Source: an uncultured Flavobacteriaceae bacterium
Lineage (GTDB): Bacteria > Bacteroidota > Bacteroidia > Flavobacteriales > Flavobacteriaceae
Reading direction: 5' to 3'
Assembly (NCBI GenBank): GCA_947500525.1
Contig: CANMSH010000003.1
Span: 496,001-560,000 of the forward strand
Length of the DNA stretch: 64,000 bases
The notes below the pieces were generated by a model. That model worked only from the letters and a program-made list of their open reading frames with translations, was not told where the DNA came from and made no database searches. The position numbers were made by a program, and so were the translations under genes. Of this stretch, positions 1 to 64,000 are shown piece after piece (position 1 is the stretch's first letter; the number at the start of each line of letters is the position of its first letter).

Positions 1-1364
1 TTAACCACCTCAAAAGAAGCTTCATCTTTCTGCTGTGCTGGTCGTTTTGAGGCATCACGTAATTCTCGTTTTGATAATTGAGCTAGTTCACTAAACAACA
101 CCTTTTCAGAAATATCCATAATGCGCGAACATTCTTGCACATAGATTTCTCGTTGAATATTGTTGGGTATTTTCGAAATGCTCACTACAATATCGCGTAT
201 CAATGCTGCTTTCTTAACTGGATCATTTTGCGCTTCATCCATAAGCAAGGATACTTTAAACTGAATAAAGTCTTGCGCATGTTCTTTTAGATAGGTTTGT
301 AATTCTTCTAAGGAATGGTTTTTAGCAAAGCTATCAGGATCTTCTCCCTCAGGGAATGCCACTACCTTCACATTCATTCCTTGCTCGAGAATCAAGTCTA
401 TCCCTCGAATAGAGGCTCTAATACCTGCAGCATCACCATCAAACAATACTGTAATATTTTGTGTCAATCGGTTGACCAAACGTATCTGATCAGAAGTTAA
501 CGCTGTACCAGAAGAAGCCACAACATTTTTAATACCAGTTTGATAAAAAGAAATCACATCGGTATATCCTTCAACTAAATAACAGTTATCTTCTTTGGCG
601 ATGGTTTGTTTTGCATGATAAATACCATAAAGTACTTTACTTTTATGATAAATTTCACTCTCGGGAGAATTTAAATATTTGGCTGCTTTCGCTTCAGAAG
701 AAAGAATACGTCCCCCAAAACCAAGCACTCTACCTGACATACTATGAATAGGAAACAAGACCCGTCCGCGAAAGCGATCAAATTGCTTGTTCTCTTTAAC
801 AATCGTAAGTCCGGTTTTCTCTAAAAATTCTAGCTGATAACCTTTCTTTATAGCCGTATCGGTAAAGGCGCTCCAGTCATCCAACCCATAACCTAGCTCA
901 AAGGTCTCTATCGTTTCGTTGGTAAAACCGCGCTCCTTAAAATAAGACAAGCCAATGGCTTTTCCTTTTTGTGTATTAAGTAAAATATCGTGAAAATAGT
1001 TACGCGCATATTCAGAAACGAGATACATGCTTTCGCGCTCATTCTGTTGTTCTTTTTGTTCATCAGACTGCTCCGTTTCTTCAATTTCTATATTGTACTT
1101 TTTCGCGAGATAGCGAATCGCTTCAGGATATGAATAGTGCTCATGCTCCATTAAAAAGGAAATCGCGTTTCCTCCTTTACCAGTACTAAAATCTTTCCAT
1201 ATTTGTTTTACGGGAGACACCATAAATGATGGTGACTTTTCATCAGCGAATGGGCTAAGTCCTTTGAAGTTACTTCCTGCTTTCTTTAGTTGTACAAAAT
1301 CACCGATAACTTCTTCGACACGAGCCGTATCAAAAACCTTGTCTATGGTGTTTTTGGAAATCAT
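1..1364 (-). CDS. dnaG: DNA primase DnaG, C-terminus beyond window edge
   Basis: DnaG makes the RNA primers for Okazaki fragments at the replication fork. Read from the ATG at 1364, 454 residues are visible and the frame is still open at base 1, so the helicase-binding end is missing. The TOPRIM catalytic core shows EGYTD at residues 265-269, DGDAAG at 309-314 and DPD at 342-344. The N-terminal zinc-ribbon fold is recognisable at about 30-75 (FKGLSPFADEKSPSF, then GKGGN), but the positions that hold Cys-His-Cys-Cys in E. coli are Ser37, Ala40, Asp58 and Thr61, so no zinc site is left. The start lies 6 bases after the clpX stop, suggesting co-transcription with clpP-clpX. Confidence 0.97.
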   Translation of the reverse strand, partial: MISKNTIDKVFDTARVEEVIGDFVQLKKAGSNFKGLSPFADEKSPSFMVSPVKQIWKDFSTGKGGNAISFLMEHEHYSYPEAIRYLAKKYNIEIEETEQSDEQKEQQNERESMYLVSEYARNYFHDILLNTQKGKAIGLSYFKERGFTNETIETFELGYGLDDWSAFTDTAIKKGYQLEFLEKTGLTIVKENKQFDRFRGRVLFPIHSMSGRVLGFGGRILSSEAKAAKYLNSPESEIYHKSKVLYGIYHAKQTIAKEDNCYLVEGYTDVISFYQTGIKNVVASSGTALTSDQIRLVNRLTQNITVLFDGDAAGIRASIRGIDLILEQGMNVKVVAFPEGEDPDSFAKNHSLEELQTYLKEHAQDFIQFKVSLLMDEAQNDPVKKAALIRDIVVSISKIPNNIQREIYVQECSRIMDISEKVLFSELAQLSKRELRDASKRPAQQKDEASFEVV

Positions 1365-1370
1365 AGTAAT

Positions 1371-2612
1371 TTATGATACCGCTTTTAACTTACTTAATGT
1401 TGATTTAGTGAGTTTGCTTTCGGCATATTTTTTAGTAACCTTCAATACTTTTTCATCGCTTCCTGGTAACTCGAACATTGCATCGGTTAGAATGGCTTCA
1501 CATAAAGATCGTAGCCCTCGGGCACCCAACTTATATTCTACCGCTTTCTCTACAATATAATTCAGCGCTTTTTCATCAATATCAAATTTGATATCATCCA
1601 TACCAAACAGTTTATCATACTGCTTCATGATGGCGTTTTTAGGCTCCGTTAAGATAGCTCGAAGTGTACCCGCATCTAACGGATTCATATAGGTTAATAC
1701 TGGTAAACGGCCAATAATTTCAGGAATCAATCCAAAATCTTTTAAGTCTTTTGGAACAATATATTGCAATAAATTATCTTCGTCTACCCGTTCTTCATTC
1801 TTAGAAGCACTATATCCTACAGCTTGCATATTTAAGCGCTTGCTAATTACTCTATCGATACCGTCAAAAGCTCCACCTGCAATAAACAAAATATTACGAG
1901 TATCAACTTCTACAAATTTCTGATCAGGATGCTTTCTACCACCTTTTGGCGGCACATTTACTACCGTTCCTTCAAGTAATTTCAATAAGGCTTGCTGTAC
2001 ACCTTCGCCTGAGACATCGCGCGTAATAGACGGATTATCACCTTTTCTTGCAATTTTGTCTATTTCATCTATAAAAACAATTCCTTTTTCGGCTTTTTGT
2101 GTATTGTAGTCAGCAGCTTGTAATAAGCGCGTCAAAATAGTTTCTACATCTTCACCAACATATCCTGCCTCTGTTAAAACGGTAGCATCTACAATTGCAA
2201 AAGGCACGTTTAACATTCTAGCAATTGTACGAGCTAACAATGTTTTACCTGTACCTGTTTCACCAACGAGCATGATATTACTTTTCTCTATTTCAATATC
2301 ATCGTCATTTTTAGATGGTTTTTGTAATAAACGTTTGTAGTGATTGTAAACAGCAACAGCCATGACTTTTTTAGCTTGGTGTTGACCAATAATATACTCG
2401 TCTAAAAAAGATTTTATTTCTTGCGGCTTTTTTAATATCAGTTCTCCTGAAAGTCCTTCCGCCTTGGTCTCTGTAATTTCTTCAATAACAATACCATGGG
2501 CTTGTTCAATACATCGATCACATATATGCGCATCTAAACCAGCTATCAACAAATTTGTTTCTGGTTTTTTACGCGCACAAAATGAGCATTCTAATTCTTC
2601 TTTCTTTGCCAT
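1371..2612 (-). CDS. clpX: ATP-dependent Clp protease ATP-binding subunit ClpX
   Basis: ClpX is the hexameric AAA+ unfoldase that feeds tagged proteins into ClpP. The 413-residue protein has a normal family length. An N-terminal zinc-binding domain shows C9-x2-C12 and C31-x2-C34, Walker A GETGTGKT is at 117-124, the pore loop GYVGED is near 151-155, and Walker B VFIDEID is at 179-185. The C-terminal small domain ends with the usual LGARGLRS segment and a lysine-rich tail. It lies 46 bases downstream of clpP on the same strand and just upstream of dnaG. Trigger factor, which often neighbours clpP-clpX in related bacteria, is instead about 23 kb away. Confidence 0.98.
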
Positions 2613-2658
2613 ATTCTTCTTCTAAATGTAGATATTAAACTAAATAAGCCTCATTTTA

Positions 2659-3336
2659 TTATTTCTCTCTCGTCAAAACTTCATCAATCATACCATATTT
2701 TTTGGCTTCATCGGCTTTCATCCAATAATCTCTATCAGAATCGTCACTTACTTTTTCTTTTGTTTGACCTGAGTGTTTTGCTATTATTTCATACAACTCA
2801 TCTTTTAATTTCAAAATTTCACGAGTTGTAATTTCAATATCCGATGCCTGTCCTTGCGCTCCACCTAACGGTTGGTGAATCATTACTCTCGAATGTGGCA
2901 AAGCTGATCTTTTCCCTTTTTGACCAGCACACATTAACACTGCTCCCATCGAAGCGGCCATTCCGGTACAAATAGTAGCTACATCTGGTTTTATAAACTG
3001 CATAGTATCGTAAATACCCAGCCCTGCATATACTCCTCCACCGGGAGAGTTTATATAAATTGAAATATCTTTTGATGCATCTACACTTTCTAAAAACAGT
3101 AATTGTGCTTGCACAATATTCGCCACGTAATCATCAATACCTGTTCCCAAAAAAATGATACGATCCATCATTAATCGAGAAAAAACATCAAAAACGGCAA
3201 TATTCATTTGACGTTCCTCGATGATATTTGGTGTCAATCCAACAGGATACATTGCACTAATCATTTTATCATAGTACATGCTATTAATTCCTTGATTTTT
3301 TATAGCGTATTTTTTAAATTCTTCTCCGTAATTCAT
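2659..3336 (-). CDS. clpP: ATP-dependent Clp protease proteolytic subunit ClpP
   Basis: ClpP is the tetradecameric serine protease that degrades substrates unfolded by ClpX. The catalytic triad is visible: Ser129 in GMAASMGA, His154 in MIHQPLGG, and Asp203 in the DRDYWM segment. At 225 residues it is slightly longer than the E. coli protein because of an N-terminal extension of about 30 residues, part of which may be processed. It heads the clpP-clpX-dnaG run. A TATATTTA element, one base off the TAnnTTTG consensus, lies upstream on the minus strand near 3364-3371 and could be its promoter. Confidence 0.98.
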
Positions 3337-3440
3337 GTAAGTGTTTTTTAATGTAATATCTGGTAAATATACTAATTAATTAGATTGAATATAATTAGAT
3401 TAAAAAGTAGTAATCTGATCTAATTTTTAGTCTAAATCAT

Positions 3441-3469
3441 AAAAAAAGCCCTCATAAATTGAGAGCTTT
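3441..3469 (-). terminator. Rho-independent terminator after rpmF
   Basis: On the minus strand AAAGCTCTC and GAGGGCTTT pair across a short loop and are followed by a run of T. It lies just downstream of the rpmF stop and separates the DUF177-rpmF transcript from clpP. Confidence 0.8.
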
Positions 3470-3492
3470 ATAATTTTTAATACAAGAAATGA

Positions 3493-3687
3493 TTAGGCAA
3501 CAGTTTCGCTGTTATCAATAATCACTTGACCTCGGTAGTATAATTTACCTTCGTGCCAGTGTGCTCTATGATACAAATGAGACTCTCCAGTTGTTGGATC
3601 TACAGCAATTTGAGGTGTACTCGCTTTATAATGAGTTCTTCTCTTATCTCTTCTTTGTTTTGATATTTTTCTTTTAGGATGTGCCAT
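3493..3687 (-). CDS. rpmF: 50S ribosomal protein L32
   Basis: L32 is a small basic protein of the large ribosomal subunit. The 64-residue sequence begins [17 protein letters not shown], the family hallmark, and keeps HYKA and the central LYHRAHW segment. This version has no cysteines, so it is the zinc-independent type. It starts 2 bases after the stop of the DUF177 gene, the conserved bacterial pair, and ends at a strong terminator. Confidence 0.98.
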
Positions 3688-3689
3688 CT

Positions 3690-4220
3690 TTATTCTTTTT
3701 TATCTGTTAACAGGTCTTTTAATTTAGACCATCTAGGATCTGTATCCTTATTTTCTGTTGTTTCTTTCGGTTTTAATTCTTCTAACTTATCAAGTATATC
3801 TGATTGTAATGTACCATCTTCAATACCGGGATGTACTTTTTTTACTGGAACCGCTAACACAATCATTTCGTAAATGAATTGTGCTACATCCAATTGAAAT
3901 TCACTGTGTGGAATGATCAAAATATCTTCATTATCATTATTAAATTCGTTTCCAAATTTAACCACTAAATCAAGTGATGTATCTAGAGATTCTTTATAAT
4001 GTTCACTCGTAACATCACACATAACCTCAATTTCACCTACTGCACTAAAATTCAATTCTAGTAAGGTACTTTTCTTAAAAAAATCTAAGTGAACATTAAT
4101 TGTTGCACCTAAAATTTCGTCATATGTATAAGTTTCAAAGAACTTGTTATTAATAACATAATCAAACTGATGTTTTCCTTCTTTTAATCCTACAAAAGGA
4201 ACAATATACGTTTTATCCAT
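3690..4220 (-). CDS. DUF177 (YceD-like) protein upstream of rpmF
   Basis: This 176-residue protein belongs to the DUF177/YceD group, recognised by its position immediately before rpmF and by the central segment with CDVTSE and the FGNEF...[18 protein letters not shown] portion. In proteobacteria and plants, relatives influence 23S rRNA accumulation, so a role in ribosome assembly is likely. There is no signal peptide or membrane segment, and the C-terminal 30 residues are charged. It is probably transcribed with rpmF from the promoter-like element at 4247-4254. Confidence 0.85.
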
Positions 4221-4246
4221 TTTCCTGCAACATCAATTTGAGCGCG

Positions 4247-4254
4247 CAAAGATA
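4247..4254 (-). promoter_or_regulatory. Bacteroidota-type -7 element for DUF177-rpmF
   Basis: CAAAGATA on the plus strand reads TATCTTTG on the minus strand, matching TAnnTTTG, 27 bases before the DUF177 start. No clear TTTG -33 element is seen at the expected distance. Confidence 0.45.
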
Positions 4255-4283
4255 GAAAATAATTATAAAATCAACTAAAAAAA

Positions 4284-5333
4284 TTAACTTTTTACCACCT
4301 TTTTTCTTTGCAATTTGTTTTCTGACAGTTCAATATGATTACTTCGCGCCTTAAATATTTTTATTGCCGAAAATAATGCTTCTTTAAATGAGCTATGGTT
4401 CGCTTTGTTTTGACCTGCAATTTCGTAGGCCGTACCATGATCAGGCGAGGTTCTAATCGCATTCAATCCAGCTGTAAAATTGACTCCTTTTCCAAATGCT
4501 AATGTTTTAAAAGGCCCTAATCCTTGGTCATGATACATAGCCAATACAGCATCAAATCCTTTATATGCTTCTGATCCAAAAAAACTATCCGCTGCATAAG
4601 GACCATAAACCAATTTGCCATTTTCTTGAATACCGGCAAGAGTTGGTCTTATAATTTCGTCATCTTCTTTACCAATAACACCATTATCACCACAATGAGG
4701 ATTTAGACCTAAAACTGCAATTTTGGGTTTTACAATACCAAAATCTTGAATCAATGAGCGATACATTACCGCAACTTTCTTTTCAATTAGCTCTTTTGTA
4801 ATTTTTTCACTAATCTCAGTAACAGGTATATGTCCTGTTATCAAACCAATTCTAATCTCATCAGTCATCAAAATCATGAGACTATCACCTTCTAATTGAG
4901 ATTCTAGATATTCGGTATGACCTTTAAAGTTAAACTTATCAGACTGAATATTATGCTTGTTAATAGGAGCTGTGACCAAAACATCGATATCTTTATTCTG
5001 TAATGCCTTTGTAGCAGCCTGTAAAGATTGAAACGCAAACTCTCCAGCATCTGGAGTTTCCTTACCTAAGTCAATCGGTATATTTTTATCAGAAATAGAA
5101 ATGGCATTCAGTTTCTTCGGCACTGCTCTTTCTATCTTGTTTATGGCATTAACTTGAACTTTTAGATTCATTACCTTTCCATGCACACTAAGGATTTTTG
5201 AAGAGCAAAACAGTATTGGGATACAAAAGTCGAACATTCTAGCATCCTCGAACGTTTTAAGAATAATTTCAATTCCTATTCCATTAATATCTCCAACTGA
5301 AATTCCTACTTTTATTTTTTCATTTTTCTTCAT
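4284..5333 (-). CDS. pdxA: 4-hydroxythreonine-4-phosphate dehydrogenase
   Basis: PdxA oxidises 4-phosphohydroxy-L-threonine in the DXP-dependent route to pyridoxal phosphate; its product is used by PdxJ, encoded at 28986-29699 in this window. The 349-residue protein shows the N-terminal VGISVGDINGIGIEI, the TAPINKHN segment, GHTEYLE with a metal-binding histidine, LNPHCGDNG, and AMYHDQGLGPFK with a second metal histidine, then a C-terminal TSPDHGTAYEIAG. Length is normal for the family. It is divergent from ribE and has its own upstream region of 145 bases. Confidence 0.97.
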   Translation of the reverse strand: MKKNEKIKVGISVGDINGIGIEIILKTFEDARMFDFCIPILFCSSKILSVHGKVMNLKVQVNAINKIERAVPKKLNAISISDKNIPIDLGKETPDAGEFAFQSLQAATKALQNKDIDVLVTAPINKHNIQSDKFNFKGHTEYLESQLEGDSLMILMTDEIRIGLITGHIPVTEISEKITKELIEKKVAVMYRSLIQDFGIVKPKIAVLGLNPHCGDNGVIGKEDDEIIRPTLAGIQENGKLVYGPYAADSFFGSEAYKGFDAVLAMYHDQGLGPFKTLAFGKGVNFTAGLNAIRTSPDHGTAYEIAGQNKANHSSFKEALFSAIKIFKARSNHIELSENKLQRKKVVKS

Positions 5334-5478
5334 CTAGCTCTGCTATTATTCCTATTTTTGAAAATGAAAATCAACCAAAACGTTGACTTTTATTTAGTGA
5401 GACGAAAGTAAAAAAAATTATGCTACTAATTAAGTTTAAATTCTTTTTTAGTAAAGCTAGAATTTCTAAAACAACATT

Positions 5479-6063
5479 ATGTTTACCGGAATTATCGAGG
5501 ACGTTGCCATTGTAGAAACATTAAAAAAAGAAGGTAGTAATCTTCACATATCAATTAAAAGCAGTATCACTTCTGAGTTAAAAATAGATCAAAGTGTGGC
5601 GCACAACGGTGTTTGCCTTACTGTGGTTAAAATTGATGGAGATATTTATAGAGTTACAGCAATTGAAGAAACTTTAGAAAAAACCAATCTTCATACAATA
5701 AAAGCCGGTGACATTGTAAATATTGAACGAGCAATGAAGTTAGGAGATCGATTAGACGGGCATATTGTTCAGGGTCATGTTGATCAAATAGGCACATGTA
5801 TTCAAAAAGAAGAAAAAGATGGTAGTTGGGTATTCACGTTCGAATATGACAGCAACCACAAGAATATTACAATAGAAAAAGGTTCTATCACTATTAATGG
5901 CGTTAGTCTAACTGTTGTTAACTCGAAAATCAATACATTCAGTGTTGCTATTATACCTTATACTTACGAAAACACTAATTTTAAAAATACTCAGAAGGGG
6001 ACTGTCGTAAATTTAGAATTTGATGTAATTGGAAAGTATGTTGCTCGACTAACTAACGTATAA
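5479..6063 (+). CDS. ribE: Riboflavin synthase (alpha subunit type)
   Basis: Riboflavin synthase dismutates two molecules of 6,7-dimethyl-8-ribityllumazine to give riboflavin. The 194-residue protein has the usual tandem duplication: an N-terminal lumazine-binding repeat beginning MFTGIIEDVA and a second beginning DGHIVQGHVDQIG near residue 95. NGVCLTV (first repeat) and NGVSLTV (second repeat) are the matching substrate-pocket segments. It is monocistronic: divergent from pdxA and convergent with the small gene downstream, 11 bases away. Confidence 0.97.
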   Translation: MFTGIIEDVAIVETLKKEGSNLHISIKSSITSELKIDQSVAHNGVCLTVVKIDGDIYRVTAIEETLEKTNLHTIKAGDIVNIERAMKLGDRLDGHIVQGHVDQIGTCIQKEEKDGSWVFTFEYDSNHKNITIEKGSITINGVSLTVVNSKINTFSVAIIPYTYENTNFKNTQKGTVVNLEFDVIGKYVARLTNV

Positions 6064-6074
6064 ACTTAAATTTT

Positions 6075-6290
6075 TTACTCGCGGAATTTTTTAATCCCAT
6101 AGGCTACACCTGCCGATAAGAGAAGAACAATTCCTGCACCACCACCGATGGGTCCAGAAGGAGGACACGGCACTCCACCACCAGGTCCAGGAGGGCCATC
6201 ATTACAATCACCACTTTGCTGCGCATACATTTCACTTGACACTAAAAATAGTGAAATAAATAGTATTAACAATGAATATTTTTTAAACAT
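6075..6290 (-). CDS. Small secreted protein with C-terminal sorting-like tail
   Basis: From the ATG at 6290 (preceded by GGGGA; an upstream ATG at 6344 is less likely) the product has 71 residues. It has an N-terminal signal peptide ending near MYAQQ, a short proline/glycine-rich middle (PPGPGGG, PCPP), then GPIGGGAG, a hydrophobic segment, and a basic KKFRE end. The arrangement of a proline-glycine motif, one membrane span and basic residues resembles the PID-CTERM class of Bacteroidota protein-sorting tails, with Gly where the class has Asp. Function is unknown; it is probably an envelope protein. Confidence 0.7.
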   Translation of the reverse strand: MFKKYSLLILFISLFLVSSEMYAQQSGDCNDGPPGPGGGVPCPPSGPIGGGAGIVLLLSAGVAYGIKKFRE

Positions 6291-6444
6291 AAAACTTTCC
6301 CCTTTTACAAAATAGCTAACGCCTAATTGTCTAATTAATTGCAAATATATAAATTCTTTTTTAGCTATAAACGTAAAAAATCTTTTTTTAGCACACCTTA
6401 CATCTTAAAGACATTAAAAAATGCCTTAAAAATTGACAATCTAG

Positions 6445-6518
6445 TGGACCCAGAAGGGCTCGAACCTTCGACCCCCTGATTATGAGTCAGGTGCTCTAAC
6501 CAACTGAGCTATGGGTCC
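6445..6518 (-). tRNA. tRNA-Met (anticodon CAT)
   Basis: The minus strand folds into a cloverleaf of 74 bases. The acceptor stem is GGACCCA/TGGGTCC, the D-arm contains AGCTCAGTTGG, the anticodon stem CCTGA/TCAGG carries loop CTCATAA with CAT, and the T-arm is GAAGG/CCTTC. The 3' CCA is not encoded. The overall sequence resembles elongator tRNA-Met; a lysidine-modified tRNA-Ile2 also carries CAT and is not strictly excluded. Confidence 0.95.
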
Positions 6519-6596
6519 AATTTGACTTAAAAAAATCGGAGTGCAATATTACCAAATATTTATTTGACCTACAATTTTTTATTCGAAAAATATAAA

Positions 6597-7562
6597 TCAA
6601 ATCTTTCTGTCCATAAGCATCGTTCCAAAATCAACTAAAATAGCTTTACCGTTTTCATGAATATTGAGTTCAGCACAGTTGTCAAATGCCTTCTTAGTAA
6701 AATGTTCAATTTCTGCCTTAATAAGCCTTGGTACTTTATATTTTTCAAACAAATGAATTACTTCTTGCACCTTAGTCTCTTCATTAGATTTTATGCTATA
6801 TAAAGTAGTTAACCTATTTTTATCATTGTCATTTGCCAAGGACAATGTTTTAAGATACATCCATGTTTTTTTATTCTCAATAATGTCACCAGCATGTTTT
6901 TTCCCAAAATCAGCTTTTCCAAACACATCTAAATAGTCATCTTGTAATTGAAAAGCTATCCCCAAATTTACTCCATAATCATAGATTTTCTGAGCTTCCA
7001 TAGCACTTACATTCGCAATTAATGCTCCCATTTTTAAAGACGCCGCAACTAACACAGCGGTTTTAAATGCAATCATTTTAAGGTATTCGGGTATTGTAAC
7101 ATTATTTCTTGTCTCAAAATCAATGTCTAATTGTTGACCTTCACAAACTTTTAAAGCCGTATCATTAAACAAGGTCATGAGTTTCTTATACAAGGCATCA
7201 TCATACGATTCAAATAATTGATTCGCCAATACCAACATAGCATCACCAGACAAAATGCCTGTATTTAAATTCCATTTTTCGTGTACTGTAGTCTTCCCTC
7301 TTCTTAATGACGCATTATCCATAATATCATCATGTACTAACGAAAAATTGTGAAACATTTCGATGGCCAAAGCAGCATCTAGTGCATTCTTATGATCTCC
7401 TTTAAATAAATCACAACTCATTAGCATCAACACTGGACGTAGACGTTTACCTCCTAAATTCATTATATAAACTATGGGATCATATAATCCTTTCGGTTCG
7501 GGGGCATTTACTTTTTCAGATAAGTGATTTAAGAATGTCTTTTTGTAATCTTCAATATTCAA
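6597..7562 (-). CDS. Polyprenyl (farnesyl/geranylgeranyl-type) diphosphate synthase
   Basis: This is a trans-isoprenyl diphosphate synthase that condenses isopentenyl diphosphate with allylic diphosphates for quinone and carrier-lipid precursors. The 321-residue protein shows the GGKRLRPVL entry motif near residue 33, the first aspartate-rich motif DDIMD near 79-83 followed by RRGKTTVH, and the second DDYLD near 203. Chain length cannot be read reliably from the sequence. It is divergent from the TetR gene and apparently monocistronic. Confidence 0.92.
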   Translation of the reverse strand: MNIEDYKKTFLNHLSEKVNAPEPKGLYDPIVYIMNLGGKRLRPVLMLMSCDLFKGDHKNALDAALAIEMFHNFSLVHDDIMDNASLRRGKTTVHEKWNLNTGILSGDAMLVLANQLFESYDDALYKKLMTLFNDTALKVCEGQQLDIDFETRNNVTIPEYLKMIAFKTAVLVAASLKMGALIANVSAMEAQKIYDYGVNLGIAFQLQDDYLDVFGKADFGKKHAGDIIENKKTWMYLKTLSLANDNDKNRLTTLYSIKSNEETKVQEVIHLFEKYKVPRLIKAEIEHFTKKAFDNCAELNIHENGKAILVDFGTMLMDRKI

Positions 7563-7665
7563 TGTATGGATTTTTGGTAAAAATAATGTTTTACCAATTA
7601 TTCTAAAGGTCTTTTAAGCAAAAATTAACAATATGTTAAATTTATCTAAAACGAAGGAAACTTTT

Positions 7666-7695
7666 TTTGTGTTTAAAGTTTCCGATGTATATTTG
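7666..7695 (+). promoter_or_regulatory. Promoter for the TetR-efflux operon
   Basis: TTTG at 7666-7669 and TATATTTG at 7688-7695 are separated by 18 bases, a good match to the Bacteroidota -33/-7 pattern. The -7 element ends only 10 bases before the ATG at 7706, so the transcript would have almost no leader. Confidence 0.65.
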
Positions 7696-7705
7696 TATCC
7701 AAATT

Positions 7706-8314
7706 ATGAAAGAAAAAATTATTTCAAAAGCTACAGAACTCTTTTTAACCTTGGGTTTTAAAAGTGTGACTATGGACGACATTGCTAGTGAAATGGGTAT
7801 ATCAAAAAAAACCATATACCAACATTTCCCTAACAAAAGTAAACTCGTTGAAGATGTAACTTTTAATCTGTTTAATATAATTTGTGACGATATAGATCAC
7901 GTCTGTGACAATTCTAACAACCCAATTGAAGAATTGTATGACATTAAAATGCTAGTGATGAATCATTTAAAAAATGAAAGAGCTTCTCCACAATATCAAT
8001 TAAAAAAATACTATCCGCGAATATATGAGCAATTAAAAGTTAAGCAATTCGAAGTAATGCATGAATCTGTTAAGGAGAGTTTGACAAAAGGGACCGAAAC
8101 CAATCTTTTTAGAAGTGATATTGATATCGATTTTATTGCGAGAATGTATTTCAATGGTATGTTAGGAATTAAAGATCGAACTATTTTTCCTCAACACTTA
8201 TTTACTGTTGAATATTTAATGGAGAGTTATCTTGAATATCACCTTAGAGCGATTGTAACTGAAAAAGGATTAGATATATTAAACAATTTTATAACCACAA
8301 ATCAATCATACTAA
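7706..8314 (+). CDS. TetR/AcrR family transcriptional regulator
   Basis: This one-domain repressor presumably controls the efflux operon that follows. The start at 7706 is chosen because the N-terminal helix-turn-helix begins there (KEKIISKATELF, then TMDDIASEMGISKKTIYQHF at about 26-45) and an upstream TTG-type extension would overlap the promoter. The C-terminal part (about 50-202) is the variable ligand-binding helical domain. Its stop overlaps the next start in TAATG, so it is translationally coupled to the TolC gene. The inducer is unknown. Confidence 0.92.
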   Translation: MKEKIISKATELFLTLGFKSVTMDDIASEMGISKKTIYQHFPNKSKLVEDVTFNLFNIICDDIDHVCDNSNNPIEELYDIKMLVMNHLKNERASPQYQLKKYYPRIYEQLKVKQFEVMHESVKESLTKGTETNLFRSDIDIDFIARMYFNGMLGIKDRTIFPQHLFTVEYLMESYLEYHLRAIVTEKGLDILNNFITTNQSY

Positions 8315-9723
8315 TGAAACGTATTCTTATCATAATCATCTTATTTTCGGCGATTTCGACGAGTTTCTCTCAAGAAAGTATCCTAAATTTAAGTTTAGAT
8401 GAAGCAATAGCATATGCATTAGATAATAATAGAGCTATTGTCAATGCCCAAAGGGATATTGAAGCTGCAAAAAAGCAAAAGTGGGAAACCACAGCAACAG
8501 GACTTCCTCAAATAAATGCTTCTGTAGACTATCAAAACTTCTTGAAACAACCTGTATCGTTGCTTCCAGCAGCAGCTTTCGATAATACAGGAGCGATTAT
8601 AGAAACCGTTGAAGATTTCTTTAATCTAACTTCTAACGGAACACCAGACCCAGTTGAAGGATTTATTCCGGTTCGATTTGGAACGAAGCAAAATATAAAT
8701 GCTACCGTGACATTGTCACAATTATTATTTGATGGTTCGTACCTAGTAGCTCTTCAATCATCGAAAGTTTTCTTAGATATTTCAAAGAATGCCAAGGAAA
8801 AAACAGATCAAGAAGTACGAAAAGTAGTTATAAACGCTTATGGAAATGTATTGTTAGCAGAAGAAAGTATCAAAATATTAGAGAAAAACAAAAATACACT
8901 CATTAAGAATGTGAGTGAAACTCAAAAAATTTATGAAAACGGACTAGGAGAAGAAGAAAGTGTTGAGCAATTACAAATAACACTTTTAGGTGTTGAAAGC
9001 TCCCTTAATAATGCGATTAGACTCAAAGACATTTCTTATAAAATGTTAAATGTAGCCTTGGGAATAGATGTGAAAAGAAAAGTTTTATTAACTGATAATT
9101 TACCCTCATTAACTGCAGAGAATATTGATTTAAATTTAATGAACGCTTCCTTAAATTTAGAAAACAATATCGACTTTAAGATTGCAAAGAATAATGAAAA
9201 ATCGCAAGAATTATTATTGAAATATGAAAAAACGAAAGCGCTTCCAAGTTTAACCGCTTTCGTAAACGGTGGCTATGCAGGTAATAGTGATACTTTTAGT
9301 TTTCTAAAAAGTAATCAACAATGGTTTGGATCTTCGATCATCGGAGTTAGTTTAAACGTTCCTGTATTTAGTTCTTTTGGTAGGTCTGCAAAAACACAAA
9401 GAGCTAAAATTGATTTCGAAAAAGCGAAAACAGAACTTTCTGAGACCGAACAACAATTAAAATTACAAACTGCTAATGCCAAGAGTAATTATCAGTTTGC
9501 CATTGAACAGTATCAAACGGCAAAGAAAAATCTTGATTTATCAGAAAGGATAGAGAAAAAAAATCAAACAAAGTTCTACGAGGGAATATCATCGAGCTTT
9601 GAATTAAGACAAGCTCAAACACAACTATATAGTGCGCAACAAGAATATTTACGTGCCATGTTAGCTGTTATAAACAACAAAACTGAATTAGAAATAGTAC
9701 TAAACGGAACACCTAAAAATTAA
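8314..9723 (+). CDS. TolC family outer-membrane efflux protein
   Basis: The product is the outer-membrane exit channel of a tripartite pump. The 469-residue protein starts with a signal peptide ending near TSFSQ and contains two outer-membrane-efflux repeats: LDEAIAYALDNNRAI near residue 27 marks the first helical hairpin, and a second set of long helices covers about 340-460. It overlaps the TetR gene by one base and is followed 7 bases later by the membrane fusion protein. A second, unlinked TolC homologue sits at 51546-52922. Confidence 0.95.
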   Translation: MKRILIIIILFSAISTSFSQESILNLSLDEAIAYALDNNRAIVNAQRDIEAAKKQKWETTATGLPQINASVDYQNFLKQPVSLLPAAAFDNTGAIIETVEDFFNLTSNGTPDPVEGFIPVRFGTKQNINATVTLSQLLFDGSYLVALQSSKVFLDISKNAKEKTDQEVRKVVINAYGNVLLAEESIKILEKNKNTLIKNVSETQKIYENGLGEEESVEQLQITLLGVESSLNNAIRLKDISYKMLNVALGIDVKRKVLLTDNLPSLTAENIDLNLMNASLNLENNIDFKIAKNNEKSQELLLKYEKTKALPSLTAFVNGGYAGNSDTFSFLKSNQQWFGSSIIGVSLNVPVFSSFGRSAKTQRAKIDFEKAKTELSETEQQLKLQTANAKSNYQFAIEQYQTAKKNLDLSERIEKKNQTKFYEGISSSFELRQAQTQLYSAQQEYLRAMLAVINNKTELEIVLNGTPKN

Positions 9724-9730
9724 ATCAATT

Positions 9731-10864
9731 ATGAAACATTCAATTTACATATTAATCATTGTAGTCTTATTTACTTCGTGCAGTGACAAAGCGAATACTT
9801 CATTAGATCTTACCAAGTTAACATCAAAGAGAGACATTCTAAAAAAGCAATTAGATAGTATAAATAATGAGTTAAAAAATACCGAAGCTGCCATTGCAAA
9901 GTTAGACACCACCAAAAAACTACTCATCGTTACCACCATAAATCCCAAGCTCCAGGATTTCAAACATTACATCAATGTGCAGGGTACCGTTAAAGCTGAT
10001 AAGAGTATTGAGTTACAGCCTGAAATGGGAGGAACGATAACAAAAATATATGTTAGTGAAGGGCAAAGAGTTCGTAAAGGACAAACATTAGCGCAATTTG
10101 ATGCTTCTATCATAAATAGTAATATAGCACAAGTTCAAACGCAATTAAATCTTGCAACGACGACTTTTGAAAGACAAGAACGTTTATGGAAACAAAAAAT
10201 TGGAAGTGAGATGCAATTCCTGCAAGCTAAAGCAAATAGAGAAAGTTTAGAAAGTAATTTGAAATCTCTTCAATCTCAGGCTCGAAAAATGAAAGTTGTT
10301 GCTCCTTTTTCGGGAACGATAGATGAAGTTTTTGCGAAAACTGGAGAACTTGCGTCTCCTCAAATGCCGTTCTTGCGCATTATCAATCTGAATAAAGTCT
10401 ACATAGAAAGTGATATTACTGAAACCTATTTGAAAGACATCAAAAAAGGCACTGAAGTAGTAGTAAATTTCTCATCTCTAGGAAAGGAAATGTCTTCCAA
10501 AATCTCCCAAGTTGGAAGTTTTATCAACCCTAATAACAGAAGTTTTAAGGCACGAGTAGATATTAACAATAAAGACAACGAACTCAAAGCAAACCTTTTA
10601 GCAGATATTAAAATTAACGATTTTAAAGCTAATGGAATTGTACTTCCTAGTTATATTTTACAAAAAGATAGTAAAGGAAATCAATTTGTTTATACCCTTA
10701 AGAATGAAAATGACTCAAATTTAGTTGTAAAAACACTGGTAAACGTTGCTAAAGAATATAATGATGAAGCTTATATTTCTGAAGGACTGTCAGTAGATGA
10801 TTTGATTATTGATAAAGGGTCTCGTTTAGTAAAAAGTAACGATGTAGTTAAACTAGCACAATAA
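9731..10864 (+). CDS. HlyD-type membrane fusion protein of RND efflux pump
   Basis: This periplasmic adaptor links the RND pump to the TolC channel. The 377-residue protein has a lipoprotein signal with lipobox LFTSC at residues 13-17, a short coiled coil (about 30-60), the lipoyl/barrel-sandwich half motif around VSEGQRVRKGQTLAQ, an alpha-helical hairpin (about 130-185), the second half around VVAPFSGTIDEV, and a beta-barrel plus membrane-proximal domain. It lies in the middle of the operon with 7- and 11-base spacers. Confidence 0.95.
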   Translation: MKHSIYILIIVVLFTSCSDKANTSLDLTKLTSKRDILKKQLDSINNELKNTEAAIAKLDTTKKLLIVTTINPKLQDFKHYINVQGTVKADKSIELQPEMGGTITKIYVSEGQRVRKGQTLAQFDASIINSNIAQVQTQLNLATTTFERQERLWKQKIGSEMQFLQAKANRESLESNLKSLQSQARKMKVVAPFSGTIDEVFAKTGELASPQMPFLRIINLNKVYIESDITETYLKDIKKGTEVVVNFSSLGKEMSSKISQVGSFINPNNRSFKARVDINNKDNELKANLLADIKINDFKANGIVLPSYILQKDSKGNQFVYTLKNENDSNLVVKTLVNVAKEYNDEAYISEGLSVDDLIIDKGSRLVKSNDVVKLAQ

Positions 10865-10875
10865 AATAGTATTTT

Positions 10876-13800
10876 ATGAGTATCGAAAAAATAAAAGAAT
10901 TCAAACTATCGAGCTGGGCAATTTCGAATAGAATGACCGTAGCTGTGATCACTTTCATAATAATTTTAAGTGGATTACTCTCTTATGTCAGTATGCCACG
11001 AGAGAATTTTCCCGAAATTGTTATTCCTCAAATTTATATTGCCACTCCTTACCCCGGGAATTCGGCACTAGACATTGAAAAGTTAATTACGAAACCCTTA
11101 GAAAAGGAAATCAATAGTATCACTGGAGTAGATAAGATCACCTCTAATTCTATTCAAGGGTTTTCGAGCATACAAGTAGAATTTAATTTTGACACCACAC
11201 CAGCGGAAGCTTTGCAAAAAGTAAAAGACAAGGTAGATGTCGCTATGTCTGATGCAGATTTTCCAACAGATTTACCTTCAGATCCTAGTGTTACTGAAAT
11301 GAATTTCTCTGAAATGGTGCCCATTATGAACATTAACCTTTCCGGAGAATTTTCAATGGATCAACTCAAAGAATATGCTGAATATTTGGAAGATGAAATT
11401 GAAGAACTTCCTGAAATTTCGTCTGTTGATATTCGTGGCGTGCAAGAGAAGGAAATTGAAATAGCGGTTGATCTATATAAAATGGAAGCTTCTCAAATTA
11501 ACTTTTCAGATATTGAAAACGCCATTTCATTTGAAAATATGAGTGTTTCTAGTGGAGACATTTTGCAAAATGGTGTACGAAGAAATGTTAGAGTTATTGG
11601 TGAATTTGAAAACACCAAAGAAATTGAAGATATTATTGTAAAGCAAGAAGATGGCAATATTGTATACTTAAGAGACATAGCCAGTGTTCATTTTAAAGAG
11701 CAAGAAAAAGAAAGTTATGCGCGAGAATATCTTCAGTCGGTGGTTATGCTGGATGTTAAAAAGCGTGGTGGAGAAAACTTGCTCAATGCTTCTAAAAAAA
11801 TCGATGCGATCATTGCTACTGCCAAAGCCAATAAATTACCTGATAATTTAGTAATTTCTAAAACTAATGATCAATCTAATGATACGAAAACAATGGTTTC
11901 TGATTTAGAAAACAGTATCATTCTTGGGGTTATTTTAGTAGTAACCGTTCTTTATTTCTTCTTAGGATTTAGAAATGCCTTATTCGTAGGAATAGCAATT
12001 CCGTTATCGATGTTTCTTTCTTTTACCATCTTAAGCTTCATGGGGGTGACCCTGAATACAATGGTCTTATTTTCGTTGGTTATTGCGCTCGGAATGCTTG
12101 TTGATAATGGGATTGTTGTTGTAGAAAATGTATATCGATTGATGGATGAAGGTCACTCAAGAATAAAAGCCGCCAAACTAGGAGTTGGAGAAGTTGCCAT
12201 GCCTATAATTGCATCTACTGCGACCACATTGGCCGCCTTTTTCCCTCTTATTTTATGGGATGGCATGATGGGTGAATTTATGAAATGGTTACCAATTACA
12301 TTGATTATTGTGCTGAGTTCATCTTTATTTGTGGCCTTAGTCATTAATCCGATGCTTATCTCAATCTACATGAAGGTATTGCCTAAAAAAAGTACTAAAA
12401 AAACACCAATAGAGAAATTAGAAGGGCGCTATGAACAATTTTTAAAGTTTGCCTTGGGCGGTAAAAAACCTTATGCTTTCGTAATTGGAACCTTTGGATT
12501 ACTGATTTTAGCAGGATTTTTGATGGGCGTATTCCCTCCTAAAACATTGTTCTTTCCAAACACTCAAGCCAAACAAGTCTTTGTTTTCTTAGAGTATCCA
12601 ATAGGTACAGATATTGAGCAAACAAATGAAATTTCTAAGAAAATTGAAAAGGATATAGAAGAACACCTAAAGAAATATGAAGATAACGGAGAGAATTTTT
12701 TAATTACATCAGTTATTGGTCAAGTTGGGGAAGGTACTTCTGATCCTACAATGGGACAACGAGGAGGTAAAACCCCAAACAAAGCACGAATTACTGTTGA
12801 CTTTGTTAAATTTCAAGATAGGAAGGGTGTGGCGACGGAAACCGTTCTAAATGATATTAGAAACTTAGTTCAGGGGTATCCTGGATTAACTGTTGTGGTT
12901 GATAAACCTGCAGATGGCCCTCCAACTGGTGCTCCGATAAATATTGAAATTACGGGTGATGATTATGATTTAATTTTAGATACTGCCAACAACCTAAAAA
13001 ATTTCATTACCGAAGAGAACATTGCAGGAATTGAAGAATTAAAGCTAGATATTGATCAAGGAAAACCTGAAATGCTTATTAACGTAGATCGTCAAAAAGC
13101 GAGGCGTTTAGGTGTATCAACAGGTCAAATAGGATCTAATTTAAGAACAGCACTATACGGAAAAGAAATTTCTACCTTTAAAGATTTAGATGATGATTAT
13201 CCTATAAATGTGCGATTGAAGGAAGCCTATAGATATGACAAAGATGCTTTATTAAATCAAAAAATAACATTTAGAGATCAAAGTAGTGGACAAATTAAGC
13301 AAGTTCCTATTTCGGCTGTAGTTTCAGCAAACAATGCTTCTACTTTCAGCGCGGTGAATCGATTAGATTTAGATCGTGTGATTACTATGTATTCTAACGT
13401 ATTAAATGATTATAACGCTACAGAAGTTAATGATAAAATTAGGACTGCCGTTAAAGATTTTGAAGTACCAAAAGGCATTTCTCTAAGCTTTACAGGAGAG
13501 CAAGAAGAACAGGCAAAAGAAATGGCTTTTTTAAGTAAAGCCTTATTGATTGCGGTATTGTTAATATTCTTAATTATGGTGGCTCAATTTAACTCGGCTA
13601 CTACTCCTATAATAATTTCAATTTCAGTACTATTAAGCTTAATTGGTGTTTTATTTGGCCTATTAATTTTTAGAATGGAATTCGTGATTCTAATGACGAT
13701 GATTGGTATTATATCATTGGCCGGTATCGTTGTGAACAACGCCATCGTACTAATAGATTATATCAACTTAATTATTAAACGAAAACGCAGAGAGTATAAT

Positions 13801-14169
13801 ATCAGTGATGATGAGAAAATAACAAAACAACAACTGTTAGAAAGTGTTATTGAAGGTGGTAAGACAAGGTTGAGACCGGTACTTTTAACCGCAATAACCA
13901 CCATACTTGGTTTACTTCCGTTAGCCTTGGGTATTAACATCAACTTTAGAACTTTATTGACAGAGTTTAACCCTAATTTTTATATTGGAGGAGAGAATGT
14001 AGCGTTTTGGGGACCAATGGGATGGGCAATTGTATTTGGTTTGACTTTCGCCACGTTCTTAACCTTAATTATAGTACCAATATTGTATTATCTAATTAAT
14101 AGGGCAAAGCTCAAATTTTCTAAGAAAACAACGAAACAAGAAGAACTTCATCTAGCATTAGATAAGTAG
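10876..14169 (+). CDS. RND efflux transporter permease (AcrB/MMPL-type)
   Basis: This is the inner-membrane proton-driven pump of the operon. The 1097-residue protein has the two-fold RND architecture: TM1 near residue 20-40, a large periplasmic porter domain, a TM2-TM6 bundle beginning near 345, a second periplasmic domain after about 560, and a closing TM bundle from about 890. LGMLVDNGIVVVENVYR carries the paired acidic residues of the relay helix. The C-terminal half contains an extra cytoplasmic loop (IIKRKRREYN). Substrate cannot be told; sequence style suggests the HAE1/multidrug group. Confidence 0.95.
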   Translation: MSIEKIKEFKLSSWAISNRMTVAVITFIIILSGLLSYVSMPRENFPEIVIPQIYIATPYPGNSALDIEKLITKPLEKEINSITGVDKITSNSIQGFSSIQVEFNFDTTPAEALQKVKDKVDVAMSDADFPTDLPSDPSVTEMNFSEMVPIMNINLSGEFSMDQLKEYAEYLEDEIEELPEISSVDIRGVQEKEIEIAVDLYKMEASQINFSDIENAISFENMSVSSGDILQNGVRRNVRVIGEFENTKEIEDIIVKQEDGNIVYLRDIASVHFKEQEKESYAREYLQSVVMLDVKKRGGENLLNASKKIDAIIATAKANKLPDNLVISKTNDQSNDTKTMVSDLENSIILGVILVVTVLYFFLGFRNALFVGIAIPLSMFLSFTILSFMGVTLNTMVLFSLVIALGMLVDNGIVVVENVYRLMDEGHSRIKAAKLGVGEVAMPIIASTATTLAAFFPLILWDGMMGEFMKWLPITLIIVLSSSLFVALVINPMLISIYMKVLPKKSTKKTPIEKLEGRYEQFLKFALGGKKPYAFVIGTFGLLILAGFLMGVFPPKTLFFPNTQAKQVFVFLEYPIGTDIEQTNEISKKIEKDIEEHLKKYEDNGENFLITSVIGQVGEGTSDPTMGQRGGKTPNKARITVDFVKFQDRKGVATETVLNDIRNLVQGYPGLTVVVDKPADGPPTGAPINIEITGDDYDLILDTANNLKNFITEENIAGIEELKLDIDQGKPEMLINVDRQKARRLGVSTGQIGSNLRTALYGKEISTFKDLDDDYPINVRLKEAYRYDKDALLNQKITFRDQSSGQIKQVPISAVVSANNASTFSAVNRLDLDRVITMYSNVLNDYNATEVNDKIRTAVKDFEVPKGISLSFTGEQEEQAKEMAFLSKALLIAVLLIFLIMVAQFNSATTPIIISISVLLSLIGVLFGLLIFRMEFVILMTMIGIISLAGIVVNNAIVLIDYINLIIKRKRREYNISDDEKITKQQLLESVIEGGKTRLRPVLLTAITTILGLLPLALGININFRTLLTEFNPNFYIGGENVAFWGPMGWAIVFGLTFATFLTLIIVPILYYLINRAKLKFSKKTTKQEELHLALDK

Positions 14170-14172
14170 TAT

Positions 14173-14205
14173 AAAAAAGTCCAGTTTTAGTATTGGGCTT
14201 TTTTA
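14173..14205 (+). terminator. Terminator of the efflux operon
   Basis: AAAAAAGTCCA pairs with TTGGGCTTTTTT (one G-T pair) around a 9-base loop and ends in a T run. The A-rich left side means it could also act for the convergent patatin gene. Confidence 0.8.
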
Positions 14206-14208
14206 TTT

Positions 14209-16437
14209 TTAAAACCAGTATCCAATATTAAAAAACCATATATTTTGATTCGTATCTGGTGACCACGTATATTTAATTTCAACAGGACCCAGGAATGATT
14301 CTAAACTATATCCAATTCCAAAACCAGTTTTTGTGTTTTCAAATATAGCGCCATCATTGATCAAATCTTCCTCTGCTCTAGCAGCATTTGCCGTAAAAGA
14401 AAGATAATTCTTATCAACAAATTCGTAACGCAAGGTCAACGCCGATTTCAAATAAGCTTCACTACTTAAATCTCCTACATCGTATCCGTAAAAACTCGTA
14501 AAGTTATTGATGAAATTTTCGTTATTTCCTCCCAAATGAAAATTGAGTACTCTATCATTATTTTCCCCTATTGTGACTCCAGCCTCAGATCGTACATGCG
14601 CTGTTAGCCTATTTCCAAAAGTATGCGCAAAACCTACATTTCCTTTTAACTGGGTAAATGGATTAAATTCATTGTCTCTTGATCCATCTGCATCATACGA
14701 AAATGCATATCCTTTATAACTCACATCTAAATAAAAACCCTTTTTAGGAAAGATATTCTTATCATAGGTATCTATTTTAATTGCTGCAAAAGCGTTCACA
14801 TAGAAGTTATTGGTATAAAAGTTTTCAATAGTTTGATTGTTGGTAATATCTTCTGTAAAAACACGTAAATATTTACCTTCAGCTCCTAGTCGCAACGCAA
14901 AGGTATTCGTGAAAGCAGATTGCACGTACAACTGTGTCGTAAAATCATTGTATTTAGTACCCGCTTTTGTATCTACTTCTCCAGATTCTAAATCACTAAA
15001 CGCCCCTCGTAAAATGGCCTTTTCAAAACGATCATGCCTTGTATTGATTCCGTAACTCCAATGAAATCCGTTATCAATAAAATAATCAATATTGTATCTA
15101 ATATTATCTCCAAGAATCATATCCGCAGAAAAAATATCATTTTTAAATAATAGGTGCTTTGAGGTCACATTTAAAAGTGCTGATGTTTTAAACAAATCAT
15201 CAAAGTGTGCACCTATTTGCAAAAAATTTGTAACTGTAGTTTCTTTTAGCTTTAACTCTACTCTACCATCGTTTAAAAATTTGTATTGTATACTTTGAAA
15301 ACCGTTAGTCGCGGCCAACACATCAAGCCCTTTTTCAAATTCTTCATAAGTGATGGTTTCTTCTTTTCGCACACCTAGCTTACCCAAGACAAAACGTTTT
15401 GTGTAATTTTTCAAGCCTTTAATGACAAAATCATCGGTACCAAAGTTTTGAGAACTTTGCCTGATACTGTTTCGATCAATTACTACGTCATTTCTTAGCT
15501 GTTGAGAAGCGAGTTCTTCAAAATAAGACAATTGTTCTTCGGCAACAATCATTCCTTCTTTAATAATTTCATCAACTTTATCAAAAGAAACCACCGAATA
15601 GTCTGTAATATCAGGATGCAAATAGATATCGATCACTTTGCGTTTGATATCTAAATTTTCGTACATCTGAAAGCCAACAATTTGCATTAAAATCTTGGGT
15701 GCTGAATTCAGTTCTTCTTTAACACTTAATTTGTCTTGTACGTCAACTCCAATAATTATATCTAAGCCTTTTTCCATCATTTCCTCAACGGGAAAGTTAT
15801 TAGCCACTGCCCCATCGGTCAATAATTTTCCATCAATCTCTACTGGATCTAATAACGACGGAAAAGCACCACTTGCTTTTATAGCTTCAGGAAGAAAACC
15901 AGACTCTAACATTTCTAGTTGACCAGTTTCTAAATTGGTTGCCACGCAATAAAAAGGTATCGGTAATTTCGAAAAATCATCAATTTGATTCACGTGAGTC
16001 GTTAACTTCGCTAGTAAGTTAAATACATTTTGACCTTTTGATAAGGCCGTCGGAAAACCTACAGATCTATTTATAATTGGCAAAGACAATGCATATTTCT
16101 CTGTATTTTCTTTTTGATAAATAGATTTTGCATCTCTAGGCAATCGATCTTGCATCAAAGCCTCAAAGTCATGTGCCCTCACAATCGAATCTAACTCTTG
16201 CGCTGAGTAACCCGCAGAATACAACGCTCCTACAATGGCTCCCATACTTGTTCCTCCAATATAATCAATGCGAACGCCCGCTTCTTCTAACACTTTCAAC
16301 ACACCAATATGCGCAAAACCCTTTGCGCCTCCTCCACTTAATACTAAGCCAATTTTTAAATCCTTATTAACAAGCGTATCATTTTGAGTATATCCTAGTG
16401 TAGTAATTAGAAAGAAGAACAGCGTCAAAATCCTCAT
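14209..16437 (-). CDS. Patatin-like phospholipase with outer-membrane beta-barrel
   Basis: The 742-residue protein resembles PlpD-type proteins, which pair a patatin lipase domain with a BamA-like barrel. After a signal peptide ending near TLGYTQ, the patatin fold shows GGGAKG (oxyanion hole) near 34-39, GTSMG (nucleophile serine) near 62-66 and DGA (catalytic aspartate) near 205. A POTRA-like segment follows (about 310-400), then a C-terminal 16-strand type barrel ending in an aromatic residue (GYWF). It is last in the ileS-to-patatin run, 23 bases after uvrC. Substrate is unknown. Confidence 0.93.
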   Translation of the reverse strand: MRILTLFFFLITTLGYTQNDTLVNKDLKIGLVLSGGGAKGFAHIGVLKVLEEAGVRIDYIGGTSMGAIVGALYSAGYSAQELDSIVRAHDFEALMQDRLPRDAKSIYQKENTEKYALSLPIINRSVGFPTALSKGQNVFNLLAKLTTHVNQIDDFSKLPIPFYCVATNLETGQLEMLESGFLPEAIKASGAFPSLLDPVEIDGKLLTDGAVANNFPVEEMMEKGLDIIIGVDVQDKLSVKEELNSAPKILMQIVGFQMYENLDIKRKVIDIYLHPDITDYSVVSFDKVDEIIKEGMIVAEEQLSYFEELASQQLRNDVVIDRNSIRQSSQNFGTDDFVIKGLKNYTKRFVLGKLGVRKEETITYEEFEKGLDVLAATNGFQSIQYKFLNDGRVELKLKETTVTNFLQIGAHFDDLFKTSALLNVTSKHLLFKNDIFSADMILGDNIRYNIDYFIDNGFHWSYGINTRHDRFEKAILRGAFSDLESGEVDTKAGTKYNDFTTQLYVQSAFTNTFALRLGAEGKYLRVFTEDITNNQTIENFYTNNFYVNAFAAIKIDTYDKNIFPKKGFYLDVSYKGYAFSYDADGSRDNEFNPFTQLKGNVGFAHTFGNRLTAHVRSEAGVTIGENNDRVLNFHLGGNNENFINNFTSFYGYDVGDLSSEAYLKSALTLRYEFVDKNYLSFTANAARAEEDLINDGAIFENTKTGFGIGYSLESFLGPVEIKYTWSPDTNQNIWFFNIGYWF

Positions 16438-16460
16438 GAAACTTTTTTTTATAAATGTAC

Positions 16461-18254
16461 TTATTTTGAATTGAAAAAATTAAAAACTTTACCAGCCTTA
16501 TCCTTACCTATAACACTTTCTAAATTTTCTACCGTAGCAGCTTTAACTCTTTTAGCCGATTTAAAATGTCGTAGTAAACTTTCTATTGTTTGTTTACCTA
16601 TTCCAGGAATCAATTCTAACTCTGTTTGAATGGCACTTTTGCTTCGTTTATTTCGATGGAAATTTATAGCGAATCTATGCGCTTCATTACGCAATTGCTG
16701 AATAATTTTAAGGGTTTCTGATTTTTTATCAAGATACATCGGTATAGAATCTCCTGGGTAATAAATCTCTTCTAAGCGCTTTGCGATTCCTATAATGGCA
16801 ATCTTGCCCCTCAACCCTAAAACATCTAAACTTTTTAATGAAGAAGACAACTGACCTTTTCCTCCATCTATTACAATAAGTTGTGGCAATTCTTGACCTT
16901 CGTCCAACAATCGTTTATAACGCCTATGAACTACCTCTTCCATAGAGCCGAAATCATCAGGACCTACCACCGTTTTAATATTAAAATGGCGATAGTCTTT
17001 TTTACTAGGCTTTCCATTTTTAAACACAACGCAAGAAGCTACCGGATGTGTTCCTTGAATATTAGAGTTATCGAAACATTCAATGTGCCTTGGCTCCACT
17101 GACAACCTAAGATCTTTTTGCATTTGCGCCATAATGCGTTTAACATGGCGGTCAGGATCTACAATCTTAATTTGCTTAAAACGTTCTTGTCTATAATATT
17201 TCGCATTGCGTAATGATAAATCTACTATACGTTTCTTATCTCCTAATTTAGGAATAGTCACTTTCACGGCACCACCTAAATCTACTTTAAACGGAACATA
17301 AATTTCTTTAGATTGAGAATTAAAACGTTGTCGTATTTCTACAATTGACAACTCTAATAAATCTTTATCAGATTCATCTAATTTCTTTTTTATTTCGGTC
17401 GTATGCGACTGAATAATAGCCCCATTAGCAACTTTGAAAAAATTAACATAGGCAAAACTTTCATCCGAAATAATTGAAAAAACATCAACATTCGTTATTG
17501 ATGGGTTTACTACCGTAGATTTCGCCTGATAATTAGCTAAAAGATCTATTTTTTCTTTTATTTTTTGAGCTTCCTCAAATTCTAAATTCTCAGAAAAACC
17601 CAACATTAATTGATGAAATCGTTGCAATGAGTCTTTAAAGTTACCTTTAATAATATTCTTAATGGCCTTAACATCTTCGAGGTAATCGCGTTCTTTTTGT
17701 AAACCTTCACATGCTCCTTGGCAATTTTTAATATGAAACTCCAAACAAACTTTGTATTTTTTTTGTTCAATATTAGTGGCGGACAAATCGTAAGCACAGG
17801 TGCGCAATGGATACAATTCTTTTATTAAAGAAAGTAGTGCTTTTGCTGTTCTTACCGAAGTATACGGACCAAAATATTCAGAACCATCTTTGATCACTTT
17901 ACGTGTTAAAAATACACGGGGAAATGCCTCTTTTTTTATACAAATCCAAGGATACGTTTTATCATCTTTTAATAAAATATTATAGCGAGGGCGGTACTTC
18001 TTTATAAGACTATTTTCAAGTAATAGCGCATCAGACTCTGTGTCTACAACGATATGTTTAACAGAAGCTATTTTTTTAACAAGCACTTTTGTTTTACCAT
18101 ATTCATGATTTTTGGTAAAATAAGAAGCTACTCTCTTTTTTAAGTTTTTAGCCTTTCCAACATACAAAATAGTTTCGTCCTTATCGTAGTATTGATAAAC
18201 ACCAGGTAAATTTGGCAAAGTTTTAAGTTGTATTTCTAAGGTAGTTTTCGTCAC
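16461..18254 (-). CDS. uvrC: Excinuclease ABC subunit UvrC
   Basis: UvrC makes both incisions in nucleotide excision repair. The 597-residue protein has the GIY-YIG nuclease at the N-terminus (LPGVYQYY then ILYVGKAKNLKKRV), four cysteines between about 152 and 181 (CAYDL, KVCLE, NCQGAC) that match the iron-sulphur ligands described for UvrC, a UVR segment near 200-235, the RNase H-like second nuclease (CFDNSNIQG and VIDGGKGQL), and tandem helix-hairpin-helix motifs at the end. It is 35 bases downstream of lspA. Confidence 0.98.
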   Translation of the reverse strand: MTKTTLEIQLKTLPNLPGVYQYYDKDETILYVGKAKNLKKRVASYFTKNHEYGKTKVLVKKIASVKHIVVDTESDALLLENSLIKKYRPRYNILLKDDKTYPWICIKKEAFPRVFLTRKVIKDGSEYFGPYTSVRTAKALLSLIKELYPLRTCAYDLSATNIEQKKYKVCLEFHIKNCQGACEGLQKERDYLEDVKAIKNIIKGNFKDSLQRFHQLMLGFSENLEFEEAQKIKEKIDLLANYQAKSTVVNPSITNVDVFSIISDESFAYVNFFKVANGAIIQSHTTEIKKKLDESDKDLLELSIVEIRQRFNSQSKEIYVPFKVDLGGAVKVTIPKLGDKKRIVDLSLRNAKYYRQERFKQIKIVDPDRHVKRIMAQMQKDLRLSVEPRHIECFDNSNIQGTHPVASCVVFKNGKPSKKDYRHFNIKTVVGPDDFGSMEEVVHRRYKRLLDEGQELPQLIVIDGGKGQLSSSLKSLDVLGLRGKIAIIGIAKRLEEIYYPGDSIPMYLDKKSETLKIIQQLRNEAHRFAINFHRNKRSKSAIQTELELIPGIGKQTIESLLRHFKSAKRVKAATVENLESVIGKDKAGKVFNFFNSK

Positions 18255-18289
18255 AAAGCGAAGTTAAACAATTAACTTCAGTTCATAAA

Positions 18290-19015
18290 CTACCCTTTTG
18301 GTTTTTCGTAGTGCTTTACCACTACAGGTGGTACAATTTGATGCGACTCTTTTTCTTCTTCTTTTTTAGGAAATGCCTTTTTATTAAATACTAATAAAAT
18401 TCCGACACCTGTAGAAATAGCCATATCGGCAACATTGAATACAGGATCAAAAAAAGAGAATGAGCGATCAACGAATAAAGTAAATAAATCACCTCCTATA
18501 AAAGGTAACCATTCTGGCCAAACGAAACTTACACTGGGTACCCACTCTGGCAATTGTGTATCTACTAATGGAAAATAGAGCATGTCAACAACCTTACCGT
18601 GAAAGATAGAACTATAACCACCTTCCTCAGGTAAAAAAGTAGCAATGTTATTATAACTGTCACTGAACAATACTCCGTAAAAAACAGAATCAATGATGTT
18701 ACCCAACGCACCTGCAAAAATACATGCAATCGCCGTAATTAAAATTTTATGGGCATTACTTTTTACTGCTGACCATAACCAATAACCAATACCAGTAATG
18801 GCTACCAAACGAAACAATGTTAGGTACAATTTTCCGTTCTCACCACCAAACTCGGTGCCCCAAGCCATACCGTTATTTTCTAAAAAATGAATTTTAAACC
18901 AATCCAATCCAAATACTGCTATTTCTTCACTCAAGACAAAATGAGTCTTCATGTAGACCTTACTAATTTGGTCTATTAAAAGAATAATTATGATTATGAT
19001 GATTGGTTTCTTCAA
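18290..19015 (-). CDS. lspA: Lipoprotein signal peptidase II
   Basis: LspA removes the signal peptide of diacylglyceryl-modified prolipoproteins in the inner membrane. At 241 residues it is longer than the E. coli enzyme, as is usual in Bacteroidota, because of an insertion of about 60 residues before the last helix and a charged tail. The two catalytic aspartates are Asp109 in GNIIDS and Asp197 in FNVADMA. Four membrane segments are seen. Its position after ileS and a dksA-like gene recalls the ileS-lspA linkage of other bacteria. Confidence 0.97.
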   Translation of the reverse strand: MKKPIIIIIIILLIDQISKVYMKTHFVLSEEIAVFGLDWFKIHFLENNGMAWGTEFGGENGKLYLTLFRLVAITGIGYWLWSAVKSNAHKILITAIACIFAGALGNIIDSVFYGVLFSDSYNNIATFLPEEGGYSSIFHGKVVDMLYFPLVDTQLPEWVPSVSFVWPEWLPFIGGDLFTLFVDRSFSFFDPVFNVADMAISTGVGILLVFNKKAFPKKEEEKESHQIVPPVVVKHYEKPKG

Positions 19016-19034
19016 ATTGATTTTTTACAGTCCA

Positions 19035-19042
19035 CAAAAATA
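19035..19042 (-). promoter_or_regulatory. -7 element upstream of lspA
   Basis: CAAAAATA on the plus strand reads TATTTTTG on the minus strand, matching TAnnTTTG, 20 bases before lspA. It falls between the preceding gene and lspA and could give lspA-uvrC their own transcript. No -33 element was found. Confidence 0.4.
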
Positions 19043-19045
19043 CTA

Positions 19046-19717
19046 CTATTTTTGAGTTAGCGCTGATTTAAGGTTCACTTTTGCATGGATACTATTAATC
19101 TTTAACACATTATTGGCATTCACATAGATACCGTGAAGTGAAGTCTTCGTTTTTTTTAGTTGTTCATCGTATAAATCCGCATGGATTTTACCTTTAACCG
19201 AGTTTACATTTATAAACCCACTAGTTACTTTACAATTAATTAAACCGGCAAAGGATTGAACATTTAAATTTCCTTCAAATTTATCTACCTTAACAGTGCC
19301 AGTATCTAAACGCAGCTCTAATTTTCCATTAAAATATCTTGTCTCAAAATTTCCTTTTGCATACATTAATTTTACATCTAAGCCCTTCGGAATTTTAATA
19401 TGATAACTTGGAAATAATGGTTGACCTGCTCTATATTTATTCTTCTCTGTTCCTTTCAATGTGATTTTACTTTGGGCAACTCTAATATGAACAGTTCCGT
19501 TTTCATCTGTAATTTCTGGAACATTTTCGTCACTAGTATCAACATAAGAAACAATTATTTCATCAGAATTGTCATGAACATTTAGTGTTATTTTCTCTAA
19601 CGAGGTTAGTTCTATAAGAATAGACTTTGATAAAGACCTAAAGATCTTCCTCTCATCACTTTGAGCATGACTATTTGTTATGCCAACAAGAAGCACTATG
19701 TAGGTAATGAATTTCAC
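19046..19717 (-). CDS. Secreted beta-rich protein, DUF4097-like (hypothetical)
   Basis: I do not recognise a named gene. The 223-residue product has a signal peptide ending near SHAQS. Its body alternates short beta-strands with valine, asparagine and glycine turns (for example VKVDKFEGNLNVQSFAG), the pattern of DUF4097/DUF2807 head-domain adhesin-like beta-helices. No catalytic motif or membrane anchor is visible. It sits between the dksA-like gene and lspA. Confidence 0.65.
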   Translation of the reverse strand: MKFITYIVLLVGITNSHAQSDERKIFRSLSKSILIELTSLEKITLNVHDNSDEIIVSYVDTSDENVPEITDENGTVHIRVAQSKITLKGTEKNKYRAGQPLFPSYHIKIPKGLDVKLMYAKGNFETRYFNGKLELRLDTGTVKVDKFEGNLNVQSFAGLINCKVTSGFINVNSVKGKIHADLYDEQLKKTKTSLHGIYVNANNVLKINSIHAKVNLKSALTQK

Positions 19718-19733
19718 AAAAAGAGCTATAAAA

Positions 19734-19754
19734 AAAGCTCCCTATGGAAGCTTT
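19734..19754 (-). terminator. Terminator after the dksA-like gene
   Basis: On the minus strand AAGCTTCC pairs with GGGAGCTT (one G-U pair) and is followed by seven T. It lies in the 44-base gap after the dksA-like gene and would reduce read-through into the downstream envelope genes. Confidence 0.75.
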
Positions 19755-19761
19755 ATTTTTT

Positions 19762-20142
19762 TTATGATTGTCGCATTTTAGCTTCAATGCTTAGTGTTGC
19801 ATGTGGTACTAATTTCAAACGTTCTTTTTGAATTAATTTTCCAGTAACTCTACATACACCGTAGGTTTTATTCTCAATGCGTAAAATTGCATTTTTTAAA
19901 TCTCTAATAAACTTCTCTTGACGGATCGCTAATTGCACATTCGCTTCTTTCGACATGGTTTCTGAACCTTCTTCAAACGCCTTAAACGTAGGTGAAGTAT
20001 CTTCGGTACCATTATTACCATCATTCATATAAGAGCTTCTTAACAATGCTAAGTCCGCCTCAGCTTTGCGTATTTTCTCTTCAATTATTTCTCTAAACTC
20101 CTGTAAGTCATTATCTGAGTATCTTGATTTATTTTCAATCAT
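19762..20142 (-). CDS. TraR/DksA family protein lacking most zinc ligands
   Basis: DksA-family proteins bind the RNA polymerase secondary channel and modulate transcription. The 126-residue protein has an N-terminal coiled coil (about 10-90, YSDNDLQEFREII) and the C-terminal motif YGVCRVTGKLIQKERL, then VPHATLSIEAK. Of the four zinc cysteines only Cys97 remains; the others are Thr100, Ser118 and Lys122 or a neighbour. The fold signature GxxI..ERL..VPHAT is otherwise intact. It lies 4 bases after ileS, so the two genes are probably co-transcribed. Confidence 0.9.
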   Translation of the reverse strand: MIENKSRYSDNDLQEFREIIEEKIRKAEADLALLRSSYMNDGNNGTEDTSPTFKAFEEGSETMSKEANVQLAIRQEKFIRDLKNAILRIENKTYGVCRVTGKLIQKERLKLVPHATLSIEAKMRQS

Positions 20143-20146
20143 AACT

Positions 20147-23100
20147 TTAATTTTTTTCGATTAACAATTCGGTTTTAACATCATCAAAAGCAATTTCTGT
20201 ACCGTTATTTATCTCATCAATCAATACTAATTCATTGGTTAAGGTTTCGTTTTTTATATATTCTTCATTGTTTGAAATTGCATCCTCTACAATTCCGTCT
20301 TTTTTAATACTTAATTTTATCTTATCAGTTACTTCTAATCCTGATTCCTTACGTAAATTCTGGATTCTATTCACCAATTCTCTTGCAATTCCTTCTTTGC
20401 GCAAATTCTCAGATATAGTAACGTCTAATGCCACTGTTAAATTGCCTTGATTGGCAACTAGCCATCCTTCTATATCTTGAGAAGATATTTCTACTTCATC
20501 GAGGGTCAATATAGTATTTTCACCATTAATTTCAATGGCTATATTACCAACTTTTTCGATTTTGTTAATATCTTTTTGATCTAACTTTTGAACCTCTGCA
20601 GCTACTAGTCGCATATCTTTTCCATATTTAGGGCCTAATACCTTAAAATTGGGTTTGATATTTTTCACTAAAATACCCGAAGCATCATCAATCAACTCTA
20701 TCTCTTTCACGTTCACCTCAGCAATTATTAAATTTGCTACTGCTTCTACATCTTCTCTATCTTGAGCATCTAATACAGGTATCATTATACGCTGTAAGGG
20801 CTGACGCACTTTGATCATTTCTTTTTTACGTAATGACAATACCATTGACGAAATTGTCTGTGCTTTTTGCATTTTACGTTCTAATGAAACGTCTACCAGT
20901 TCTTTTTCGTATGTTGGAAAGTCAGACAAATGCACTGATTCAACTGTTTCTCTTGAGGTTACGGCGACCAAATCTCTATATAATTGATCCATAAAGAACG
21001 GTGCAATAGGCGAACTTAATTTTGCTACAGTTAGCATACATGTATACAAAGTTTGGTAGGCAGAAATTTTATCTTGACCGTACTCTCCTTTCCAAAAACG
21101 TCTTCTACTTAATCTTACAAACCAATTACTCAAATTTTCTGTAACAAAATATTGAATGGCTCTGGCCACTTTTGTTGGTTCATAATCTTCATAGAAAGTT
21201 GCTACATTTTTGGTCAACGTATTCAACTCAGATAATATCCATCGATCAATTTCTGGTCGATCCTTAATTGGAATATCTTGTTCTTCATAAGTGAACTTAT
21301 CTATGTTCGCATATAAAGTAAAAAAAGAATACGTATTGTACAAGGTTCCGAAGAATTTGCGTCTAACCTCATCTATTCCATCAATATCAAACTTTAAGTT
21401 ATCCCATGGATTGGCATTAGAAATCATATACCAACGCGTTGCATCTGGACCATATGTATCCATTGTTTCAAACGGATCGGCTGCGTTTCCTAAACGCTTC
21501 GACATTTTTTTACCTTCCTTATCTAAGACCAAACCATTAGAAACCACATTTTTATACGCAACAGAATCGAATACCAACGTTCCGATTGCATGTTGTGTGT
21601 AAAACCAACCTCTTGTTTGATCTACACCTTCGGCTATAAAATCTGCCGGAAAGAACTTTTGTTCATCGATTAACTCCTTATTTTCAAATGGATAATGCCA
21701 TTGTGCATAGGGCATCGAACCAGAATCAAACCATACATCTATTAAATCAGACTCGCGTTTCATCGGCTTTCCTGACGGAGAGACTAACACAATTTGATCT
21801 ACTACATTTTTATGCAAATCAATTTTATCATAATTCTCCTCGGCCATATTTCCTACTTCAAAATCTTCAAAAATTGCAGCTTCCATAAACCCTGTTTCCA
21901 CAGAACGTTGCATTTCATTTTTGAGTTCTTCCACCGAACCAATAATTATTTCTTCTTTACCATCTTCGGTTCTCCATATCGGCAATGGAATGCCCCAAAA
22001 ACGTGATCGAGACAGATTCCAATCATTCGCATTTTTTAGCCAATTTCCAAAACGTCCTTCACCTGTAGATTTAGGTTTCCAGTTGATTGTTTCATTTAAG
22101 TCAAACATCCGATCTCGCTTTTCAGAAACTTTTATAAACCAAGAATCTAAAGGATAGTACAAAATTGGTTTATCAGTTCTCCAACAATTCGGATAACTGT
22201 GCTTGTATTTTTCAACCTTAAAAGCTTTATTTTCTTCTTTTAATTTAATCGCCAATTCAACATCAATAGAACGCTCGGGCGCTTCTCCATCGGCATAGTA
22301 TTCATTCTTCACATATTTTCCACCAAACTCACCCATTTCTGGTCTAAATTTCCCTTGAAGATCAACCAAAGGCACTAAATTATCATTTGCATCTTTTACC
22401 AGTAATGGCGGTATCTCTGGCACCGCTTGCTTAGCCACCATAGCATCATCCGCGCCAAAGGTAGGTGCTGTATGCACAATTCCTGTTCCATCTTCAGTCG
22501 TCACAAAATCACCAGAAATTACCCTAAAAGCATTCTCTGGGTTGTCATTTGGCAAAGCATAATCTAATAATTGTTCGTACCGAATTCCGACAAGGTCTTT
22601 ACCTTTAAATTCTTTTACTATATAAAAAGGAATTGCCTTACCTCCTGATTCATAAGCCAACAAATCAGATTTACTTTCAACTTGCTCAAACTTACCTGAG
22701 AATTGTTTTCCTACAAGTTTCTTCGCAAGTATAACATTCATTGGTTTGAATGTATACTGATTATAGGTTTCTACCAATACATAATCGATCTTATTACCTA
22801 CTGTTAAAGCTGTATTACTCGGTAAGGTCCACGGAGTTGTCGTCCAAGCTAAGAAAAATATAGTTCCTTCATTTTGCAAAAATTCTGGCAAGGACGCTTC
22901 TATTGCCTTAAATTGAGCCACAACTGTTGTATCAGTTACATCTTGATAAGTACCTGGCTGATTCAATTCATGTGAACTTAAACCAGTTCCTGCCTTCGGA
23001 GAATATGGCTGAATGGTATACCCTTTATAGAGTAAATTTTTGTTATAAATTTGCTTCAACAACCACCAAACAGTCTCTATATATTTCGGTTTATACGTAA

Positions 23101-23551
23101 TATATGGGTTTTTCATATCAACCCAATGCCCCATTTTTCTGGTCAAATTTTCCCAAACATCTGTATAACGCATTACTGCTTTCTTACATGCCTCGTTATA
23201 TTCTTCTACAGATATCTTTTTTCCAATATCTTCTTTGGTAATACCTAGTTCTTTTTCAACGCCTAATTCTATGGGCAATCCATGAGTATCCCACCCTGCT
23301 TTGCGCTTTACCTGATATCCTTGTAGGGTTTTATATCGGCAAAAAATATCCTTTATGGCCCGTCCCATTACATGATGAATACCAGGCAAACCATTCGCTG
23401 AAGGAGGCCCTTCAAAAAATACAAACGGCTTATTCTCGTCTCTAGATGTAATACTCTTATTGAATATATCATTTTCTTCCCAAAATTGCAGGATTTCTTC
23501 TGCAACTTTCGGAAGATCTAATCCTTTATATTCTCTATACTTCATGCTCAT
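20147..23551 (-). CDS. ileS: Isoleucyl-tRNA synthetase
   Basis: IleRS charges tRNA-Ile. I choose the ATG at 23551 (MSMKYREYKGLDLPK), the usual start context of Bacteroidota IleRS, giving 1134 residues; a longer frame to 23629 adds an unlikely hydrophobic leader. The class I signature reads NGLPGIHHVMGR in place of a plain HIGH, the second signature is KMSKR, and WDTHGLPIE and the editing domain (TPWTLPSN) are present. Length and signature shape fit the eukaryote-like type of IleRS, which is generally less sensitive to mupirocin; that last point is inference. Confidence 0.97.
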   Translation of the reverse strand: MSMKYREYKGLDLPKVAEEILQFWEENDIFNKSITSRDENKPFVFFEGPPSANGLPGIHHVMGRAIKDIFCRYKTLQGYQVKRKAGWDTHGLPIELGVEKELGITKEDIGKKISVEEYNEACKKAVMRYTDVWENLTRKMGHWVDMKNPYITYKPKYIETVWWLLKQIYNKNLLYKGYTIQPYSPKAGTGLSSHELNQPGTYQDVTDTTVVAQFKAIEASLPEFLQNEGTIFFLAWTTTPWTLPSNTALTVGNKIDYVLVETYNQYTFKPMNVILAKKLVGKQFSGKFEQVESKSDLLAYESGGKAIPFYIVKEFKGKDLVGIRYEQLLDYALPNDNPENAFRVISGDFVTTEDGTGIVHTAPTFGADDAMVAKQAVPEIPPLLVKDANDNLVPLVDLQGKFRPEMGEFGGKYVKNEYYADGEAPERSIDVELAIKLKEENKAFKVEKYKHSYPNCWRTDKPILYYPLDSWFIKVSEKRDRMFDLNETINWKPKSTGEGRFGNWLKNANDWNLSRSRFWGIPLPIWRTEDGKEEIIIGSVEELKNEMQRSVETGFMEAAIFEDFEVGNMAEENYDKIDLHKNVVDQIVLVSPSGKPMKRESDLIDVWFDSGSMPYAQWHYPFENKELIDEQKFFPADFIAEGVDQTRGWFYTQHAIGTLVFDSVAYKNVVSNGLVLDKEGKKMSKRLGNAADPFETMDTYGPDATRWYMISNANPWDNLKFDIDGIDEVRRKFFGTLYNTYSFFTLYANIDKFTYEEQDIPIKDRPEIDRWILSELNTLTKNVATFYEDYEPTKVARAIQYFVTENLSNWFVRLSRRRFWKGEYGQDKISAYQTLYTCMLTVAKLSSPIAPFFMDQLYRDLVAVTSRETVESVHLSDFPTYEKELVDVSLERKMQKAQTISSMVLSLRKKEMIKVRQPLQRIMIPVLDAQDREDVEAVANLIIAEVNVKEIELIDDASGILVKNIKPNFKVLGPKYGKDMRLVAAEVQKLDQKDINKIEKVGNIAIEINGENTILTLDEVEISSQDIEGWLVANQGNLTVALDVTISENLRKEGIARELVNRIQNLRKESGLEVTDKIKLSIKKDGIVEDAISNNEEYIKNETLTNELVLIDEINNGTEIAFDDVKTELLIEKN

Positions 23552-23617
23552 TTTAGGCCTTAAATTTCTAATGATTTGCGAAATTACATATTTTATTGAA
23601 ACTAATAGAGATGCCAT

Positions 23618-23649
23618 AAAAAAAAGCACTCATTTGAGTGCTTTTTTTT
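23618..23649 (-). terminator. Strong hairpin terminator after OmpA-family gene
   Basis: AAAAGCACTCA and TGAGTGCTTTT form a perfect stem with a 2-base loop, flanked by A and T runs, so it can work in both directions. It lies between the OmpA-family stop and the ileS start. Confidence 0.88.
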
Positions 23650-23668
23650 ATCTTTTTATATCAAAATT

Positions 23669-25237
23669 TTATTCTTTTTTAACAACTATGAATTCGGTTC
23701 GCTTATTTACATTGTGCTCAACTTCTTTACATTTAATATTATTGGCACATTTGTTTAATAATTTTGTTTCGCCGTAACCAGCACCCGAAATTCTACTCGC
23801 ATCAATTCCTTGTTCAATTAAATAAGATACTGTTGCAGCAGCCCGTTTCTTTGACAACCATAAATTCAAAGCATCTGGCCCACGTGAGTCTGTATGCGCT
23901 CCAAAATCAATGATCATGTTTGGATATTTATTCATTAAACGTACAACTTTACCCAAGGCTTTCTTGGAAGCCTCTTTGATATCGGCCTTATTTAATTCAA
24001 AACGAATATTATCTACATTTAACATTTGGATACTATCTCTAGTCATAAACTCTTTTTCATCTATTAAAATTTCAAGATCATTCTTAAGCCCATTCGCATT
24101 AGATGTTGCTAAGAGTGTGCTTGATGGGAAAAATCCGTTTTTCGAAACTTCAATTGTATAATTTTCGGCACAATCTAATCCGAAATAGAACTCTCCATCC
24201 GCTAAGGTCGATACTGTTCTTAATTTATTACCTTCATTATCAATTAAAGACACTAAAGCATTTTGTACCGTAAAGCCTGTAATTTTATCTTTTACAACAC
24301 CTGTTACTGACTGATCACATAAGGTAATTGTTGTTTTTTGCACAAATGTATAAATATCATCATCTCCCTCTCCTCCTTCTCTATTTGAAGAAAAATAGCC
24401 TTGAAGTTTCTCACTGTTTATGATAAATGAAAAATCGTCTCTCTTACTGTTTATGGTTGTTCCTAGATTGATGGGTTTTGGTATTGATCCATCTAACTTT
24501 GTTACATAAATATCTAACCCTCCTTCACCACCTTTTCTATTGGAAGAGAAATAGATCAAGTCACCATCAACATAAGGTGTGTATTCCTTATATGGAGAGT
24601 TTACGGTAGGCCCTAAATTAACTGGTTTCCCGTAATACCCATTTTTTATCTCTACATAAAAAATATCTTTATCACCAAGTGTACCAGGCATATCAGACAC
24701 GAAATATATTCGCTCACCATCTCTACTTATAAAAGGATGACCTGCATCATGACCATCACTATTAAAGGGAAGATTTTCTAAGTTTTTCCACTCACCATTT
24801 TCGGCAATAGTAGCTTTAAATATTTTAACACTCTTCGACTTTATTCTTCTATTTACTTTATCATTCGACGTAAAATACACCTGTTTTAAATCAGCCGAAA
24901 AGCTTACAAAAGCGTCATGGTATTTTGTATTTACATTTTCAGAAAATGGTTTTACGTTTTTAATCTCTCCGCTTTCGGTTAAATCTCCTACATATAAATC
25001 TAAAAATGGTTGCTTATTTCCACGCCAAACTCTATTATTAATCCCAGGTTTTTTTCTAGTAGATGAAAACACAATTTTATCGCCCATAAACGTAGAACCA
25101 AAATCAGAATATCTGGTATTGGCATCGATACTCTTAATGCTGTAGGTGGCCCCCATAATAGAATCAGCTCGTTCTATTTGAGCTGAGCTAAACATACTAC
25201 TTAACAATAGTATCAAGGAGTATAAAAATCGTCTCAT
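23669..25237 (-). CDS. OmpA family protein with WD40-like PD40 repeats
   Basis: This envelope protein of 522 residues has a signal peptide ending near MFSSAQ, then PD40/WD40-like beta-propeller repeats (about 50-300; repeated YFSSNR.GGEGG..DIY units), a carboxypeptidase-regulatory-like domain (about 305-385), and a C-terminal OmpA peptidoglycan-binding domain (FGAHTDSRGPDALN, then SKKRAAA). A pair of cysteines near the end (NKCANNIKC) is also found in the next gene. The layout resembles PorE-type proteins of the type IX secretion system, but without their N-terminal TPR region, so I give only the family. Confidence 0.9.
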   Translation of the reverse strand: MRRFLYSLILLLSSMFSSAQIERADSIMGATYSIKSIDANTRYSDFGSTFMGDKIVFSSTRKKPGINNRVWRGNKQPFLDLYVGDLTESGEIKNVKPFSENVNTKYHDAFVSFSADLKQVYFTSNDKVNRRIKSKSVKIFKATIAENGEWKNLENLPFNSDGHDAGHPFISRDGERIYFVSDMPGTLGDKDIFYVEIKNGYYGKPVNLGPTVNSPYKEYTPYVDGDLIYFSSNRKGGEGGLDIYVTKLDGSIPKPINLGTTINSKRDDFSFIINSEKLQGYFSSNREGGEGDDDIYTFVQKTTITLCDQSVTGVVKDKITGFTVQNALVSLIDNEGNKLRTVSTLADGEFYFGLDCAENYTIEVSKNGFFPSSTLLATSNANGLKNDLEILIDEKEFMTRDSIQMLNVDNIRFELNKADIKEASKKALGKVVRLMNKYPNMIIDFGAHTDSRGPDALNLWLSKKRAAATVSYLIEQGIDASRISGAGYGETKLLNKCANNIKCKEVEHNVNKRTEFIVVKKE

Positions 25238-25272
25238 TGGTTGGTTTTCTTTTATATAAGCAAATGCTGTAC

Positions 25273-25280
25273 CAAAAATA
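25273..25280 (-). promoter_or_regulatory. -7 element for the PD40-OmpA gene
   Basis: CAAAAATA on the plus strand gives TATTTTTG on the minus strand, 35 bases before the start of the 522-residue OmpA-family gene. A -33 box is not evident. Confidence 0.4.
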
Positions 25281-25299
25281 GTTGTTTATTTCTGACTCA

Positions 25300-26223
25300 T
25301 TACATTTTTACGATCACAAATTCTACCCTGCGATTAGCCGCTCGCTCTTCATCGGTACATTCAACATCATTGGTACATTTATTTATGATATATTTTTCTT
25401 CATAACCTTTTCCACTAATTCTAGAGGCGCCTATACCTCTGCTCACTATATAATCAATAACTCTTTTCGCTCTTCTATCTGACATCCATTGATTGTATTT
25501 AACATCTCCCTTCGCATCAGTATGCGCCCTACATTCAATAACCATTGCAGGATTCTTCTGCATTATTGTCACTATTTTTCGTAAATCATTTTTTGCTTTC
25601 TGATTTAACCATGAAGATTCATAATCAAAGTATACTGGATTAATATTTGTGGCAAATCTATCTGCATTCTCAACCTTTGTTTCTTGGGGAAGTTTCTTTA
25701 CAGGAACTTCTTTCTCTTCAACCACATCTTCTACCATTTTAGTTTCTTCAGTAACTTCTTCTACCATCTCGGGTTTTTCAATATTTTCAGCCACAATATC
25801 AGCTTGGGATTTCGGCATTTCTACTTCTGCCGTTGCCACGCTATCGATTGTTTTTGCATTGGCTGCACCATCCGTTACAAAATCGATGTTACCCTTATCC
25901 AACAAAATAATGAGTTGCAATACCCTACCGTTTTGATCTGTAGTCGTAAACGTTTTTGACTCGGCTGTGAACTCTTCTTTTTTACCTTCTAATGTATACT
26001 TGGTTTCACAGTTGATCGTAAAAGAGAAAAAACCATCCTCTTTAATTGTTTGCGTTTGTAATACCGTTCCGTTTTCATCAATTAACACAACTTCTGCATC
26101 AACTAAAACATCCGTAGATATCTTATCTCTCACCTCACCGCTAATTGTTTGATTGCACGTATCTTGAGCATTTACAGCTACTGCCGCAAACGTTAGTATT
26201 AGTATAAGTAAAAATTGCTTCAT
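25300..26223 (-). CDS. OmpA family peptidoglycan-binding protein
   Basis: The 307-residue secreted protein has a signal peptide ending near AVNAQ, a carboxypeptidase-regulatory-like beta-sandwich (about 22-110), an acidic low-complexity linker rich in Glu, Val and Lys (about 130-190), and a C-terminal OmpA domain with CRAHTDAKGDVKYNQ and SDRRAKRV. The same NKCTNDVEC cysteine pair as in the neighbour is present. It is a domain-reduced relative of the adjacent 522-residue protein, suggesting local duplication and loss of the propeller. Confidence 0.9.
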   Translation of the reverse strand: MKQFLLILILTFAAVAVNAQDTCNQTISGEVRDKISTDVLVDAEVVLIDENGTVLQTQTIKEDGFFSFTINCETKYTLEGKKEEFTAESKTFTTTDQNGRVLQLIILLDKGNIDFVTDGAANAKTIDSVATAEVEMPKSQADIVAENIEKPEMVEEVTEETKMVEDVVEEKEVPVKKLPQETKVENADRFATNINPVYFDYESSWLNQKAKNDLRKIVTIMQKNPAMVIECRAHTDAKGDVKYNQWMSDRRAKRVIDYIVSRGIGASRISGKGYEEKYIINKCTNDVECTDEERAANRRVEFVIVKM

Positions 26224-26249
26224 TTGTCTAGAATTACAATTAACTGTAT

Positions 26250-26257
26250 CAAAGATA
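26250..26257 (-). promoter_or_regulatory. -7 element for the 307-residue OmpA gene
   Basis: CAAAGATA on the plus strand reads TATCTTTG on the minus strand, matching TAnnTTTG, 27 bases upstream of the start. No -33 element is clear. Confidence 0.45.
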
Positions 26258-26297
26258 CTTTTTTTGGATTAAACTTAAAACCTATAAGTCCAAACGC

Positions 26298-26332
26298 AAA
26301 AAACCGCTCTAAATTATTTTAGAGCGGTTTTT
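26298..26332 (-). terminator. Terminator after trigger factor
   Basis: AAACCGCTCTAAA and TTTAGAGCGGTTT form a long near-perfect stem with A and T flanks; it is bidirectional in form and ends the tig transcript. Confidence 0.88.
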
Positions 26333-26376
26333 AAATTCTATTGTCAATAATAGATTGACAATTTATGAGGATATAT

Positions 26377-27699
26377 TTACTTATATACTTCTTTTACAAA
26401 ATCATCAAAAGAAACTTCTTTCTCTTTTAATTTGACATTTTCTTTATAAAAATTCAACAACTTTTGACTCATTAATTGTTCTGATAAACGCTTCGCTTCT
26501 TCCTGATTACCAAGAATTCTACCTGCAATATCATCCAATTCTTTTTCTTCTGGATTCGCATTACCAAATTGAGCCATTTGACCTTTAATGAAACCTTTTG
26601 CAAACTCTTTTAATTCTTCAAAAGTAACCTGTAGATTGTTATCCTTACTTATCTTTCCTTCAATTAACTGGTAGCGCAATCCTTTTTCTGAACGATTAAA
26701 CTCTTCAGCAGCTTCTTCTTCAGTTAATTGTTTTTCTCCAGCTACAGCCAACCATTTTTGTAAAAATTCAGCTGGTAAGTCAAACTTCGTATTTTCTATC
26801 AAGCTTTCTGTAATTGCATTTAGTAATTGCTGATCTGCCTGTTGTTCAAATTGCTTTTCAGCATCTTCTTGTAACTTAGCTCTAAACTCCTTTTCAGTTT
26901 TCACAGCATCTTTTCCGAACAATTTATCAAATAACTCTTGATCTAATTTTGCAGGTTCAGTAGTGCTTGTTTCTTCTAATGTGAATTGCACATCAATTGC
27001 CAACCCGTGAGCATCATCATGTGAAACACCAAGATGTGTTTCTAATAAGTGATCGTCATTGAATAATCCTTTTGTTTTTAACTTGATAACGTCACCGGCT
27101 TTCGTTCCTAAGAACTTTTTAGCATTTGGTTTTCCTTTAATTACATCTAATTTAAAGGTCGTTTTTTTCTCAATTTCTTTCTCTTCATTTAGAAACGTAC
27201 CTGTTATATTCGCACCTTCTACAACTTCTTTTTGAGAAATAATCTTACCATATCGCTCTTGAATATTAGCGGTTTGATCGTCAATCATTTTTTTATCAGC
27301 AACAATTTTATATTTAGTAATCGCTTTTTTAGGCTTTAAGTTCACCTCAAACTCTGGAGAAAGGCCTAATTCAAACTCAAAAGAAAATTGCTCTGTATCC
27401 CAAGAAAAATCTTCTTGAACTTTCGGCAAAGGATTTCCAAGAATATCTAACTTTTCCTCTACTAAAAACTTGCTCAATGAATCTTGCAACAACTTATTCA
27501 CCTCATCGATTAAAACAGGTTTTTCATATTGCTTTTTTACCAGGCTCATTGGCACATGCCCTTTTCTAAAACCAGGAATATTGGCTTTTTTACGATAATC
27601 TTGTAAAATTTCGGTTACTTTACTTTGATAATCTTCCTGTGTAATATCAATCTTTACAACTGCATTTAGAGCGTCGATATTTTCTTTAGTAATATTCAT
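26377..27699 (-). CDS. tig: Trigger factor, ribosome-bound chaperone
   Basis: Trigger factor binds at the ribosome exit tunnel and shields nascent chains. The 440-residue protein has the ribosome-binding domain with the signature GFRKGHVPMSLV (about 44-55), a peptidyl-prolyl isomerase domain in the middle that is weakly conserved as in other Bacteroidota, and a lysine/glutamate-rich helical C-terminal domain. It is monocistronic between terminators. The clpP-clpX pair that often follows it elsewhere is at 1371-3336. Confidence 0.95.
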   Translation of the reverse strand: MNITKENIDALNAVVKIDITQEDYQSKVTEILQDYRKKANIPGFRKGHVPMSLVKKQYEKPVLIDEVNKLLQDSLSKFLVEEKLDILGNPLPKVQEDFSWDTEQFSFEFELGLSPEFEVNLKPKKAITKYKIVADKKMIDDQTANIQERYGKIISQKEVVEGANITGTFLNEEKEIEKKTTFKLDVIKGKPNAKKFLGTKAGDVIKLKTKGLFNDDHLLETHLGVSHDDAHGLAIDVQFTLEETSTTEPAKLDQELFDKLFGKDAVKTEKEFRAKLQEDAEKQFEQQADQQLLNAITESLIENTKFDLPAEFLQKWLAVAGEKQLTEEEAAEEFNRSEKGLRYQLIEGKISKDNNLQVTFEELKEFAKGFIKGQMAQFGNANPEEKELDDIAGRILGNQEEAKRLSEQLMSQKLLNFYKENVKLKEKEVSFDDFVKEVYK

Positions 27700-27786
27700 T
27701 TCTTCTTAATTTCTCTTTGCTTAATAATATGCTTATTTTATGACCTAAGCGGGCGCAAAATTAGTAATTTTCTGTTATAAAACAAC

Positions 27787-28143
27787 TTATGATCGCTTTT
27801 GTTTTTTCTCTTTTAAAAAGGAATAGAGTATCGATTGGAAAAACGATAACAATAAACTAAAAAGCAATGCAAACCCAAATCCTGAAACGGCAAACCCATC
27901 TATTAATTTATCTGCCAACAAAATGATCATGGCATTTATAACAAATAAAAACAACCCTAAGGTCAGAATTGTTATGGGTAACGTAAATAATATGAGTAAG
28001 GGTCGAACGAAAATTCGTAATAATCCTAATACCACAGCTACAATAATTGCCGATGTATATCCGTCTACATGAATTCCAGGTAGAATTTCGGCCAAGATTA
28101 CTACTGCCAGCGCAGTAAGTAACATTTTTAATATAATTTTCAT
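27787..28143 (-). CDS. Phage-holin-family (PF04020-like) small membrane protein
   Basis: The 118-residue protein has four hydrophobic segments (about 5-22, 30-48, 52-75, 87-108) and a basic tail (KEKKQKRS). VLGLLRIFVRPLLILFTLPITILTLGL-type spacing is characteristic of the phage holin family IV/DUF360 proteins, which despite the name are common chromosomal membrane proteins. No phage genes are nearby, so a lysis role is not supported. Function is unknown. Confidence 0.8.
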   Translation of the reverse strand: MKIILKMLLTALAVVILAEILPGIHVDGYTSAIIVAVVLGLLRIFVRPLLILFTLPITILTLGLFLFVINAMIILLADKLIDGFAVSGFGFALLFSLLLSFFQSILYSFLKEKKQKRS

Positions 28144-28218
28144 AATCTTCTTTTAGTCAATGTCATTAGTATACATTGACATTCAAATACTAACGTGACT
28201 ACAATTATGCCAAAAAAA

Positions 28219-28986
28219 TTATTTTCCTAAAAAACTGACAACATAGTCATAAAAATCATTCGGATTCTCTGCATGAAGCCAATGTCCTGCATTTTTGACA
28301 GTTACAAGGGCTGCTTTTGGGAAGTGACTATTAATTAGGTTATGATCTTCATCAGTTATATATCCAGAGTTTGCTCCACGTAAAAAAAGTGTGTCACCAT
28401 TAAAGTTTGTTAATGATGGTAATTGAACTCCAACTTCGTCGTAAGCATCAGTCAATACTTTTAAATTGAAACGAAAAGCCAATTCATCCTTTGTTTTCCT
28501 GTAAACATTCTTTAATAGAAATTGCCTAACTCCAAATTCAGGAATATATGCCTCTAGGGCATCACTAACCGCTCCTCTCGAGGTTTGTACAGAAAAATCG
28601 ATTGTATTTAGACCATCTAAAATATCTTGATGATGTGCTGAATAATAACGTGGACTAATATCCGCAACTAAGAGTTTATGCATCAAATTAGGGTATGTAA
28701 CGGCAAAAAACATAGCGGTCTTACCTCCCATAGAATGTCCTAACAAATTTATGGTCTTTAATTCATGATGATTGATATAACGTAATAAATCTTCGGCAAG
28801 AACTTCATAATCAAACTGATCATCATGAAAACTCCTTCCATGATTACGTTGATCGATAAGATGCACTTCATAGTTTTCGGCAAAACGATTCCCTAAGGTT
28901 TTCCAGTTATCACTCATACCTAAAAATCCATGGAGAATCAACAGTGGCTCTCCTTGACCCAATATTTGAGAATGTAGGATATCCAT
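28219..28986 (-). CDS. Alpha/beta-hydrolase (YbfF-like esterase)
   Basis: This 255-residue cytosolic hydrolase has the fold markers LHGFLGMSDNW near residue 18, the nucleophile elbow GHSMGG near 92-97, the histidine in AGHWLHAENP near 235, and an acidic residue before it. HGRSFHDDQFDY is typical of the YbfF esterase group, active on short acyl esters or acyl-CoA in E. coli; the natural substrate is not known. Its ATG overlaps the pdxJ stop by one base, so the two are coupled. Confidence 0.9.
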   Translation of the reverse strand: MDILHSQILGQGEPLLILHGFLGMSDNWKTLGNRFAENYEVHLIDQRNHGRSFHDDQFDYEVLAEDLLRYINHHELKTINLLGHSMGGKTAMFFAVTYPNLMHKLLVADISPRYYSAHHQDILDGLNTIDFSVQTSRGAVSDALEAYIPEFGVRQFLLKNVYRKTKDELAFRFNLKVLTDAYDEVGVQLPSLTNFNGDTLFLRGANSGYITDEDHNLINSHFPKAALVTVKNAGHWLHAENPNDFYDYVVSFLGK

Positions 28987-29699
28987 TATTGCATCTTGTA
29001 TTTATACATATTGATTACATTTTGCAAACCCAAATAGAGTGATTCAGCAATTAAAGCATGTCCAATAGATACCTCCAATAAATTAGGAATACTTTTTGCG
29101 AAAAATTGAATATTATCTATACTTAAATCATGACCGGCATTCACGCCCATACCCAAAAGTGTAGCTAGTTGTGCGCTTTCAACATAAGGCTCAATCGCCT
29201 TTTCGTTTCCTAAGGCATATTGTCTGGCAAATTCTTCGGTGTACAATTCAATTCTATCTGCACCTGTTCTGGCGGCCTCTTCAATTAATGGCAAATCAGG
29301 ATCCATAAAAATAGAAGTTCGAATATCATTGCGTTTAAATTCTGATATAACTTCTGTCAAAAAATTAAGATGCGTCTTCGTATCCCAACCGGCATTTGAA
29401 GTGATAGCATCAATTGCATCGGGTACCAGTGTTACTTGGGTAGGTTTCACTTCCAATACTAAATCTACAAACTTGGGAATAGGATTTCCCTCAATATTAT
29501 ATTCCGTTGTAATAATTGGCTTTAAGTCATGAGCATCTTGGTATTTTATATGACGCTCGTCAGGTCTCGGATGAATTGTTATTCCCTCCGCACCAAATTC
29601 CTGAATATCTACAGCCGCTTGCACCAAATCTGGAGTATTACCACCACGTGAGTTACGGAGTGTTGCAATCTTATTAATATTAACGCTTAATTTAGTCAT
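28986..29699 (-). CDS. pdxJ: Pyridoxine 5'-phosphate synthase
   Basis: PdxJ condenses the PdxA product with 1-deoxyxylulose 5-phosphate to make pyridoxine phosphate. The 237-residue TIM-barrel protein shows NINKIATLRNSRG at the N-terminus, EGITIHPRPDERHI near 34-47, the ELYTEE segment, and GHDL near 198 with LEVSIGHALI near the end. Together with pdxA in the same window it indicates the DXP-dependent vitamin B6 route. It precedes the hydrolase with a one-base overlap and has a promoter element at 29736-29743. Confidence 0.97.
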   Translation of the reverse strand: MTKLSVNINKIATLRNSRGGNTPDLVQAAVDIQEFGAEGITIHPRPDERHIKYQDAHDLKPIITTEYNIEGNPIPKFVDLVLEVKPTQVTLVPDAIDAITSNAGWDTKTHLNFLTEVISEFKRNDIRTSIFMDPDLPLIEEAARTGADRIELYTEEFARQYALGNEKAIEPYVESAQLATLLGMGVNAGHDLSIDNIQFFAKSIPNLLEVSIGHALIAESLYLGLQNVINMYKYKMQ

Positions 29700-29735
29700 T
29701 CAAAACTTTATTTTATTTACTTGATTTACCAACCA

Positions 29736-29743
29736 CAAAAATA
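29736..29743 (-). promoter_or_regulatory. -7 element for pdxJ
   Basis: CAAAAATA on the plus strand reads TATTTTTG on the minus strand, 37 bases before pdxJ, in the short divergent region shared with the CBS-domain gene. Confidence 0.45.
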
Positions 29744-29783
29744 GTGCATTTGTAAGTTTATTTTACTTATTTTGCAAATATAT

Positions 29784-30443
29784 ATGCAAACATCAGATTA
29801 CATATCAAAAGACGTGAAGGCCTTATCTCCGAACGATACCATTTCTAAAGCTCAAAAGCTTTTTGAACATTTGACCTTCACTCATTTACCTATTGTTGAT
29901 GAGAACACTTATATCGGCTCTATTTCAGAGGCCGACGTTCAAATTATAGAAGAAAATGACAGTAAAATAGCCGATTACAAATACTTATATCATTCTTTTT
30001 TCGCCTTTGAAAACACCAATTGGTTTGAACTTTTAAAAGAGTTTGCTGCCAATGACACCACAACCTTGCCTGTGATTAATGATAAACAAAAGTATGTTGG
30101 TTACTACGAATTGACTGACATATTACATATCTTTAATAATACTCCTTTTTTAAGTGAGGCTGGCGCCATTCTTGTTGTGTCTAAGCCAATTAAAGATTAT
30201 TCTTTTAGCGAAATATCTCAAATTATTGAATCGAATAATGGAAAATTATTAGGTGCATTTGTGTCTAATTTGCAAAACGAAATCGCTGAAATAACGATTA
30301 AATTAAACGATCAAGATTTAAATAATACCATACAATCTTTTAGACGCTATGAATACACTATTATAACGGGAATTCAAGAAGACGAATATCTCAATAGTTT
30401 AAAAGAACGTTCGGACTACCTTCAGAAATATTTAAATATGTAA
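29784..30443 (+). CDS. CBS-domain protein
   Basis: The product has a CBS pair, a module that senses adenine nucleotides. I take the ATG at 29784 (MQTSDYISKDVKAL); a TTG 12 bases earlier is possible. The first CBS repeat spans about 8-60 (TFTHLPIVDENTYIG), the second about 70-120 (TTLPVINDKQKYVGYYEL), and the C-terminal 90 residues form an ACT-like alpha/beta region. No enzyme domain is attached. It lies 4 bases before nadK and is probably co-transcribed with it, so a link to NAD or nucleotide status is plausible but unproven. Confidence 0.88.
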   Translation: MQTSDYISKDVKALSPNDTISKAQKLFEHLTFTHLPIVDENTYIGSISEADVQIIEENDSKIADYKYLYHSFFAFENTNWFELLKEFAANDTTTLPVINDKQKYVGYYELTDILHIFNNTPFLSEAGAILVVSKPIKDYSFSEISQIIESNNGKLLGAFVSNLQNEIAEITIKLNDQDLNNTIQSFRRYEYTIITGIQEDEYLNSLKERSDYLQKYLNM

Positions 30444-30447
30444 TCTT

Positions 30448-31323
30448 ATGAAAGTAGCGATTTACGGACAAAATTATAAAAACGAGGCATTAGAATATTT
30501 AGAGATACTTCTTGAGTGTTTAAAGGAAAAGAATGTTGATGTAGTTATTGAGGAACAATTTTATGATTTATTTAATGATAATGACAAAATACTCCCTACT
30601 TTTTCGACCCATAAAGATTTGAACGATTCATTCAATCTTATGTTTACTATTGGCGGCGATGGGACTTTTTTAAGAGCTATCACTTATGTTAGAGATTTAA
30701 ATATTCCTATTATTGGAATTAATACCGGTCGTTTGGGGTTTCTAGCAATCATTCAAAAAGAACGTATAAAAGACGCCGTGAATGCTTTGATAGAAAAACA
30801 ATATACAATTAAAGAACGCTCGTTACTTCAAGTAAAAACCTCACCTCAAAACGATGTTCTTGAAGAGCTTGACTTCGCATTAAATGAGGTTACTGTTGCT
30901 AGAAGAAATACAACTTCAATGATTACTATTGAAACGTATTTAGATGAAGAGTACCTGACCTCGTATTGGGCAGATGGATTAATAGTATCTACTCCAACTG
31001 GTTCTACAGGCTACTCATTAAGTTGTGGAGGCCCAGTAATTACACCGCAGGCTAAAAGTTTTGTATTAACACCAATCGCACCACATAATTTAAATGCCCG
31101 ACCTTTAGTAATTCCTGACGAGACGAGTATTAAATTAAAAGTTATTGGAAGAGAAAAACAGGCATTGATCTCATTAGATTCTAGAATCACTGTTGTTGAT
31201 AACGAAACCGAAGTATTTATAAAAAAAGCACCTTATACTGTAAAGATTCTTCAACTACATGATCAGACATTCTTAAAAACCTTAAGAGCAAAACTCTTGT
31301 GGGGTGAAGATAAACGTAATTGA
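30448..31323 (+). CDS. nadK: NAD kinase
   Basis: NAD kinase phosphorylates NAD to NADP and sets the NADPH supply. The 291-residue protein shows the catalytic GGDGTFLRA at 69-77, IGINTGRLGFL near 95-105, the NE.T/V motif (ALNEVTVAR), DGLIVSTPTGSTGYSLSCGGP near 180-200 and the C-terminal SLDSR segment. Length is normal. It follows the CBS gene with a 4-base spacer. Confidence 0.98.
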   Translation: MKVAIYGQNYKNEALEYLEILLECLKEKNVDVVIEEQFYDLFNDNDKILPTFSTHKDLNDSFNLMFTIGGDGTFLRAITYVRDLNIPIIGINTGRLGFLAIIQKERIKDAVNALIEKQYTIKERSLLQVKTSPQNDVLEELDFALNEVTVARRNTTSMITIETYLDEEYLTSYWADGLIVSTPTGSTGYSLSCGGPVITPQAKSFVLTPIAPHNLNARPLVIPDETSIKLKVIGREKQALISLDSRITVVDNETEVFIKKAPYTVKILQLHDQTFLKTLRAKLLWGEDKRN

Positions 31324-31417
31324 TGAATAACTTAATACTCTTTACAACAATAATATACAATAAAAACTGTTAATCAAAAAAGACCATTTTTAACTACCCA
31401 AACAATATAGATTTATT

Positions 31418-31425
31418 TATATTTG
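31418..31425 (+). promoter_or_regulatory. -7 element before the porG-like gene
   Basis: TATATTTG matches TAnnTTTG and ends 16 bases before the ATG. It lies in the 118-base gap after nadK, suggesting that the outer-membrane gene run starts its own transcript here. Confidence 0.5.
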
Positions 31426-31441
31426 CAAACCCTTTTTAAAA

Positions 31442-32116
31442 ATGAAGAAACTTTTTTTAATTTTAGTTGTTACATTATTTCCATTAATTGGCTACGCTCA
31501 ATTATTTGAAGGAGGTATGTTTGTTGGAGGTAGTAATTATATTGGTGATATAGGACCTACTACATATATCAATCCTAATAGTCCTGCAGTGGGCTTTGTA
31601 GCAAAATTTAATTATACTCCGAGAATAACGTTTAGAGGAACGTTAATTTACACTCCCCTTAAAGCAGATAATTCTAAAGTAAATCGACCTATTAAGCCTC
31701 GAGGCACGAGAATAGGTTTTCGAAACAATTTAGTTGAGGCAGCAGGAGGTATTGAATTTAGCTTTTTCAAATACAGCTTATCTCAATCAGGATATACCCA
31801 TACACCTTACATCATTGCGCAAGCCGGTATTAATTCTTATGCCTTCATTAAAGATGATGGCACAAGTGACAGGAAATTTAATATTTCTTTACCGTTTGGA
31901 CTTGGTTATAAAGCTAAGTTGGCAGAAAATATTGGTATTGCTCTAGAAACCACAATACATTATACCTTTAAGGATAATATTGACTTAAACAACCATAATA
32001 TAGATACACCTCAGCGATCATTTGGTAATCCTAATAGTAATGATTGGTATGTCTTTACTGGAATAACAGTAGTCTATGCCTTTGGTCGCCCAGGATGCTA
32101 CAAGGGATTCTTTTAA
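31442..32116 (+). CDS. DUF6089/PorG-like outer-membrane beta-barrel protein
   Basis: The 224-residue protein has a signal peptide ending near IGYAQ and a compact barrel-like body with alternating hydrophobic strands. FEGGMFVGGSNYIGDIG at the N-terminus and a terminal cysteine in GRPGCYKGFF are typical of DUF6089, the family of PorG, an outer-membrane component of the type IX secretion system in Porphyromonas. The location directly before uppS and bamA is the usual flavobacterial context. Assignment to secretion is by family; I see no gliding or other por genes in this window. Confidence 0.82.
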   Translation: MKKLFLILVVTLFPLIGYAQLFEGGMFVGGSNYIGDIGPTTYINPNSPAVGFVAKFNYTPRITFRGTLIYTPLKADNSKVNRPIKPRGTRIGFRNNLVEAAGGIEFSFFKYSLSQSGYTHTPYIIAQAGINSYAFIKDDGTSDRKFNISLPFGLGYKAKLAENIGIALETTIHYTFKDNIDLNNHNIDTPQRSFGNPNSNDWYVFTGITVVYAFGRPGCYKGFF

Positions 32117-32122
32117 GAAGTC

Positions 32123-32887
32123 ATGGATATAAAATCAAAAATTAATACCGAGAAGACTCCTAAACATGTTGCCGTCATCATGGATGGAAACGGACGCTGG
32201 GCGAAAAAGAAAGGTATGGCTCGCGTTTTTGGTCATAAGAATGGAGTGAAAGCAGTAAGAGAAACTATTGAAGCTGCTGCAGAAATTAACATCGAAGTAC
32301 TTACTCTTTATGCTTTTTCTACCGAAAATTGGAATAGACCTAAAAAAGAAATTGATGTATTAATGAGTTTGTTAGTTAGCTCTTTAAAAGATGAACTAAA
32401 AAGGCTTCAAAAAAACAATATTAAGTTAGAATGTATTGGCAACATTGAGAATCTTCCGAAAAAGGCCCGTACAGAACTTTTAGAAGTTGTTGAAAAAACA
32501 AAAAACAACACTCACCTTACTTTAATCTTGGCATTAAGCTATGGATCTAGAGAAGAAATTGTTAATACAATCAAAAAAATATCCAAAAAAGTTGTTAATA
32601 AAGAACTTTTGATAGAAGAAATTGATGAAAAAATTATAAATAACCATTTATATACATTTACTTTGCCCGACGTTGATTTTTTGATACGTACTAGTGGTGA
32701 AAAACGAATAAGTAATTTCCTTTTATGGCAAATTGCTTATGCCGAATTGTACTTTACAAATACTCTTTGGCCTGATTTTAGAAAAGAACATTTTTTCGAA
32801 GCAATATTAGATTATCAAAACCGAGAAAGACGTTTCGGAAAAACAAGTGAACAATTACAAGACTGGAATGAACAAACTGAAAAATAA
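32123..32887 (+). CDS. uppS: Undecaprenyl diphosphate synthase (isoprenyl transferase)
   Basis: UppS makes the C55 lipid carrier for cell-wall and O-antigen synthesis. The 254-residue protein shows HVAVIMDGNGRWAKK (catalytic Asp), GHKNGVKAVRE, YAFSTENWNRP, and FLIRTSGEKRISNFLLW, then YAELYF. It lies 6 bases after the porG-like gene, and its last 20 bases overlap the start of bamA, so translation of bamA is probably coupled to it. Confidence 0.98.
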   Translation: MDIKSKINTEKTPKHVAVIMDGNGRWAKKKGMARVFGHKNGVKAVRETIEAAAEINIEVLTLYAFSTENWNRPKKEIDVLMSLLVSSLKDELKRLQKNNIKLECIGNIENLPKKARTELLEVVEKTKNNTHLTLILALSYGSREEIVNTIKKISKKVVNKELLIEEIDEKIINNHLYTFTLPDVDFLIRTSGEKRISNFLLWQIAYAELYFTNTLWPDFRKEHFFEAILDYQNRERRFGKTSEQLQDWNEQTEK

Positions 32888-35489
32888 CCTACTATTTTTA
32901 TGTTTTACTTTAGTATTATTTTCTACTAGAGCCCAAGAAATAAATACACAAAACGACTCAATTGCAAAGATAACATCGAACACTATTTCTAAAGATTCGA
33001 TCGCTAAGACGGTAAAAGATACGGTTCCAAAGCAACCTCAACTGTCGAAAGACTTATTCAATACGACAAAATCTTATATCCTTGGAGGCATTAATGTGAG
33101 AGGAAATCAACAGTTTAGTGATCAGTCAATTACTGTTTTCTCAGAACTTGTTGTGGGGCAGCCCATTAAAATTCCAGGAGATAAACTCACTTCGGCAATT
33201 AAAAAATTGTGGAACTCTAAACTGTTTAGTGACGTTGAAGTTTATGCTACAAAAATTGATGGTGAAACTATTTATTTAGAATTTGCAGTAAAAGAACTTT
33301 CTAAACTGAGTAGCGTTACGATTAGAGGAATTAAAAAGAGTAAAGCGGAAGAACTCCAAAAAGATACCGAGTTTAAAAAGGGAGCAATGCTTACCGAAAA
33401 TCTGTTAACTACTACCAAGAACTACATTGCCAAAAAATATATTGATAAAGGTTTCTTGAAAGCCAAAGTTGCTATTACTACGAAAATAGATACTACCGAT
33501 AATAACACTGAAAAAGCGCTAGTTATTATCGACAAAGGCGAAAAAATTAAAATCAAAAATTTACGTTTTTCTGGAAATAAAGCCTTTAAAACAAAACGTT
33601 TAAAGAAGCTCCTTAAAAAGACGAAGCAAAAAAATCCATTGCACATATTCAAGCCTTCTAAGTACATCGAAGAAAAATATACAGCTGATCTTGAAAACTT
33701 AGTAGAAAAATACCGCGAAAAAGGATATAGAGATGCTCAAATCATCAAGGATTCTATTTCTTGGAATGATGACAATACAATTAACCTAGATATTACCGTA
33801 AACGAAGGTAATAGGTATTACTTTGGAGATATTCGCTTTCTAGGTAATTCTGTATATACCGATGAGCAATTAAAAGCCTTTTTATTGTTAGAAAAAGGCG
33901 ATATCTATGATAGTAAGTTGCTCAACGAACGTGTAAAAGGTGATGGAAGTCCAGATTCTGAAGATATAACAAACACCTACCTAAATAACGGATATTTATT
34001 TAGCTCTGTTATTCCGGTTGAAACAAGTGTAGAAAATGATACGATAGATATTGAAATTAGAATTCGAGAAGATGATCCAGCAACAATTCGTAAAGTTTCA
34101 TTAACTGGAAATATCGTTACGAATGACCATGTTTTAATTAGAGAAATAAGAACAAGGCCTGGACAGCTTTTCAGTAGACAAAATATTATACGTACAATTC
34201 GAGAAGTTGGTCAATTGCCGTATATTGATCCAGAAAATATTGTTCCAGATGTTCAGCCAAATTATGGTGACAAGACCGTAGACATAGAATATGCTGTAGC
34301 AGAAAAAGGGGCGAGTCAAATTGAATTACAAGGTGGTTTCGGTGGTGGTGCTTTCGTGGGTACTCTTGGATTATCATTTAGCAACTTTTCGGTAAAAAAC
34401 TTATTTAATGGTAAAGAATATCGACCTGTACCTCGTGGAGATGGACAAACTGTTTCATTACGTGCACAAGCAAGTAGGTTTTCAAGTGTTTACAGTCTTT
34501 CTTTTACAGAACCTTGGTTAGGTGGTAAAAGACCACGATCATTGTCTTTCTCAATCTATAGTTCTAGTCAGTTTAATTTTAATCCTAGAACAAGAAGAGT
34601 AGACAGAGATCAACGATTAAATATTTTAGGTGCAACACTTGGAGTAAGCCAACGTTTAAAATGGCCAGATGATTATTTTACACTATCTACTGTATTAAGT
34701 TATCAGAGATATAAATTAAATAACTTTTTCTTGGGACGTATATTTGATTCTAGTAACGGAGTTTCAAACAACTTGAATTTTGCCGTAAATTTCGGAAGAA
34801 ATTCAGCAGGACCGAATCCTATTTTTCCAACTTCTGGATCGACGTTTAATTTAGGTGCTAAATTCACACCTCCATACGCAAAGTTGAGTGGTAAAGATTT
34901 CACGGGTAAATCGAACGAAGAAAAACTAGAACTACTCGAATTCTATAAATTCAATTTTTCAGGGAAATGGTACAATACTATTACCGGTAAACCAGGACAC
35001 CAATTGGTATTATTATCAAGTGTAGAATTTGGATTTCTAGGAGATTATAATTCTGGAAAAGGATTATCTCCTTTTGAACGTTTCTTTGTGGGAGGAGATG
35101 GATTGAATCAAGGGCAATTTGATGGTAGACAAACTGTTGGTCTTAGAGGTTATGAAAACTCAAGTTTATCTGTTGATCCTGTCACGGGTCAATCAGCTGG
35201 TAGTGCTGCTTATAATAAAGTATCTCTAGAATTACGATATCCGTTAACATTAAAACCTTCGGCTTCAATTTACGCATTGGCTTTTATGGAAGCAGGTAAT
35301 ACAGCGGATAGTTTTAAAAATTTCGATCCGTTTAAATTGAAAAGATCTGCAGGAGTCGGTGTTCGAATCTTTATGCCTGCATTCGGATTACTAGGTATTG
35401 ACTACGGATATGGTTTCGATGACACTCCAGGTGTACCTGGTGTTGTTTCGGGTTGGCAACCGCATTTTATTATTGGTCAACAATTCTAA
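32868..35489 (+). CDS. bamA: Outer-membrane assembly factor BamA
   Basis: BamA inserts beta-barrel proteins in the outer membrane. I choose the ATG at 32868 (MNKLKNNLLFLCF, a signal peptide ending near TRAQ), inside the 3' end of uppS; a GTG at 32847 is less likely. The 873-residue protein has five POTRA repeats (about 60-440; for example TIRGIKKSKAEELQK and LRFSGNKAFKTKRLKK) and a 16-strand barrel from about 490 with the LRGYENSSL motif (VRGF-like) and a terminal phenylalanine in IIGQQF. The family context with two skp genes downstream is conserved. Confidence 0.97.
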   Translation: MNKLKNNLLFLCFTLVLFSTRAQEINTQNDSIAKITSNTISKDSIAKTVKDTVPKQPQLSKDLFNTTKSYILGGINVRGNQQFSDQSITVFSELVVGQPIKIPGDKLTSAIKKLWNSKLFSDVEVYATKIDGETIYLEFAVKELSKLSSVTIRGIKKSKAEELQKDTEFKKGAMLTENLLTTTKNYIAKKYIDKGFLKAKVAITTKIDTTDNNTEKALVIIDKGEKIKIKNLRFSGNKAFKTKRLKKLLKKTKQKNPLHIFKPSKYIEEKYTADLENLVEKYREKGYRDAQIIKDSISWNDDNTINLDITVNEGNRYYFGDIRFLGNSVYTDEQLKAFLLLEKGDIYDSKLLNERVKGDGSPDSEDITNTYLNNGYLFSSVIPVETSVENDTIDIEIRIREDDPATIRKVSLTGNIVTNDHVLIREIRTRPGQLFSRQNIIRTIREVGQLPYIDPENIVPDVQPNYGDKTVDIEYAVAEKGASQIELQGGFGGGAFVGTLGLSFSNFSVKNLFNGKEYRPVPRGDGQTVSLRAQASRFSSVYSLSFTEPWLGGKRPRSLSFSIYSSSQFNFNPRTRRVDRDQRLNILGATLGVSQRLKWPDDYFTLSTVLSYQRYKLNNFFLGRIFDSSNGVSNNLNFAVNFGRNSAGPNPIFPTSGSTFNLGAKFTPPYAKLSGKDFTGKSNEEKLELLEFYKFNFSGKWYNTITGKPGHQLVLLSSVEFGFLGDYNSGKGLSPFERFFVGGDGLNQGQFDGRQTVGLRGYENSSLSVDPVTGQSAGSAAYNKVSLELRYPLTLKPSASIYALAFMEAGNTADSFKNFDPFKLKRSAGVGVRIFMPAFGLLGIDYGYGFDDTPGVPGVVSGWQPHFIIGQQF

Positions 35490-35497
35490 AAAATCAG

Positions 35498-35505
35498 TAC
35501 ATTTG
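35498..35505 (+). promoter_or_regulatory. -7 element upstream of the first skp/ompH gene
   Basis: TACATTTG matches TAnnTTTG and begins 9 bases after the bamA stop, 46 bases before the next ATG. TTGG rather than TTTG is present about 20 bases upstream. Confidence 0.45.
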
Positions 35506-35520
35506 CAAACACTCAGAACT

Positions 35521-35537
35521 TTGGCACGGTTTTTTCT
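35521..35537 (+). promoter_or_regulatory. Possible sigma-54 (RpoN) promoter before skp/ompH
   Basis: TTGGCACG at 35521-35528 is an exact -24 element and TTTCT at 35533-35537 sits at the correct distance for the -12 TTGCT, with one mismatch in the conserved G. It ends 13 bases before the ATG. Confidence 0.35.
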
Positions 35538-35550
35538 AAATACACATTGT

Positions 35551-36363
35551 ATGCTGACACGTAAGGTATTCTTTCTAATCACTATACTCATAAGCACTAT
35601 AGCGATGGCTCAAAAGCCTCAAAAAATTGCTTATATAGATATGGAGTATATATTAGAGAATGTACCTGAGTATACAGAAGCACAAGAGCGGTTGAAAGCA
35701 CGTGTAATTACATGGCAACAACGATTGGATGCTTTGAAGCGAGAAATTGAAATTATGAAGGTTGATTTGAGTAATGAAAAGGCCTTGTTAACAGATGAGT
35801 TAAATGACGAGAGAGAAGAGGATATTCAAATTAAAGAACTCGATTTAAAGAATTTACAAGCGGGTTATTTTGGCCCTACTGGCGATCTCTATATGTTACG
35901 TAAACAATTAGTGAAACCAGTACAAGATCAAATATATAATGCTATTCAAGAAATAGCGTCGCAAAAAAAGTATGATATGGTCTTTGACAAATCTAGTGAT
36001 TTGATCATGTTATACTCGAATAAAAAATACGATCTCAGTGAGCAAGTCTTGAATAAGATTGTGAAAGGAAGGAAGCTAAAAGCCATTGAGGAGAAGAAAG
36101 AAGAAAAGAGTCAAACGGCTATTGAAAATGCAGCGAAAGCCAAAACTCGAGCTGACGAAAGAATTGCCAAGAATAAGGCATTGAAAGATAAAATTAAAGC
36201 TCAAGAAGAAGAACGAGCTAAGAAAAGAGCTGAAATAAAAAAATTAAACGAAGAAAAAAGAAAAAAACGCTTAGCCGAAATAGAGCGACGCAGAAAAGAA
36301 AGAGAAGCCAAAATTAAAGCTGCCCAAAAGGCAAAAGATTCAATCAAAAACAACAAAAATTAA
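35551..36363 (+). CDS. OmpH/Skp-family periplasmic chaperone (long form)
   Basis: Skp-type chaperones hold unfolded outer-membrane proteins for BamA. The ATG at 35551 begins a signal peptide (MLTRKVFFLITIL, cut near AMAQK). The 270-residue protein has the OmpH domain starting KIAYIDMEYILENVPEY, then long helices, and ends in about 90 residues of highly charged lysine/glutamate coiled coil (EEKRKKRLAEIERRRKE) that the normal-length paralogue lacks. It lies between bamA and the second skp. Confidence 0.93.
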   Translation: MLTRKVFFLITILISTIAMAQKPQKIAYIDMEYILENVPEYTEAQERLKARVITWQQRLDALKREIEIMKVDLSNEKALLTDELNDEREEDIQIKELDLKNLQAGYFGPTGDLYMLRKQLVKPVQDQIYNAIQEIASQKKYDMVFDKSSDLIMLYSNKKYDLSEQVLNKIVKGRKLKAIEEKKEEKSQTAIENAAKAKTRADERIAKNKALKDKIKAQEEERAKKRAEIKKLNEEKRKKRLAEIERRRKEREAKIKAAQKAKDSIKNNKN

Positions 36364-36386
36364 ATTAATATTAATACTTAAAGCAA

Positions 36387-36899
36387 ATGAAATTATTTAA
36401 AAATCTACTAGTAGCAGGTGTACTATTTTTAGGAGTTATGACGACAGCAAATGCACAGTCAAAAGTAGCACATATAAATTCGCAAGAATTAGTTGCGGCG
36501 ATGCCCGAGACTAAACAAATGCAAGAAGAGTTAAAGAAAGTTGCGCAAGCATATGATACCGAATATAAATCGCAAACAAGTTCTTTACAAGCAAAATTAC
36601 AGAAGTATGATAAAGAGGCGCCAACACAAACAGACGCTGAAAATCAAAAACGTCAAGTTGAAGTTGGTGAGTTACAAAAAAAGTTACAGGTATATGCTCA
36701 GGAAGCTCAACAGCAATTAGAAAAAAGAAGAATTGATCTTTACAAGCCTATTAGCGAAAAAGCTCAAAAAGCTATCAAAGATATCGCAGCTGAAAAAGGT
36801 ATTCAGTATGTAATGGATTCTTCTCCTGGATCAGGACTAATCGTTTTTACAGGTGAAGATTTAATGCCAGCAGTAAAAGCAAAATTGGGAATTAAATAA
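36387..36899 (+). CDS. OmpH/Skp-family periplasmic chaperone
   Basis: The 170-residue protein has a signal peptide ending near ANAQS, the conserved beginning KVAHINSQELVAAMPETKQ, a long glutamine/lysine-rich helical hairpin, and the end YVMDSSPGSGLIVFTGEDL, as in E. coli Skp-type proteins of Bacteroidota. It is a tandem paralogue of the preceding gene, 23 bases away, and is followed by a strong terminator. Confidence 0.95.
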   Translation: MKLFKNLLVAGVLFLGVMTTANAQSKVAHINSQELVAAMPETKQMQEELKKVAQAYDTEYKSQTSSLQAKLQKYDKEAPTQTDAENQKRQVEVGELQKKLQVYAQEAQQQLEKRRIDLYKPISEKAQKAIKDIAAEKGIQYVMDSSPGSGLIVFTGEDLMPAVKAKLGIK

Positions 36900-36919
36900 A
36901 AATCCGTAATTGAATTATA

Positions 36920-36961
36920 AAAATCCCATTTTGATATTGATTGATATCAAAATGGGATTTT
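36920..36961 (+). terminator. Long perfect hairpin terminator after skp
   Basis: Two perfect 18-base arms (36920-36937 and 36944-36961, starting AAAATCCC and ending GGGATTTT) with a 6-base loop. It ends the outer-membrane biogenesis run; the murI promoter element begins immediately after it. Confidence 0.9.
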
Positions 36962-36962
36962 C

Positions 36963-36970
36963 TATTTTTG
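36963..36970 (+). promoter_or_regulatory. -7 element for murI
   Basis: TATTTTTG matches TAnnTTTG and ends only 7 bases before the murI ATG, so the murI message would have practically no leader. Confidence 0.45.
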
Positions 36971-36977
36971 TATCAAT

Positions 36978-37766
36978 ATGAGTAAGCAAGCAATTGGTGT
37001 TTTTGATTCTGGCGTTGGTGGCGTTTCTATTTGGAAAGAAATAACTGCGTTATTACCTTTTGAAGATACCGTCTACTTAGCTGATAGTAAAAATGCTCCA
37101 TACGGTCAAAAATCAAAAGAAAAGATTTTAGAATATTGTATTAAAAATACCGAGTTACTTATCGAGAAAGGATGTAAGATTGTGGTTGTTGCATGTAACA
37201 CGGCAACTACCAATGCCATTGCATTTTTGCGAGAAAATTATAATATTCCGTTTATTGGTATTGAACCAGCAATAAAACCGGCTGCATTGCAAACAAGAAC
37301 CAATGCAATAGGTATTTTAGCAACTCGCGGAACGTTATCGAGTGAATTATTCCATACTACATCACAAAAATTTACGGCTGGCATTGAAGTCATTGAACAA
37401 ATAGGAGAAGGTATAGTCCCTTTGATTGAGGCAGGGCAAATTGATTCACCAGAAATGATTGCACTATTGAAACAGTACTTAAACCCAATGTTAGATGCTA
37501 ACATAGATCACCTTGTGTTGGGATGCAGCCACTACCCTTTTTTGATCCCGACTATTAAAAAAATTATCGGAGATACTATTACCATAATAGATTCTGGAGA
37601 AGCTGTGGCCAAACAAACGGACGCTATTTTAAAGGAACGGAATTTACTCAATAATTCGACCTCTATTTCCCATCATAAATTATATAGCAATAGTCAAATT
37701 GAAACTTTATCATTAATGCTTCAAGAATGGAACCATCAATATACCATCAAAAAACTAAATTTTTAA
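36978..37766 (+). CDS. murI: Glutamate racemase
   Basis: MurI supplies D-glutamate for peptidoglycan. The 262-residue protein shows GVFDSGVGGVSIWKE at the N-terminus, the first catalytic cysteine in VVACNTATTNA near 72-75, and the second in VLGCSHYPFL near 180-184. It converges on the phytase-like gene with a 4-base overlap of the two stops. Confidence 0.97.
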   Translation: MSKQAIGVFDSGVGGVSIWKEITALLPFEDTVYLADSKNAPYGQKSKEKILEYCIKNTELLIEKGCKIVVVACNTATTNAIAFLRENYNIPFIGIEPAIKPAALQTRTNAIGILATRGTLSSELFHTTSQKFTAGIEVIEQIGEGIVPLIEAGQIDSPEMIALLKQYLNPMLDANIDHLVLGCSHYPFLIPTIKKIIGDTITIIDSGEAVAKQTDAILKERNLLNNSTSISHHKLYSNSQIETLSLMLQEWNHQYTIKKLNF

Positions 37767-38842
37767 TAAATCATTTCCATTAAAATAAACTGATTTTGTC
37801 GGTTTCCTTGTTTATTAAAGTCATTATCTGAGATAAAAAGTAACGTTTTGTTTCCGTTTGGTAACTCAGGGCCAAAACAAACACCTTCGATATTATCAAT
37901 GCCCTTATTTTGTAATACATCTTTTATTGTCTCGAAATTAAATACCAATTCCTTCTCGATAGGATAATAATTAACCTTAGTCAGTTTTTTATATTTAAGC
38001 GTATTTACAGCATCTGTATAATCTACACTATATATCTTTATCACATTGCCTTGATTGCCATAACCACTAGAATAACTTCGTTCTATAGTTAGCAGTTTAT
38101 TAGGAGCGTATGCCAAAACATCTGTTATTCCATTCACAGCGAAATCACCCAAAGGCTTCTTGGCAATATTATCAAGTAAGTAGGCAAATTGTTTAGTTGC
38201 ATCTCCTTGTTTATTAAAATAGGTAAATCGCACTGGAGAAGTCGTTTCGGTAAACTTTGGTTTTGATCCATCAAGCTTAAGCGGTAATTCTGTAGGGATC
38301 CAATAACCTTTTTCTTCAAAATCTTGAGTTAACCCTTCAAACACTCCATTATGTCTTGGTAGTTGCTTGCCTTTTGCTTTAAAATATTGAGGTATTTTAA
38401 ACTTTTCTTTGAATGTACCTTCTTGGGTAACACTAAAAAAAGAAGGGTCGGCTCCTTTCTTTATATTTCCTTCACTTACCAACAAGACCTCATTTCTTGT
38501 GGAGTCAACGATAATTGATTCTAGATCTAAGGTCCCCTCTACTCCATCTAGTCTCACCACTTGAGAAAATGCAATCGTATCAAACTTAGCATTTGATATA
38601 GTTATGTTGGCGGTATAAAAACGTGGATTTTGGTCATCATCGCAAGCAATATAATAGGTGTTGTTATAAAAATCAATCCCAGATAAACCACCTACTAATG
38701 TTGAATCTATAAACATATCATTAGGTAAAATATACTCATCCAAAAATTGAAGACGTACTTCTTTAGAAGATTTCATTTTCTGAGAACATCCATACAGAAA
38801 AACAAAACCTAAAATGAAGATTTTACTTATACCAAGTCGCAT
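37763..38842 (-). CDS. Esterase-like phytase-family lipoprotein
   Basis: From the ATG at 38842 (MRLGISKIFIL) a lipoprotein signal with lipobox FLYGC near residue 18 is seen. The 359-residue body matches the esterase-like activity of phytase family (PF13449), a beta-propeller-type fold: GGLSGIDFY near 50, DLESIIVD near 105, NGVFEGLTQDFEEKGYW near 160 and NIEGVCFGPELPNGNKTL near 320. Substrate is unknown. Its start overlaps the end of the gamma-carbonic-anhydrase gene by 20 bases. Confidence 0.82.
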   Translation of the reverse strand: MRLGISKIFILGFVFLYGCSQKMKSSKEVRLQFLDEYILPNDMFIDSTLVGGLSGIDFYNNTYYIACDDDQNPRFYTANITISNAKFDTIAFSQVVRLDGVEGTLDLESIIVDSTRNEVLLVSEGNIKKGADPSFFSVTQEGTFKEKFKIPQYFKAKGKQLPRHNGVFEGLTQDFEEKGYWIPTELPLKLDGSKPKFTETTSPVRFTYFNKQGDATKQFAYLLDNIAKKPLGDFAVNGITDVLAYAPNKLLTIERSYSSGYGNQGNVIKIYSVDYTDAVNTLKYKKLTKVNYYPIEKELVFNFETIKDVLQNKGIDNIEGVCFGPELPNGNKTLLFISDNDFNKQGNRQNQFILMEMIY

Positions 38843-39332
38843 ACTGAACATAATTATTAGCAATTCTATCAATCTGATCTGATATCAATTCTTGTGAAAT
38901 GTCTTTTACTTTCTTCGCAGGCACACCAGCATAAATAGTTCCTGATGCAACAACGGTTCCTTTTGTAACAACTGCACCTGCCGCTACGATAGAATTACTT
39001 TCAACGACACAATCATCCATCACAATACTCCCCATACCAATAAGCACATTATCTTTAATAGTACACCCATGAACAATAGCGTTATGGCCTACCGAAACAT
39101 TATTACCAATTGTGGTAGGACTCTTTTTATAGGTGCAATGCACCACGGCTCCATCTTGTATATTCACCTTATTACCCATTTTTATAAAATGTACATCACC
39201 GCGTAAAACGGCATTGTACCATATACTGCAATCATTTCCCATAGATACTTCACCTACAATAACAGCATTCTCGGCGATATAGCAATTGTCACCAAAGACA
39301 GGCATGTTTCCGTTCAATTCTTTAATAATCAT
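38823..39332 (-). CDS. Gamma-carbonic-anhydrase-like hexapeptide-repeat protein
   Basis: The 169-residue protein is a left-handed beta-helix of hexapeptide repeats, of the YrdA/PaaY group. The metal-binding histidines are in VVHCTY, VGHNAIVHGC near residues 65-95, and GNKVNIQDGAVVH is the family signature. Many relatives bind zinc or iron but have weak or no carbonic anhydrase activity, so the catalytic role is uncertain. It is upstream of the phytase-like lipoprotein and overlaps it. Confidence 0.93.
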   Translation of the reverse strand: MIIKELNGNMPVFGDNCYIAENAVIVGEVSMGNDCSIWYNAVLRGDVHFIKMGNKVNIQDGAVVHCTYKKSPTTIGNNVSVGHNAIVHGCTIKDNVLIGMGSIVMDDCVVESNSIVAAGAVVTKGTVVASGTIYAGVPAKKVKDISQELISDQIDRIANNYVQYATWYK

Positions 39333-39360
39333 CTGAACTCGTATTAATTAAAATTCCTAT

Positions 39361-40095
39361 TTATTTAAAGTAAGATAAAAATTCGGCTTTTTTAGAGGCC
39401 GATACACTGAGCTCTTTTCCATTAGACAAAGATACCGTGCCGCCTTTCCCTTTTTTATATGCCGCAATATAAGATACGTTCACCAAAAAGGACTTATGAA
39501 TTCTTGCAAAGCCACTTTCTTTTAACAAATCTTCAAAATACTTTAAGGTTTTGCTCACCAGCTTTTTTTGATTATTACTTAAAAACAATTCTGTATAATT
39601 ATCATCGGCCTTACAATAAATAATTTCTTTCATTTCTAATACCTCAAAACCATCTTGGGTGGGAATCGTAATTTTATTATCGGTGCTATTAACTTTTGGC
39701 ACTAAGACAGCATTTTGTAACTGTTTTTCTTTTGTTTTAATTTGTGAAACATAGTCAACTGCCTTGATCAATTCATCGATAGAAATAGGTTTAAGCAAAT
39801 AATACGATGCATGATTGTTTAATGCTTCAATGGCATATTGATTGTAAGCTGTAACAAATACCACTTCAAAATCGGTTTCATCAAATTTATCTAACAAATC
39901 GAATCCACTACCATATGGCATTTCTACATCTAAAAAAATAAGGTCAAGATCATTATTTCTAATTAAGATCATAGCATCGTCAATATTTGAAGCTTCGCCA
40001 ACAACGGTAACATTTGGACAATACTTTGATAGGTAATTTTTTAAAATATCGCGACTCGTTTGCTCATCTTCTACTATAATTGTCTTTAGCTCCAT
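39361..40095 (-). CDS. LytTR-family response regulator
   Basis: The 244-residue regulator pairs with the kinase next to it. The receiver domain (about 3-120) has the acidic pocket VEDE, phosphoacceptor Asp56 in LIFLDVEMP, the Thr in VFVTAYN and Lys in LLKPIS. The C-terminal LytTR DNA-binding domain (about 145-244) includes YTELFL, FARIHKSFLVN and a glycine-rich KKGKGGTVSLSNG segment. Its ATG overlaps the kinase stop in TAATG, giving translational coupling. Target genes are not visible. Confidence 0.95.
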   Translation of the reverse strand: MELKTIIVEDEQTSRDILKNYLSKYCPNVTVVGEASNIDDAMILIRNNDLDLIFLDVEMPYGSGFDLLDKFDETDFEVVFVTAYNQYAIEALNNHASYYLLKPISIDELIKAVDYVSQIKTKEKQLQNAVLVPKVNSTDNKITIPTQDGFEVLEMKEIIYCKADDNYTELFLSNNQKKLVSKTLKYFEDLLKESGFARIHKSFLVNVSYIAAYKKGKGGTVSLSNGKELSVSASKKAEFLSYFK

Positions 40096-42317
40096 TATTC
40101 TTTTTTAAGGATTAGTGTGACTTTAGTTCCTGTTGTATCTTCATGCAAATCTTCAATATAAACATCTACTTTATCTTTATACATTTCATTTAAAATGGTA
40201 ATTCTTTGTTTAATATTTTGCATGCCTTTAGACTGCTGTTTCTTTTGGTAATCTGTTTTTAAAGCTTTTGATTTTTCTCTACCAATTCCATCATCAGAAA
40301 TTTCGATTAAGATGGTTCCTTCATCTTTAGAAGTTAGAGAAACTTTTAAAAATCCTTTCTCTTTTTTATACCGTAGGCCATGCCATACAGCATTCTCAAT
40401 ATAAGGTTGTAATAGCATTGGAGGAATCTCAAATTGACCTTGATCAATAGACTTATCCACATGCAACTCGTAGTCAAACTTATCTTGAAACCTCGAATGT
40501 TCTAATTTCAAATACAAGGTCAATAATTCTAGTTCTTTTTCTAGAGAAATAAAATCTTCTTCTGAATTAACCAAAACACTGCGCATCAATGTAGAAAAAT
40601 CTGTTAAATAGCGATTGGCAGTTCGTTCATCATTCTGCGCAATAAAACTATTTACTGAGTTGAGAGCATTGAAAATAAAATGCGGATTCATTTGAGTTCT
40701 CAATGACTTCAATGCCAATAAATTATTAGCCAGTTTTCGTTGTCTATTACTTCTAACCATCCAAAACAAAGAAAACAGTAGTAATCCTAACCCAATAAGC
40801 AAACTGTATATAATTATTCTTTGTCTCCTATCATTTTCGACCGTTAATCTATTCTCTGTTTGGTATAATTGTATTTTACTTTCTGAAAGTTCTCTATCTT
40901 TTTCAAGGCTTGATATTCTGTTTTGTTTTTCAGATAAATCTTTATTCAAACCTACCAATCGAGCTATCTCATTTTCTTTATCCTTATAAACCTTGTCAAC
41001 TAGCGAGACATATTTTTTATAATTACTTAATGCTTTATCATCATCTCCTAGCGACACATAAGCTTCTGACAAACTTTGCAGCGCATCCTTTTGGGTTTTG
41101 AAATCATCTGAACTTTCGGCTTCGGCCGCGCTTTCCTCCAATAAAGAAATGGCGTCACTAGTGTTATTTTGTTTCAATAATGCGTTTCCTAGATCAAGTT
41201 TTGCTTTTGATTTTGTTAACTTGAGATCGCCATCTTCAACTACGACCTCATCTAATTCTGCCTCTTCTAATTTTTTTAAAGTCTCTTGGCGTAGTTCTAC
41301 TTCTTTATCAACGTTTCTGTTTCTACTATAAAAATCGGCGACTCTTTTGCTTTCCACAGCTGCTTTTTTAGGGCTTTGTTGCGCAGCAAAATTACTTTGA
41401 AGATAGTCTTCTGCTTTTGATGTTTCTCCTTGTGCTTCGAGTGTAGCCGATACTTTCGTATTTAGCCCCGTAATTTTGGATGTATTCTTTAAATCTTTCG
41501 CCAAAGTTAATCCCTGTTGATATTGCTCTAAACCTTTGTTCAATTGATTTTGGCGAACAGAGATATCTCCTAAACCTTCATAAACTTCAATTTTTTGAGC
41601 ATTGGTAATACCGCGTTTGTTAAGTAGAGTACTATATTTTTGTTTACTTACCTCTAAATTATTGTTTAATCGCAGAGCCTTTGCCAATTTAAGTTGATTT
41701 ACAATAGTATTTGAATTTTCTGTAGCGATGGTATAATTACTTACAGCCAAATCATATTGTGCTAAATTCATATAGACGTCACCGAGCACGCTATATGACG
41801 CTCCTAATTGCGCTTTATTTTTACTTCTATTGGCAATTTTTAAGGAATTCTCAATAAACTCAATACTCTTTGTTGGTACACTCTTCTTATATCTATTGGC
41901 AGAATCTAAGAAGTTTTGAAACTGACCAGAAGTATCAGATCGCAATTTTTTGGATACGCGTGAATCAGATGTAAATTGTCTCTTTCGTTTCTCTTGAATG
42001 ACGTTATCTTTATCTTCAACTTCGTAATATATGCTTCCATCTAACCGATACGAATTGATAATGATGCCATTTTTACTTAAAACGATAATATCTCCATTTT
42101 TAGCATTTATTGAAAACTCTCCGTTCGTATTGGTATACGCGCGAGCACTCTTTCCTTTTACACGAACTTGGATACCACTTAGTGGTTTACCAAACTCATC
42201 AGTAACCCTATCTGAATATATCTTATTGGGTACGATTATTCTACTTTCATCTTGAGCAAATAAAGGTATTACCAAGAGTAAAAAAAGGAATAATAAAATG
42301 TGTTTTTTCTGTATCAT
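40095..42317 (-). CDS. LytS-type sensor histidine kinase with TPR sensor region
   Basis: The 740-residue kinase has a signal peptide (cut near FAQDE), a carboxypeptidase-regulatory-like beta-sandwich (about 30-100), TPR helices (about 140-440) on the periplasmic side, a coiled coil (about 445-498), one membrane span at 500-521, and a His_kinase domain with phospho-accepting His546 in QMNPHFIFNALNS, then an HATPase domain (DDGIGREKSK). It partners with the LytTR regulator that follows. The stimulus is unknown; a periplasmic TPR sensor of this kind is common in Bacteroidota. Confidence 0.95.
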   Translation of the reverse strand: MIQKKHILLFLFLLLVIPLFAQDESRIIVPNKIYSDRVTDEFGKPLSGIQVRVKGKSARAYTNTNGEFSINAKNGDIIVLSKNGIIINSYRLDGSIYYEVEDKDNVIQEKRKRQFTSDSRVSKKLRSDTSGQFQNFLDSANRYKKSVPTKSIEFIENSLKIANRSKNKAQLGASYSVLGDVYMNLAQYDLAVSNYTIATENSNTIVNQLKLAKALRLNNNLEVSKQKYSTLLNKRGITNAQKIEVYEGLGDISVRQNQLNKGLEQYQQGLTLAKDLKNTSKITGLNTKVSATLEAQGETSKAEDYLQSNFAAQQSPKKAAVESKRVADFYSRNRNVDKEVELRQETLKKLEEAELDEVVVEDGDLKLTKSKAKLDLGNALLKQNNTSDAISLLEESAAEAESSDDFKTQKDALQSLSEAYVSLGDDDKALSNYKKYVSLVDKVYKDKENEIARLVGLNKDLSEKQNRISSLEKDRELSESKIQLYQTENRLTVENDRRQRIIIYSLLIGLGLLLFSLFWMVRSNRQRKLANNLLALKSLRTQMNPHFIFNALNSVNSFIAQNDERTANRYLTDFSTLMRSVLVNSEEDFISLEKELELLTLYLKLEHSRFQDKFDYELHVDKSIDQGQFEIPPMLLQPYIENAVWHGLRYKKEKGFLKVSLTSKDEGTILIEISDDGIGREKSKALKTDYQKKQQSKGMQNIKQRITILNEMYKDKVDVYIEDLHEDTTGTKVTLILKKE

Positions 42318-42531
42318 TTTCTTTTTAGAATAGGGTAAATCTACATACTTAAATTCGTTTTATAAAATCGACAAATCTTAAAAACGGGCTTTTATCCTAC
42401 TAAAACTATACTGATTTACTTCTTTGCTATCCGGCAAGGATCGTTTACTCATTGAAATGGTTCATTTGCGCATTCTTGATTTTTTTTGCCTTTTCTCGCA
42501 GCTACTTTTACTGAAAATTAAAATAAACATT

Positions 42532-43641
42532 ATGAAAAATTTATGTCTAGTGCTATTAACTCTGATAACGTTTAGCGTATCAGCTAACGAAAATGATGAC
42601 ACCAATAAGAAGCATACTATCAAAGTTGCATTATTATTAGATACTAGTAATTCTATGGATGGCTTAATCAATCAGGCCAAAACGCAACTCTGGGAAATTG
42701 TAAATGAACTGTCATACGCTAAATGTGGAAATGAAGATCCTAATTTAGAAATTTCGTTGTACGAGTATGGTAATAGTAACTTACCATCTGCCGAAGGATA
42801 TATACGTCAAGTGATCGGATTTAGTAGTGATCTGGATGAAATTTCTGAAAAACTATTCGCTCTAAAAACAAGTGGAGGCAATGAATTTTGCGGGGCAGTC
42901 ATTAAAACTTCCTTAAAAGAATTGAATTGGGGATCCAATAAAAAAGATCTAAAACTTATTTTTATTGCGGGTAACGAACCTTTTACCCAAGGCAAGATCA
43001 ATTATAAAGATGCTGCAATTCAGGCAAACGAGCAAGATGTGGTTATCAATACTATTTTTTGTGGGAACTATCAAAATGGTGTTTCAGGAAAATGGCAAGA
43101 TGGTGCCAAGTTGACTAAAGGTGACTATATGGCTATTGATCACAATGAAACTGTTGTACATATTTCTTCTCCGTATGATGATGTTATCATTCAATTGAAT
43201 AAAAAATTAAACAACACCTACGTTTATTATGGCACTCAAGGAATAAGCAAAATGACATTACAATCAAAACAAGATAGTAACGCGGCAGAATTAGACGAAG
43301 TTGTTGTTGTAAAAAGAGCCGTAAGCAAAAGTTCTAGAATGTATCAGAACTCATCTTGGGATCTTGTTGATGCCGAAAAAAGAAAAGGTTTTAGTTATGA
43401 TAAATTAGACAAAAAAAGTTTACCCAAAGATTTACAAAACAAATCGTCTCAAGAAATTAAAACATACGTTTCTAAGCAACGTAAAAAGCGTGAAGAAATC
43501 AAAGAAGAAATCAAAAAATTAAACGCTCAAAGAAACGCATATGTTGCAAAAAAAAGAAAAGCGTCAAATACTAAAAGTTTAGATAAAGCGATGATTGCAT
43601 CACTTAAACGACAAGCAAAATCGAAAAACTATGTTTGGTAG
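42532..43641 (+). CDS. Secreted von Willebrand factor type A domain protein
   Basis: From the ATG at 42532 a signal peptide ends near SVSANE. The 369-residue protein has a VWA domain (about 28-225) with the MIDAS motif DTSNSM near 36-41 and a following threonine/aspartate pattern, then an unusual stretch LDEVVVV, known from TonB-box-like and plug-entry sequences, and a lysine/arginine-rich helical C-terminus (KKREEIKEEIKKLNAQR). There is no membrane anchor. Its partner is unknown. Confidence 0.85.
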   Translation: MKNLCLVLLTLITFSVSANENDDTNKKHTIKVALLLDTSNSMDGLINQAKTQLWEIVNELSYAKCGNEDPNLEISLYEYGNSNLPSAEGYIRQVIGFSSDLDEISEKLFALKTSGGNEFCGAVIKTSLKELNWGSNKKDLKLIFIAGNEPFTQGKINYKDAAIQANEQDVVINTIFCGNYQNGVSGKWQDGAKLTKGDYMAIDHNETVVHISSPYDDVIIQLNKKLNNTYVYYGTQGISKMTLQSKQDSNAAELDEVVVVKRAVSKSSRMYQNSSWDLVDAEKRKGFSYDKLDKKSLPKDLQNKSSQEIKTYVSKQRKKREEIKEEIKKLNAQRNAYVAKKRKASNTKSLDKAMIASLKRQAKSKNYVW

Positions 43642-43664
43642 TACTTTTAAATAAAATTGAGAAG

Positions 43665-43701
43665 AAGTTGGCAGTATTCAATCACGTACTGCTAACTTTT
43701 G
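43665..43701 (+). terminator. Weak terminator after the VWA gene
   Basis: AAGTTGGCAGTA pairs imperfectly with TACTGCTAACTT around a 10-base loop and ends in a short T run. It lies between the two convergent genes. Confidence 0.45.
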
Positions 43702-43716
43702 ATCTTATATTAGCTA

Positions 43717-44340
43717 TCAATTTTCTTTTTTCCATTTGTTATAAAACTCAACAATTTCAGTAGGATTATCAATTGTTTTGTTTCTAATTTTCATAGCTAA
43801 CTTTGGGCAATCATCAAAAAATTTCGCTAACCTCTTTCTTCTCAATCCTAAAATTCCTTGTGAGGCTCTCACTAACAAAGAATTTCCTTCTTTCTTAAAA
43901 TATCCTACAGTATCAATATAACCAGAATCATCATCCTCATATTCCCAATGATAATATGACAAAAAACCTTTGTGAACTACCTTCAAAAAGTGTTGTTCTC
44001 CAACGCTCGGAGTTACCTTATAATCTTGATTTAAAAATCCACTCGATGCTGCTGATAACCAAACACTTTCAAAAAGATCCTCGCCTCTCTTATAACTCAA
44101 AATCTGACTTGGTTTATAGGTTCTCTTTCCTCTTTTGTTCTTAAATTTTATTTTTTTATAAAGACCACCGAAGGGATGGTCTTTTCTATCTTTAACAGAA
44201 CCGTGCAGCGTATCTTTCATACTTAACACAATATAGCCTGCCTCATATCCCTTTTGTGCGAAACTAGTAAGCTGCGTAGATAATATGAACGCCATGAGCA
44301 TATATATCAGTTTCATATCCGTTCGTCTTTTCTTCTTCAT
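43717..44340 (-). CDS. Secreted hypothetical protein
   Basis: I do not recognise this 207-residue product. It has a signal peptide (start at 44340, or at 44316 with MKLIYMLMAFILS; cut near SFAQK). The mature part is basic and beta-rich, with GYIVLSMKDTLHGSVKDRK near the start, a repeat of lysine/arginine around 70-85, and no membrane anchor. The opening segment recalls envelope proteins annotated only as hypothetical in flavobacteria. It is convergent with the VWA gene. Confidence 0.7.
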   Translation of the reverse strand: MKKKRRTDMKLIYMLMAFILSTQLTSFAQKGYEAGYIVLSMKDTLHGSVKDRKDHPFGGLYKKIKFKNKRGKRTYKPSQILSYKRGEDLFESVWLSAASSGFLNQDYKVTPSVGEQHFLKVVHKGFLSYYHWEYEDDDSGYIDTVGYFKKEGNSLLVRASQGILGLRRKRLAKFFDDCPKLAMKIRNKTIDNPTEIVEFYNKWKKEN

Positions 44341-44509
44341 ATCATTTTAGTTTTAATCGCACATATTACATATGCCGGTTGGGTAAAAAGCTAACTGTGC
44401 TAGTTCATAACATAAATCAAGCCAAAAATCATATAGAAACGAGCGTATCTACCAAAATCGGCTCATAATAAGTCGCTCAAAATTACACCTCAAGTAAAGA
44501 AGTTTTGAC

Positions 44510-44517
44510 TAACTTTG
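44510..44517 (+). promoter_or_regulatory. -7 element for the NifU-like gene
   Basis: TAACTTTG matches TAnnTTTG, 15 bases before the ATG at 44533; no -33 box is clear. Confidence 0.45.
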
Positions 44518-44532
44518 TACCAAATTATATCG

Positions 44533-45432
44533 ATGATGCAAGAATTTAAGATCACCATAGAAAATACACCAAATGACACCATTTTAAAATTTGTAGCGAA
44601 TACAATTTTAACCGATGGAAGCTTCGAATATCATAATGTTGAGGAAGTAAAAAACTCTACGATGATTCAGCAATTGTTTCATTTACCATTTATCAAAAAA
44701 GTTTTTGTGACGGCTAATTTTATTGCTATCGAACGATTTAATATTGTTGAATGGAGTGATGTTCAAGATGAATTAAAAAAGGTTATAGAAAATTACTTAA
44801 ATACAAATCAAAGTTTATTTACAAAACAAGAGCATAAACAACTGGTGGTGGAAGTCTATGGAGAGAGCACGCCGAACCCCGCTGTCATGAAGTTTGTAAC
44901 TAACAAACTTCTTACTTCTGAGAATATAGAGGTGAAAAATATAGAAAATGCAACTGAAGTTCCGATTGCGAAAGCCTTATTAGATTTTCCATATGTAGAT
45001 GAAGTATTTATTTCAGAAAATTATGTTTCTGTTACTAAAAATGCGACGGTTGAATGGTTTGAAATTACTTCTGCCCTTCGAGATTTTCTAAAGAATTATA
45101 TCAAAGAAAATAAAGCTGTTATTACCGAAAACTATGTGCCCATTGCAAATAATGAAGCGGCTATAGAACCAATTGAAACTGAAAACTTAGATGACATTTC
45201 TAAAGAAATTGTGGCTATTTTAGATGAATACATAAAACCTGCAGTGACTTCTGATGGCGGAAATATCATGTTTCAGTCATACGATACATCGAGTAAAACG
45301 GTAAATGTTGTTCTTCAAGGTGCTTGTAGCGGATGCCCATCCTCGACGATTACACTAAAAAATGGCATTGAAGCTACGCTTAAACAATTGCTGCCTAATA
45401 AGATAGAAGAAGTGATTGCTATCAACGGATAA
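44533..45432 (+). CDS. NifU-family iron-sulphur scaffold with duplicated Nfu_N domain
   Basis: Nfu-type proteins carry and deliver iron-sulphur clusters. The 299-residue protein (ATG 44533; an earlier TTG at 44515 is rejected) has two Nfu_N-like repeats, about 3-85 and 100-185, each with the form PN.A/T..KFV.N...T, a hydrophobic pair and VEW. The C-terminal NifU domain (about 215-299) has the cluster-binding CSGCPSS. Because the first repeat lost the PNP motif, it looks degenerate relative to the second (STPNPAVMKFV). Confidence 0.92.
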   Translation: MMQEFKITIENTPNDTILKFVANTILTDGSFEYHNVEEVKNSTMIQQLFHLPFIKKVFVTANFIAIERFNIVEWSDVQDELKKVIENYLNTNQSLFTKQEHKQLVVEVYGESTPNPAVMKFVTNKLLTSENIEVKNIENATEVPIAKALLDFPYVDEVFISENYVSVTKNATVEWFEITSALRDFLKNYIKENKAVITENYVPIANNEAAIEPIETENLDDISKEIVAILDEYIKPAVTSDGGNIMFQSYDTSSKTVNVVLQGACSGCPSSTITLKNGIEATLKQLLPNKIEEVIAING

Positions 45433-45502
45433 TTTTTAAAAAGTGCGGGTGATTTTGTATATTTACGTACAAAAATTTTTTTAACCAAAAAACTAAATAG
45501 TT

Positions 45503-45703
45503 ATGGCAGTAATGAAAGTTATTGAAGTATTAGCAAATTCTGACAAAAGTTGGGAAGATGCTACTCGCAAAGCAGTAAAACACGCTTCAAAAAGTGTAAA
45601 ACACATTAAATCGGTATTTGTACAATCTCAAAGTGCTGTTGTTGACGGTGATGATGTAGCAGAATTTCGTGTAAATGTTAAAATTACTTTTGAAGTAAAA
45701 TAA
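45503..45703 (+). CDS. Dodecin family flavin-binding protein
   Basis: Dodecins are 12-mers that sequester riboflavin or FAD. The 66-residue protein shows KVIEVLANSDKSWEDATRKAV, the flavin-stacking segment, and the ending EFRVNVKITFEVK. Usual length for the family. It has its own terminator. A weak TATATTTA element lies upstream near 45457. Confidence 0.95.
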   Translation: MAVMKVIEVLANSDKSWEDATRKAVKHASKSVKHIKSVFVQSQSAVVDGDDVAEFRVNVKITFEVK

Positions 45704-45722
45704 ACACACATTTTAAAATCAT

Positions 45723-45757
45723 AAAAGCGTTTTGATATTGATCAAAACGCTTTTTTT
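45723..45757 (+). terminator. Terminator after the dodecin gene
   Basis: AAAAGCGTTTTGAT and ATCAAAACGCTTTT form a near-perfect stem with a T run. Confidence 0.88.
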
Positions 45758-45763
45758 ATTATG

Positions 45764-45771
45764 TATATTTG
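45764..45771 (+). promoter_or_regulatory. -7 element for the DUF255 gene
   Basis: TATATTTG matches TAnnTTTG and ends 13 bases before the ATG at 45785, directly after the dodecin terminator. Confidence 0.5.
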
Positions 45772-45784
45772 AAAAAAAAACACA

Positions 45785-47914
45785 ATGCGCTGTCGGTTTA
45801 CTTTCTTACTTTTTGCCATACTCCTAGTTTCTAGTTGTACACCCAAAACAAAAAAAAACATGTCTGATCATCAGTATACAAACGCTCTTATCAATGAGAC
45901 AAGTCCATATTTATTACAACACGCTCACAATCCTGTAGATTGGCATCCTTGGAATAAAGAGACATTAGAGTTAGCGAAAAAAGAGAATAAATTAATTTTA
46001 ATCTCGGTAGGTTATGCGGCCTGTCATTGGTGTCACGTTATGGAACGAGAAAGTTTTGAGGATACAGCTGTGGCCAATATTATGAATCAACATTTCATTA
46101 ATATAAAGGTAGATCGTGAAGAACGACCAGATGTTGATCAAATTTATATGAATGCCGTTCAACTTATGAACAATGGTCGAGGAGGTTGGCCTTTAAACTG
46201 CATTACCTTACCCGATGGCCGCCCTGTTTGGGGAGGTACTTATTTTCCGAAAGAAAATTGGGTTGACATATTGAATAAAATTTCGACTGTTTATCAAGAA
46301 AATCCTGATAAGATGAAAGAATTCGCCACAAAACTTACAGAAGGCATAAAAAATTCTGACCTCATCACGCTCAATACCAAAGCGACTAATTTTTCTAAGA
46401 TTGAAGTAGACACCGTCGTTGAAGACTGGAAACAGTATATGGATTTTGACCTTGGCGGAAGTGCTGGTTCTCCTAAATTTCCAACACCTACTAATTTTGA
46501 ATTTTTATTGCGTTATGGGACGCAAACTGCCGATAAAGAACTTTTAAGCTATGTCAATAACACCTTGACTAAAATGGCCTTAGGTGGCATCTACGATCAA
46601 GTTGGCGGAGGATTTGCCAGATACTCAGTAGATGCTAAATGGCATATCCCTCATTTTGAAAAAATGCTCTACGACAATGGTCAATTGGTTAGTTTGTATG
46701 CCAATGCCTATGTAGCAACCAAAAATCCGTTGTATAAAAGAATAGTTTATGAAACTACCACATTTGTAGAAAGAGAATTGACCAATGATGAAGGTGGTTT
46801 TTATTCATCTCTCGATGCCGATAGTAATAACGAAGCTGGTGAATTAGAAGAAGGGGCTTTTTATGTTTGGAGTAAAGAAGATTTGCAAAGGTTGATTGTT
46901 GATGACTTCGATTTGTTTAGTCTTTATTACAATATCAGTGATGAGTGGAAATGGGAACATGAGAATTACAATTTGCATCGTACTTTAACAGATAGTGAGG
47001 TTGTAAAAAAACAAGGCATTTCGCAAGAAGAACTAACTGCTAAAGTTGAAAATTGGAGATCGATATTATTAAAAGAACGAGAGAAAAAAGATCGTCCAAG
47101 ACTTGATGATAAAGTGTTAACTTCTTGGAACGCACTTATGCTTAAAGGTTATGCAAATGCTTTTCGGGCCTTTAATGATCCTCATTTTCTAGATATGGCT
47201 TTGAAAAATGCCAATTTTATTATTAAAAATCAATTGCGAGAAGATGGCGGATTGAATAGAAACTTTAAAAATGGTAAAAGTAATATCAATGCATATCTTG
47301 AAGACTATGCTACTACCATTGATGCTTTCTTAAATTTATATCAAGTTACACTAGATGAACAATGGTTACAAAATGCTAAACAGCTTACTGACTATTGTTA
47401 TGATCATTTTTATGATACTGAAAGTCAATTGTTTTATTTCATTTCAGATGAAGATAAAGGTTTAATAGCAAGGAAAATTGACGTTGTAGATCAAGGAATA
47501 GGGATTCCTTCTTCTAATTCTATAATGGCGAATAATCTATTTTTATTAGGGCATTACTATGCCAATAAGAAATATAGCGATAATGCAGAAAAAGCACTTC
47601 ACAATGTAAAAAATAAGGCATCAGAGTATGGCGGTGTTGCCTCTAATTGGCTATCATTATATCTCAATTATATTGGAGATTTTTATGAAGTTGCCATTTC
47701 TGGAAAAGATGCTAAAACCAAATTAGAAGAGCTCCACAAGAGTTATATTCCTAATAAGTTAATTGTTGGGAGTACAAAGGATAGCAATTTGCCATTACTC
47801 GAATACAAGTATAGTGAGGATCAAACCACTATTTATGTATGTATAGATGGCACTTGTCAATTACCTGTAAACGAAACGGCTGAGGCTTTAAAACAAATTA
47901 AAACAACTTTCTAA
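45785..47914 (+). CDS. DUF255/thioredoxin-domain lipoprotein (YyaL-like)
   Basis: The 709-residue protein has a lipoprotein signal with lipobox LVSSC at 14-18, an N-terminal thioredoxin-like domain with YAACHWCHVM (Cys80, Cys83), and a long alpha/alpha-barrel C-terminal region (about 200-660; for example HFEKMLYDNGQLVSLYA), as in the YyaL and spermatogenesis-associated protein 20 family. A lipid anchor places it in the periplasm or on the outer membrane, unlike many cytosolic relatives. Activity is unknown. Its stop overlaps the next ATG by one base. Confidence 0.93.
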   Translation: MRCRFTFLLFAILLVSSCTPKTKKNMSDHQYTNALINETSPYLLQHAHNPVDWHPWNKETLELAKKENKLILISVGYAACHWCHVMERESFEDTAVANIMNQHFINIKVDREERPDVDQIYMNAVQLMNNGRGGWPLNCITLPDGRPVWGGTYFPKENWVDILNKISTVYQENPDKMKEFATKLTEGIKNSDLITLNTKATNFSKIEVDTVVEDWKQYMDFDLGGSAGSPKFPTPTNFEFLLRYGTQTADKELLSYVNNTLTKMALGGIYDQVGGGFARYSVDAKWHIPHFEKMLYDNGQLVSLYANAYVATKNPLYKRIVYETTTFVERELTNDEGGFYSSLDADSNNEAGELEEGAFYVWSKEDLQRLIVDDFDLFSLYYNISDEWKWEHENYNLHRTLTDSEVVKKQGISQEELTAKVENWRSILLKEREKKDRPRLDDKVLTSWNALMLKGYANAFRAFNDPHFLDMALKNANFIIKNQLREDGGLNRNFKNGKSNINAYLEDYATTIDAFLNLYQVTLDEQWLQNAKQLTDYCYDHFYDTESQLFYFISDEDKGLIARKIDVVDQGIGIPSSNSIMANNLFLLGHYYANKKYSDNAEKALHNVKNKASEYGGVASNWLSLYLNYIGDFYEVAISGKDAKTKLEELHKSYIPNKLIVGSTKDSNLPLLEYKYSEDQTTIYVCIDGTCQLPVNETAEALKQIKTTF

Positions 47915-48282
47915 TGGATACATTACAACTCATATTTGTGGCCTTAGTGGCTCTTTTACATTTCTATTTCATGGTTTTGGAAATGTTCTATTGGACGAAA
48001 CCTAGAGGTCAAAAGGCTTTTGGAGTGACACCAGAATTTGCTGAAGAGTCTAAAGTTTTAGCTGCAAATCAAGGTTTATATAACGGATTTTTAACAGCGG
48101 GTTTAATTTGGTCTATCATAGACAAGACCTATGGCGATAAAATTGCACTTTTTTTTCTTATTTGTGTGACTTTTGCAGGTATCTATGGGTCATACTCTAC
48201 AAAGAATAGAAAAATCTTTTTTGTTCAAGCTGTCCCAGCAATGATAGCACTAATTTTAACCTTATTAAAAATTTACAATTAA
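47914..48282 (+). CDS. DUF1304 membrane protein
   Basis: The 122-residue protein has four membrane segments and the family markers LHFYFMVLEMFYWTKP and ANQGLYNGFLTAGL. Function is unknown. It is translationally coupled to the preceding gene (TAATG) and ends 1 base before the MscS gene. Confidence 0.88.
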   Translation: MDTLQLIFVALVALLHFYFMVLEMFYWTKPRGQKAFGVTPEFAEESKVLAANQGLYNGFLTAGLIWSIIDKTYGDKIALFFLICVTFAGIYGSYSTKNRKIFFVQAVPAMIALILTLLKIYN

Positions 48283-48283
48283 A

Positions 48284-49096
48284 ATGGATTTAGAAAAAAT
48301 TATTGACACGCTTACCACTTATGGAACCGAATACGGATTAAAAATACTGGCAGCTATTGTCATATGGATCGTTGGATCTTGGGTGATTAAAAAAATAATG
48401 GGCGTTACCGGAAAACTGATGATGAAAAAAGAGTATGACGAAAGTTTACAGAAGTTTTTATTGAATCTAGTTAATTGGACATTAAAGATACTATTGATCA
48501 TTGTTATCTTATCTAAATTAGGTATTGAAACAACTTCCTTTGCAGCGATATTAGCAGCCGCTGGTCTTGCCATTGGTATGGCATTGCAAGGTTCACTTGC
48601 GAACTTCGCTGGAGGTGTATTAATGATGATTTTTAAACCTATAAAAATTGGTGATCTAATAGAAGCACAGGGTGAAATTGGTGTTGTAAAAGAAATAGAA
48701 ATTTTTACTACGAAGATTGTTACCCCAGATAATAAATTAGTAATTATTCCGAACGGTATTTTATCTAACGGTAACATTACAAATTATACCGCAGAGGGAA
48801 AAATACGTTTAGATTTAACTTTTGGTGTTTCTTATGATGCCGATATTAAACAAACGAAAGATGTGCTGCTAGGAGTTATATCTTCGAACCCTAAGGTATT
48901 GAAAGATCCGGCACCGATGGTAGCCGTATCTGAATTAGCTGATAGTTCTGTTAATTTCGCTGTTCGCCCGTGGGCAACTCCAGAAAATTATTGGGATGTT
49001 TATTTTGAAACTACAGAGTCTGTAAAAGAGGCCTTAGATAAAGCTGGCATTGAGATTCCATATCCACATGCAGTAGAGATTCAAAAAGAAGGTTAA
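48284..49096 (+). CDS. MscS-type small-conductance mechanosensitive channel
   Basis: The channel opens under membrane tension to relieve hypoosmotic shock. The 270-residue protein is of short MscS type: three membrane segments, the glycine/alanine-rich TM3 (ILAAAGLAIGMALQGSLANFAGG) near 85-110, a beta domain (GDLIEAQGEIGVVKEIEI) and an alpha/beta cytosolic vestibule (SYDADIKQTKDVL). It is third in the DUF255-DUF1304-MscS run and is followed by a terminator. Confidence 0.97.
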   Translation: MDLEKIIDTLTTYGTEYGLKILAAIVIWIVGSWVIKKIMGVTGKLMMKKEYDESLQKFLLNLVNWTLKILLIIVILSKLGIETTSFAAILAAAGLAIGMALQGSLANFAGGVLMMIFKPIKIGDLIEAQGEIGVVKEIEIFTTKIVTPDNKLVIIPNGILSNGNITNYTAEGKIRLDLTFGVSYDADIKQTKDVLLGVISSNPKVLKDPAPMVAVSELADSSVNFAVRPWATPENYWDVYFETTESVKEALDKAGIEIPYPHAVEIQKEG

Positions 49097-49120
49097 CAAC
49101 ATTACAACTTCTAACCTTAC

Positions 49121-49162
49121 AAAAGGCATCATAATCTGGTATGATTTTTGATGCCTTTTTTG
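49121..49162 (+). terminator. Terminator after the MscS gene
   Basis: AAAAGGCATCA pairs with TGATGCCTTTT around a 17-base loop, with a long T run. Confidence 0.82.
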
Positions 49163-49180
49163 ATACAAAACTATCTTATT

Positions 49181-49900
49181 ATGAAAAAATTACTCTTATG
49201 CCTCACTTGTCTTGTTTTTGGATTTAATGGCCAATCACAAGGCACAAATTTTCAAGCTGGAAGTCCTAACAATTTTAGATTTCATTCATTTCAAAATACC
49301 AACCTCTTAGGCGGTACTTGGATCGAACCAGCTACTACCAGAAAAATAATTGATGATTCAAATACAACTGGTAGTAGATTTACCAGCGACTTTCAACCCG
49401 GAAAAGTAATTGGTTATAATCAAGAGTATCTTTTAAGATATGATGCATTTAATGATGAAATGCAGATCGAAAAAGTTGATGGTAGCATTGCCATTATCGA
49501 TAAAAAAACGATTAACCAAGTAAATCTAGGAGATGGTTCAATCTATAAAATCTTTAACTACGATGTAAAAAAGGAAAATATAACTGGGTATCTTAAGGTG
49601 CTCTTTACTGGTGAAGAATTATCTTTATTAAAAAAAGAAGTTATAGCATATGAATTTGAAAAGAAACCCGAATCAGGTTATCATGATATTGTTCCTGCAG
49701 CTTATGTTAAGGGAAATGAAATCTATTTTATAGCTGATCATAGTGGTGAAATTCGTTCATTTCGCAACAAAAAAGATTTATTAAATTTATATCCTACTCA
49801 TAAGAAGTCATTAGAAAATTTTATGAAAGTTAATAACATCAGATTTTCAAAAGAAGATTCTTTGAGTAAATTAGCGCAGCATTTAGATATGTTGAATTAA
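49181..49900 (+). CDS. Secreted hypothetical protein, tandem paralogue A
   Basis: I do not recognise this family. From the ATG at 49181 the product has 239 residues, with a signal peptide ending near NGQSQ. It shares its body with the next gene: TGSRF.SDFQ.GKVIGYNQ.YLLRYDA.ND.M, then DGS.YKIFNY, SLLKKEVI, IADH.G.IRSF and a C-terminal KF.....L..LG/AQHLD. The pattern suggests a compact beta-rich fold. It comes straight after the MscS terminator. Confidence 0.75.
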   Translation: MKKLLLCLTCLVFGFNGQSQGTNFQAGSPNNFRFHSFQNTNLLGGTWIEPATTRKIIDDSNTTGSRFTSDFQPGKVIGYNQEYLLRYDAFNDEMQIEKVDGSIAIIDKKTINQVNLGDGSIYKIFNYDVKKENITGYLKVLFTGEELSLLKKEVIAYEFEKKPESGYHDIVPAAYVKGNEIYFIADHSGEIRSFRNKKDLLNLYPTHKKSLENFMKVNNIRFSKEDSLSKLAQHLDMLN

Positions 49901-50033
49901 GCTGGTGACCCTCGAACTCTTGTGTATCTGCCTTTGCAGAAATAGCAAGTTTTACAATTTAATCCTTGGGCAAGAAACAAATTTAATTTGCTCAATGAAT
50001 TTTATTTATTAACTAAAAAAATAGAAAATACCT

Positions 50034-50041
50034 TATATTTG
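50034..50041 (+). promoter_or_regulatory. -7 element before paralogue B
   Basis: TATATTTG matches TAnnTTTG and ends 24 bases before the ATG at 50066, in the 165-base gap between the two paralogues. Confidence 0.45.
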
Positions 50042-50065
50042 GTAAGAATTTGATACAAATACATT

Positions 50066-50752
50066 ATGAAAAAATTAATTTTATTAGCAGTAGTATTCGT
50101 TTCTTTTGGTGTGAATAGCCAAGCACAACGAATAAATCAAGTAGCCGAGAATTTTATAAACGATTCTCAAAATTTTGTAACTAACAACACTACACGAGGC
50201 ATTAAAGATGTAAATGTCACAGGCAGTCGATTTGTTAGTGATTTTCAATTTGGAAAAGTAATAGGATATAATCAGAATTATCTTTTGAGATATGACGCCT
50301 ACAATGACCAAATGGAAGTTAAAAACACTGAAGATAAAATTGTAATTATCAATAAGAAAACAATAAACGAAGTTACTTTTAATGATGGATCGAAATATAA
50401 AATTTTTAATTACACTCTAGACGGTGCAAGTAAAATAGGTTATCTCAAAGTAATTTATGGAGGCTCTAAGTCTTCATTATTAAAAAAAGAGGTTATTAAA
50501 TATGTACCAGAGAAAAAGGCAGAATCAACTTATGAAGACGATACACCTGCAGCCTACAAAAAAAGCAGTCCAGTATATTTTATTGCAGATCACGATGGTT
50601 CAATACGCTCATTTACAAAAAAGAAAGAACTATTAAAATTATTCCCTGGAGAGAAAAAGTCTATCGAAAAGTTTATGAAATCTAAGAAGGTTAAATTTTC
50701 TAATGAAGCTTCTTTAGCTAGTTTAGGAAGACATCTAGACACAATGAACTAA
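50066..50752 (+). CDS. Secreted hypothetical protein, tandem paralogue B
   Basis: This 228-residue product has a signal peptide ending near NSQAQ and is closely related to the previous gene along its whole length, with the same TGSRFVSDFQFGKVIGYNQN core, FNDGSKYKIFNYT and IADHDGSIRSF segments. Its C-terminal half is more lysine-rich. It has an independent promoter element. The pair looks like a recent tandem duplication; function is unknown. Confidence 0.75.
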   Translation: MKKLILLAVVFVSFGVNSQAQRINQVAENFINDSQNFVTNNTTRGIKDVNVTGSRFVSDFQFGKVIGYNQNYLLRYDAYNDQMEVKNTEDKIVIINKKTINEVTFNDGSKYKIFNYTLDGASKIGYLKVIYGGSKSSLLKKEVIKYVPEKKAESTYEDDTPAAYKKSSPVYFIADHDGSIRSFTKKKELLKLFPGEKKSIEKFMKSKKVKFSNEASLASLGRHLDTMN

Positions 50753-50767
50753 TTCATTGAAAAGGAA

Positions 50768-51442
50768 TTATTTTTTAGATTTTGTAATTAAAAAATCTTT
50801 CAAATAAAAAGGCTCAAAATAGGCGACATCTTCGATGTCGCCTATTTTGTATTTGTCATAAGATATTTGTGCCATTTGTTTGGCAGATGGGAAATACCCA
50901 TCTAAGAAAATAGCATTTTCATGTTGTACTATTTCTTTACATTTTTCAGCTCCATCTCCTAAGAAATATACCTTGCCTTTTTGCAAATATTCCTTAAACG
51001 AATTTTCATCTATCACTTCAGCTTGGGTTTCTCGTAATCTCTTATTGCTCCCACTGAAAATGGCGCTATACACCTCCATACGTCTCGCATCTAATAAAGG
51101 AACAATTATTTCATTTTTTTGCACCTCAACTGAAGCCGACAATGACCTCAACGTATCAACAGAAATAAGTGGCACATCGAGAATAAAGCACAAGCCTTTC
51201 GCTGCTGATACTCCAATACGCAAACCTGTATACGATCCTGGTCCTTTACTAACTGCTACTGCAACGATATCGGAAATCAAAACAGATGTTTCATTAAGAA
51301 GATTTTCTATAAAAACATGTAAATTCTCGCCATGAGAATAGCCTCCATCATTTAGTTCTTTACAGGCAAGTAACTGTCCGTTTTTAGCCAAACTAACAGA
51401 ACAGTTTTTCGTAGCAGTTTCTATGTTTAAAATGAGTGCCAA
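50768..51442 (-). CDS. tsaB: tRNA threonylcarbamoyladenosine biosynthesis protein TsaB
   Basis: TsaB, the inactive partner of TsaD, takes part in forming t6A on tRNAs that read ANN codons. The 224-residue protein shows ILNIETATKNCSVSLA at the N-terminus, the YSHGENL segment with a retained histidine, and VSKGPGSYTGLRIGVSAAKG near 64-84. Its 3' coding end contains a perfect 16-base hairpin (50815-50849). The promoter element is at 51462-51469. It is convergent with paralogue B. Confidence 0.96.
   Translation of the reverse strand: MALILNIETATKNCSVSLAKNGQLLACKELNDGGYSHGENLHVFIENLLNETSVLISDIVAVAVSKGPGSYTGLRIGVSAAKGLCFILDVPLISVDTLRSLSASVEVQKNEIIVPLLDARRMEVYSAIFSGSNKRLRETQAEVIDENSFKEYLQKGKVYFLGDGAEKCKEIVQHENAIFLDGYFPSAKQMAQISYDKYKIGDIEDVAYFEPFYLKDFLITKSKK
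50815..50849. repeat. Perfect 16-base inverted repeat inside tsaB
   Basis: CAAAATAGGCGACATC and GATGTCGCCTATTTTG are exact reverse complements separated by TTC. The arm encodes part of the C-terminal KIGDIEDVAYF segment. The hairpin is about 45 bases before the stop. Confidence 0.85.
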
Positions 51443-51461
51443 ATAATTTAATTTTTAGCTG

Positions 51462-51469
51462 CAAAGATA
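51462..51469 (-). promoter_or_regulatory. -7 element for tsaB
   Basis: CAAAGATA on the plus strand reads TATCTTTG on the minus strand, matching TAnnTTTG, 20 bases before the tsaB ATG. Confidence 0.5.
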
Positions 51470-51483
51470 CAGTAGATTTCATA

Positions 51484-51519
51484 AAAAAACATCTAGCAAA
51501 TTATGTTACCAGATGTTTT
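51484..51519 (-). terminator. Terminator after the TolC-family gene
   Basis: On the minus strand AAAACATCT pairs with AGATGTTTT across a loop, with a T run beyond it. Confidence 0.78.
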
Positions 51520-51545
51520 CTAAAAAAAAGGGATATTCGTTTATA

Positions 51546-52922
51546 TTATTCTACGATTGGAATGCCGTAATAAAATTCTAACACTTTGGTTCTAAATACA
51601 TAGTTATACTTGGCACGTGTTAATGTTGCTTGTGCATTCACCAGTCTATTTCTAACTTGTTCAAAATCGAATGAATTGGTTACACCTAAATCATAACGCT
51701 GTTTTGCATAATCGAAAGATATTTTTTGAGCTTCGACAGATTTTTTTGCAGCCTCATACTCTTTCAATGTGGCTTTTGCATTGATATAGGCACGTTCTAT
51801 TGCTTCTCTTAAAGCTCTTTTTTGATCAGATAAGTTGACTTCCGAAATCTTTTGATTGATTTTCGCACGACTCACATTTGCCTTTACTTGTCCTCTATTG
51901 AAAATTGGTATATTTAGTGAAAAACCTAAAGACTGACCAAAGTTATTATCCAATTGATCGAAAAAACCATTCTTAATCAATCGCTGTGGACCTCCTGGGT
52001 TTGCAGGATCTACAGGTATAAAGAAATCATCACTCTGACCTTGTCTATGGTTATAACCACTTCCCAAACCAGCGTTCATCGATAGGCTTGGTAAAAAATC
52101 GGCTTTCGCTATCTCTATTTGTGTCTCTGCATTTTGCAAGCTCAACTCAGCACTTTTAATCTCTGGTTGATTCCCAACAGCTTTGTCAAAAATCTCATTG
52201 GTATTGTTATAAAGTAAAGCAACTGATTCTATATCTACTGGAATTTCCTGTACATCAAAACCAGCATTTGGTATTTGCAAAATTTGCGATAATGTTAGTA
52301 GTGCTAAATCAACATTGTTCTGAGCCGTTACTATGGCATTTTCATCATTTATTTTTGTTGCCTCAACTTCTAATAGATTTCCTTTTGGTTGTACACCTTC
52401 TTCTACCAACCCTTTGGTTCTCTCAAATTGTTGTTTACTAATTTCTAATTGGGCTTCGGCAATTTTCAAGTTCTCTTTATTAAACAACACATTCAAATAA
52501 GAGTTCACAATATTTAACGAAATATCGTTCTTCATTTTTTCTAGATCTAATTGACTAGCCTCATACGCAACTTGAGATTGTTTAAACGCATTTTTAATTC
52601 TAAAGCCATTATATATTGTTAATGACGTCCCTAAACTAAAATTATTCGATCTTGTATCAGAAGCTCTAGTTCCCGTAATTGGATTAATACTAGAACCAAA
52701 ACTATAGTTATGCGAAGCTGTAGCAGAAACACCGGGTAATTTATTTCCTTTAGCTGTATTTATATCTTCTTTTCTTAAATCCGTGGTGAATTTCGCTCTT
52801 TGCACCGAAAGGTTATTTTCTAGGGCATGGTCAACACATTCTTTGAGTGTCCATTTTTTTTCTTGAGCGAATGAGATTGTAATTGTTAAAAAAGCAACGA
52901 GTATAGATAATTTCGTTTTCAT
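51546..52922 (-). CDS. TolC family outer-membrane protein (stand-alone)
   Basis: The 458-residue protein has a signal peptide ending near ISFAQE and two outer-membrane-efflux repeats (WTLKECVDHALENNLSVQRA near 24, and QKRALREAIERAYINAKATLKEY near 360). No membrane fusion protein or pump is next to it, so it probably serves systems encoded elsewhere. It is separated by 132 bases from the cytochrome-oxidase assembly cluster upstream and ends at a terminator. Confidence 0.94.
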   Translation of the reverse strand: MKTKLSILVAFLTITISFAQEKKWTLKECVDHALENNLSVQRAKFTTDLRKEDINTAKGNKLPGVSATASHNYSFGSSINPITGTRASDTRSNNFSLGTSLTIYNGFRIKNAFKQSQVAYEASQLDLEKMKNDISLNIVNSYLNVLFNKENLKIAEAQLEISKQQFERTKGLVEEGVQPKGNLLEVEATKINDENAIVTAQNNVDLALLTLSQILQIPNAGFDVQEIPVDIESVALLYNNTNEIFDKAVGNQPEIKSAELSLQNAETQIEIAKADFLPSLSMNAGLGSGYNHRQGQSDDFFIPVDPANPGGPQRLIKNGFFDQLDNNFGQSLGFSLNIPIFNRGQVKANVSRAKINQKISEVNLSDQKRALREAIERAYINAKATLKEYEAAKKSVEAQKISFDYAKQRYDLGVTNSFDFEQVRNRLVNAQATLTRAKYNYVFRTKVLEFYYGIPIVE

Positions 52923-53054
52923 AGTTAGTTTATGTTAAACAAAGCGACGACCTCTACTAAAAAATAGCATAAAGGAATGGCTTTACAGATTTTTGATTTT
53001 CTATATGACGACTAAAAGTAAAACTTGTTACACATTATCGTTCTTATTGAAATG

Positions 53055-53264
53055 TTAAAGTTTCAATTTCTTCCAATTTCTATACAAAAAGTAGACACCT
53101 ACCCCGACTAAAATATAAGGAAAGGCCATCAAATAAATAATACCAGAATTGACCGATTCGGCAATTTCTGCGTCACCCGATTCTACTACGGCCTTACACA
53201 TGGCACATTGCCCAGTGATCATTTGCGACATTAATAGACAACAGATTACGATTACTTTTTTCAT
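53055..53264 (-). CDS. Small membrane protein with CAMC motif
   Basis: The 69-residue product has a signal/first hydrophobic segment (cut possible near TGQCA), a CAMCKAVVESG motif, and a second membrane span (about 42-60) followed by a basic tail. It lies 3 bases after the DUF420 gene in the oxidase assembly cluster, and its two cysteines suggest a metal or redox role there; that is inference. Confidence 0.75.
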   Translation of the reverse strand: MKKVIVICCLLMSQMITGQCAMCKAVVESGDAEIAESVNSGIIYLMAFPYILVGVGVYFLYRNWKKLKL

Positions 53265-53267
53265 GAT

Positions 53268-53795
53268 TTAATAATAAGGAGAAATCATTAGGTAGACAAT
53301 AACCCCTGAAATGGCAACATACAGCCACAAAGGAAATGTAATTTTCGCAATTTTCTTATGACGATCGAAGTCATTTGTAATAGCTCTTACATACGTAATT
53401 AATACAAAGGGTATGATCACTATAGATAATATGATATGTGTAATTAAAATAAAATAATACACATATTTAATAGTACCCTCACCACCAAAAGGTGTTGAGT
53501 TAGACGTCATATGATATGCAACATACATGGCAAGAAAAGCAATTGAGCAGCCGATGGCTGTTTTCATTAATAATTCATGTCTTTTTCTATTTCCATTTTT
53601 TATGGCTACCACAGCTACAATTAGCAATAAGGCCGTAAAGGCATTGATACTCGCATAAATGGGCGGCAAAAAAGTTAACGGCTCTGCATTGGGTATTTTA
53701 ACGCCAAATAAAGCTGCTACCACTAATGGAATAGCAATCGACAAAATGACAATCCATTTATTATATTTCTTCGCTGATACTTGGTCTTTACTCAT
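53268..53795 (-). CDS. DUF420 membrane protein
   Basis: The 175-residue protein has five membrane segments and the DUF420 markers INAFTALLL, RKRHELLMKTA and THIILSIVIIPFV with conserved histidines. Family members sit next to cytochrome oxidase genes; a role in copper or oxidase assembly is suspected but not shown. It overlaps neither neighbour but is packed within 1-3 bases of SCO and the CAMC protein. Confidence 0.9.
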   Translation of the reverse strand: MSKDQVSAKKYNKWIVILSIAIPLVVAALFGVKIPNAEPLTFLPPIYASINAFTALLLIVAVVAIKNGNRKRHELLMKTAIGCSIAFLAMYVAYHMTSNSTPFGGEGTIKYVYYFILITHIILSIVIIPFVLITYVRAITNDFDRHKKIAKITFPLWLYVAISGVIVYLMISPYY

Positions 53796-53796
53796 G

Positions 53797-54483
53797 TTAT
53801 TCTTTCAACAATTTGGCAATATCTTCTTTTAATGATTCGATTTGATGTTCTTCGGTTCCTTGATAATACACAACAGGATTACCATGCTTGTCTTTTCTAG
53901 ATCTCAAAAATCCCTTTTTATCTATTAAGGCAAAATATCCTTGATGTTCGAAACCTCCAGCGACATCTGGATTGATTTCTGCAAAAATATTTAGGCCTTT
54001 ATTCGATAATTCATAAACAGCATCAATATCTCCGGTTAACATATGCCAATTCAATGAAGTCACCCCATATTGTTCAGCATACTTTTTAAGAACCATTGGT
54101 GTATCGTTTTTAGGGTCTATTGAAAAAGACGCGATTCCAAAATTTTCATTATTGCCATACTCCTTTTCTATCTTAAGCATATTGCGGTTCATAATAGGGC
54201 AAATACTCGGACATGTGGTGAAAAAGAATTCAGCCACATATACTTTTCCTTTATAATCAGCTTCAGTTATCGTTAGACTATCTTGGTTAATAAAAGTGAA
54301 ATCTGGCATCTTTTTAGGTTCACCATCGATCACTAAATAAGCCATGGCATCATTAGCTACTTTATTCATTCTTGATTCATCAGCGACATCTTCTTTCTTT
54401 ACTCTATCAACAATTCTTGGAATTGCATAAATTCCAAATAATAAGATAATAAAAGATATTCCTATGTATGATTTATTTTTCAT
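53797..54483 (-). CDS. SCO1/SenC/PrrC family copper protein
   Basis: SCO proteins deliver copper to the CuA site of cytochrome oxidase or act as thiol reductants. The 228-residue protein has an N-terminal membrane anchor (about 6-25), a thioredoxin fold, and the copper ligands Cys91 and Cys95 in TTCPSICPIM plus His180 in FEHQGYF. It is the central gene of the assembly cluster, between the 215-residue protein and DUF420. Confidence 0.95.
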   Translation of the reverse strand: MKNKSYIGISFIILLFGIYAIPRIVDRVKKEDVADESRMNKVANDAMAYLVIDGEPKKMPDFTFINQDSLTITEADYKGKVYVAEFFFTTCPSICPIMNRNMLKIEKEYGNNENFGIASFSIDPKNDTPMVLKKYAEQYGVTSLNWHMLTGDIDAVYELSNKGLNIFAEINPDVAGGFEHQGYFALIDKKGFLRSRKDKHGNPVVYYQGTEEHQIESLKEDIAKLLKE

Positions 54484-54491
54484 TTGTATCC

Positions 54492-55139
54492 CTAAATCTG
54501 TCTTTTATTCTTTTTTAAAGCTAAACGATATTCTGCAACAAGTACCTTAACGTCATCGACCATTTTATTATGTATTGGCGCTACCGTTTCGGCATTATAA
54601 CCATATAATATTTGTTGTGTATCATCATCTTTTTCTCTTCCACGCAAGTGCATTTCACGATCAATAATAAACGCATAAGGAGAATAGCTATTTTCTTTAA
54701 GCGTATAAGATGTTTTTAAGCTATTAAATAAAGATCGAATTTCGTCGCGATCTCCAAAAACAAATTTGAATTTACTCATATCTGTAGCAAAAGCAATCTT
54801 TTCTTTTAGCTTCTCTGACTGTTCTTCTGTTCCTTTGGGGAGTACAACCACAAACTGAAAATCTCTAAATTTATGAAACCTCTTATAAATCTTTTCATTT
54901 AGATTCAAAGCATTGTTTTTTGTTGCATCTAAATCATCTCCTAAAAATGAAAGAATAGTAATTTTATCTTCGAGTGTTAATGATGAATTTTCATCAGAAG
55001 TAAAATGTTTAATATTGCTTATGTTTTCGGTGAGTACGGGTAATTTTGCAAAATTATTGGTACCCGTAAGAAGCATTATATAAAATACTAACGGCAAGAT
55101 AAAAAGGCTAAATAGTACCCAAAATTTCTTATTCTTCAT
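54492..55139 (-). CDS. Membrane-anchored hypothetical protein of the oxidase cluster
   Basis: The 215-residue protein has one N-terminal membrane anchor (about 7-27) and a soluble domain without conserved cysteines. The order of short strands and helices (ILSFLGDDLDATKN, FVVVLPKG, AFIIDREMHLRGR) resembles a thioredoxin/SCO fold that has lost its active site. It lies 8 bases before the SCO gene, so the two are probably co-transcribed. Confidence 0.75.
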   Translation of the reverse strand: MKNKKFWVLFSLFILPLVFYIMLLTGTNNFAKLPVLTENISNIKHFTSDENSSLTLEDKITILSFLGDDLDATKNNALNLNEKIYKRFHKFRDFQFVVVLPKGTEEQSEKLKEKIAFATDMSKFKFVFGDRDEIRSLFNSLKTSYTLKENSYSPYAFIIDREMHLRGREKDDDTQQILYGYNAETVAPIHNKMVDDVKVLVAEYRLALKKNKRQI

Positions 55140-55162
55140 CTCCTAATTTTAATTACTTAAGC

Positions 55163-55190
55163 TAAAAAAAGCGGTTTTAAAAACCGCTCA
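55163..55190 (-). terminator. Terminator between COX IV and the SCO-side genes
   Basis: On the minus strand AGCGGTTTT pairs perfectly with AAAACCGCT over a 2-base loop, followed by seven T. It splits the cluster into an oxidase-subunit part and an assembly part. Confidence 0.85.
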
Positions 55191-55194
55191 TCAT

Positions 55195-55551
55195 TTATTT
55201 GTTATATGTCCAACTTATATAGGGAGCCAACATATCTTGTATGTAACCGCCTTCAATTAACATAAGTGTTGTAAGATAGCATATTAAGAAAACGCAGGTC
55301 CAAACAATGGCTCTTCTTAAACTAGTTTTCTCATGTTTAAGGTGCATAAAATACCAAGCGATATAATAGGCCTTTACTAAGGTTAATATCAAGAACAACC
55401 AGTTTAATAAGCTTGTTCCTAAAAATTGGGTTAAGTGTAATGAATCCGGTTTTATAATACCAAATATTACTTCTATAATCGTTATCACAGAAAGTAGTCC
55501 AAATACTTTCCAAATTAAACCTGTATGTGATTCGTGTGATTCGTGTGCCAT
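55195..55551 (-). CDS. Cytochrome c oxidase subunit IV family protein
   Basis: The 118-residue protein has three membrane segments and the family pattern near the middle (LVKAYYIAWYFMHLKHEK). A histidine-rich N-terminus (HESHESH) precedes the first span. It lies 12 bases after the long subunit III, matching the flavobacterial oxidase order, and ends at a terminator. Confidence 0.93.
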   Translation of the reverse strand: MAHESHESHTGLIWKVFGLLSVITIIEVIFGIIKPDSLHLTQFLGTSLLNWLFLILTLVKAYYIAWYFMHLKHEKTSLRRAIVWTCVFLICYLTTLMLIEGGYIQDMLAPYISWTYNK

Positions 55552-55563
55552 TTCTATATTTTA

Positions 55564-56547
55564 TTAAACAAGGTAAAAGAATGTAAATACAAATACCCAA
55601 ACTAAGTCTACAAAGTGCCAGTATAAACCAACTTTTTCTACCATTTCATAGCTTCCTCTTTTCTCATATGTTCCTAAGATAACATTGAAAAAGATAATAA
55701 CATTAATTAAGATTCCTGAGAATACGTGAAAACCGTGGAAACCTGTGATAAAGAAGAAAAAGTCTGCAAATAAGGTTTTACCATATTCGTTCACTTTTAA
55801 ATTCGCCCCCATCACTACATCTGTAGCTTTCGACAAGTAGGTATTTGCTTCTGCTTTTGATAGTACTGTTTTTTGTTTTACATCAAAATCTATTTTTTCT
55901 GTTCTTAAATGAACATCAGGATTTGCATTAAAGCTTGTCACTACTTCGTTTAATGTGTATGGTGGTAGCTCTCCTGCATCTTTAACATACCAAAGTCCGT
56001 TACTTCTTGTGTGCTGTACTCTTTCGCTATTCGCTTTTGACACAAAATCGCTCAAGGCTATTTGATGCCCTTCATTATCTACAAACTGTGCGATTTTACC
56101 ATCTTGTAAAACCACAGCACCATAAGTACCATTGATAAAGTTTTTCCACTCCCAAGCTTGAGAACCTAAGAATATCAACCCTCCAATAATAGTGAGAAGC
56201 ATATAAATAGTCACTTTTGCCTTTTTCATTTGATGACCCGCATCTACAGCTAATACCATAGTTACAGAAGAAAAGATCAAAATAAAGGTCATGAATGCAA
56301 CATAGTACATTGGGAAATGACCATGAATAAAAGGTACGTGCGTAAATACCTCATCGGCGATTGGCCAACTTTCGAGAAATTTAAAACGCATTAAACCGTA
56401 AGCGACTAGAAATCCTGAAAAAGTTAATGCATCAGACATGATGAAGAACCACATCATCATTTTACCATAACTCGCAGCAAAAGGTTTTTTTCCTCCACCA
56501 CTCCAAACCTCTTGGTTTGAATTATCAGTAGCTACTGTTGACTCCAT
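55564..56547 (-). CDS. Cytochrome c oxidase subunit III (long form with insertion)
   Basis: Subunit III of the heme-copper oxidase. The 327-residue protein has the expected N-terminal spans (residue 30 onward) and the C-terminal pair with GFHGFHVFSG and YWHFVDLVWVFVF. Between them (about 145-250) is a soluble insertion of roughly 100 residues containing QHTRSNGLWYVKDAGELPP. The partner subunits I and II are not in the window. A second, short subunit III follows upstream at 56688-57248. Confidence 0.95.
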   Translation of the reverse strand: MESTVATDNSNQEVWSGGGKKPFAASYGKMMMWFFIMSDALTFSGFLVAYGLMRFKFLESWPIADEVFTHVPFIHGHFPMYYVAFMTFILIFSSVTMVLAVDAGHQMKKAKVTIYMLLTIIGGLIFLGSQAWEWKNFINGTYGAVVLQDGKIAQFVDNEGHQIALSDFVSKANSERVQHTRSNGLWYVKDAGELPPYTLNEVVTSFNANPDVHLRTEKIDFDVKQKTVLSKAEANTYLSKATDVVMGANLKVNEYGKTLFADFFFFITGFHGFHVFSGILINVIIFFNVILGTYEKRGSYEMVEKVGLYWHFVDLVWVFVFTFFYLV

Positions 56548-56614
56548 ATAGTTTGTAAAATTATTTTTGGTTTATTGATGTAACAGTCTTTTCGACTCTT
56601 TATTTTACTAAGAG

Positions 56615-56622
56615 CAAAAGTA
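56615..56622 (-). promoter_or_regulatory. -7 element for the long subunit III gene
   Basis: CAAAAGTA on the plus strand reads TACTTTTG on the minus strand, 68 bases before the ATG, in the 140-base gap after the short subunit III. Confidence 0.4.
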
Positions 56623-56687
56623 AAAAACTTATATGACATACACCAATGGTTTTAATTCCTTTTTTTACCTTAAATTCTCTTCTTTTC

Positions 56688-57248
56688 TTATCGGATAAAA
56701 AAGAAGAAAACGAAGAGTAAAAGCCAGAGTATATCTACAAAATGCCAAAAAATACCTCCGAGTTCAAGACCCAACTTAGAAGTACTCGTATAACGTTGTT
56801 TAAAATGATTATAAATTACTACTAAAAGTACTATTATACCGGCAAAAACATGCAATACGTGCATAAATGAAATCACTACTAAGAGGGCTCCAGACACCAC
56901 ACTCCCTTCTCCTGCTACATAAAATCCTGCAGCTCTCAACTGGTAAAATCCTTCTCCTTGAAAGTAAACAAAGCCCAAACCTAGCAATAAGGTAAGTACT
57001 AAAAATAGTGTTGTTTGTTGACGGTTGTTGTTAACCAGCGCTTTTTTTGCAAGTATAAATGTAATACTGCTTAAGATGATTAAAAGTGTACTTATATAGA
57101 GTGCTTGCGGTAATTCAAAAGAAACCCAATCTTCTCGTTTTCTACTTATAATATAAGCACTTGTTAAGCCTGCAAACATCATTACCATGCTTATCATTGA
57201 AATGTAAAGCATTTGTTTTGATGACCTTTCTTTTGTTACTGCATCCAT
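56688..57248 (-). CDS. Cytochrome c oxidase subunit III (short form)
   Basis: The 186-residue protein has five membrane segments and the HFVDILWLLLFVFFFF end of subunit III, with MHVLHVFAGIIVLL in the middle. It is the usual second subunit III of flavobacteria, without the soluble insertion of its neighbour. It lies 6 bases after the heme O synthase gene and is probably co-transcribed. Confidence 0.93.
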   Translation of the reverse strand: MDAVTKERSSKQMLYISMISMVMMFAGLTSAYIISRKREDWVSFELPQALYISTLLIILSSITFILAKKALVNNNRQQTTLFLVLTLLLGLGFVYFQGEGFYQLRAAGFYVAGEGSVVSGALLVVISFMHVLHVFAGIIVLLVVIYNHFKQRYTSTSKLGLELGGIFWHFVDILWLLLFVFFFFIR

Positions 57249-57254
57249 AAAATA

Positions 57255-58157
57255 CTATAAAAATTTATCTACTACGTATACTATTTGAATTACCGTAATG
57301 TATAAAACACTCGATAACATGAGTTGTCTGGCTACTTTGTTGGTTTGCTTTTTATGTAACTGTATTCCGAAATACAACATAAAGATACCTAAAAATAGTA
57401 TCACTATTGCAGCCACTGGTGACAGCTCTAATGTACCTGTCACTTTAAAAACAGGAATTATCGAAACTACAATCATACAAACGGTGTATAAGAGTATTTG
57501 GTTGGTTGCTTTTTTATTTTTCTCTCCGGTTGGCAACATATTAAAACCTGCCTTTTTATATTCGTCATATCCTAACCAACCTATCGCCCAAAAGTGAGGA
57601 AACTGCCAGAAAAACTGAATCATAAATAGCATACCTGGCTCTATACCGAAACTTCCTGTTGCTGCTACCCATCCTAGCATAAACGGAATAGCTCCCGGAA
57701 TGGCTCCAACAAATACAGACAGTGGTGTTACCGATTTTAAAGGGGTATATAAACTCGCATATAAAAAGATGGAGATCGCACCGAACATTGCGGTCTTGGA
57801 GTTGATATTATATAAAATAGCGATTCCAGAAATGGTACAAAGAACTCCAATAATCATGGCTGTATTTACAGACATTCTACCTGTAGGCAACGGTCTGTTT
57901 TTTGTACGCAACATTAACTTATCGGTATCTTTTTCAATAATTTGATTGAATGTATTGGATGCACCTACCATTAGATAACCTCCTATGGCAAGCATAATCA
58001 AGGTAGGAATGTGAATAGTATCTACCGCTAAAAGGTACCCCGCAATTGCAGAAAAAACTACACTTAAGGACAAGCCAACTTTGGTAAGTTGCTTTAAATC
58101 ATCGATGACGGATGCAATAGTTGCTTTGTTTGTTGTTGAATCGATAGTCGTTTGCAT
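57255..58157 (-). CDS. ctaB: Protoheme IX farnesyltransferase (heme O synthase)
   Basis: CtaB/CyoE attaches a farnesyl group to heme b to make heme O for the oxidase. From the ATG at 58157 (MQTTIDSTTN) 300 residues are encoded; an upstream extension to 58220 is unlikely because the promoter element is inside it. The motifs NTFNQIIEKDTDKLMLRT with the Asp-rich prenyl-diphosphate site, and RPLPTGRMS follow, and YTPLKSVTPLSVFVGAIPGA is the second conserved loop. About eight membrane segments are seen. Confidence 0.96.
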   Translation of the reverse strand: MQTTIDSTTNKATIASVIDDLKQLTKVGLSLSVVFSAIAGYLLAVDTIHIPTLIMLAIGGYLMVGASNTFNQIIEKDTDKLMLRTKNRPLPTGRMSVNTAMIIGVLCTISGIAILYNINSKTAMFGAISIFLYASLYTPLKSVTPLSVFVGAIPGAIPFMLGWVAATGSFGIEPGMLFMIQFFWQFPHFWAIGWLGYDEYKKAGFNMLPTGEKNKKATNQILLYTVCMIVVSIIPVFKVTGTLELSPVAAIVILFLGIFMLYFGIQLHKKQTNKVARQLMLSSVLYITVIQIVYVVDKFL

Positions 58158-58178
58158 ATCATTGCTAAAAATCGAATG

Positions 58179-58186
58179 CAAATATA
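58179..58186 (-). promoter_or_regulatory. -7 element for ctaB
   Basis: CAAATATA on the plus strand reads TATATTTG on the minus strand, matching TAnnTTTG, 22 bases before the ctaB ATG. Confidence 0.5.
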
Positions 58187-58260
58187 CCCAATAATTCAGT
58201 ATTAGCCATACCAAAAACACGACTTTAAAGAAATAGGTTTATAAAAATTTAAAAAAAGGC

Positions 58261-58290
58261 TTTGCCATTCATATAATTGTTTTAAATTTG
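58261..58290 (+). promoter_or_regulatory. Promoter of the tRNA-Gly/tRNA-Leu transcript
   Basis: TTTG at 58261-58264 and TAAATTTG at 58283-58290 are separated by 18 bases, the same geometry as the TetR promoter. It lies 42 bases before tRNA-Gly. Confidence 0.65.
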
Positions 58291-58332
58291 CCCTCGCATT
58301 TGAAAAGAAATGCATGTTCATTAAAGTTGAAT

Positions 58333-58404
58333 GCGAAAGTAGCTCAGGGGTAGAGCATCACCTTGCCAAGGTGAGGGTCGCGGGTTCAAATCCCGTCTTT
58401 CGCT
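58333..58404 (+). tRNA. tRNA-Gly (anticodon GCC)
   Basis: Acceptor stem GCGAAAG/CTTTCGC, D-arm with AGCTCAGGGG, anticodon stem TCACC/GGTGA with loop TTGCCAA, T-arm CGGGTTCAAATCCCG. CCA is not encoded. It is cotranscribed with tRNA-Leu 38 bases downstream. Confidence 0.97.
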
Positions 58405-58442
58405 CTGAGAATATACCAATTTGTAGGTCTTTTGGCATACAG

Positions 58443-58528
58443 GCTCGAGTGGTGGAATTGGTAGACACGCTGGACTTAAAATCCAGTGGACAGTAATGTC
58501 CGTATGGGTTCAAGTCCCATCTCGAGTA
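58443..58528 (+). tRNA. tRNA-Leu (anticodon TAA)
   Basis: Class II tRNA of 86 bases: acceptor GCTCGAG with CTCGAGT (terminal G-T pair), anticodon stem CTGGA/TCCAG with loop CTTAAAA, a long variable arm (TGGACAGTAATGTCC) and T-arm ATGGGTTCAAGTCCCAT. CCA is not encoded. Its 3' end is partially repeated at 58680-58695. Confidence 0.97.
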
Positions 58529-58536
58529 CAGATAAG

Positions 58537-58568
58537 AAAAAGTTAGAACGCAAGTTCTGACTTTTTTT
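58537..58568 (+). terminator. Terminator after tRNA-Leu
   Basis: AAAAAGTTAGAAC and GTTCTGACTTTTT form a 13-base stem (one G-U pair) with a 4-base loop and a T run. Confidence 0.88.
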
Positions 58569-58617
58569 GTTTTAAGGAATTCAAGAAAATTTATTTTGAA
58601 GAATTGTGAAAAAAAAA

Positions 58618-58643
58618 CAATCCACAGCATGGATTGGCTTTTT
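58618..58643 (+). terminator. Second terminator-like hairpin downstream of tRNA-Leu
   Basis: CAATCCA and TGGATTG pair exactly over a 5-base loop, followed by GCTTTTT. No gene is seen between it and the first terminator. Confidence 0.6.
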
Positions 58644-58679
58644 CTTTCAACATTACGTTTTCGGGACTCGCTGAAAGGC

Positions 58680-58695
58680 AATCCCCTCTCGAGTA
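58680..58695 (+). repeat. Partial copy of the tRNA-Leu 3' end (att-like)
   Basis: AATCCCCTCTCGAGTA matches AGTCCCATCTCGAGTA at the end of tRNA-Leu (58513-58528) at 14 of 16 positions. Such duplications are the usual scar of integration into a tRNA gene. The stretch between tRNA and copy holds only terminators. Confidence 0.55.
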
Positions 58696-58700
58696 ATTAG

Positions 58701-58734
58701 AACCTCACAGTCATTTGATTATGAGGGTTTTTTG
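58701..58734 (+). terminator. Terminator-like hairpin after the tRNA-Leu copy
   Basis: AACCTCA pairs with TGAGGGTT (one bulge) around a 14-base loop and is followed by six T. It would also mark the end of a tRNA transcript if the copied end were once functional. Confidence 0.5.
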
Positions 58735-58741
58735 TTTTTAT

Positions 58742-59092
58742 TCATATACTCTTGCCATTTTCTGTTCTTTTTAGAAATCCATATTCAAAAACAAATAGAT
58801 ATGTATCTCCTTTGTTATTTTTCCAGTAATGAGTGAAAAAATTAGGATTAAACCCTTCAGAGAGTAAAATTTCTGATCGAACAGTTGCTTTACCTGCCTT
58901 GTTATAAGCCTTTAATATTTTACGATTTAATTTTAACTGTTGCTGTACCTTGTTGTAAAATTTTGGAGTTTCCTCCTGCGATTTTTTGTAATGGTGGGCA
59001 CTCTTACAATATGGGTCACAAAATTTCTTGTCACTTCTGCCTTCTAACTCTTTTTCGCACGATAAGCACCACTTTTTTCTTTCCATATTCAT
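58742..59092 (-). CDS. Small zinc-ribbon protein next to the integrase
   Basis: The 116-residue protein begins with a zinc-ribbon: CLSCEKELEGRSDKKFCDPYCKSAHH, i.e. Cys pairs at about 9/12 and 25/29, followed by a lysine-rich helical part (about 40-75) and a C-terminal segment ending in an aromatic FVFEYGFLKR strand. The zinc-ribbon shape is the DUF2116-like type. I know similar small proteins of unknown function from flavobacteria. It is divergent from the tyrosine recombinase. Confidence 0.8.
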   Translation of the reverse strand: MNMERKKWCLSCEKELEGRSDKKFCDPYCKSAHHYKKSQEETPKFYNKVQQQLKLNRKILKAYNKAGKATVRSEILLSEGFNPNFFTHYWKNNKGDTYLFVFEYGFLKRTENGKSI

Positions 59093-59113
59093 TTTATATA
59101 AATGTATAATATA

Positions 59114-59126
59114 CGAATATTATTCG
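59114..59126. promoter_or_regulatory. 13-base palindrome between divergent zinc-ribbon and recombinase genes
   Basis: CGAATA-T-TATTCG is a perfect inverted repeat lying in the 87-base divergent gap, 22 bases before the zinc-ribbon start and 54 bases before the recombinase start. It has the form of an operator. Confidence 0.4.
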
Positions 59127-59179
59127 AATGATCTACGGTTAAATTATTGATTACCATTATTTTTAGTAAAAATATCTTT

Positions 59180-60304
59180 ATGGAAAAATCAATCACCTTA
59201 AAAAACCTATTCATTAAACAGCAAAAATGCATCGGCTTATTATTCAACGCCGATAAAGTCATAGATGCATTGGTCAAAGAGTTACCAAATCCTATGTGGA
59301 GTAATGAATTTAAAATGCCTTATATATTAAATACTCAAGCAAATCAACAATTGATTTTTGATAAATTTAGAGGTGTTGCTTGGATAAATTGCAATTACTT
59401 TTTTCATGATAGAGTGTTGAACCATAATAATGAAGAAGTTGATCTTAAATGGTTTGATAAAAGGCAAAAAAAGGAAAACTTCAAATCTTGTCCAGAGGAA
59501 TATTTGCAAAAGCTAAAACTAAAAAAATACGCAAACAATACCGTTAGAAGCTATGTGTCTCGATTCGAAGATTTTATCAACTACTATAAAGACATTGAGC
59601 TCATCAAACTTAATGAAAATGATGTCAGGAAATATCTTCAAAAATTAATTGACGAAGAACGTTCGAATTCCTATATAAATGTAAGTATCAACGCTATTAA
59701 ATTTTACTATGAAATGGTATTGGGTATGCCAAATAGATTCTATTCTATCGAGAGGCCTCGAAAAGAATTTAAACTGCCTAAAGTACTTTCTAAAGAAGAG
59801 GTGCTAAGCATTATTGACAACACAAATAATATGAAACATCGCTGTATTGCCAGCCTTCTATATTCGGCAGGACTACGGAGAAACGAATTGCTAAATTTAA
59901 AACTAGAAGATATTGATAGTAAACGTATGCTAATTAATATTAAACAAGGTAAAGGCAATAAAGATCGCAATACGGTTCTTAACCAACGTGTTCTTGAAGA
60001 TTTGAGGAAATACTTTATAGCTTACAACCCAAAAATATATCTTTTTGAAGGTAAAGTTTCTGGCGAAAAGTATAGTCCCTCAAGTGTTTTACAAATTATC
60101 GTGAGGGCCGCTGAAAGAGCCGGAATTAAAGAAAGAGTTACACCACACATGTTGAGGCATAGTTTTGCTACACATTTATTAGAAAATGGAACTGACTTAC
60201 GGTATATTCAACTGTTATTAGGGCATAATTCAACTAAAACAACAGAAATTTACACTCATGTTGCTTCCAATACGTTTGCTGAGATCAAAGATTTATTATC
60301 TTAG
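59180..60304 (+). CDS. Tyrosine-type site-specific recombinase of the cassette array
   Basis: The 374-residue enzyme (ATG 59180; an in-frame TTG at 59147 is rejected) has an N-terminal extension (about 1-100) containing NPMWSNEFKMPYILNT and FDKFRGVAWIN, a SAM-like core-binding domain (about 104-190) and the catalytic domain. Catalytic residues are all present: Arg233 in AGLRRNEL, Lys258 in QGKGNKDR, His323 and Arg326 in HMLRHSF, His349 in LLGHN, and Tyr358 in EIYTH. The Lys258-His323 spacing of 65 residues matches XerC/D and leaves no room for the extra IntI domain. Its gene points into the cassette array. Confidence 0.96.
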   Translation: MEKSITLKNLFIKQQKCIGLLFNADKVIDALVKELPNPMWSNEFKMPYILNTQANQQLIFDKFRGVAWINCNYFFHDRVLNHNNEEVDLKWFDKRQKKENFKSCPEEYLQKLKLKKYANNTVRSYVSRFEDFINYYKDIELIKLNENDVRKYLQKLIDEERSNSYINVSINAIKFYYEMVLGMPNRFYSIERPRKEFKLPKVLSKEEVLSIIDNTNNMKHRCIASLLYSAGLRRNELLNLKLEDIDSKRMLINIKQGKGNKDRNTVLNQRVLEDLRKYFIAYNPKIYLFEGKVSGEKYSPSSVLQIIVRAAERAGIKERVTPHMLRHSFATHLLENGTDLRYIQLLLGHNSTKTTEIYTHVASNTFAEIKDLLS

Positions 60305-60355
60305 CGACATAAGGGATATATAGTTAATATTAATCATATCCGTACGTTGGCAAAC
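60303..60355 (+). other. attI-like recombination site at the 3' end of the recombinase gene
   Basis: Right after the stop codon, GGATAT (60314-60319) and ATATCC (60336-60341) flank a palindromic TTAATATTAA, and the site ends in GTACGTTGGCAAAC. The right half (TTAATC-ATATCC-GTAC-GTT) follows the same spacing as the right halves of the three long repeats further on. It is therefore a short, about 50-base, site of the same architecture and the likely primary insertion site. Confidence 0.6.
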
Positions 60356-60373
60356 ATTTCAAAAACGAACTAA

Positions 60374-60895
60374 ATGACTGAAATTTTATATGGTAAAGCA
60401 AAACTATCCGAGGCTTTACAAATTTCAATTTTAATGAAAACAGTTAATATTCAAGCATATGCTACAGATGGAATTAGACTTGAAATGGCTAATTATATTA
60501 ATGAAAGATTCTCGGAAAAATATGTTGAGGAAGCCATCATAAATAATCCCAATAGATTAATGGTTGCATATATAAATAAAAATCCTATTGGTGTAGCAGA
60601 AATCATCTATGATACTTTTTGTCCCATTAGAAATATTAAAATTCCTGAATTGAGTAAACTTTATGTTTTAGAAAGATTTTACGGTCAAGGAATTGGATAT
60701 AGACTACTTAAGGAAGTAGAAAACGAATTATTAGAAACTGGATTCAATCAACTCTATCTTGAAGTCTTTACTGAAAACCCAAAAGCAATTTCATTTTACG
60801 AAAGACAATTGTATCAAAAAATTGGGGAAGTGGATTTTCCAATGCAAGATAATACATATAAAAACTGGGTTATGACCAAGACATTGAATCAATAG
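60374..60895 (+). CDS. GNAT family N-acetyltransferase (cassette 1, first gene)
   Basis: The 173-residue protein has the GNAT fold: a central strand with PIGVAEIIY, motif A with KLYVLERFYGQGIGYRLL (acetyl-CoA loop Q-x-G-x-G) near 95-112, and the B motif ENPKAISFYERQLY near 140. It lacks a signal peptide and is cytosolic. The ATG is 18 bases after the recombination core. The substrate cannot be told; acetyltransferases are typical cassette cargo in integrons. Confidence 0.9.
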   Translation: MTEILYGKAKLSEALQISILMKTVNIQAYATDGIRLEMANYINERFSEKYVEEAIINNPNRLMVAYINKNPIGVAEIIYDTFCPIRNIKIPELSKLYVLERFYGQGIGYRLLKEVENELLETGFNQLYLEVFTENPKAISFYERQLYQKIGEVDFPMQDNTYKNWVMTKTLNQ

Positions 60896-60897
60896 AA

Positions 60898-61401
60898 ATG
60901 ATTGAAATTAAAAAAGCAGAAAACAGGAGTGATTATGAAATCATCGAAAATTTGGCGACGGAAATTTTGCACGAAGTTTACGACCCAATAATTCCTGCTG
61001 AACACACCAAATATTTTTTGACTGAATTTCAATCGGTAAATGCAATTGGAAATCAAATTGAGAATGAAAATTTCAGTTATTTCCTCTTAAATTTTGATAC
61101 TAAAAATGTGGGATATTTAGGAATTCAAAAACTGAATGAAAAACTGATTTTGAGCAAACTCTATATTTTAGAATCGTTCCGTGGGCTGAAAATCGGAAAG
61201 ACAGCGTTGGAATATGTTAACGGATTTGCAACGGATAACGGATTTGAAAAGATTGAACTAATTGTTAACCAACAAAACAAGAATACGATTAATATTTATC
61301 AAAAAAACGGATTTAAAATAGTGGAATCGATTGTAAACTCATTCCCGAATGGACATTCTGTGGAGGATTATAAAATGGAAAAAATATTGATTATGAAATA
61401 A
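60898..61401 (+). CDS. GNAT family N-acetyltransferase (cassette 1, second gene)
   Basis: The 167-residue protein has motif A LYILESFRGLKIGKTALEYV near 99-118 and motif B QNKNTINIYQKNGFKIVES near 140. The N-terminal part (IIENLATEILHEVYDP) differs from the first GNAT gene, so the two are not a recent duplication. It starts 2 bases after the first gene and its stop is 6 bases before the repeat core. Confidence 0.9.
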   Translation: MIEIKKAENRSDYEIIENLATEILHEVYDPIIPAEHTKYFLTEFQSVNAIGNQIENENFSYFLLNFDTKNVGYLGIQKLNEKLILSKLYILESFRGLKIGKTALEYVNGFATDNGFEKIELIVNQQNKNTINIYQKNGFKIVESIVNSFPNGHSVEDYKMEKILIMK

Positions 61402-61407
61402 AAACGA

Positions 61408-61608
61408 TTTGCCAACAATGGCTAAAATTAATACGGGTTTCAGTGCTTAATCCAAAAGTTAGTGTATTTTTATAAAGTCCGCCAAATCTTTTGATTTGGC
61501 TTTAAAACAGAAAAATTAAAACAAAATAAAAAGTTTTGGCTAATCGCTTAATCCGAAATTAAACATTAATTTAATCCCGTACTAACCTTAGCCTAACCGT
61601 TACCCAAC
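61408..61608 (+). repeat. attC-like recombination repeat 1 (about 200 bases)
   Basis: Left core TTTGCCAAC, then AAT-GGCTAA-AATTAAT-ACGGG; right end CCCGT-ACTAACC-TTAGCC-TAACC-GTTACCCAAC (core 61599-61608). GGCTAA pairs with TTAGCC and ACGGG with CCCGT, with a conserved AA/CC internal mismatch. Inside is a perfect hairpin GCCAAATC-TTTT-GATTTGGC at 61481-61500. Confidence 0.75.
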
Positions 61609-62309
61609 ATTTTGAAATCAGGAATTTATCTTACAAATAGTACCTTAATTTACGAAGCTTTCCCAAAGCAACCATGGCCTAGCTGGCATTGTATTTCGTT
61701 TGAAATCGAACTTCAAGAGATTAAAGTTTTAGCCCTGAGCCCTAGGATGAACTTTGACGATGACCTAACTTTTTTATTAATTGTTTCGAAGAATCATGAA
61801 GTCCATTCTATTCCTCTACGATCTGAAATTTCTAATGGATTATCTGAACTTGAGACTTATTTCAAAATAAATTCAATTTTCGAAGAAACTGTTAATTTTA
61901 AAGATGAAGAATTTGATAGTGGTACCGTCGATAAAATTATTTATCCAAAAAGTCATTATTGGCAAGACTTATTTCATAAAGATTGGAAACTTAAAATTCG
62001 CGGGATTTATGGTCTAATTTGGCCTAAAGTATTTTATGGTAACTTGAAAGTTGAAACTATAAAATAAAGTTGGGTTACAAATGGAAATCACTTAGGCGCA
62101 ACTGTTGCGTAGATGGATTTTTTAGCCAGTTTGCACATGGACTTTCCAATCTTGTGAACAAGCCTACTCTGACGGAAAAAAACGTTGGGTAACAACGTGT
62201 ATAATTAATTACTACGGAATTCCTTCGCAGGAATTCGCTTGAATTAATTAACTTGCAAATACGTCGGAAAATCCTAACGGATTTTCCGTAACTAACCATA
62301 CACAAACCG
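61600..62309 (+). mobile_element. Gene cassette 2
   Basis: It starts with (G)TTACCCAAC at 61599 and its repeat begins with the exact reverse complement GTTGGGTAAC at 62184. A second copy of that core with one mismatch (GTTGGGTTAC) is at 62069, directly after the gene, leaving about 105 bases of uncharacterised sequence between the two. One gene is carried. Confidence 0.7.
61612..62067 (+). CDS. Hypothetical cassette protein
   Basis: I do not recognise this 151-residue protein. It opens at a TTG at 61612 (CAACAT then TTGAAATCA), which aligns with the ATG of the next cassette relative to the core; no better ATG is in range. It has no signal peptide or membrane segment; it is rich in aromatic residues (PKQPWPSWHC, KSHYWQDLFHKDW) and looks like a small soluble alpha/beta protein. 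Its stop is 1 base before a core-like sequence. Confidence 0.7.
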   Translation: MKSGIYLTNSTLIYEAFPKQPWPSWHCISFEIELQEIKVLALSPRMNFDDDLTFLLIVSKNHEVHSIPLRSEISNGLSELETYFKINSIFEETVNFKDEEFDSGTVDKIIYPKSHYWQDLFHKDWKLKIRGIYGLIWPKVFYGNLKVETIK

Positions 62310-62318
62310 TTAGACAAC
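62184..62318 (+). repeat. attC-like recombination repeat 2
   Basis: Left GTTGGGTAAC-AAC-GTGTAT-AATTAAT-TAC; right GTA-ACTAACC-ATACAC-AAACC-GTTAGACAAC (core 62309-62318). GTGTAT pairs with ATACAC, with the same AA/CC mismatch. Two internal hairpins: GAATTCC/GGAATTC and GGAAAATCC/GGATTTTCC. A short TTGCAA in the middle is shared with repeat 3. Confidence 0.8.
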
Positions 62319-63341
62319 ATATGAAGAAGCTTTTACTTTCAATGTTTTGTATTTTCTCATTATCAATAGTTTTTTCACAAAATGAAAGAATTGAAATTAA
62401 ATTGCAGAACTGTACTTATGAACAAATTCCAAATAATGGGAAGGAACTTAAAGATGAAATATATGAGTTTGAAAACTACCTGATTAAGAAAAACATATTG
62501 AGTGATGGAGCTGGTAAAAGTTATATTCATTTATTCAAGCAAATCGAGAAAGAGAATGATGTCCAATTTGATTATAATTATTCATTCACGGATTCAATAC
62601 AAAAAATAATAATCTCCGATATCTATAAACAAATGGATTGCCAAGTTGAATTAATTAATTCCGAGAGCTATCTAAACACCAAAGTTCATAAACTCATATC
62701 TGTTATGGATTCTATTAAAATATCTGGAGATATGATGCCTGCAAATATTGCTAGTGGTATTCTTTCTGTGCTGGATGAAAAGGATTTTGAACTAGAATAT
62801 TACAAAATAAAAACTTTTGTCCTTTTAGATGCTACTAATACGTTTAGTGGAATACCACAAACTTTGGCTAAAGAAGAAAAAGCAAATCTAGATAAAGCTT
62901 TAAAAATTTATATAAATAAAAGAAGTGAGATTTTTGTTGACAGCAAAAAAGTAGGATTTAAAAAATTGAGAAAATTAATTAGAAAATTTGAATCCAAAAA
63001 CAAATCGGAATCTATCATTGCTTTCAAAACGGAAAGAGAAACAAAGTATAAAATATATGTTGATGTAAACAATGCAATTGTAGAAGAAATCCAACATCTA
63101 AGGGAAAAAGTTTCTCAAAAAAAATACAAAATGGAATTTAAAAAACTGACTCCAGAACAGTCATCTGAAATAAAGAAAATTTATCCACAGAAAATAGTTG
63201 AACAATAAATACGTTGTCTAACAACGGCTATAATTCATTGCGGCGGAATTTCCTAAACGGAAATTCTTATCTTGCAATGAAGGCTTGGTAACACGGAATA
63301 GTCCGTGCGGACGGTTCCGCAACGAAACCATAGCCCAACCG
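62310..63341 (+). mobile_element. Gene cassette 3
   Basis: It starts with (G)TTAGACAAC at 62309 and its own repeat begins with the exact reverse complement GTTGTCTAAC at 63213. The gene ATG is 2 bases after the core and its stop 4 bases before the repeat, so almost the whole cassette is gene plus repeat. Confidence 0.78.
62321..63208 (+). CDS. Secreted protein with ExbD-like C-terminal region (cassette 3)
   Basis: The 295-residue product has a signal peptide (MKKLLLSMFCIFSLS, cut near VFSQN). The C-terminal part (about 165-295), including IYVDVNNAIVEEIQHLREK and the ending IKKIYPQKIVE, closely resembles the periplasmic domain of Bacteroidota ExbD proteins of TonB-type energy transfer, but here an N-terminal signal peptide replaces the ExbD membrane anchor and about 140 residues precede it. 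No exbB or tonB gene is nearby. A decoy or modulator role is only a guess. Confidence 0.75.
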   Translation: MKKLLLSMFCIFSLSIVFSQNERIEIKLQNCTYEQIPNNGKELKDEIYEFENYLIKKNILSDGAGKSYIHLFKQIEKENDVQFDYNYSFTDSIQKIIISDIYKQMDCQVELINSESYLNTKVHKLISVMDSIKISGDMMPANIASGILSVLDEKDFELEYYKIKTFVLLDATNTFSGIPQTLAKEEKANLDKALKIYINKRSEIFVDSKKVGFKKLRKLIRKFESKNKSESIIAFKTERETKYKIYVDVNNAIVEEIQHLREKVSQKKYKMEFKKLTPEQSSEIKKIYPQKIVEQ

Positions 63342-63350
63342 TTAGCTTTC
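63213..63350 (+). repeat. attC-like recombination repeat 3
   Basis: Left GTTGTCTAAC-AAC-GGCTAT-AATTCAT-TGCGG; right CCGCAACG-AAACC-ATAGCC-CAACC-GTTAGCTTTC (core 63341-63350). GGCTAT pairs with ATAGCC, TTGCGG with CCGCAA. Internal hairpins GAATTTCC/GGAAATTC and CACGGA/TCCGTG. Confidence 0.8.
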
Positions 63351-64000
63351 ATTTGTTGTAAATAAAAAATGACAAAATATCAATTGACATATCAAGATTA
63401 TATAAGTTCTCTGGATGAGCAATTGTACTTTTTAGAAACATCCCTTTCCAAATTTGGTGAAAATGAAATTGAAGCAAAAAGAATATCAACAGTAATTCGA
63501 GTTTTAGTTCATGACACCAATAACAGTACTTCTTTATTAAAGCATTTGAATAAAAAAGATGAAATGAAATTCATTAATTCCTCTTCACCTAATGATGGGC
63601 GATTACATTCTATGACTGGTATGATTGGCGTAAGAGGCGTTAATGCAGAACAGTATTTTGGACTTGTTGCAAAACTTAATGAAAACGGAATGTTGATTTC
63701 TGTTCCCTTATTTCAACAGCATTTACCCGAATGGATTGAAAAATACTCTAAAATATCTTTCCAGGATTGGTGGTCAATGGAAATTATTAAAATTGGTGGA
63801 ATTAGTTTGACTCGCAAACAAATAATCTTACATGTTGCAAATAAAGACGGAGGTGCGCATATTGATGATTCGCTCCCTGAACAATATCATAAAACCAAAA
63901 AAAGTAAATTGAATTTGAATATTATGGGAATTGATACTGATTTGGAGAGGAATGTTGTATTTGCGTCTGTTGCTCAAATTGGTTGGGAGTTACAAAGTTC
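63342..64000 (+). mobile_element. Gene cassette 4 (partial, leaves the window)
   Basis: It starts with (G)TTAGCTTTC at 63341. Its repeat is outside the window. If the rule holds, that repeat should begin with GAAAGCTAAC. Confidence 0.6.
63369..64000 (+). CDS. Hypothetical cassette protein, 3' end beyond window
   Basis: About 210 residues from the ATG at 63369 (MTKYQLTYQDYISS) are visible and the frame is open at the edge. I do not know its function. The segment VIRVLVHDTNNSTSLLKHL and the motif ANKDGGAHIDDSL near 175-187 suggest a member of a soluble protein group with a conserved GGAHxD. No signal peptide is seen. The start is 18 bases after the recombination core. Confidence 0.75.
   Translation, partial: MTKYQLTYQDYISSLDEQLYFLETSLSKFGENEIEAKRISTVIRVLVHDTNNSTSLLKHLNKKDEMKFINSSSPNDGRLHSMTGMIGVRGVNAEQYFGLVAKLNENGMLISVPLFQQHLPEWIEKYSKISFQDWWSMEIIKIGGISLTRKQIILHVANKDGGAHIDDSLPEQYHKTKKSKLNLNIMGIDTDLERNVVFASVAQIGWELQS

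What the first reader, a model, noticed from the sequence alone, without database searches (positions are those of the whole stretch)
59180..64000. Integron-like gene cassette array in a flavobacterium with a non-IntI recombinase
A tyrosine recombinase is followed, from 40 bases after its stop, by at least four consecutive same-strand units of gene plus long imperfect inverted repeat. Seen: three complete repeats (61408-61608, 62184-62318, 63213-63350) that share a left half (NNNAAC-AAY-GGCTAW-AATTMAT) and a right half (NAACC-WTAGCC-NAACC-GTT). Known: this is the logic of integron attC sites. Inferred: the recombinase is the cassette-array enzyme, and this is a Bacteroidota counterpart of the integron. 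Whether it has been described I cannot check.
Basis: partly seen in the sequence, partly recalled or inferred. Interest (0 to 1): 0.93.

Follow-up and report, generated by a model that had tools for sequence, protein, structure and literature searches.

The report
Integron-like cassette array without IntI
Next to a DNA recombinase gene this bacterium stores a row of one-way gene cassettes built by the rules of an integron, but the recombinase lacks the part that defines integron integrases; it likely captures and shuffles the cassettes, one of which occurs letter for letter in a related species whose surrounding DNA differs.

Summary
The window (end of contig C3) holds a tyrosine recombinase, a likely attI, three complete attC-like sites and the start of a fourth cassette; about 60 such sites lie in this genome. 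Each cassette's two ends are inverted copies of each other (GTT+7 nt / 7 nt+AAC; 6.45 of 8 positions match in 40 cassettes, 2.56 when shuffled), the two halves of one site are not: the signature of G^TT-to-G^TT units. The recombinase lacks the IntI-specific I2 segment (26-27 residues in 27 of 27, against 68 in the 30 Bacteroidota IntI compared), forms its own clade, and has a ~100-residue N-terminal domain. In 60 family genomes, 41 of 49 with the recombinase and 3 of 11 without have three or more sites. Catalysis and strand use are untested. Verdict: an integron-like system with a non-IntI recombinase, not found described in my searches; "new variant of a known kind". In passing: tet(X3) on an Acinetobacter plasmid sits in first-cassette position beside a relative of this recombinase.

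The parts
59180..60304 (+). tyrosine recombinase, 374 aa: N-terminal domain (about 1-103), SAM-like core-binding domain, catalytic domain; no I2 segment
   Evidence: PF00589 140.8 bits, PF13495 45.8 bits; NF040815 223.8 bits over cut-off 220, TIGR02249 193.7 under cut-off 265; I2 count; models
60318..60348 (+). likely attI: imperfect 22-nt palindrome (60318-60339, 9 of 11 pairs by eye) followed by CCGTAC and GTT; crossover inferred between 60346 and 60347
   Evidence: identity with the close relative G268 ends at 60349; in relatives a palindrome with arms of 9 or more ends 2-6 bases before a GTT in 19 of 30 loci, and in all 8 loci that also have an exact first-cassette pair it is that same GTT; the window's own copy is too imperfect to be listed there
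60347..61599 (+). cassette 1: two GNAT acetyltransferase-like genes (60374-60895, 60898-61401) plus attC1
   Evidence: ORFs, PF00583, ends GTTGGCAAACATT / AAACGATTTGCCAAC
61402..61611 (+). attC1 (about 200 nt), head of cassette 1 to tail of cassette 2
61600..62309 (+). cassette 2: ORF 61612-62067 (151 aa, TTG start, no family hit) plus attC2
62179..62321 (+). attC2, L boxes of the GTGTAT/ATACAC type
62310..63341 (+). cassette 3: ORF 62321-63208 (295 aa, weak ExbD-like hit just under the Pfam cut-off) plus attC3
63209..63353 (+). attC3, L boxes of the GGCTAT/ATAGCC type
63342..64000 (+). cassette 4 (ORF from 63369, no family hit above cut-off), cut by the window end; its attC is at C3:560023-560148

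Best explanation
The window holds a recombinase gene, an adjacent likely attI and an array of gene cassettes separated by attC-like repeats, and the recombinase is predicted to insert circular cassettes at the attI and to cut them out between repeats by exchange at G^TT, as an integron does, although it lacks the I2 segment of integron integrases. Shown by sequence: the array anatomy; cassette ends that match each other and not the other half of the same site; L boxes that keep pairing through paired changes; a break of homology between close relatives at the attI; two single whole cassettes, bounded at GTT, (nearly) identical between genomes whose flanks differ; a recombinase of its own clade without I2 beside the arrays. 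Inferred: that this recombinase is the enzyme; that it acts on one folded strand, because L'' and L' lie about 100 nt apart and can only meet by folding; that in a cassette circle the outer stem is complete (12 pairs against 3 in the array in my folds), which would favour integration of circles over loss from the array; that the extra N-terminal domain, whose best (weak) fold matches are archaeal XPB chains, helps to read the folded site in place of I2 (the weakest step).
For: Cassette ends: 40 cassettes, mean 6.45 of 8 matches; 49 same-site pairs 2.41; shuffles 2.56, none of 10,000 as high. L-box pairing: 173 of 206 distinct sites from 33 loci of other genomes have all six pairs, shuffles mean 67, max 88; double changes in 18 and 17 of 45 own sites at two pairs. 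Mobility: homology with G268 stops at 60349; 1 of its 21 cassettes is shared, 100% identical from CCG|TT to CCG|TT; F. enshiense/G306 1442 bp at 99.93%, bounded at CGTT on both sides with unlike flanks. Linkage: 41 of 49 vs 3 of 11, Fisher p 0.0005; recombinase upstream and co-directional in the regions. attI: palindrome and exact first-cassette start point to the same GTT in 8 of 8 loci that have both. Enzyme: I2 region 26-27 aa in 27 of 27, 68 in 30 of 30 IntI compared; clade supports 96/92 and 98/99. Circle-form stems: 33 cassettes, circle more stable in 31.
Confidence: 0.88

Rival explanations
1. It is an ordinary integron whose IntI has merely diverged.
For: The enzyme scores 193.7 bits with TIGR02249; NF040815, which it passes, is itself described as 'site-specific tyrosine recombinase/integron integrase', and databases name some relatives so, one even 'integron integrase intI2' in Algibacter lectus; the arrays follow integron logic; PMC8138268 (section 7 read) says the insertion is not fully conserved in its integron-like subgroup.
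Against: I2 region 26-27 against 68 residues without overlap, separate supported clades; below the TIGR02249 cut-off; strict GTTRRRY in 6 of 53 tails and RYYYAAC in 2 of 59 heads; integrases over the IntI cut-off occur elsewhere in the phylum.
Confidence: 0.06
2. Cassettes move by double-strand Xer-like exchange at GTT, without folding of one strand.
For: The enzyme is closest in sequence and fold to XerA/Xer and lacks I2, which PMC7790495 (abstract and passages) ties to single-strand recombination; the likely attI carries a palindrome as a double-strand site would.
Against: L'' and L' are about 100 nt apart yet co-vary, which double-strand binding at one half-site does not explain; sites fold far better than shuffles (z -3.6 to -6.5 for six strands of three sites).
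Confidence: 0.2
3. The recombinase is a bystander; arrays are reshuffled by homologous recombination between near-identical repeats or by the host XerC/D.
For: Repeats within this genome are very alike; the genome also has two Xer-like proteins; three genomes have three or more sites without the recombinase.
Against: Homologous exchange would break anywhere in the ~125-nt repeat; the two fully resolved shared cassettes break at GTT on both sides, one of them behind unlike repeat types; linkage 41 of 49 vs 3 of 11.
Confidence: 0.07
4. The repeats are ordinary intergenic elements (terminators, REP-like) with no role in gene mobility.
For: They fold and lie between co-directional genes.
Against: Cassette-specific complementary ends and whole-unit sharing have no place in that reading.
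Confidence: 0.02

Closest known systems
Integrons with IntI (sedentary chromosomal integrons, VCR-type arrays)
   Same: Recombinase, adjacent attI, long one-way cassette array, attC-like sites of about 60-200 nt with R and L boxes, exchange point G^TT, complementary cassette ends (the last recalled from the integron literature)
   Different: No I2 segment, separate clade, extra ~100-aa N-terminal domain, recombinase gene co-directional with the array (the usual opposite order is recalled), palindrome before the attI GTT in many loci, 7-nt cassette-specific arm with a constant mismatch at position 8 (0 of 40 paired), little fit to RYYYAAC/GTTRRRY
XerA-type recombinases (NF040815, PDB 5hxy, 4a8e)
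   Different: N-terminal extension; sits beside cassette arrays; the genome has two further Xer-like proteins
VchIntIA (PDB 2a3v)
   Different: 61 residues of 2a3v against 20 of the query between the two matched stretches
Insertion-less members of the 'integron-like' tyrosine-recombinase subgroup of PMC8138268
   Different: No arrays or attC sites served by an enzyme without the insertion are described in what I saw; whether its subgroup holds this clade I could not check

Membership tests
Integron (IntI-based) | IntI with the additional I2 domain near patch III | tested here: not met
   26-27 residues in 27 of 27 against 68 in 30 of 30 IntI compared, these being the 30 best of the matches; PMC9668308 and PMC2426708 passages use this domain as criterion
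Integron (IntI-based) | integrase over the TIGR02249 cut-off and inside the IntI clade | tested here: not met
   193.7 against 265 bits; separate clades 96/92 and 98/99
Integron (IntI-based) | attC: inverted R and L boxes able to pair, exchange point G^TT | tested here: met
   exchange point inferred from boundaries of shared cassettes
Integron (IntI-based) | strict RYYYAAC / GTTRRRY core consensus | tested here: not met
   2 of 59 heads, 6 of 53 tails; GTTR in 52 of 53; consensus as given in PMC3053210 passages
Integron (IntI-based) | cassettes as one-way gene-plus-attC units | tested here: met
   longest ORF on the attC strand in 41 of 44; sites co-oriented per contig but for one weak partial hit
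Integron (IntI-based) | attI next to the recombinase gene | tested here: met
   homology break at 60349, 45 bases after the end of the gene; exact first-cassette start 30-137 bases behind the gene in 12 of 30 loci; function untested
Integron (IntI-based) | two same-side extrahelical bases in the folded bottom strand | tested here: inconclusive
   a constant mismatch and unpaired spacers are there, their equivalence to the bases described in PMC3053210 (passages) is unknown
Integron (IntI-based) | recombination of single-stranded attC by the adjacent enzyme | not testable with these tools
   needs a bench assay
XerA-type tyrosine recombinase (NF040815) | score over the curated cut-off | tested here: met
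   223.8 against 220 bits
XerA-type tyrosine recombinase (NF040815) | role in chromosome dimer resolution | not tested
   two other Xer-like proteins in the genome make it unlikely
XPB damage-recognition / HARP-like DNA-binding domain (N-terminal 103 residues) | fold similarity | tested here: inconclusive

The most novel reading that the evidence does not exclude
A second, class-wide lineage of integrons exists in Bacteroidia whose recombinase reads folded single-stranded attC sites without I2, using instead an N-terminal domain akin to XPB/HARP recognisers of forked or distorted DNA, and keeps a 7-nt 'barcode' stem that is complete only in the cassette circle, so that capture is favoured over loss; this system delivered tet(X3) to Acinetobacter.
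Probability: 0.35. Interest if true: 0.96.

Novelty: new variant of a known kind. Interest (0 to 1): 0.88.

Why it matters
If right, a large gene-exchange system of a major bacterial class has been missed, the claim that I2 made single-strand cassette recombination possible becomes testable against a natural enzyme without it, and the 'xerD' often seen beside tet(X) genes (left open in PMC7473080, passages seen) gains a concrete reading.

Tried and rejected
Divergent IntI: rejected by I2 length and tree. Chance or unrelated repeats: rejected. Phage or plasmid borne: of 50,697 phage records 1 matches the recombinase at E 1e-30 or better (5e-34, 53% covered); on plasmids 356 records match at that limit, 9 of them over 80% of it, so the window's platform looks chromosomal (inference). 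My first orientation control was void, since that search pattern equals its own reverse complement; searches use the A/C mismatch to tell strands. The first attI scan had an indexing fault that hid most first-cassette starts (26 of 30 'no tail'; the 4 it printed are spurious); one search is the corrected run and the one I use. A note of mine gives 28 same-strand pairs; the printed rows sum to 24 against 2. A first site search by fuzzy pattern missed many sites and was replaced by nhmmer. A first L-box count with the spacer fixed at 5 gave weaker pairing elsewhere, 3.59 of 6 against 3.00 shuffled, because half the sites have a spacer of 6. Pfam on the N-terminal domain: nothing useful. HARP idea: I had it (recalled) before the fold search; HARP itself is only row 31 there, XPB leads. 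The 2x2 table uses a cut of three or more sites that I chose after seeing the counts, and includes the own genome (40 of 48 without it). The tree has only two Xer rows and several long branches. Of ten paper searches (several lists capped, 30 of 136 shown and 12 of 98) none of the listed titles or abstracts describes this system; subscription papers and preprints are not held.
Full report
What is there. The window is G000:C3:496001-560000 of a 3.59-Mb draft genome in 33 contigs, and the contig ends 490 bases further on. A 374-residue tyrosine recombinase (59180-60304) is followed 42 bases after its stop by the first of a row of same-strand units. The window has three complete attC-like repeats and a fourth cassette cut by the window end; the fourth repeat and the start of a fifth lie in the last 490 bases of the contig.

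The array is far larger. A profile of the sites found 63 usable sites at contig ends and on small contigs; the covariance model R1, built from 45 of them that are full-length and at most 135 nt, lists 55 in this genome. Within each contig the sites point one way, apart from one weak partial hit on C1. A second array stands beside a second recombinase, 38% identical, at C2:4989-6068. That the arrays break the assembly is expected of near-identical repeats.

The logic test. If cassettes are units running from G^TT to G^TT, the start of a cassette (after the GTT) should be the inverted copy of its own end (before the AAC), and the two halves of one repeat should not match. In 40 adjacent-site cassettes the 8 positions beyond the core match at 6.45 on average; the two halves of the same repeat match at 2.41 (49 sites); shuffled partners give 2.56 and none of 10,000 shuffles came near (max 3.8). 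Position 8 is mismatched in 40 of 40, typically A at the start and C at the end, after which pairing resumes; two of the 40 match poorly (2 and 3 of 8). Sites lacking an anchor, and neighbours more than 4500 bases apart, were dropped before the count.

Structure. The L boxes pair and co-vary: GGCTAT/ATAGCC, GTGTAT/ATACAC, GTATAA/TTATAC. In the own genome two of the six pairs change on both sides in 18 and 17 of 45 sites. In 206 distinct sites from 33 loci of other genomes all six pairs form in 173; dealing out the 3' boxes at random gives 67 on average and 88 at most in 2000 shuffles, with a right spacer of 5 or 6 allowed in both. A first count with the spacer fixed at 5 gave 3.59 of 6 against 3.00. 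Six strands of three sites fold with z-scores of -3.6 to -6.5. In 33 cassettes the outer stem has 12.1 pairs in the circle form and 3.2 in the arrayed form on the bottom strand; the circle form is more stable in 31. Rufibacter sp. SYSU D00344 has short sites, one of them a clean hairpin of about 60 nt.

Mobility. Genome G268 (same genus) is 92.1% identical over the 1349 bases compared from 59001 to 60349, its recombinase 97% at protein level, and the match stops at ...CGTACGTTG, the inferred attI exchange point. Behind it G268 has 21 sites in 16.5 kb, hence 21 cassettes. Searched against the own loci that I held (L007, L008, L039-L058), one of the 21 is shared over its full length: 100% identical from AACCG|TTACC to its attC's ...AACCG|TT, although the repeats before it are of different types; two others match only in part (80-84%). 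A third match (G050 and Algoriphagus ornithinivorans, 97.2% over 636 bp) starts at CG|TTGTG but ends before the attC. The other rows (32 in all) are backbone or were not resolved.

Distribution and linkage. In 60 genomes of the window's family, the own included, the single-sequence search at E 1e-70 found 15; the profile A2 at E 1e-60 found 49. Three or more sites: 41 of 49 with and 3 of 11 without the recombinase (G017 with 21, G034 with 5, G052 with 12), Fisher p 0.0005 (the cut of three was chosen afterwards). In the regions fetched for the recombinase the sites lie downstream on its strand, except one of the four sites in L136. Of arrays of three or more sites fetched for their sites and with their start in view, three begin with the recombinase (L138, L142, L146) and one does not (L145); two two-site groups (L148, L150) have none in view. 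The consensus-free signature is found in 13 of 17 family regions, shuffles at most 0.2 per region; in 10 of 80 named loci in the recombinase's orientation (24 pairs against 2 opposite in two further loci); and in 10 of 16 further regions, 15 of which come from other families of the class (17 of 18 pairs oriented, 0 opposite; several regions have a single pair). The profile is in 87 of 148 class genomes, not all of which need have arrays.

attI. In 19 of 30 loci a palindrome with arms of 9 or more ends 2-6 bases before a GTT shortly behind the gene; an exact first-cassette pair was found in 12 of 30, and in all 8 loci with both it is the same GTT. The window's copy is imperfect (9 of 11 pairs, by eye) and has no exact pair. 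Its role is inferred.

Cargo. Of 45 cassette proteins of this genome scanned, Pfam matches include GNAT acetyltransferases (2), PF00144 serine-hydrolase/beta-lactamase fold (5), DUF6090 (2) and single matches to TIR (ThsB-like), SIR2-like, ParE-like, Tdi1-type immunity and M23 peptidase families; the call does not say how many members match nothing.

Known or not. PMC8618304 and PMC9668308 (passages) list Bacteroidota among integron hosts; the second uses the IntI-specific domain as criterion. PMC9024848 (passages) names Salinibacter ruber as a complete integron newly found in Bacteroidetes. PMC8138268 (section 7 read) notes that the insertion is not fully conserved in its integron-like subgroup but essential for integron function. 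PMC7790495 (abstract, passages) credits I2 with the step to single-strand recombination. NCBI's automatic names already call relatives 'site-specific tyrosine recombinase/integron integrase'. No title or abstract listed by my ten searches describes a flavobacterial attC array or an integron whose enzyme lacks I2.

In passing. A plasmid of Acinetobacter baylyi (L232) has an N-terminally short recombinase gene behind an ISVsa3 transposase gene, 52.8% identical to residues 143-373, then a palindrome and the cassette-start signature, then tet(X3); the downstream end matches only in part. The literature calls this gene xerD and leaves its role open (PMC7494873, PMC7473080, passages).

Noticed in passing
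L232 (NZ_CP104735.1, Acinetobacter baylyi plasmid), 2967-4988: A short relative of the recombinase, an attI-like palindrome with the cassette-start signature, then tet(X3): the resistance gene sits in first-cassette position; the far end is worn.
   Followed up: partly
G000:C2:4989-6068 (L008): Second recombinase of the same group (38% identical) with its own array of five detected sites running to the contig start; a further, unlike recombinase lies at C2:8448-9182.
   Followed up: partly
L233 (NZ_CP041688.1, Chryseobacterium sp. SNU WT5 plasmid), 7956-12216: Plasmid-borne recombinase annotated 'site-specific tyrosine recombinase/integron integrase' with three cassette-end pairs (one exact, two with one mismatch) behind it.
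   Followed up: partly
own cassettes, loci L007-L053: Cassette proteins include TIR/ThsB-like, SIR2-like, ParE-like and immunity-like families, and five of the PF00144 family.
   Followed up: no
L135 and L136 (G255, single contig): Two like copies of the recombinase (same score and identity to the window's) and of the attI stretch about 1 Mb apart, each followed by different sequence from the GTT on.
   Followed up: no
window 58335-58527: Two tRNA-like genes just upstream of the recombinase, seen by eye only; no tRNA scan was run.
   Followed up: no
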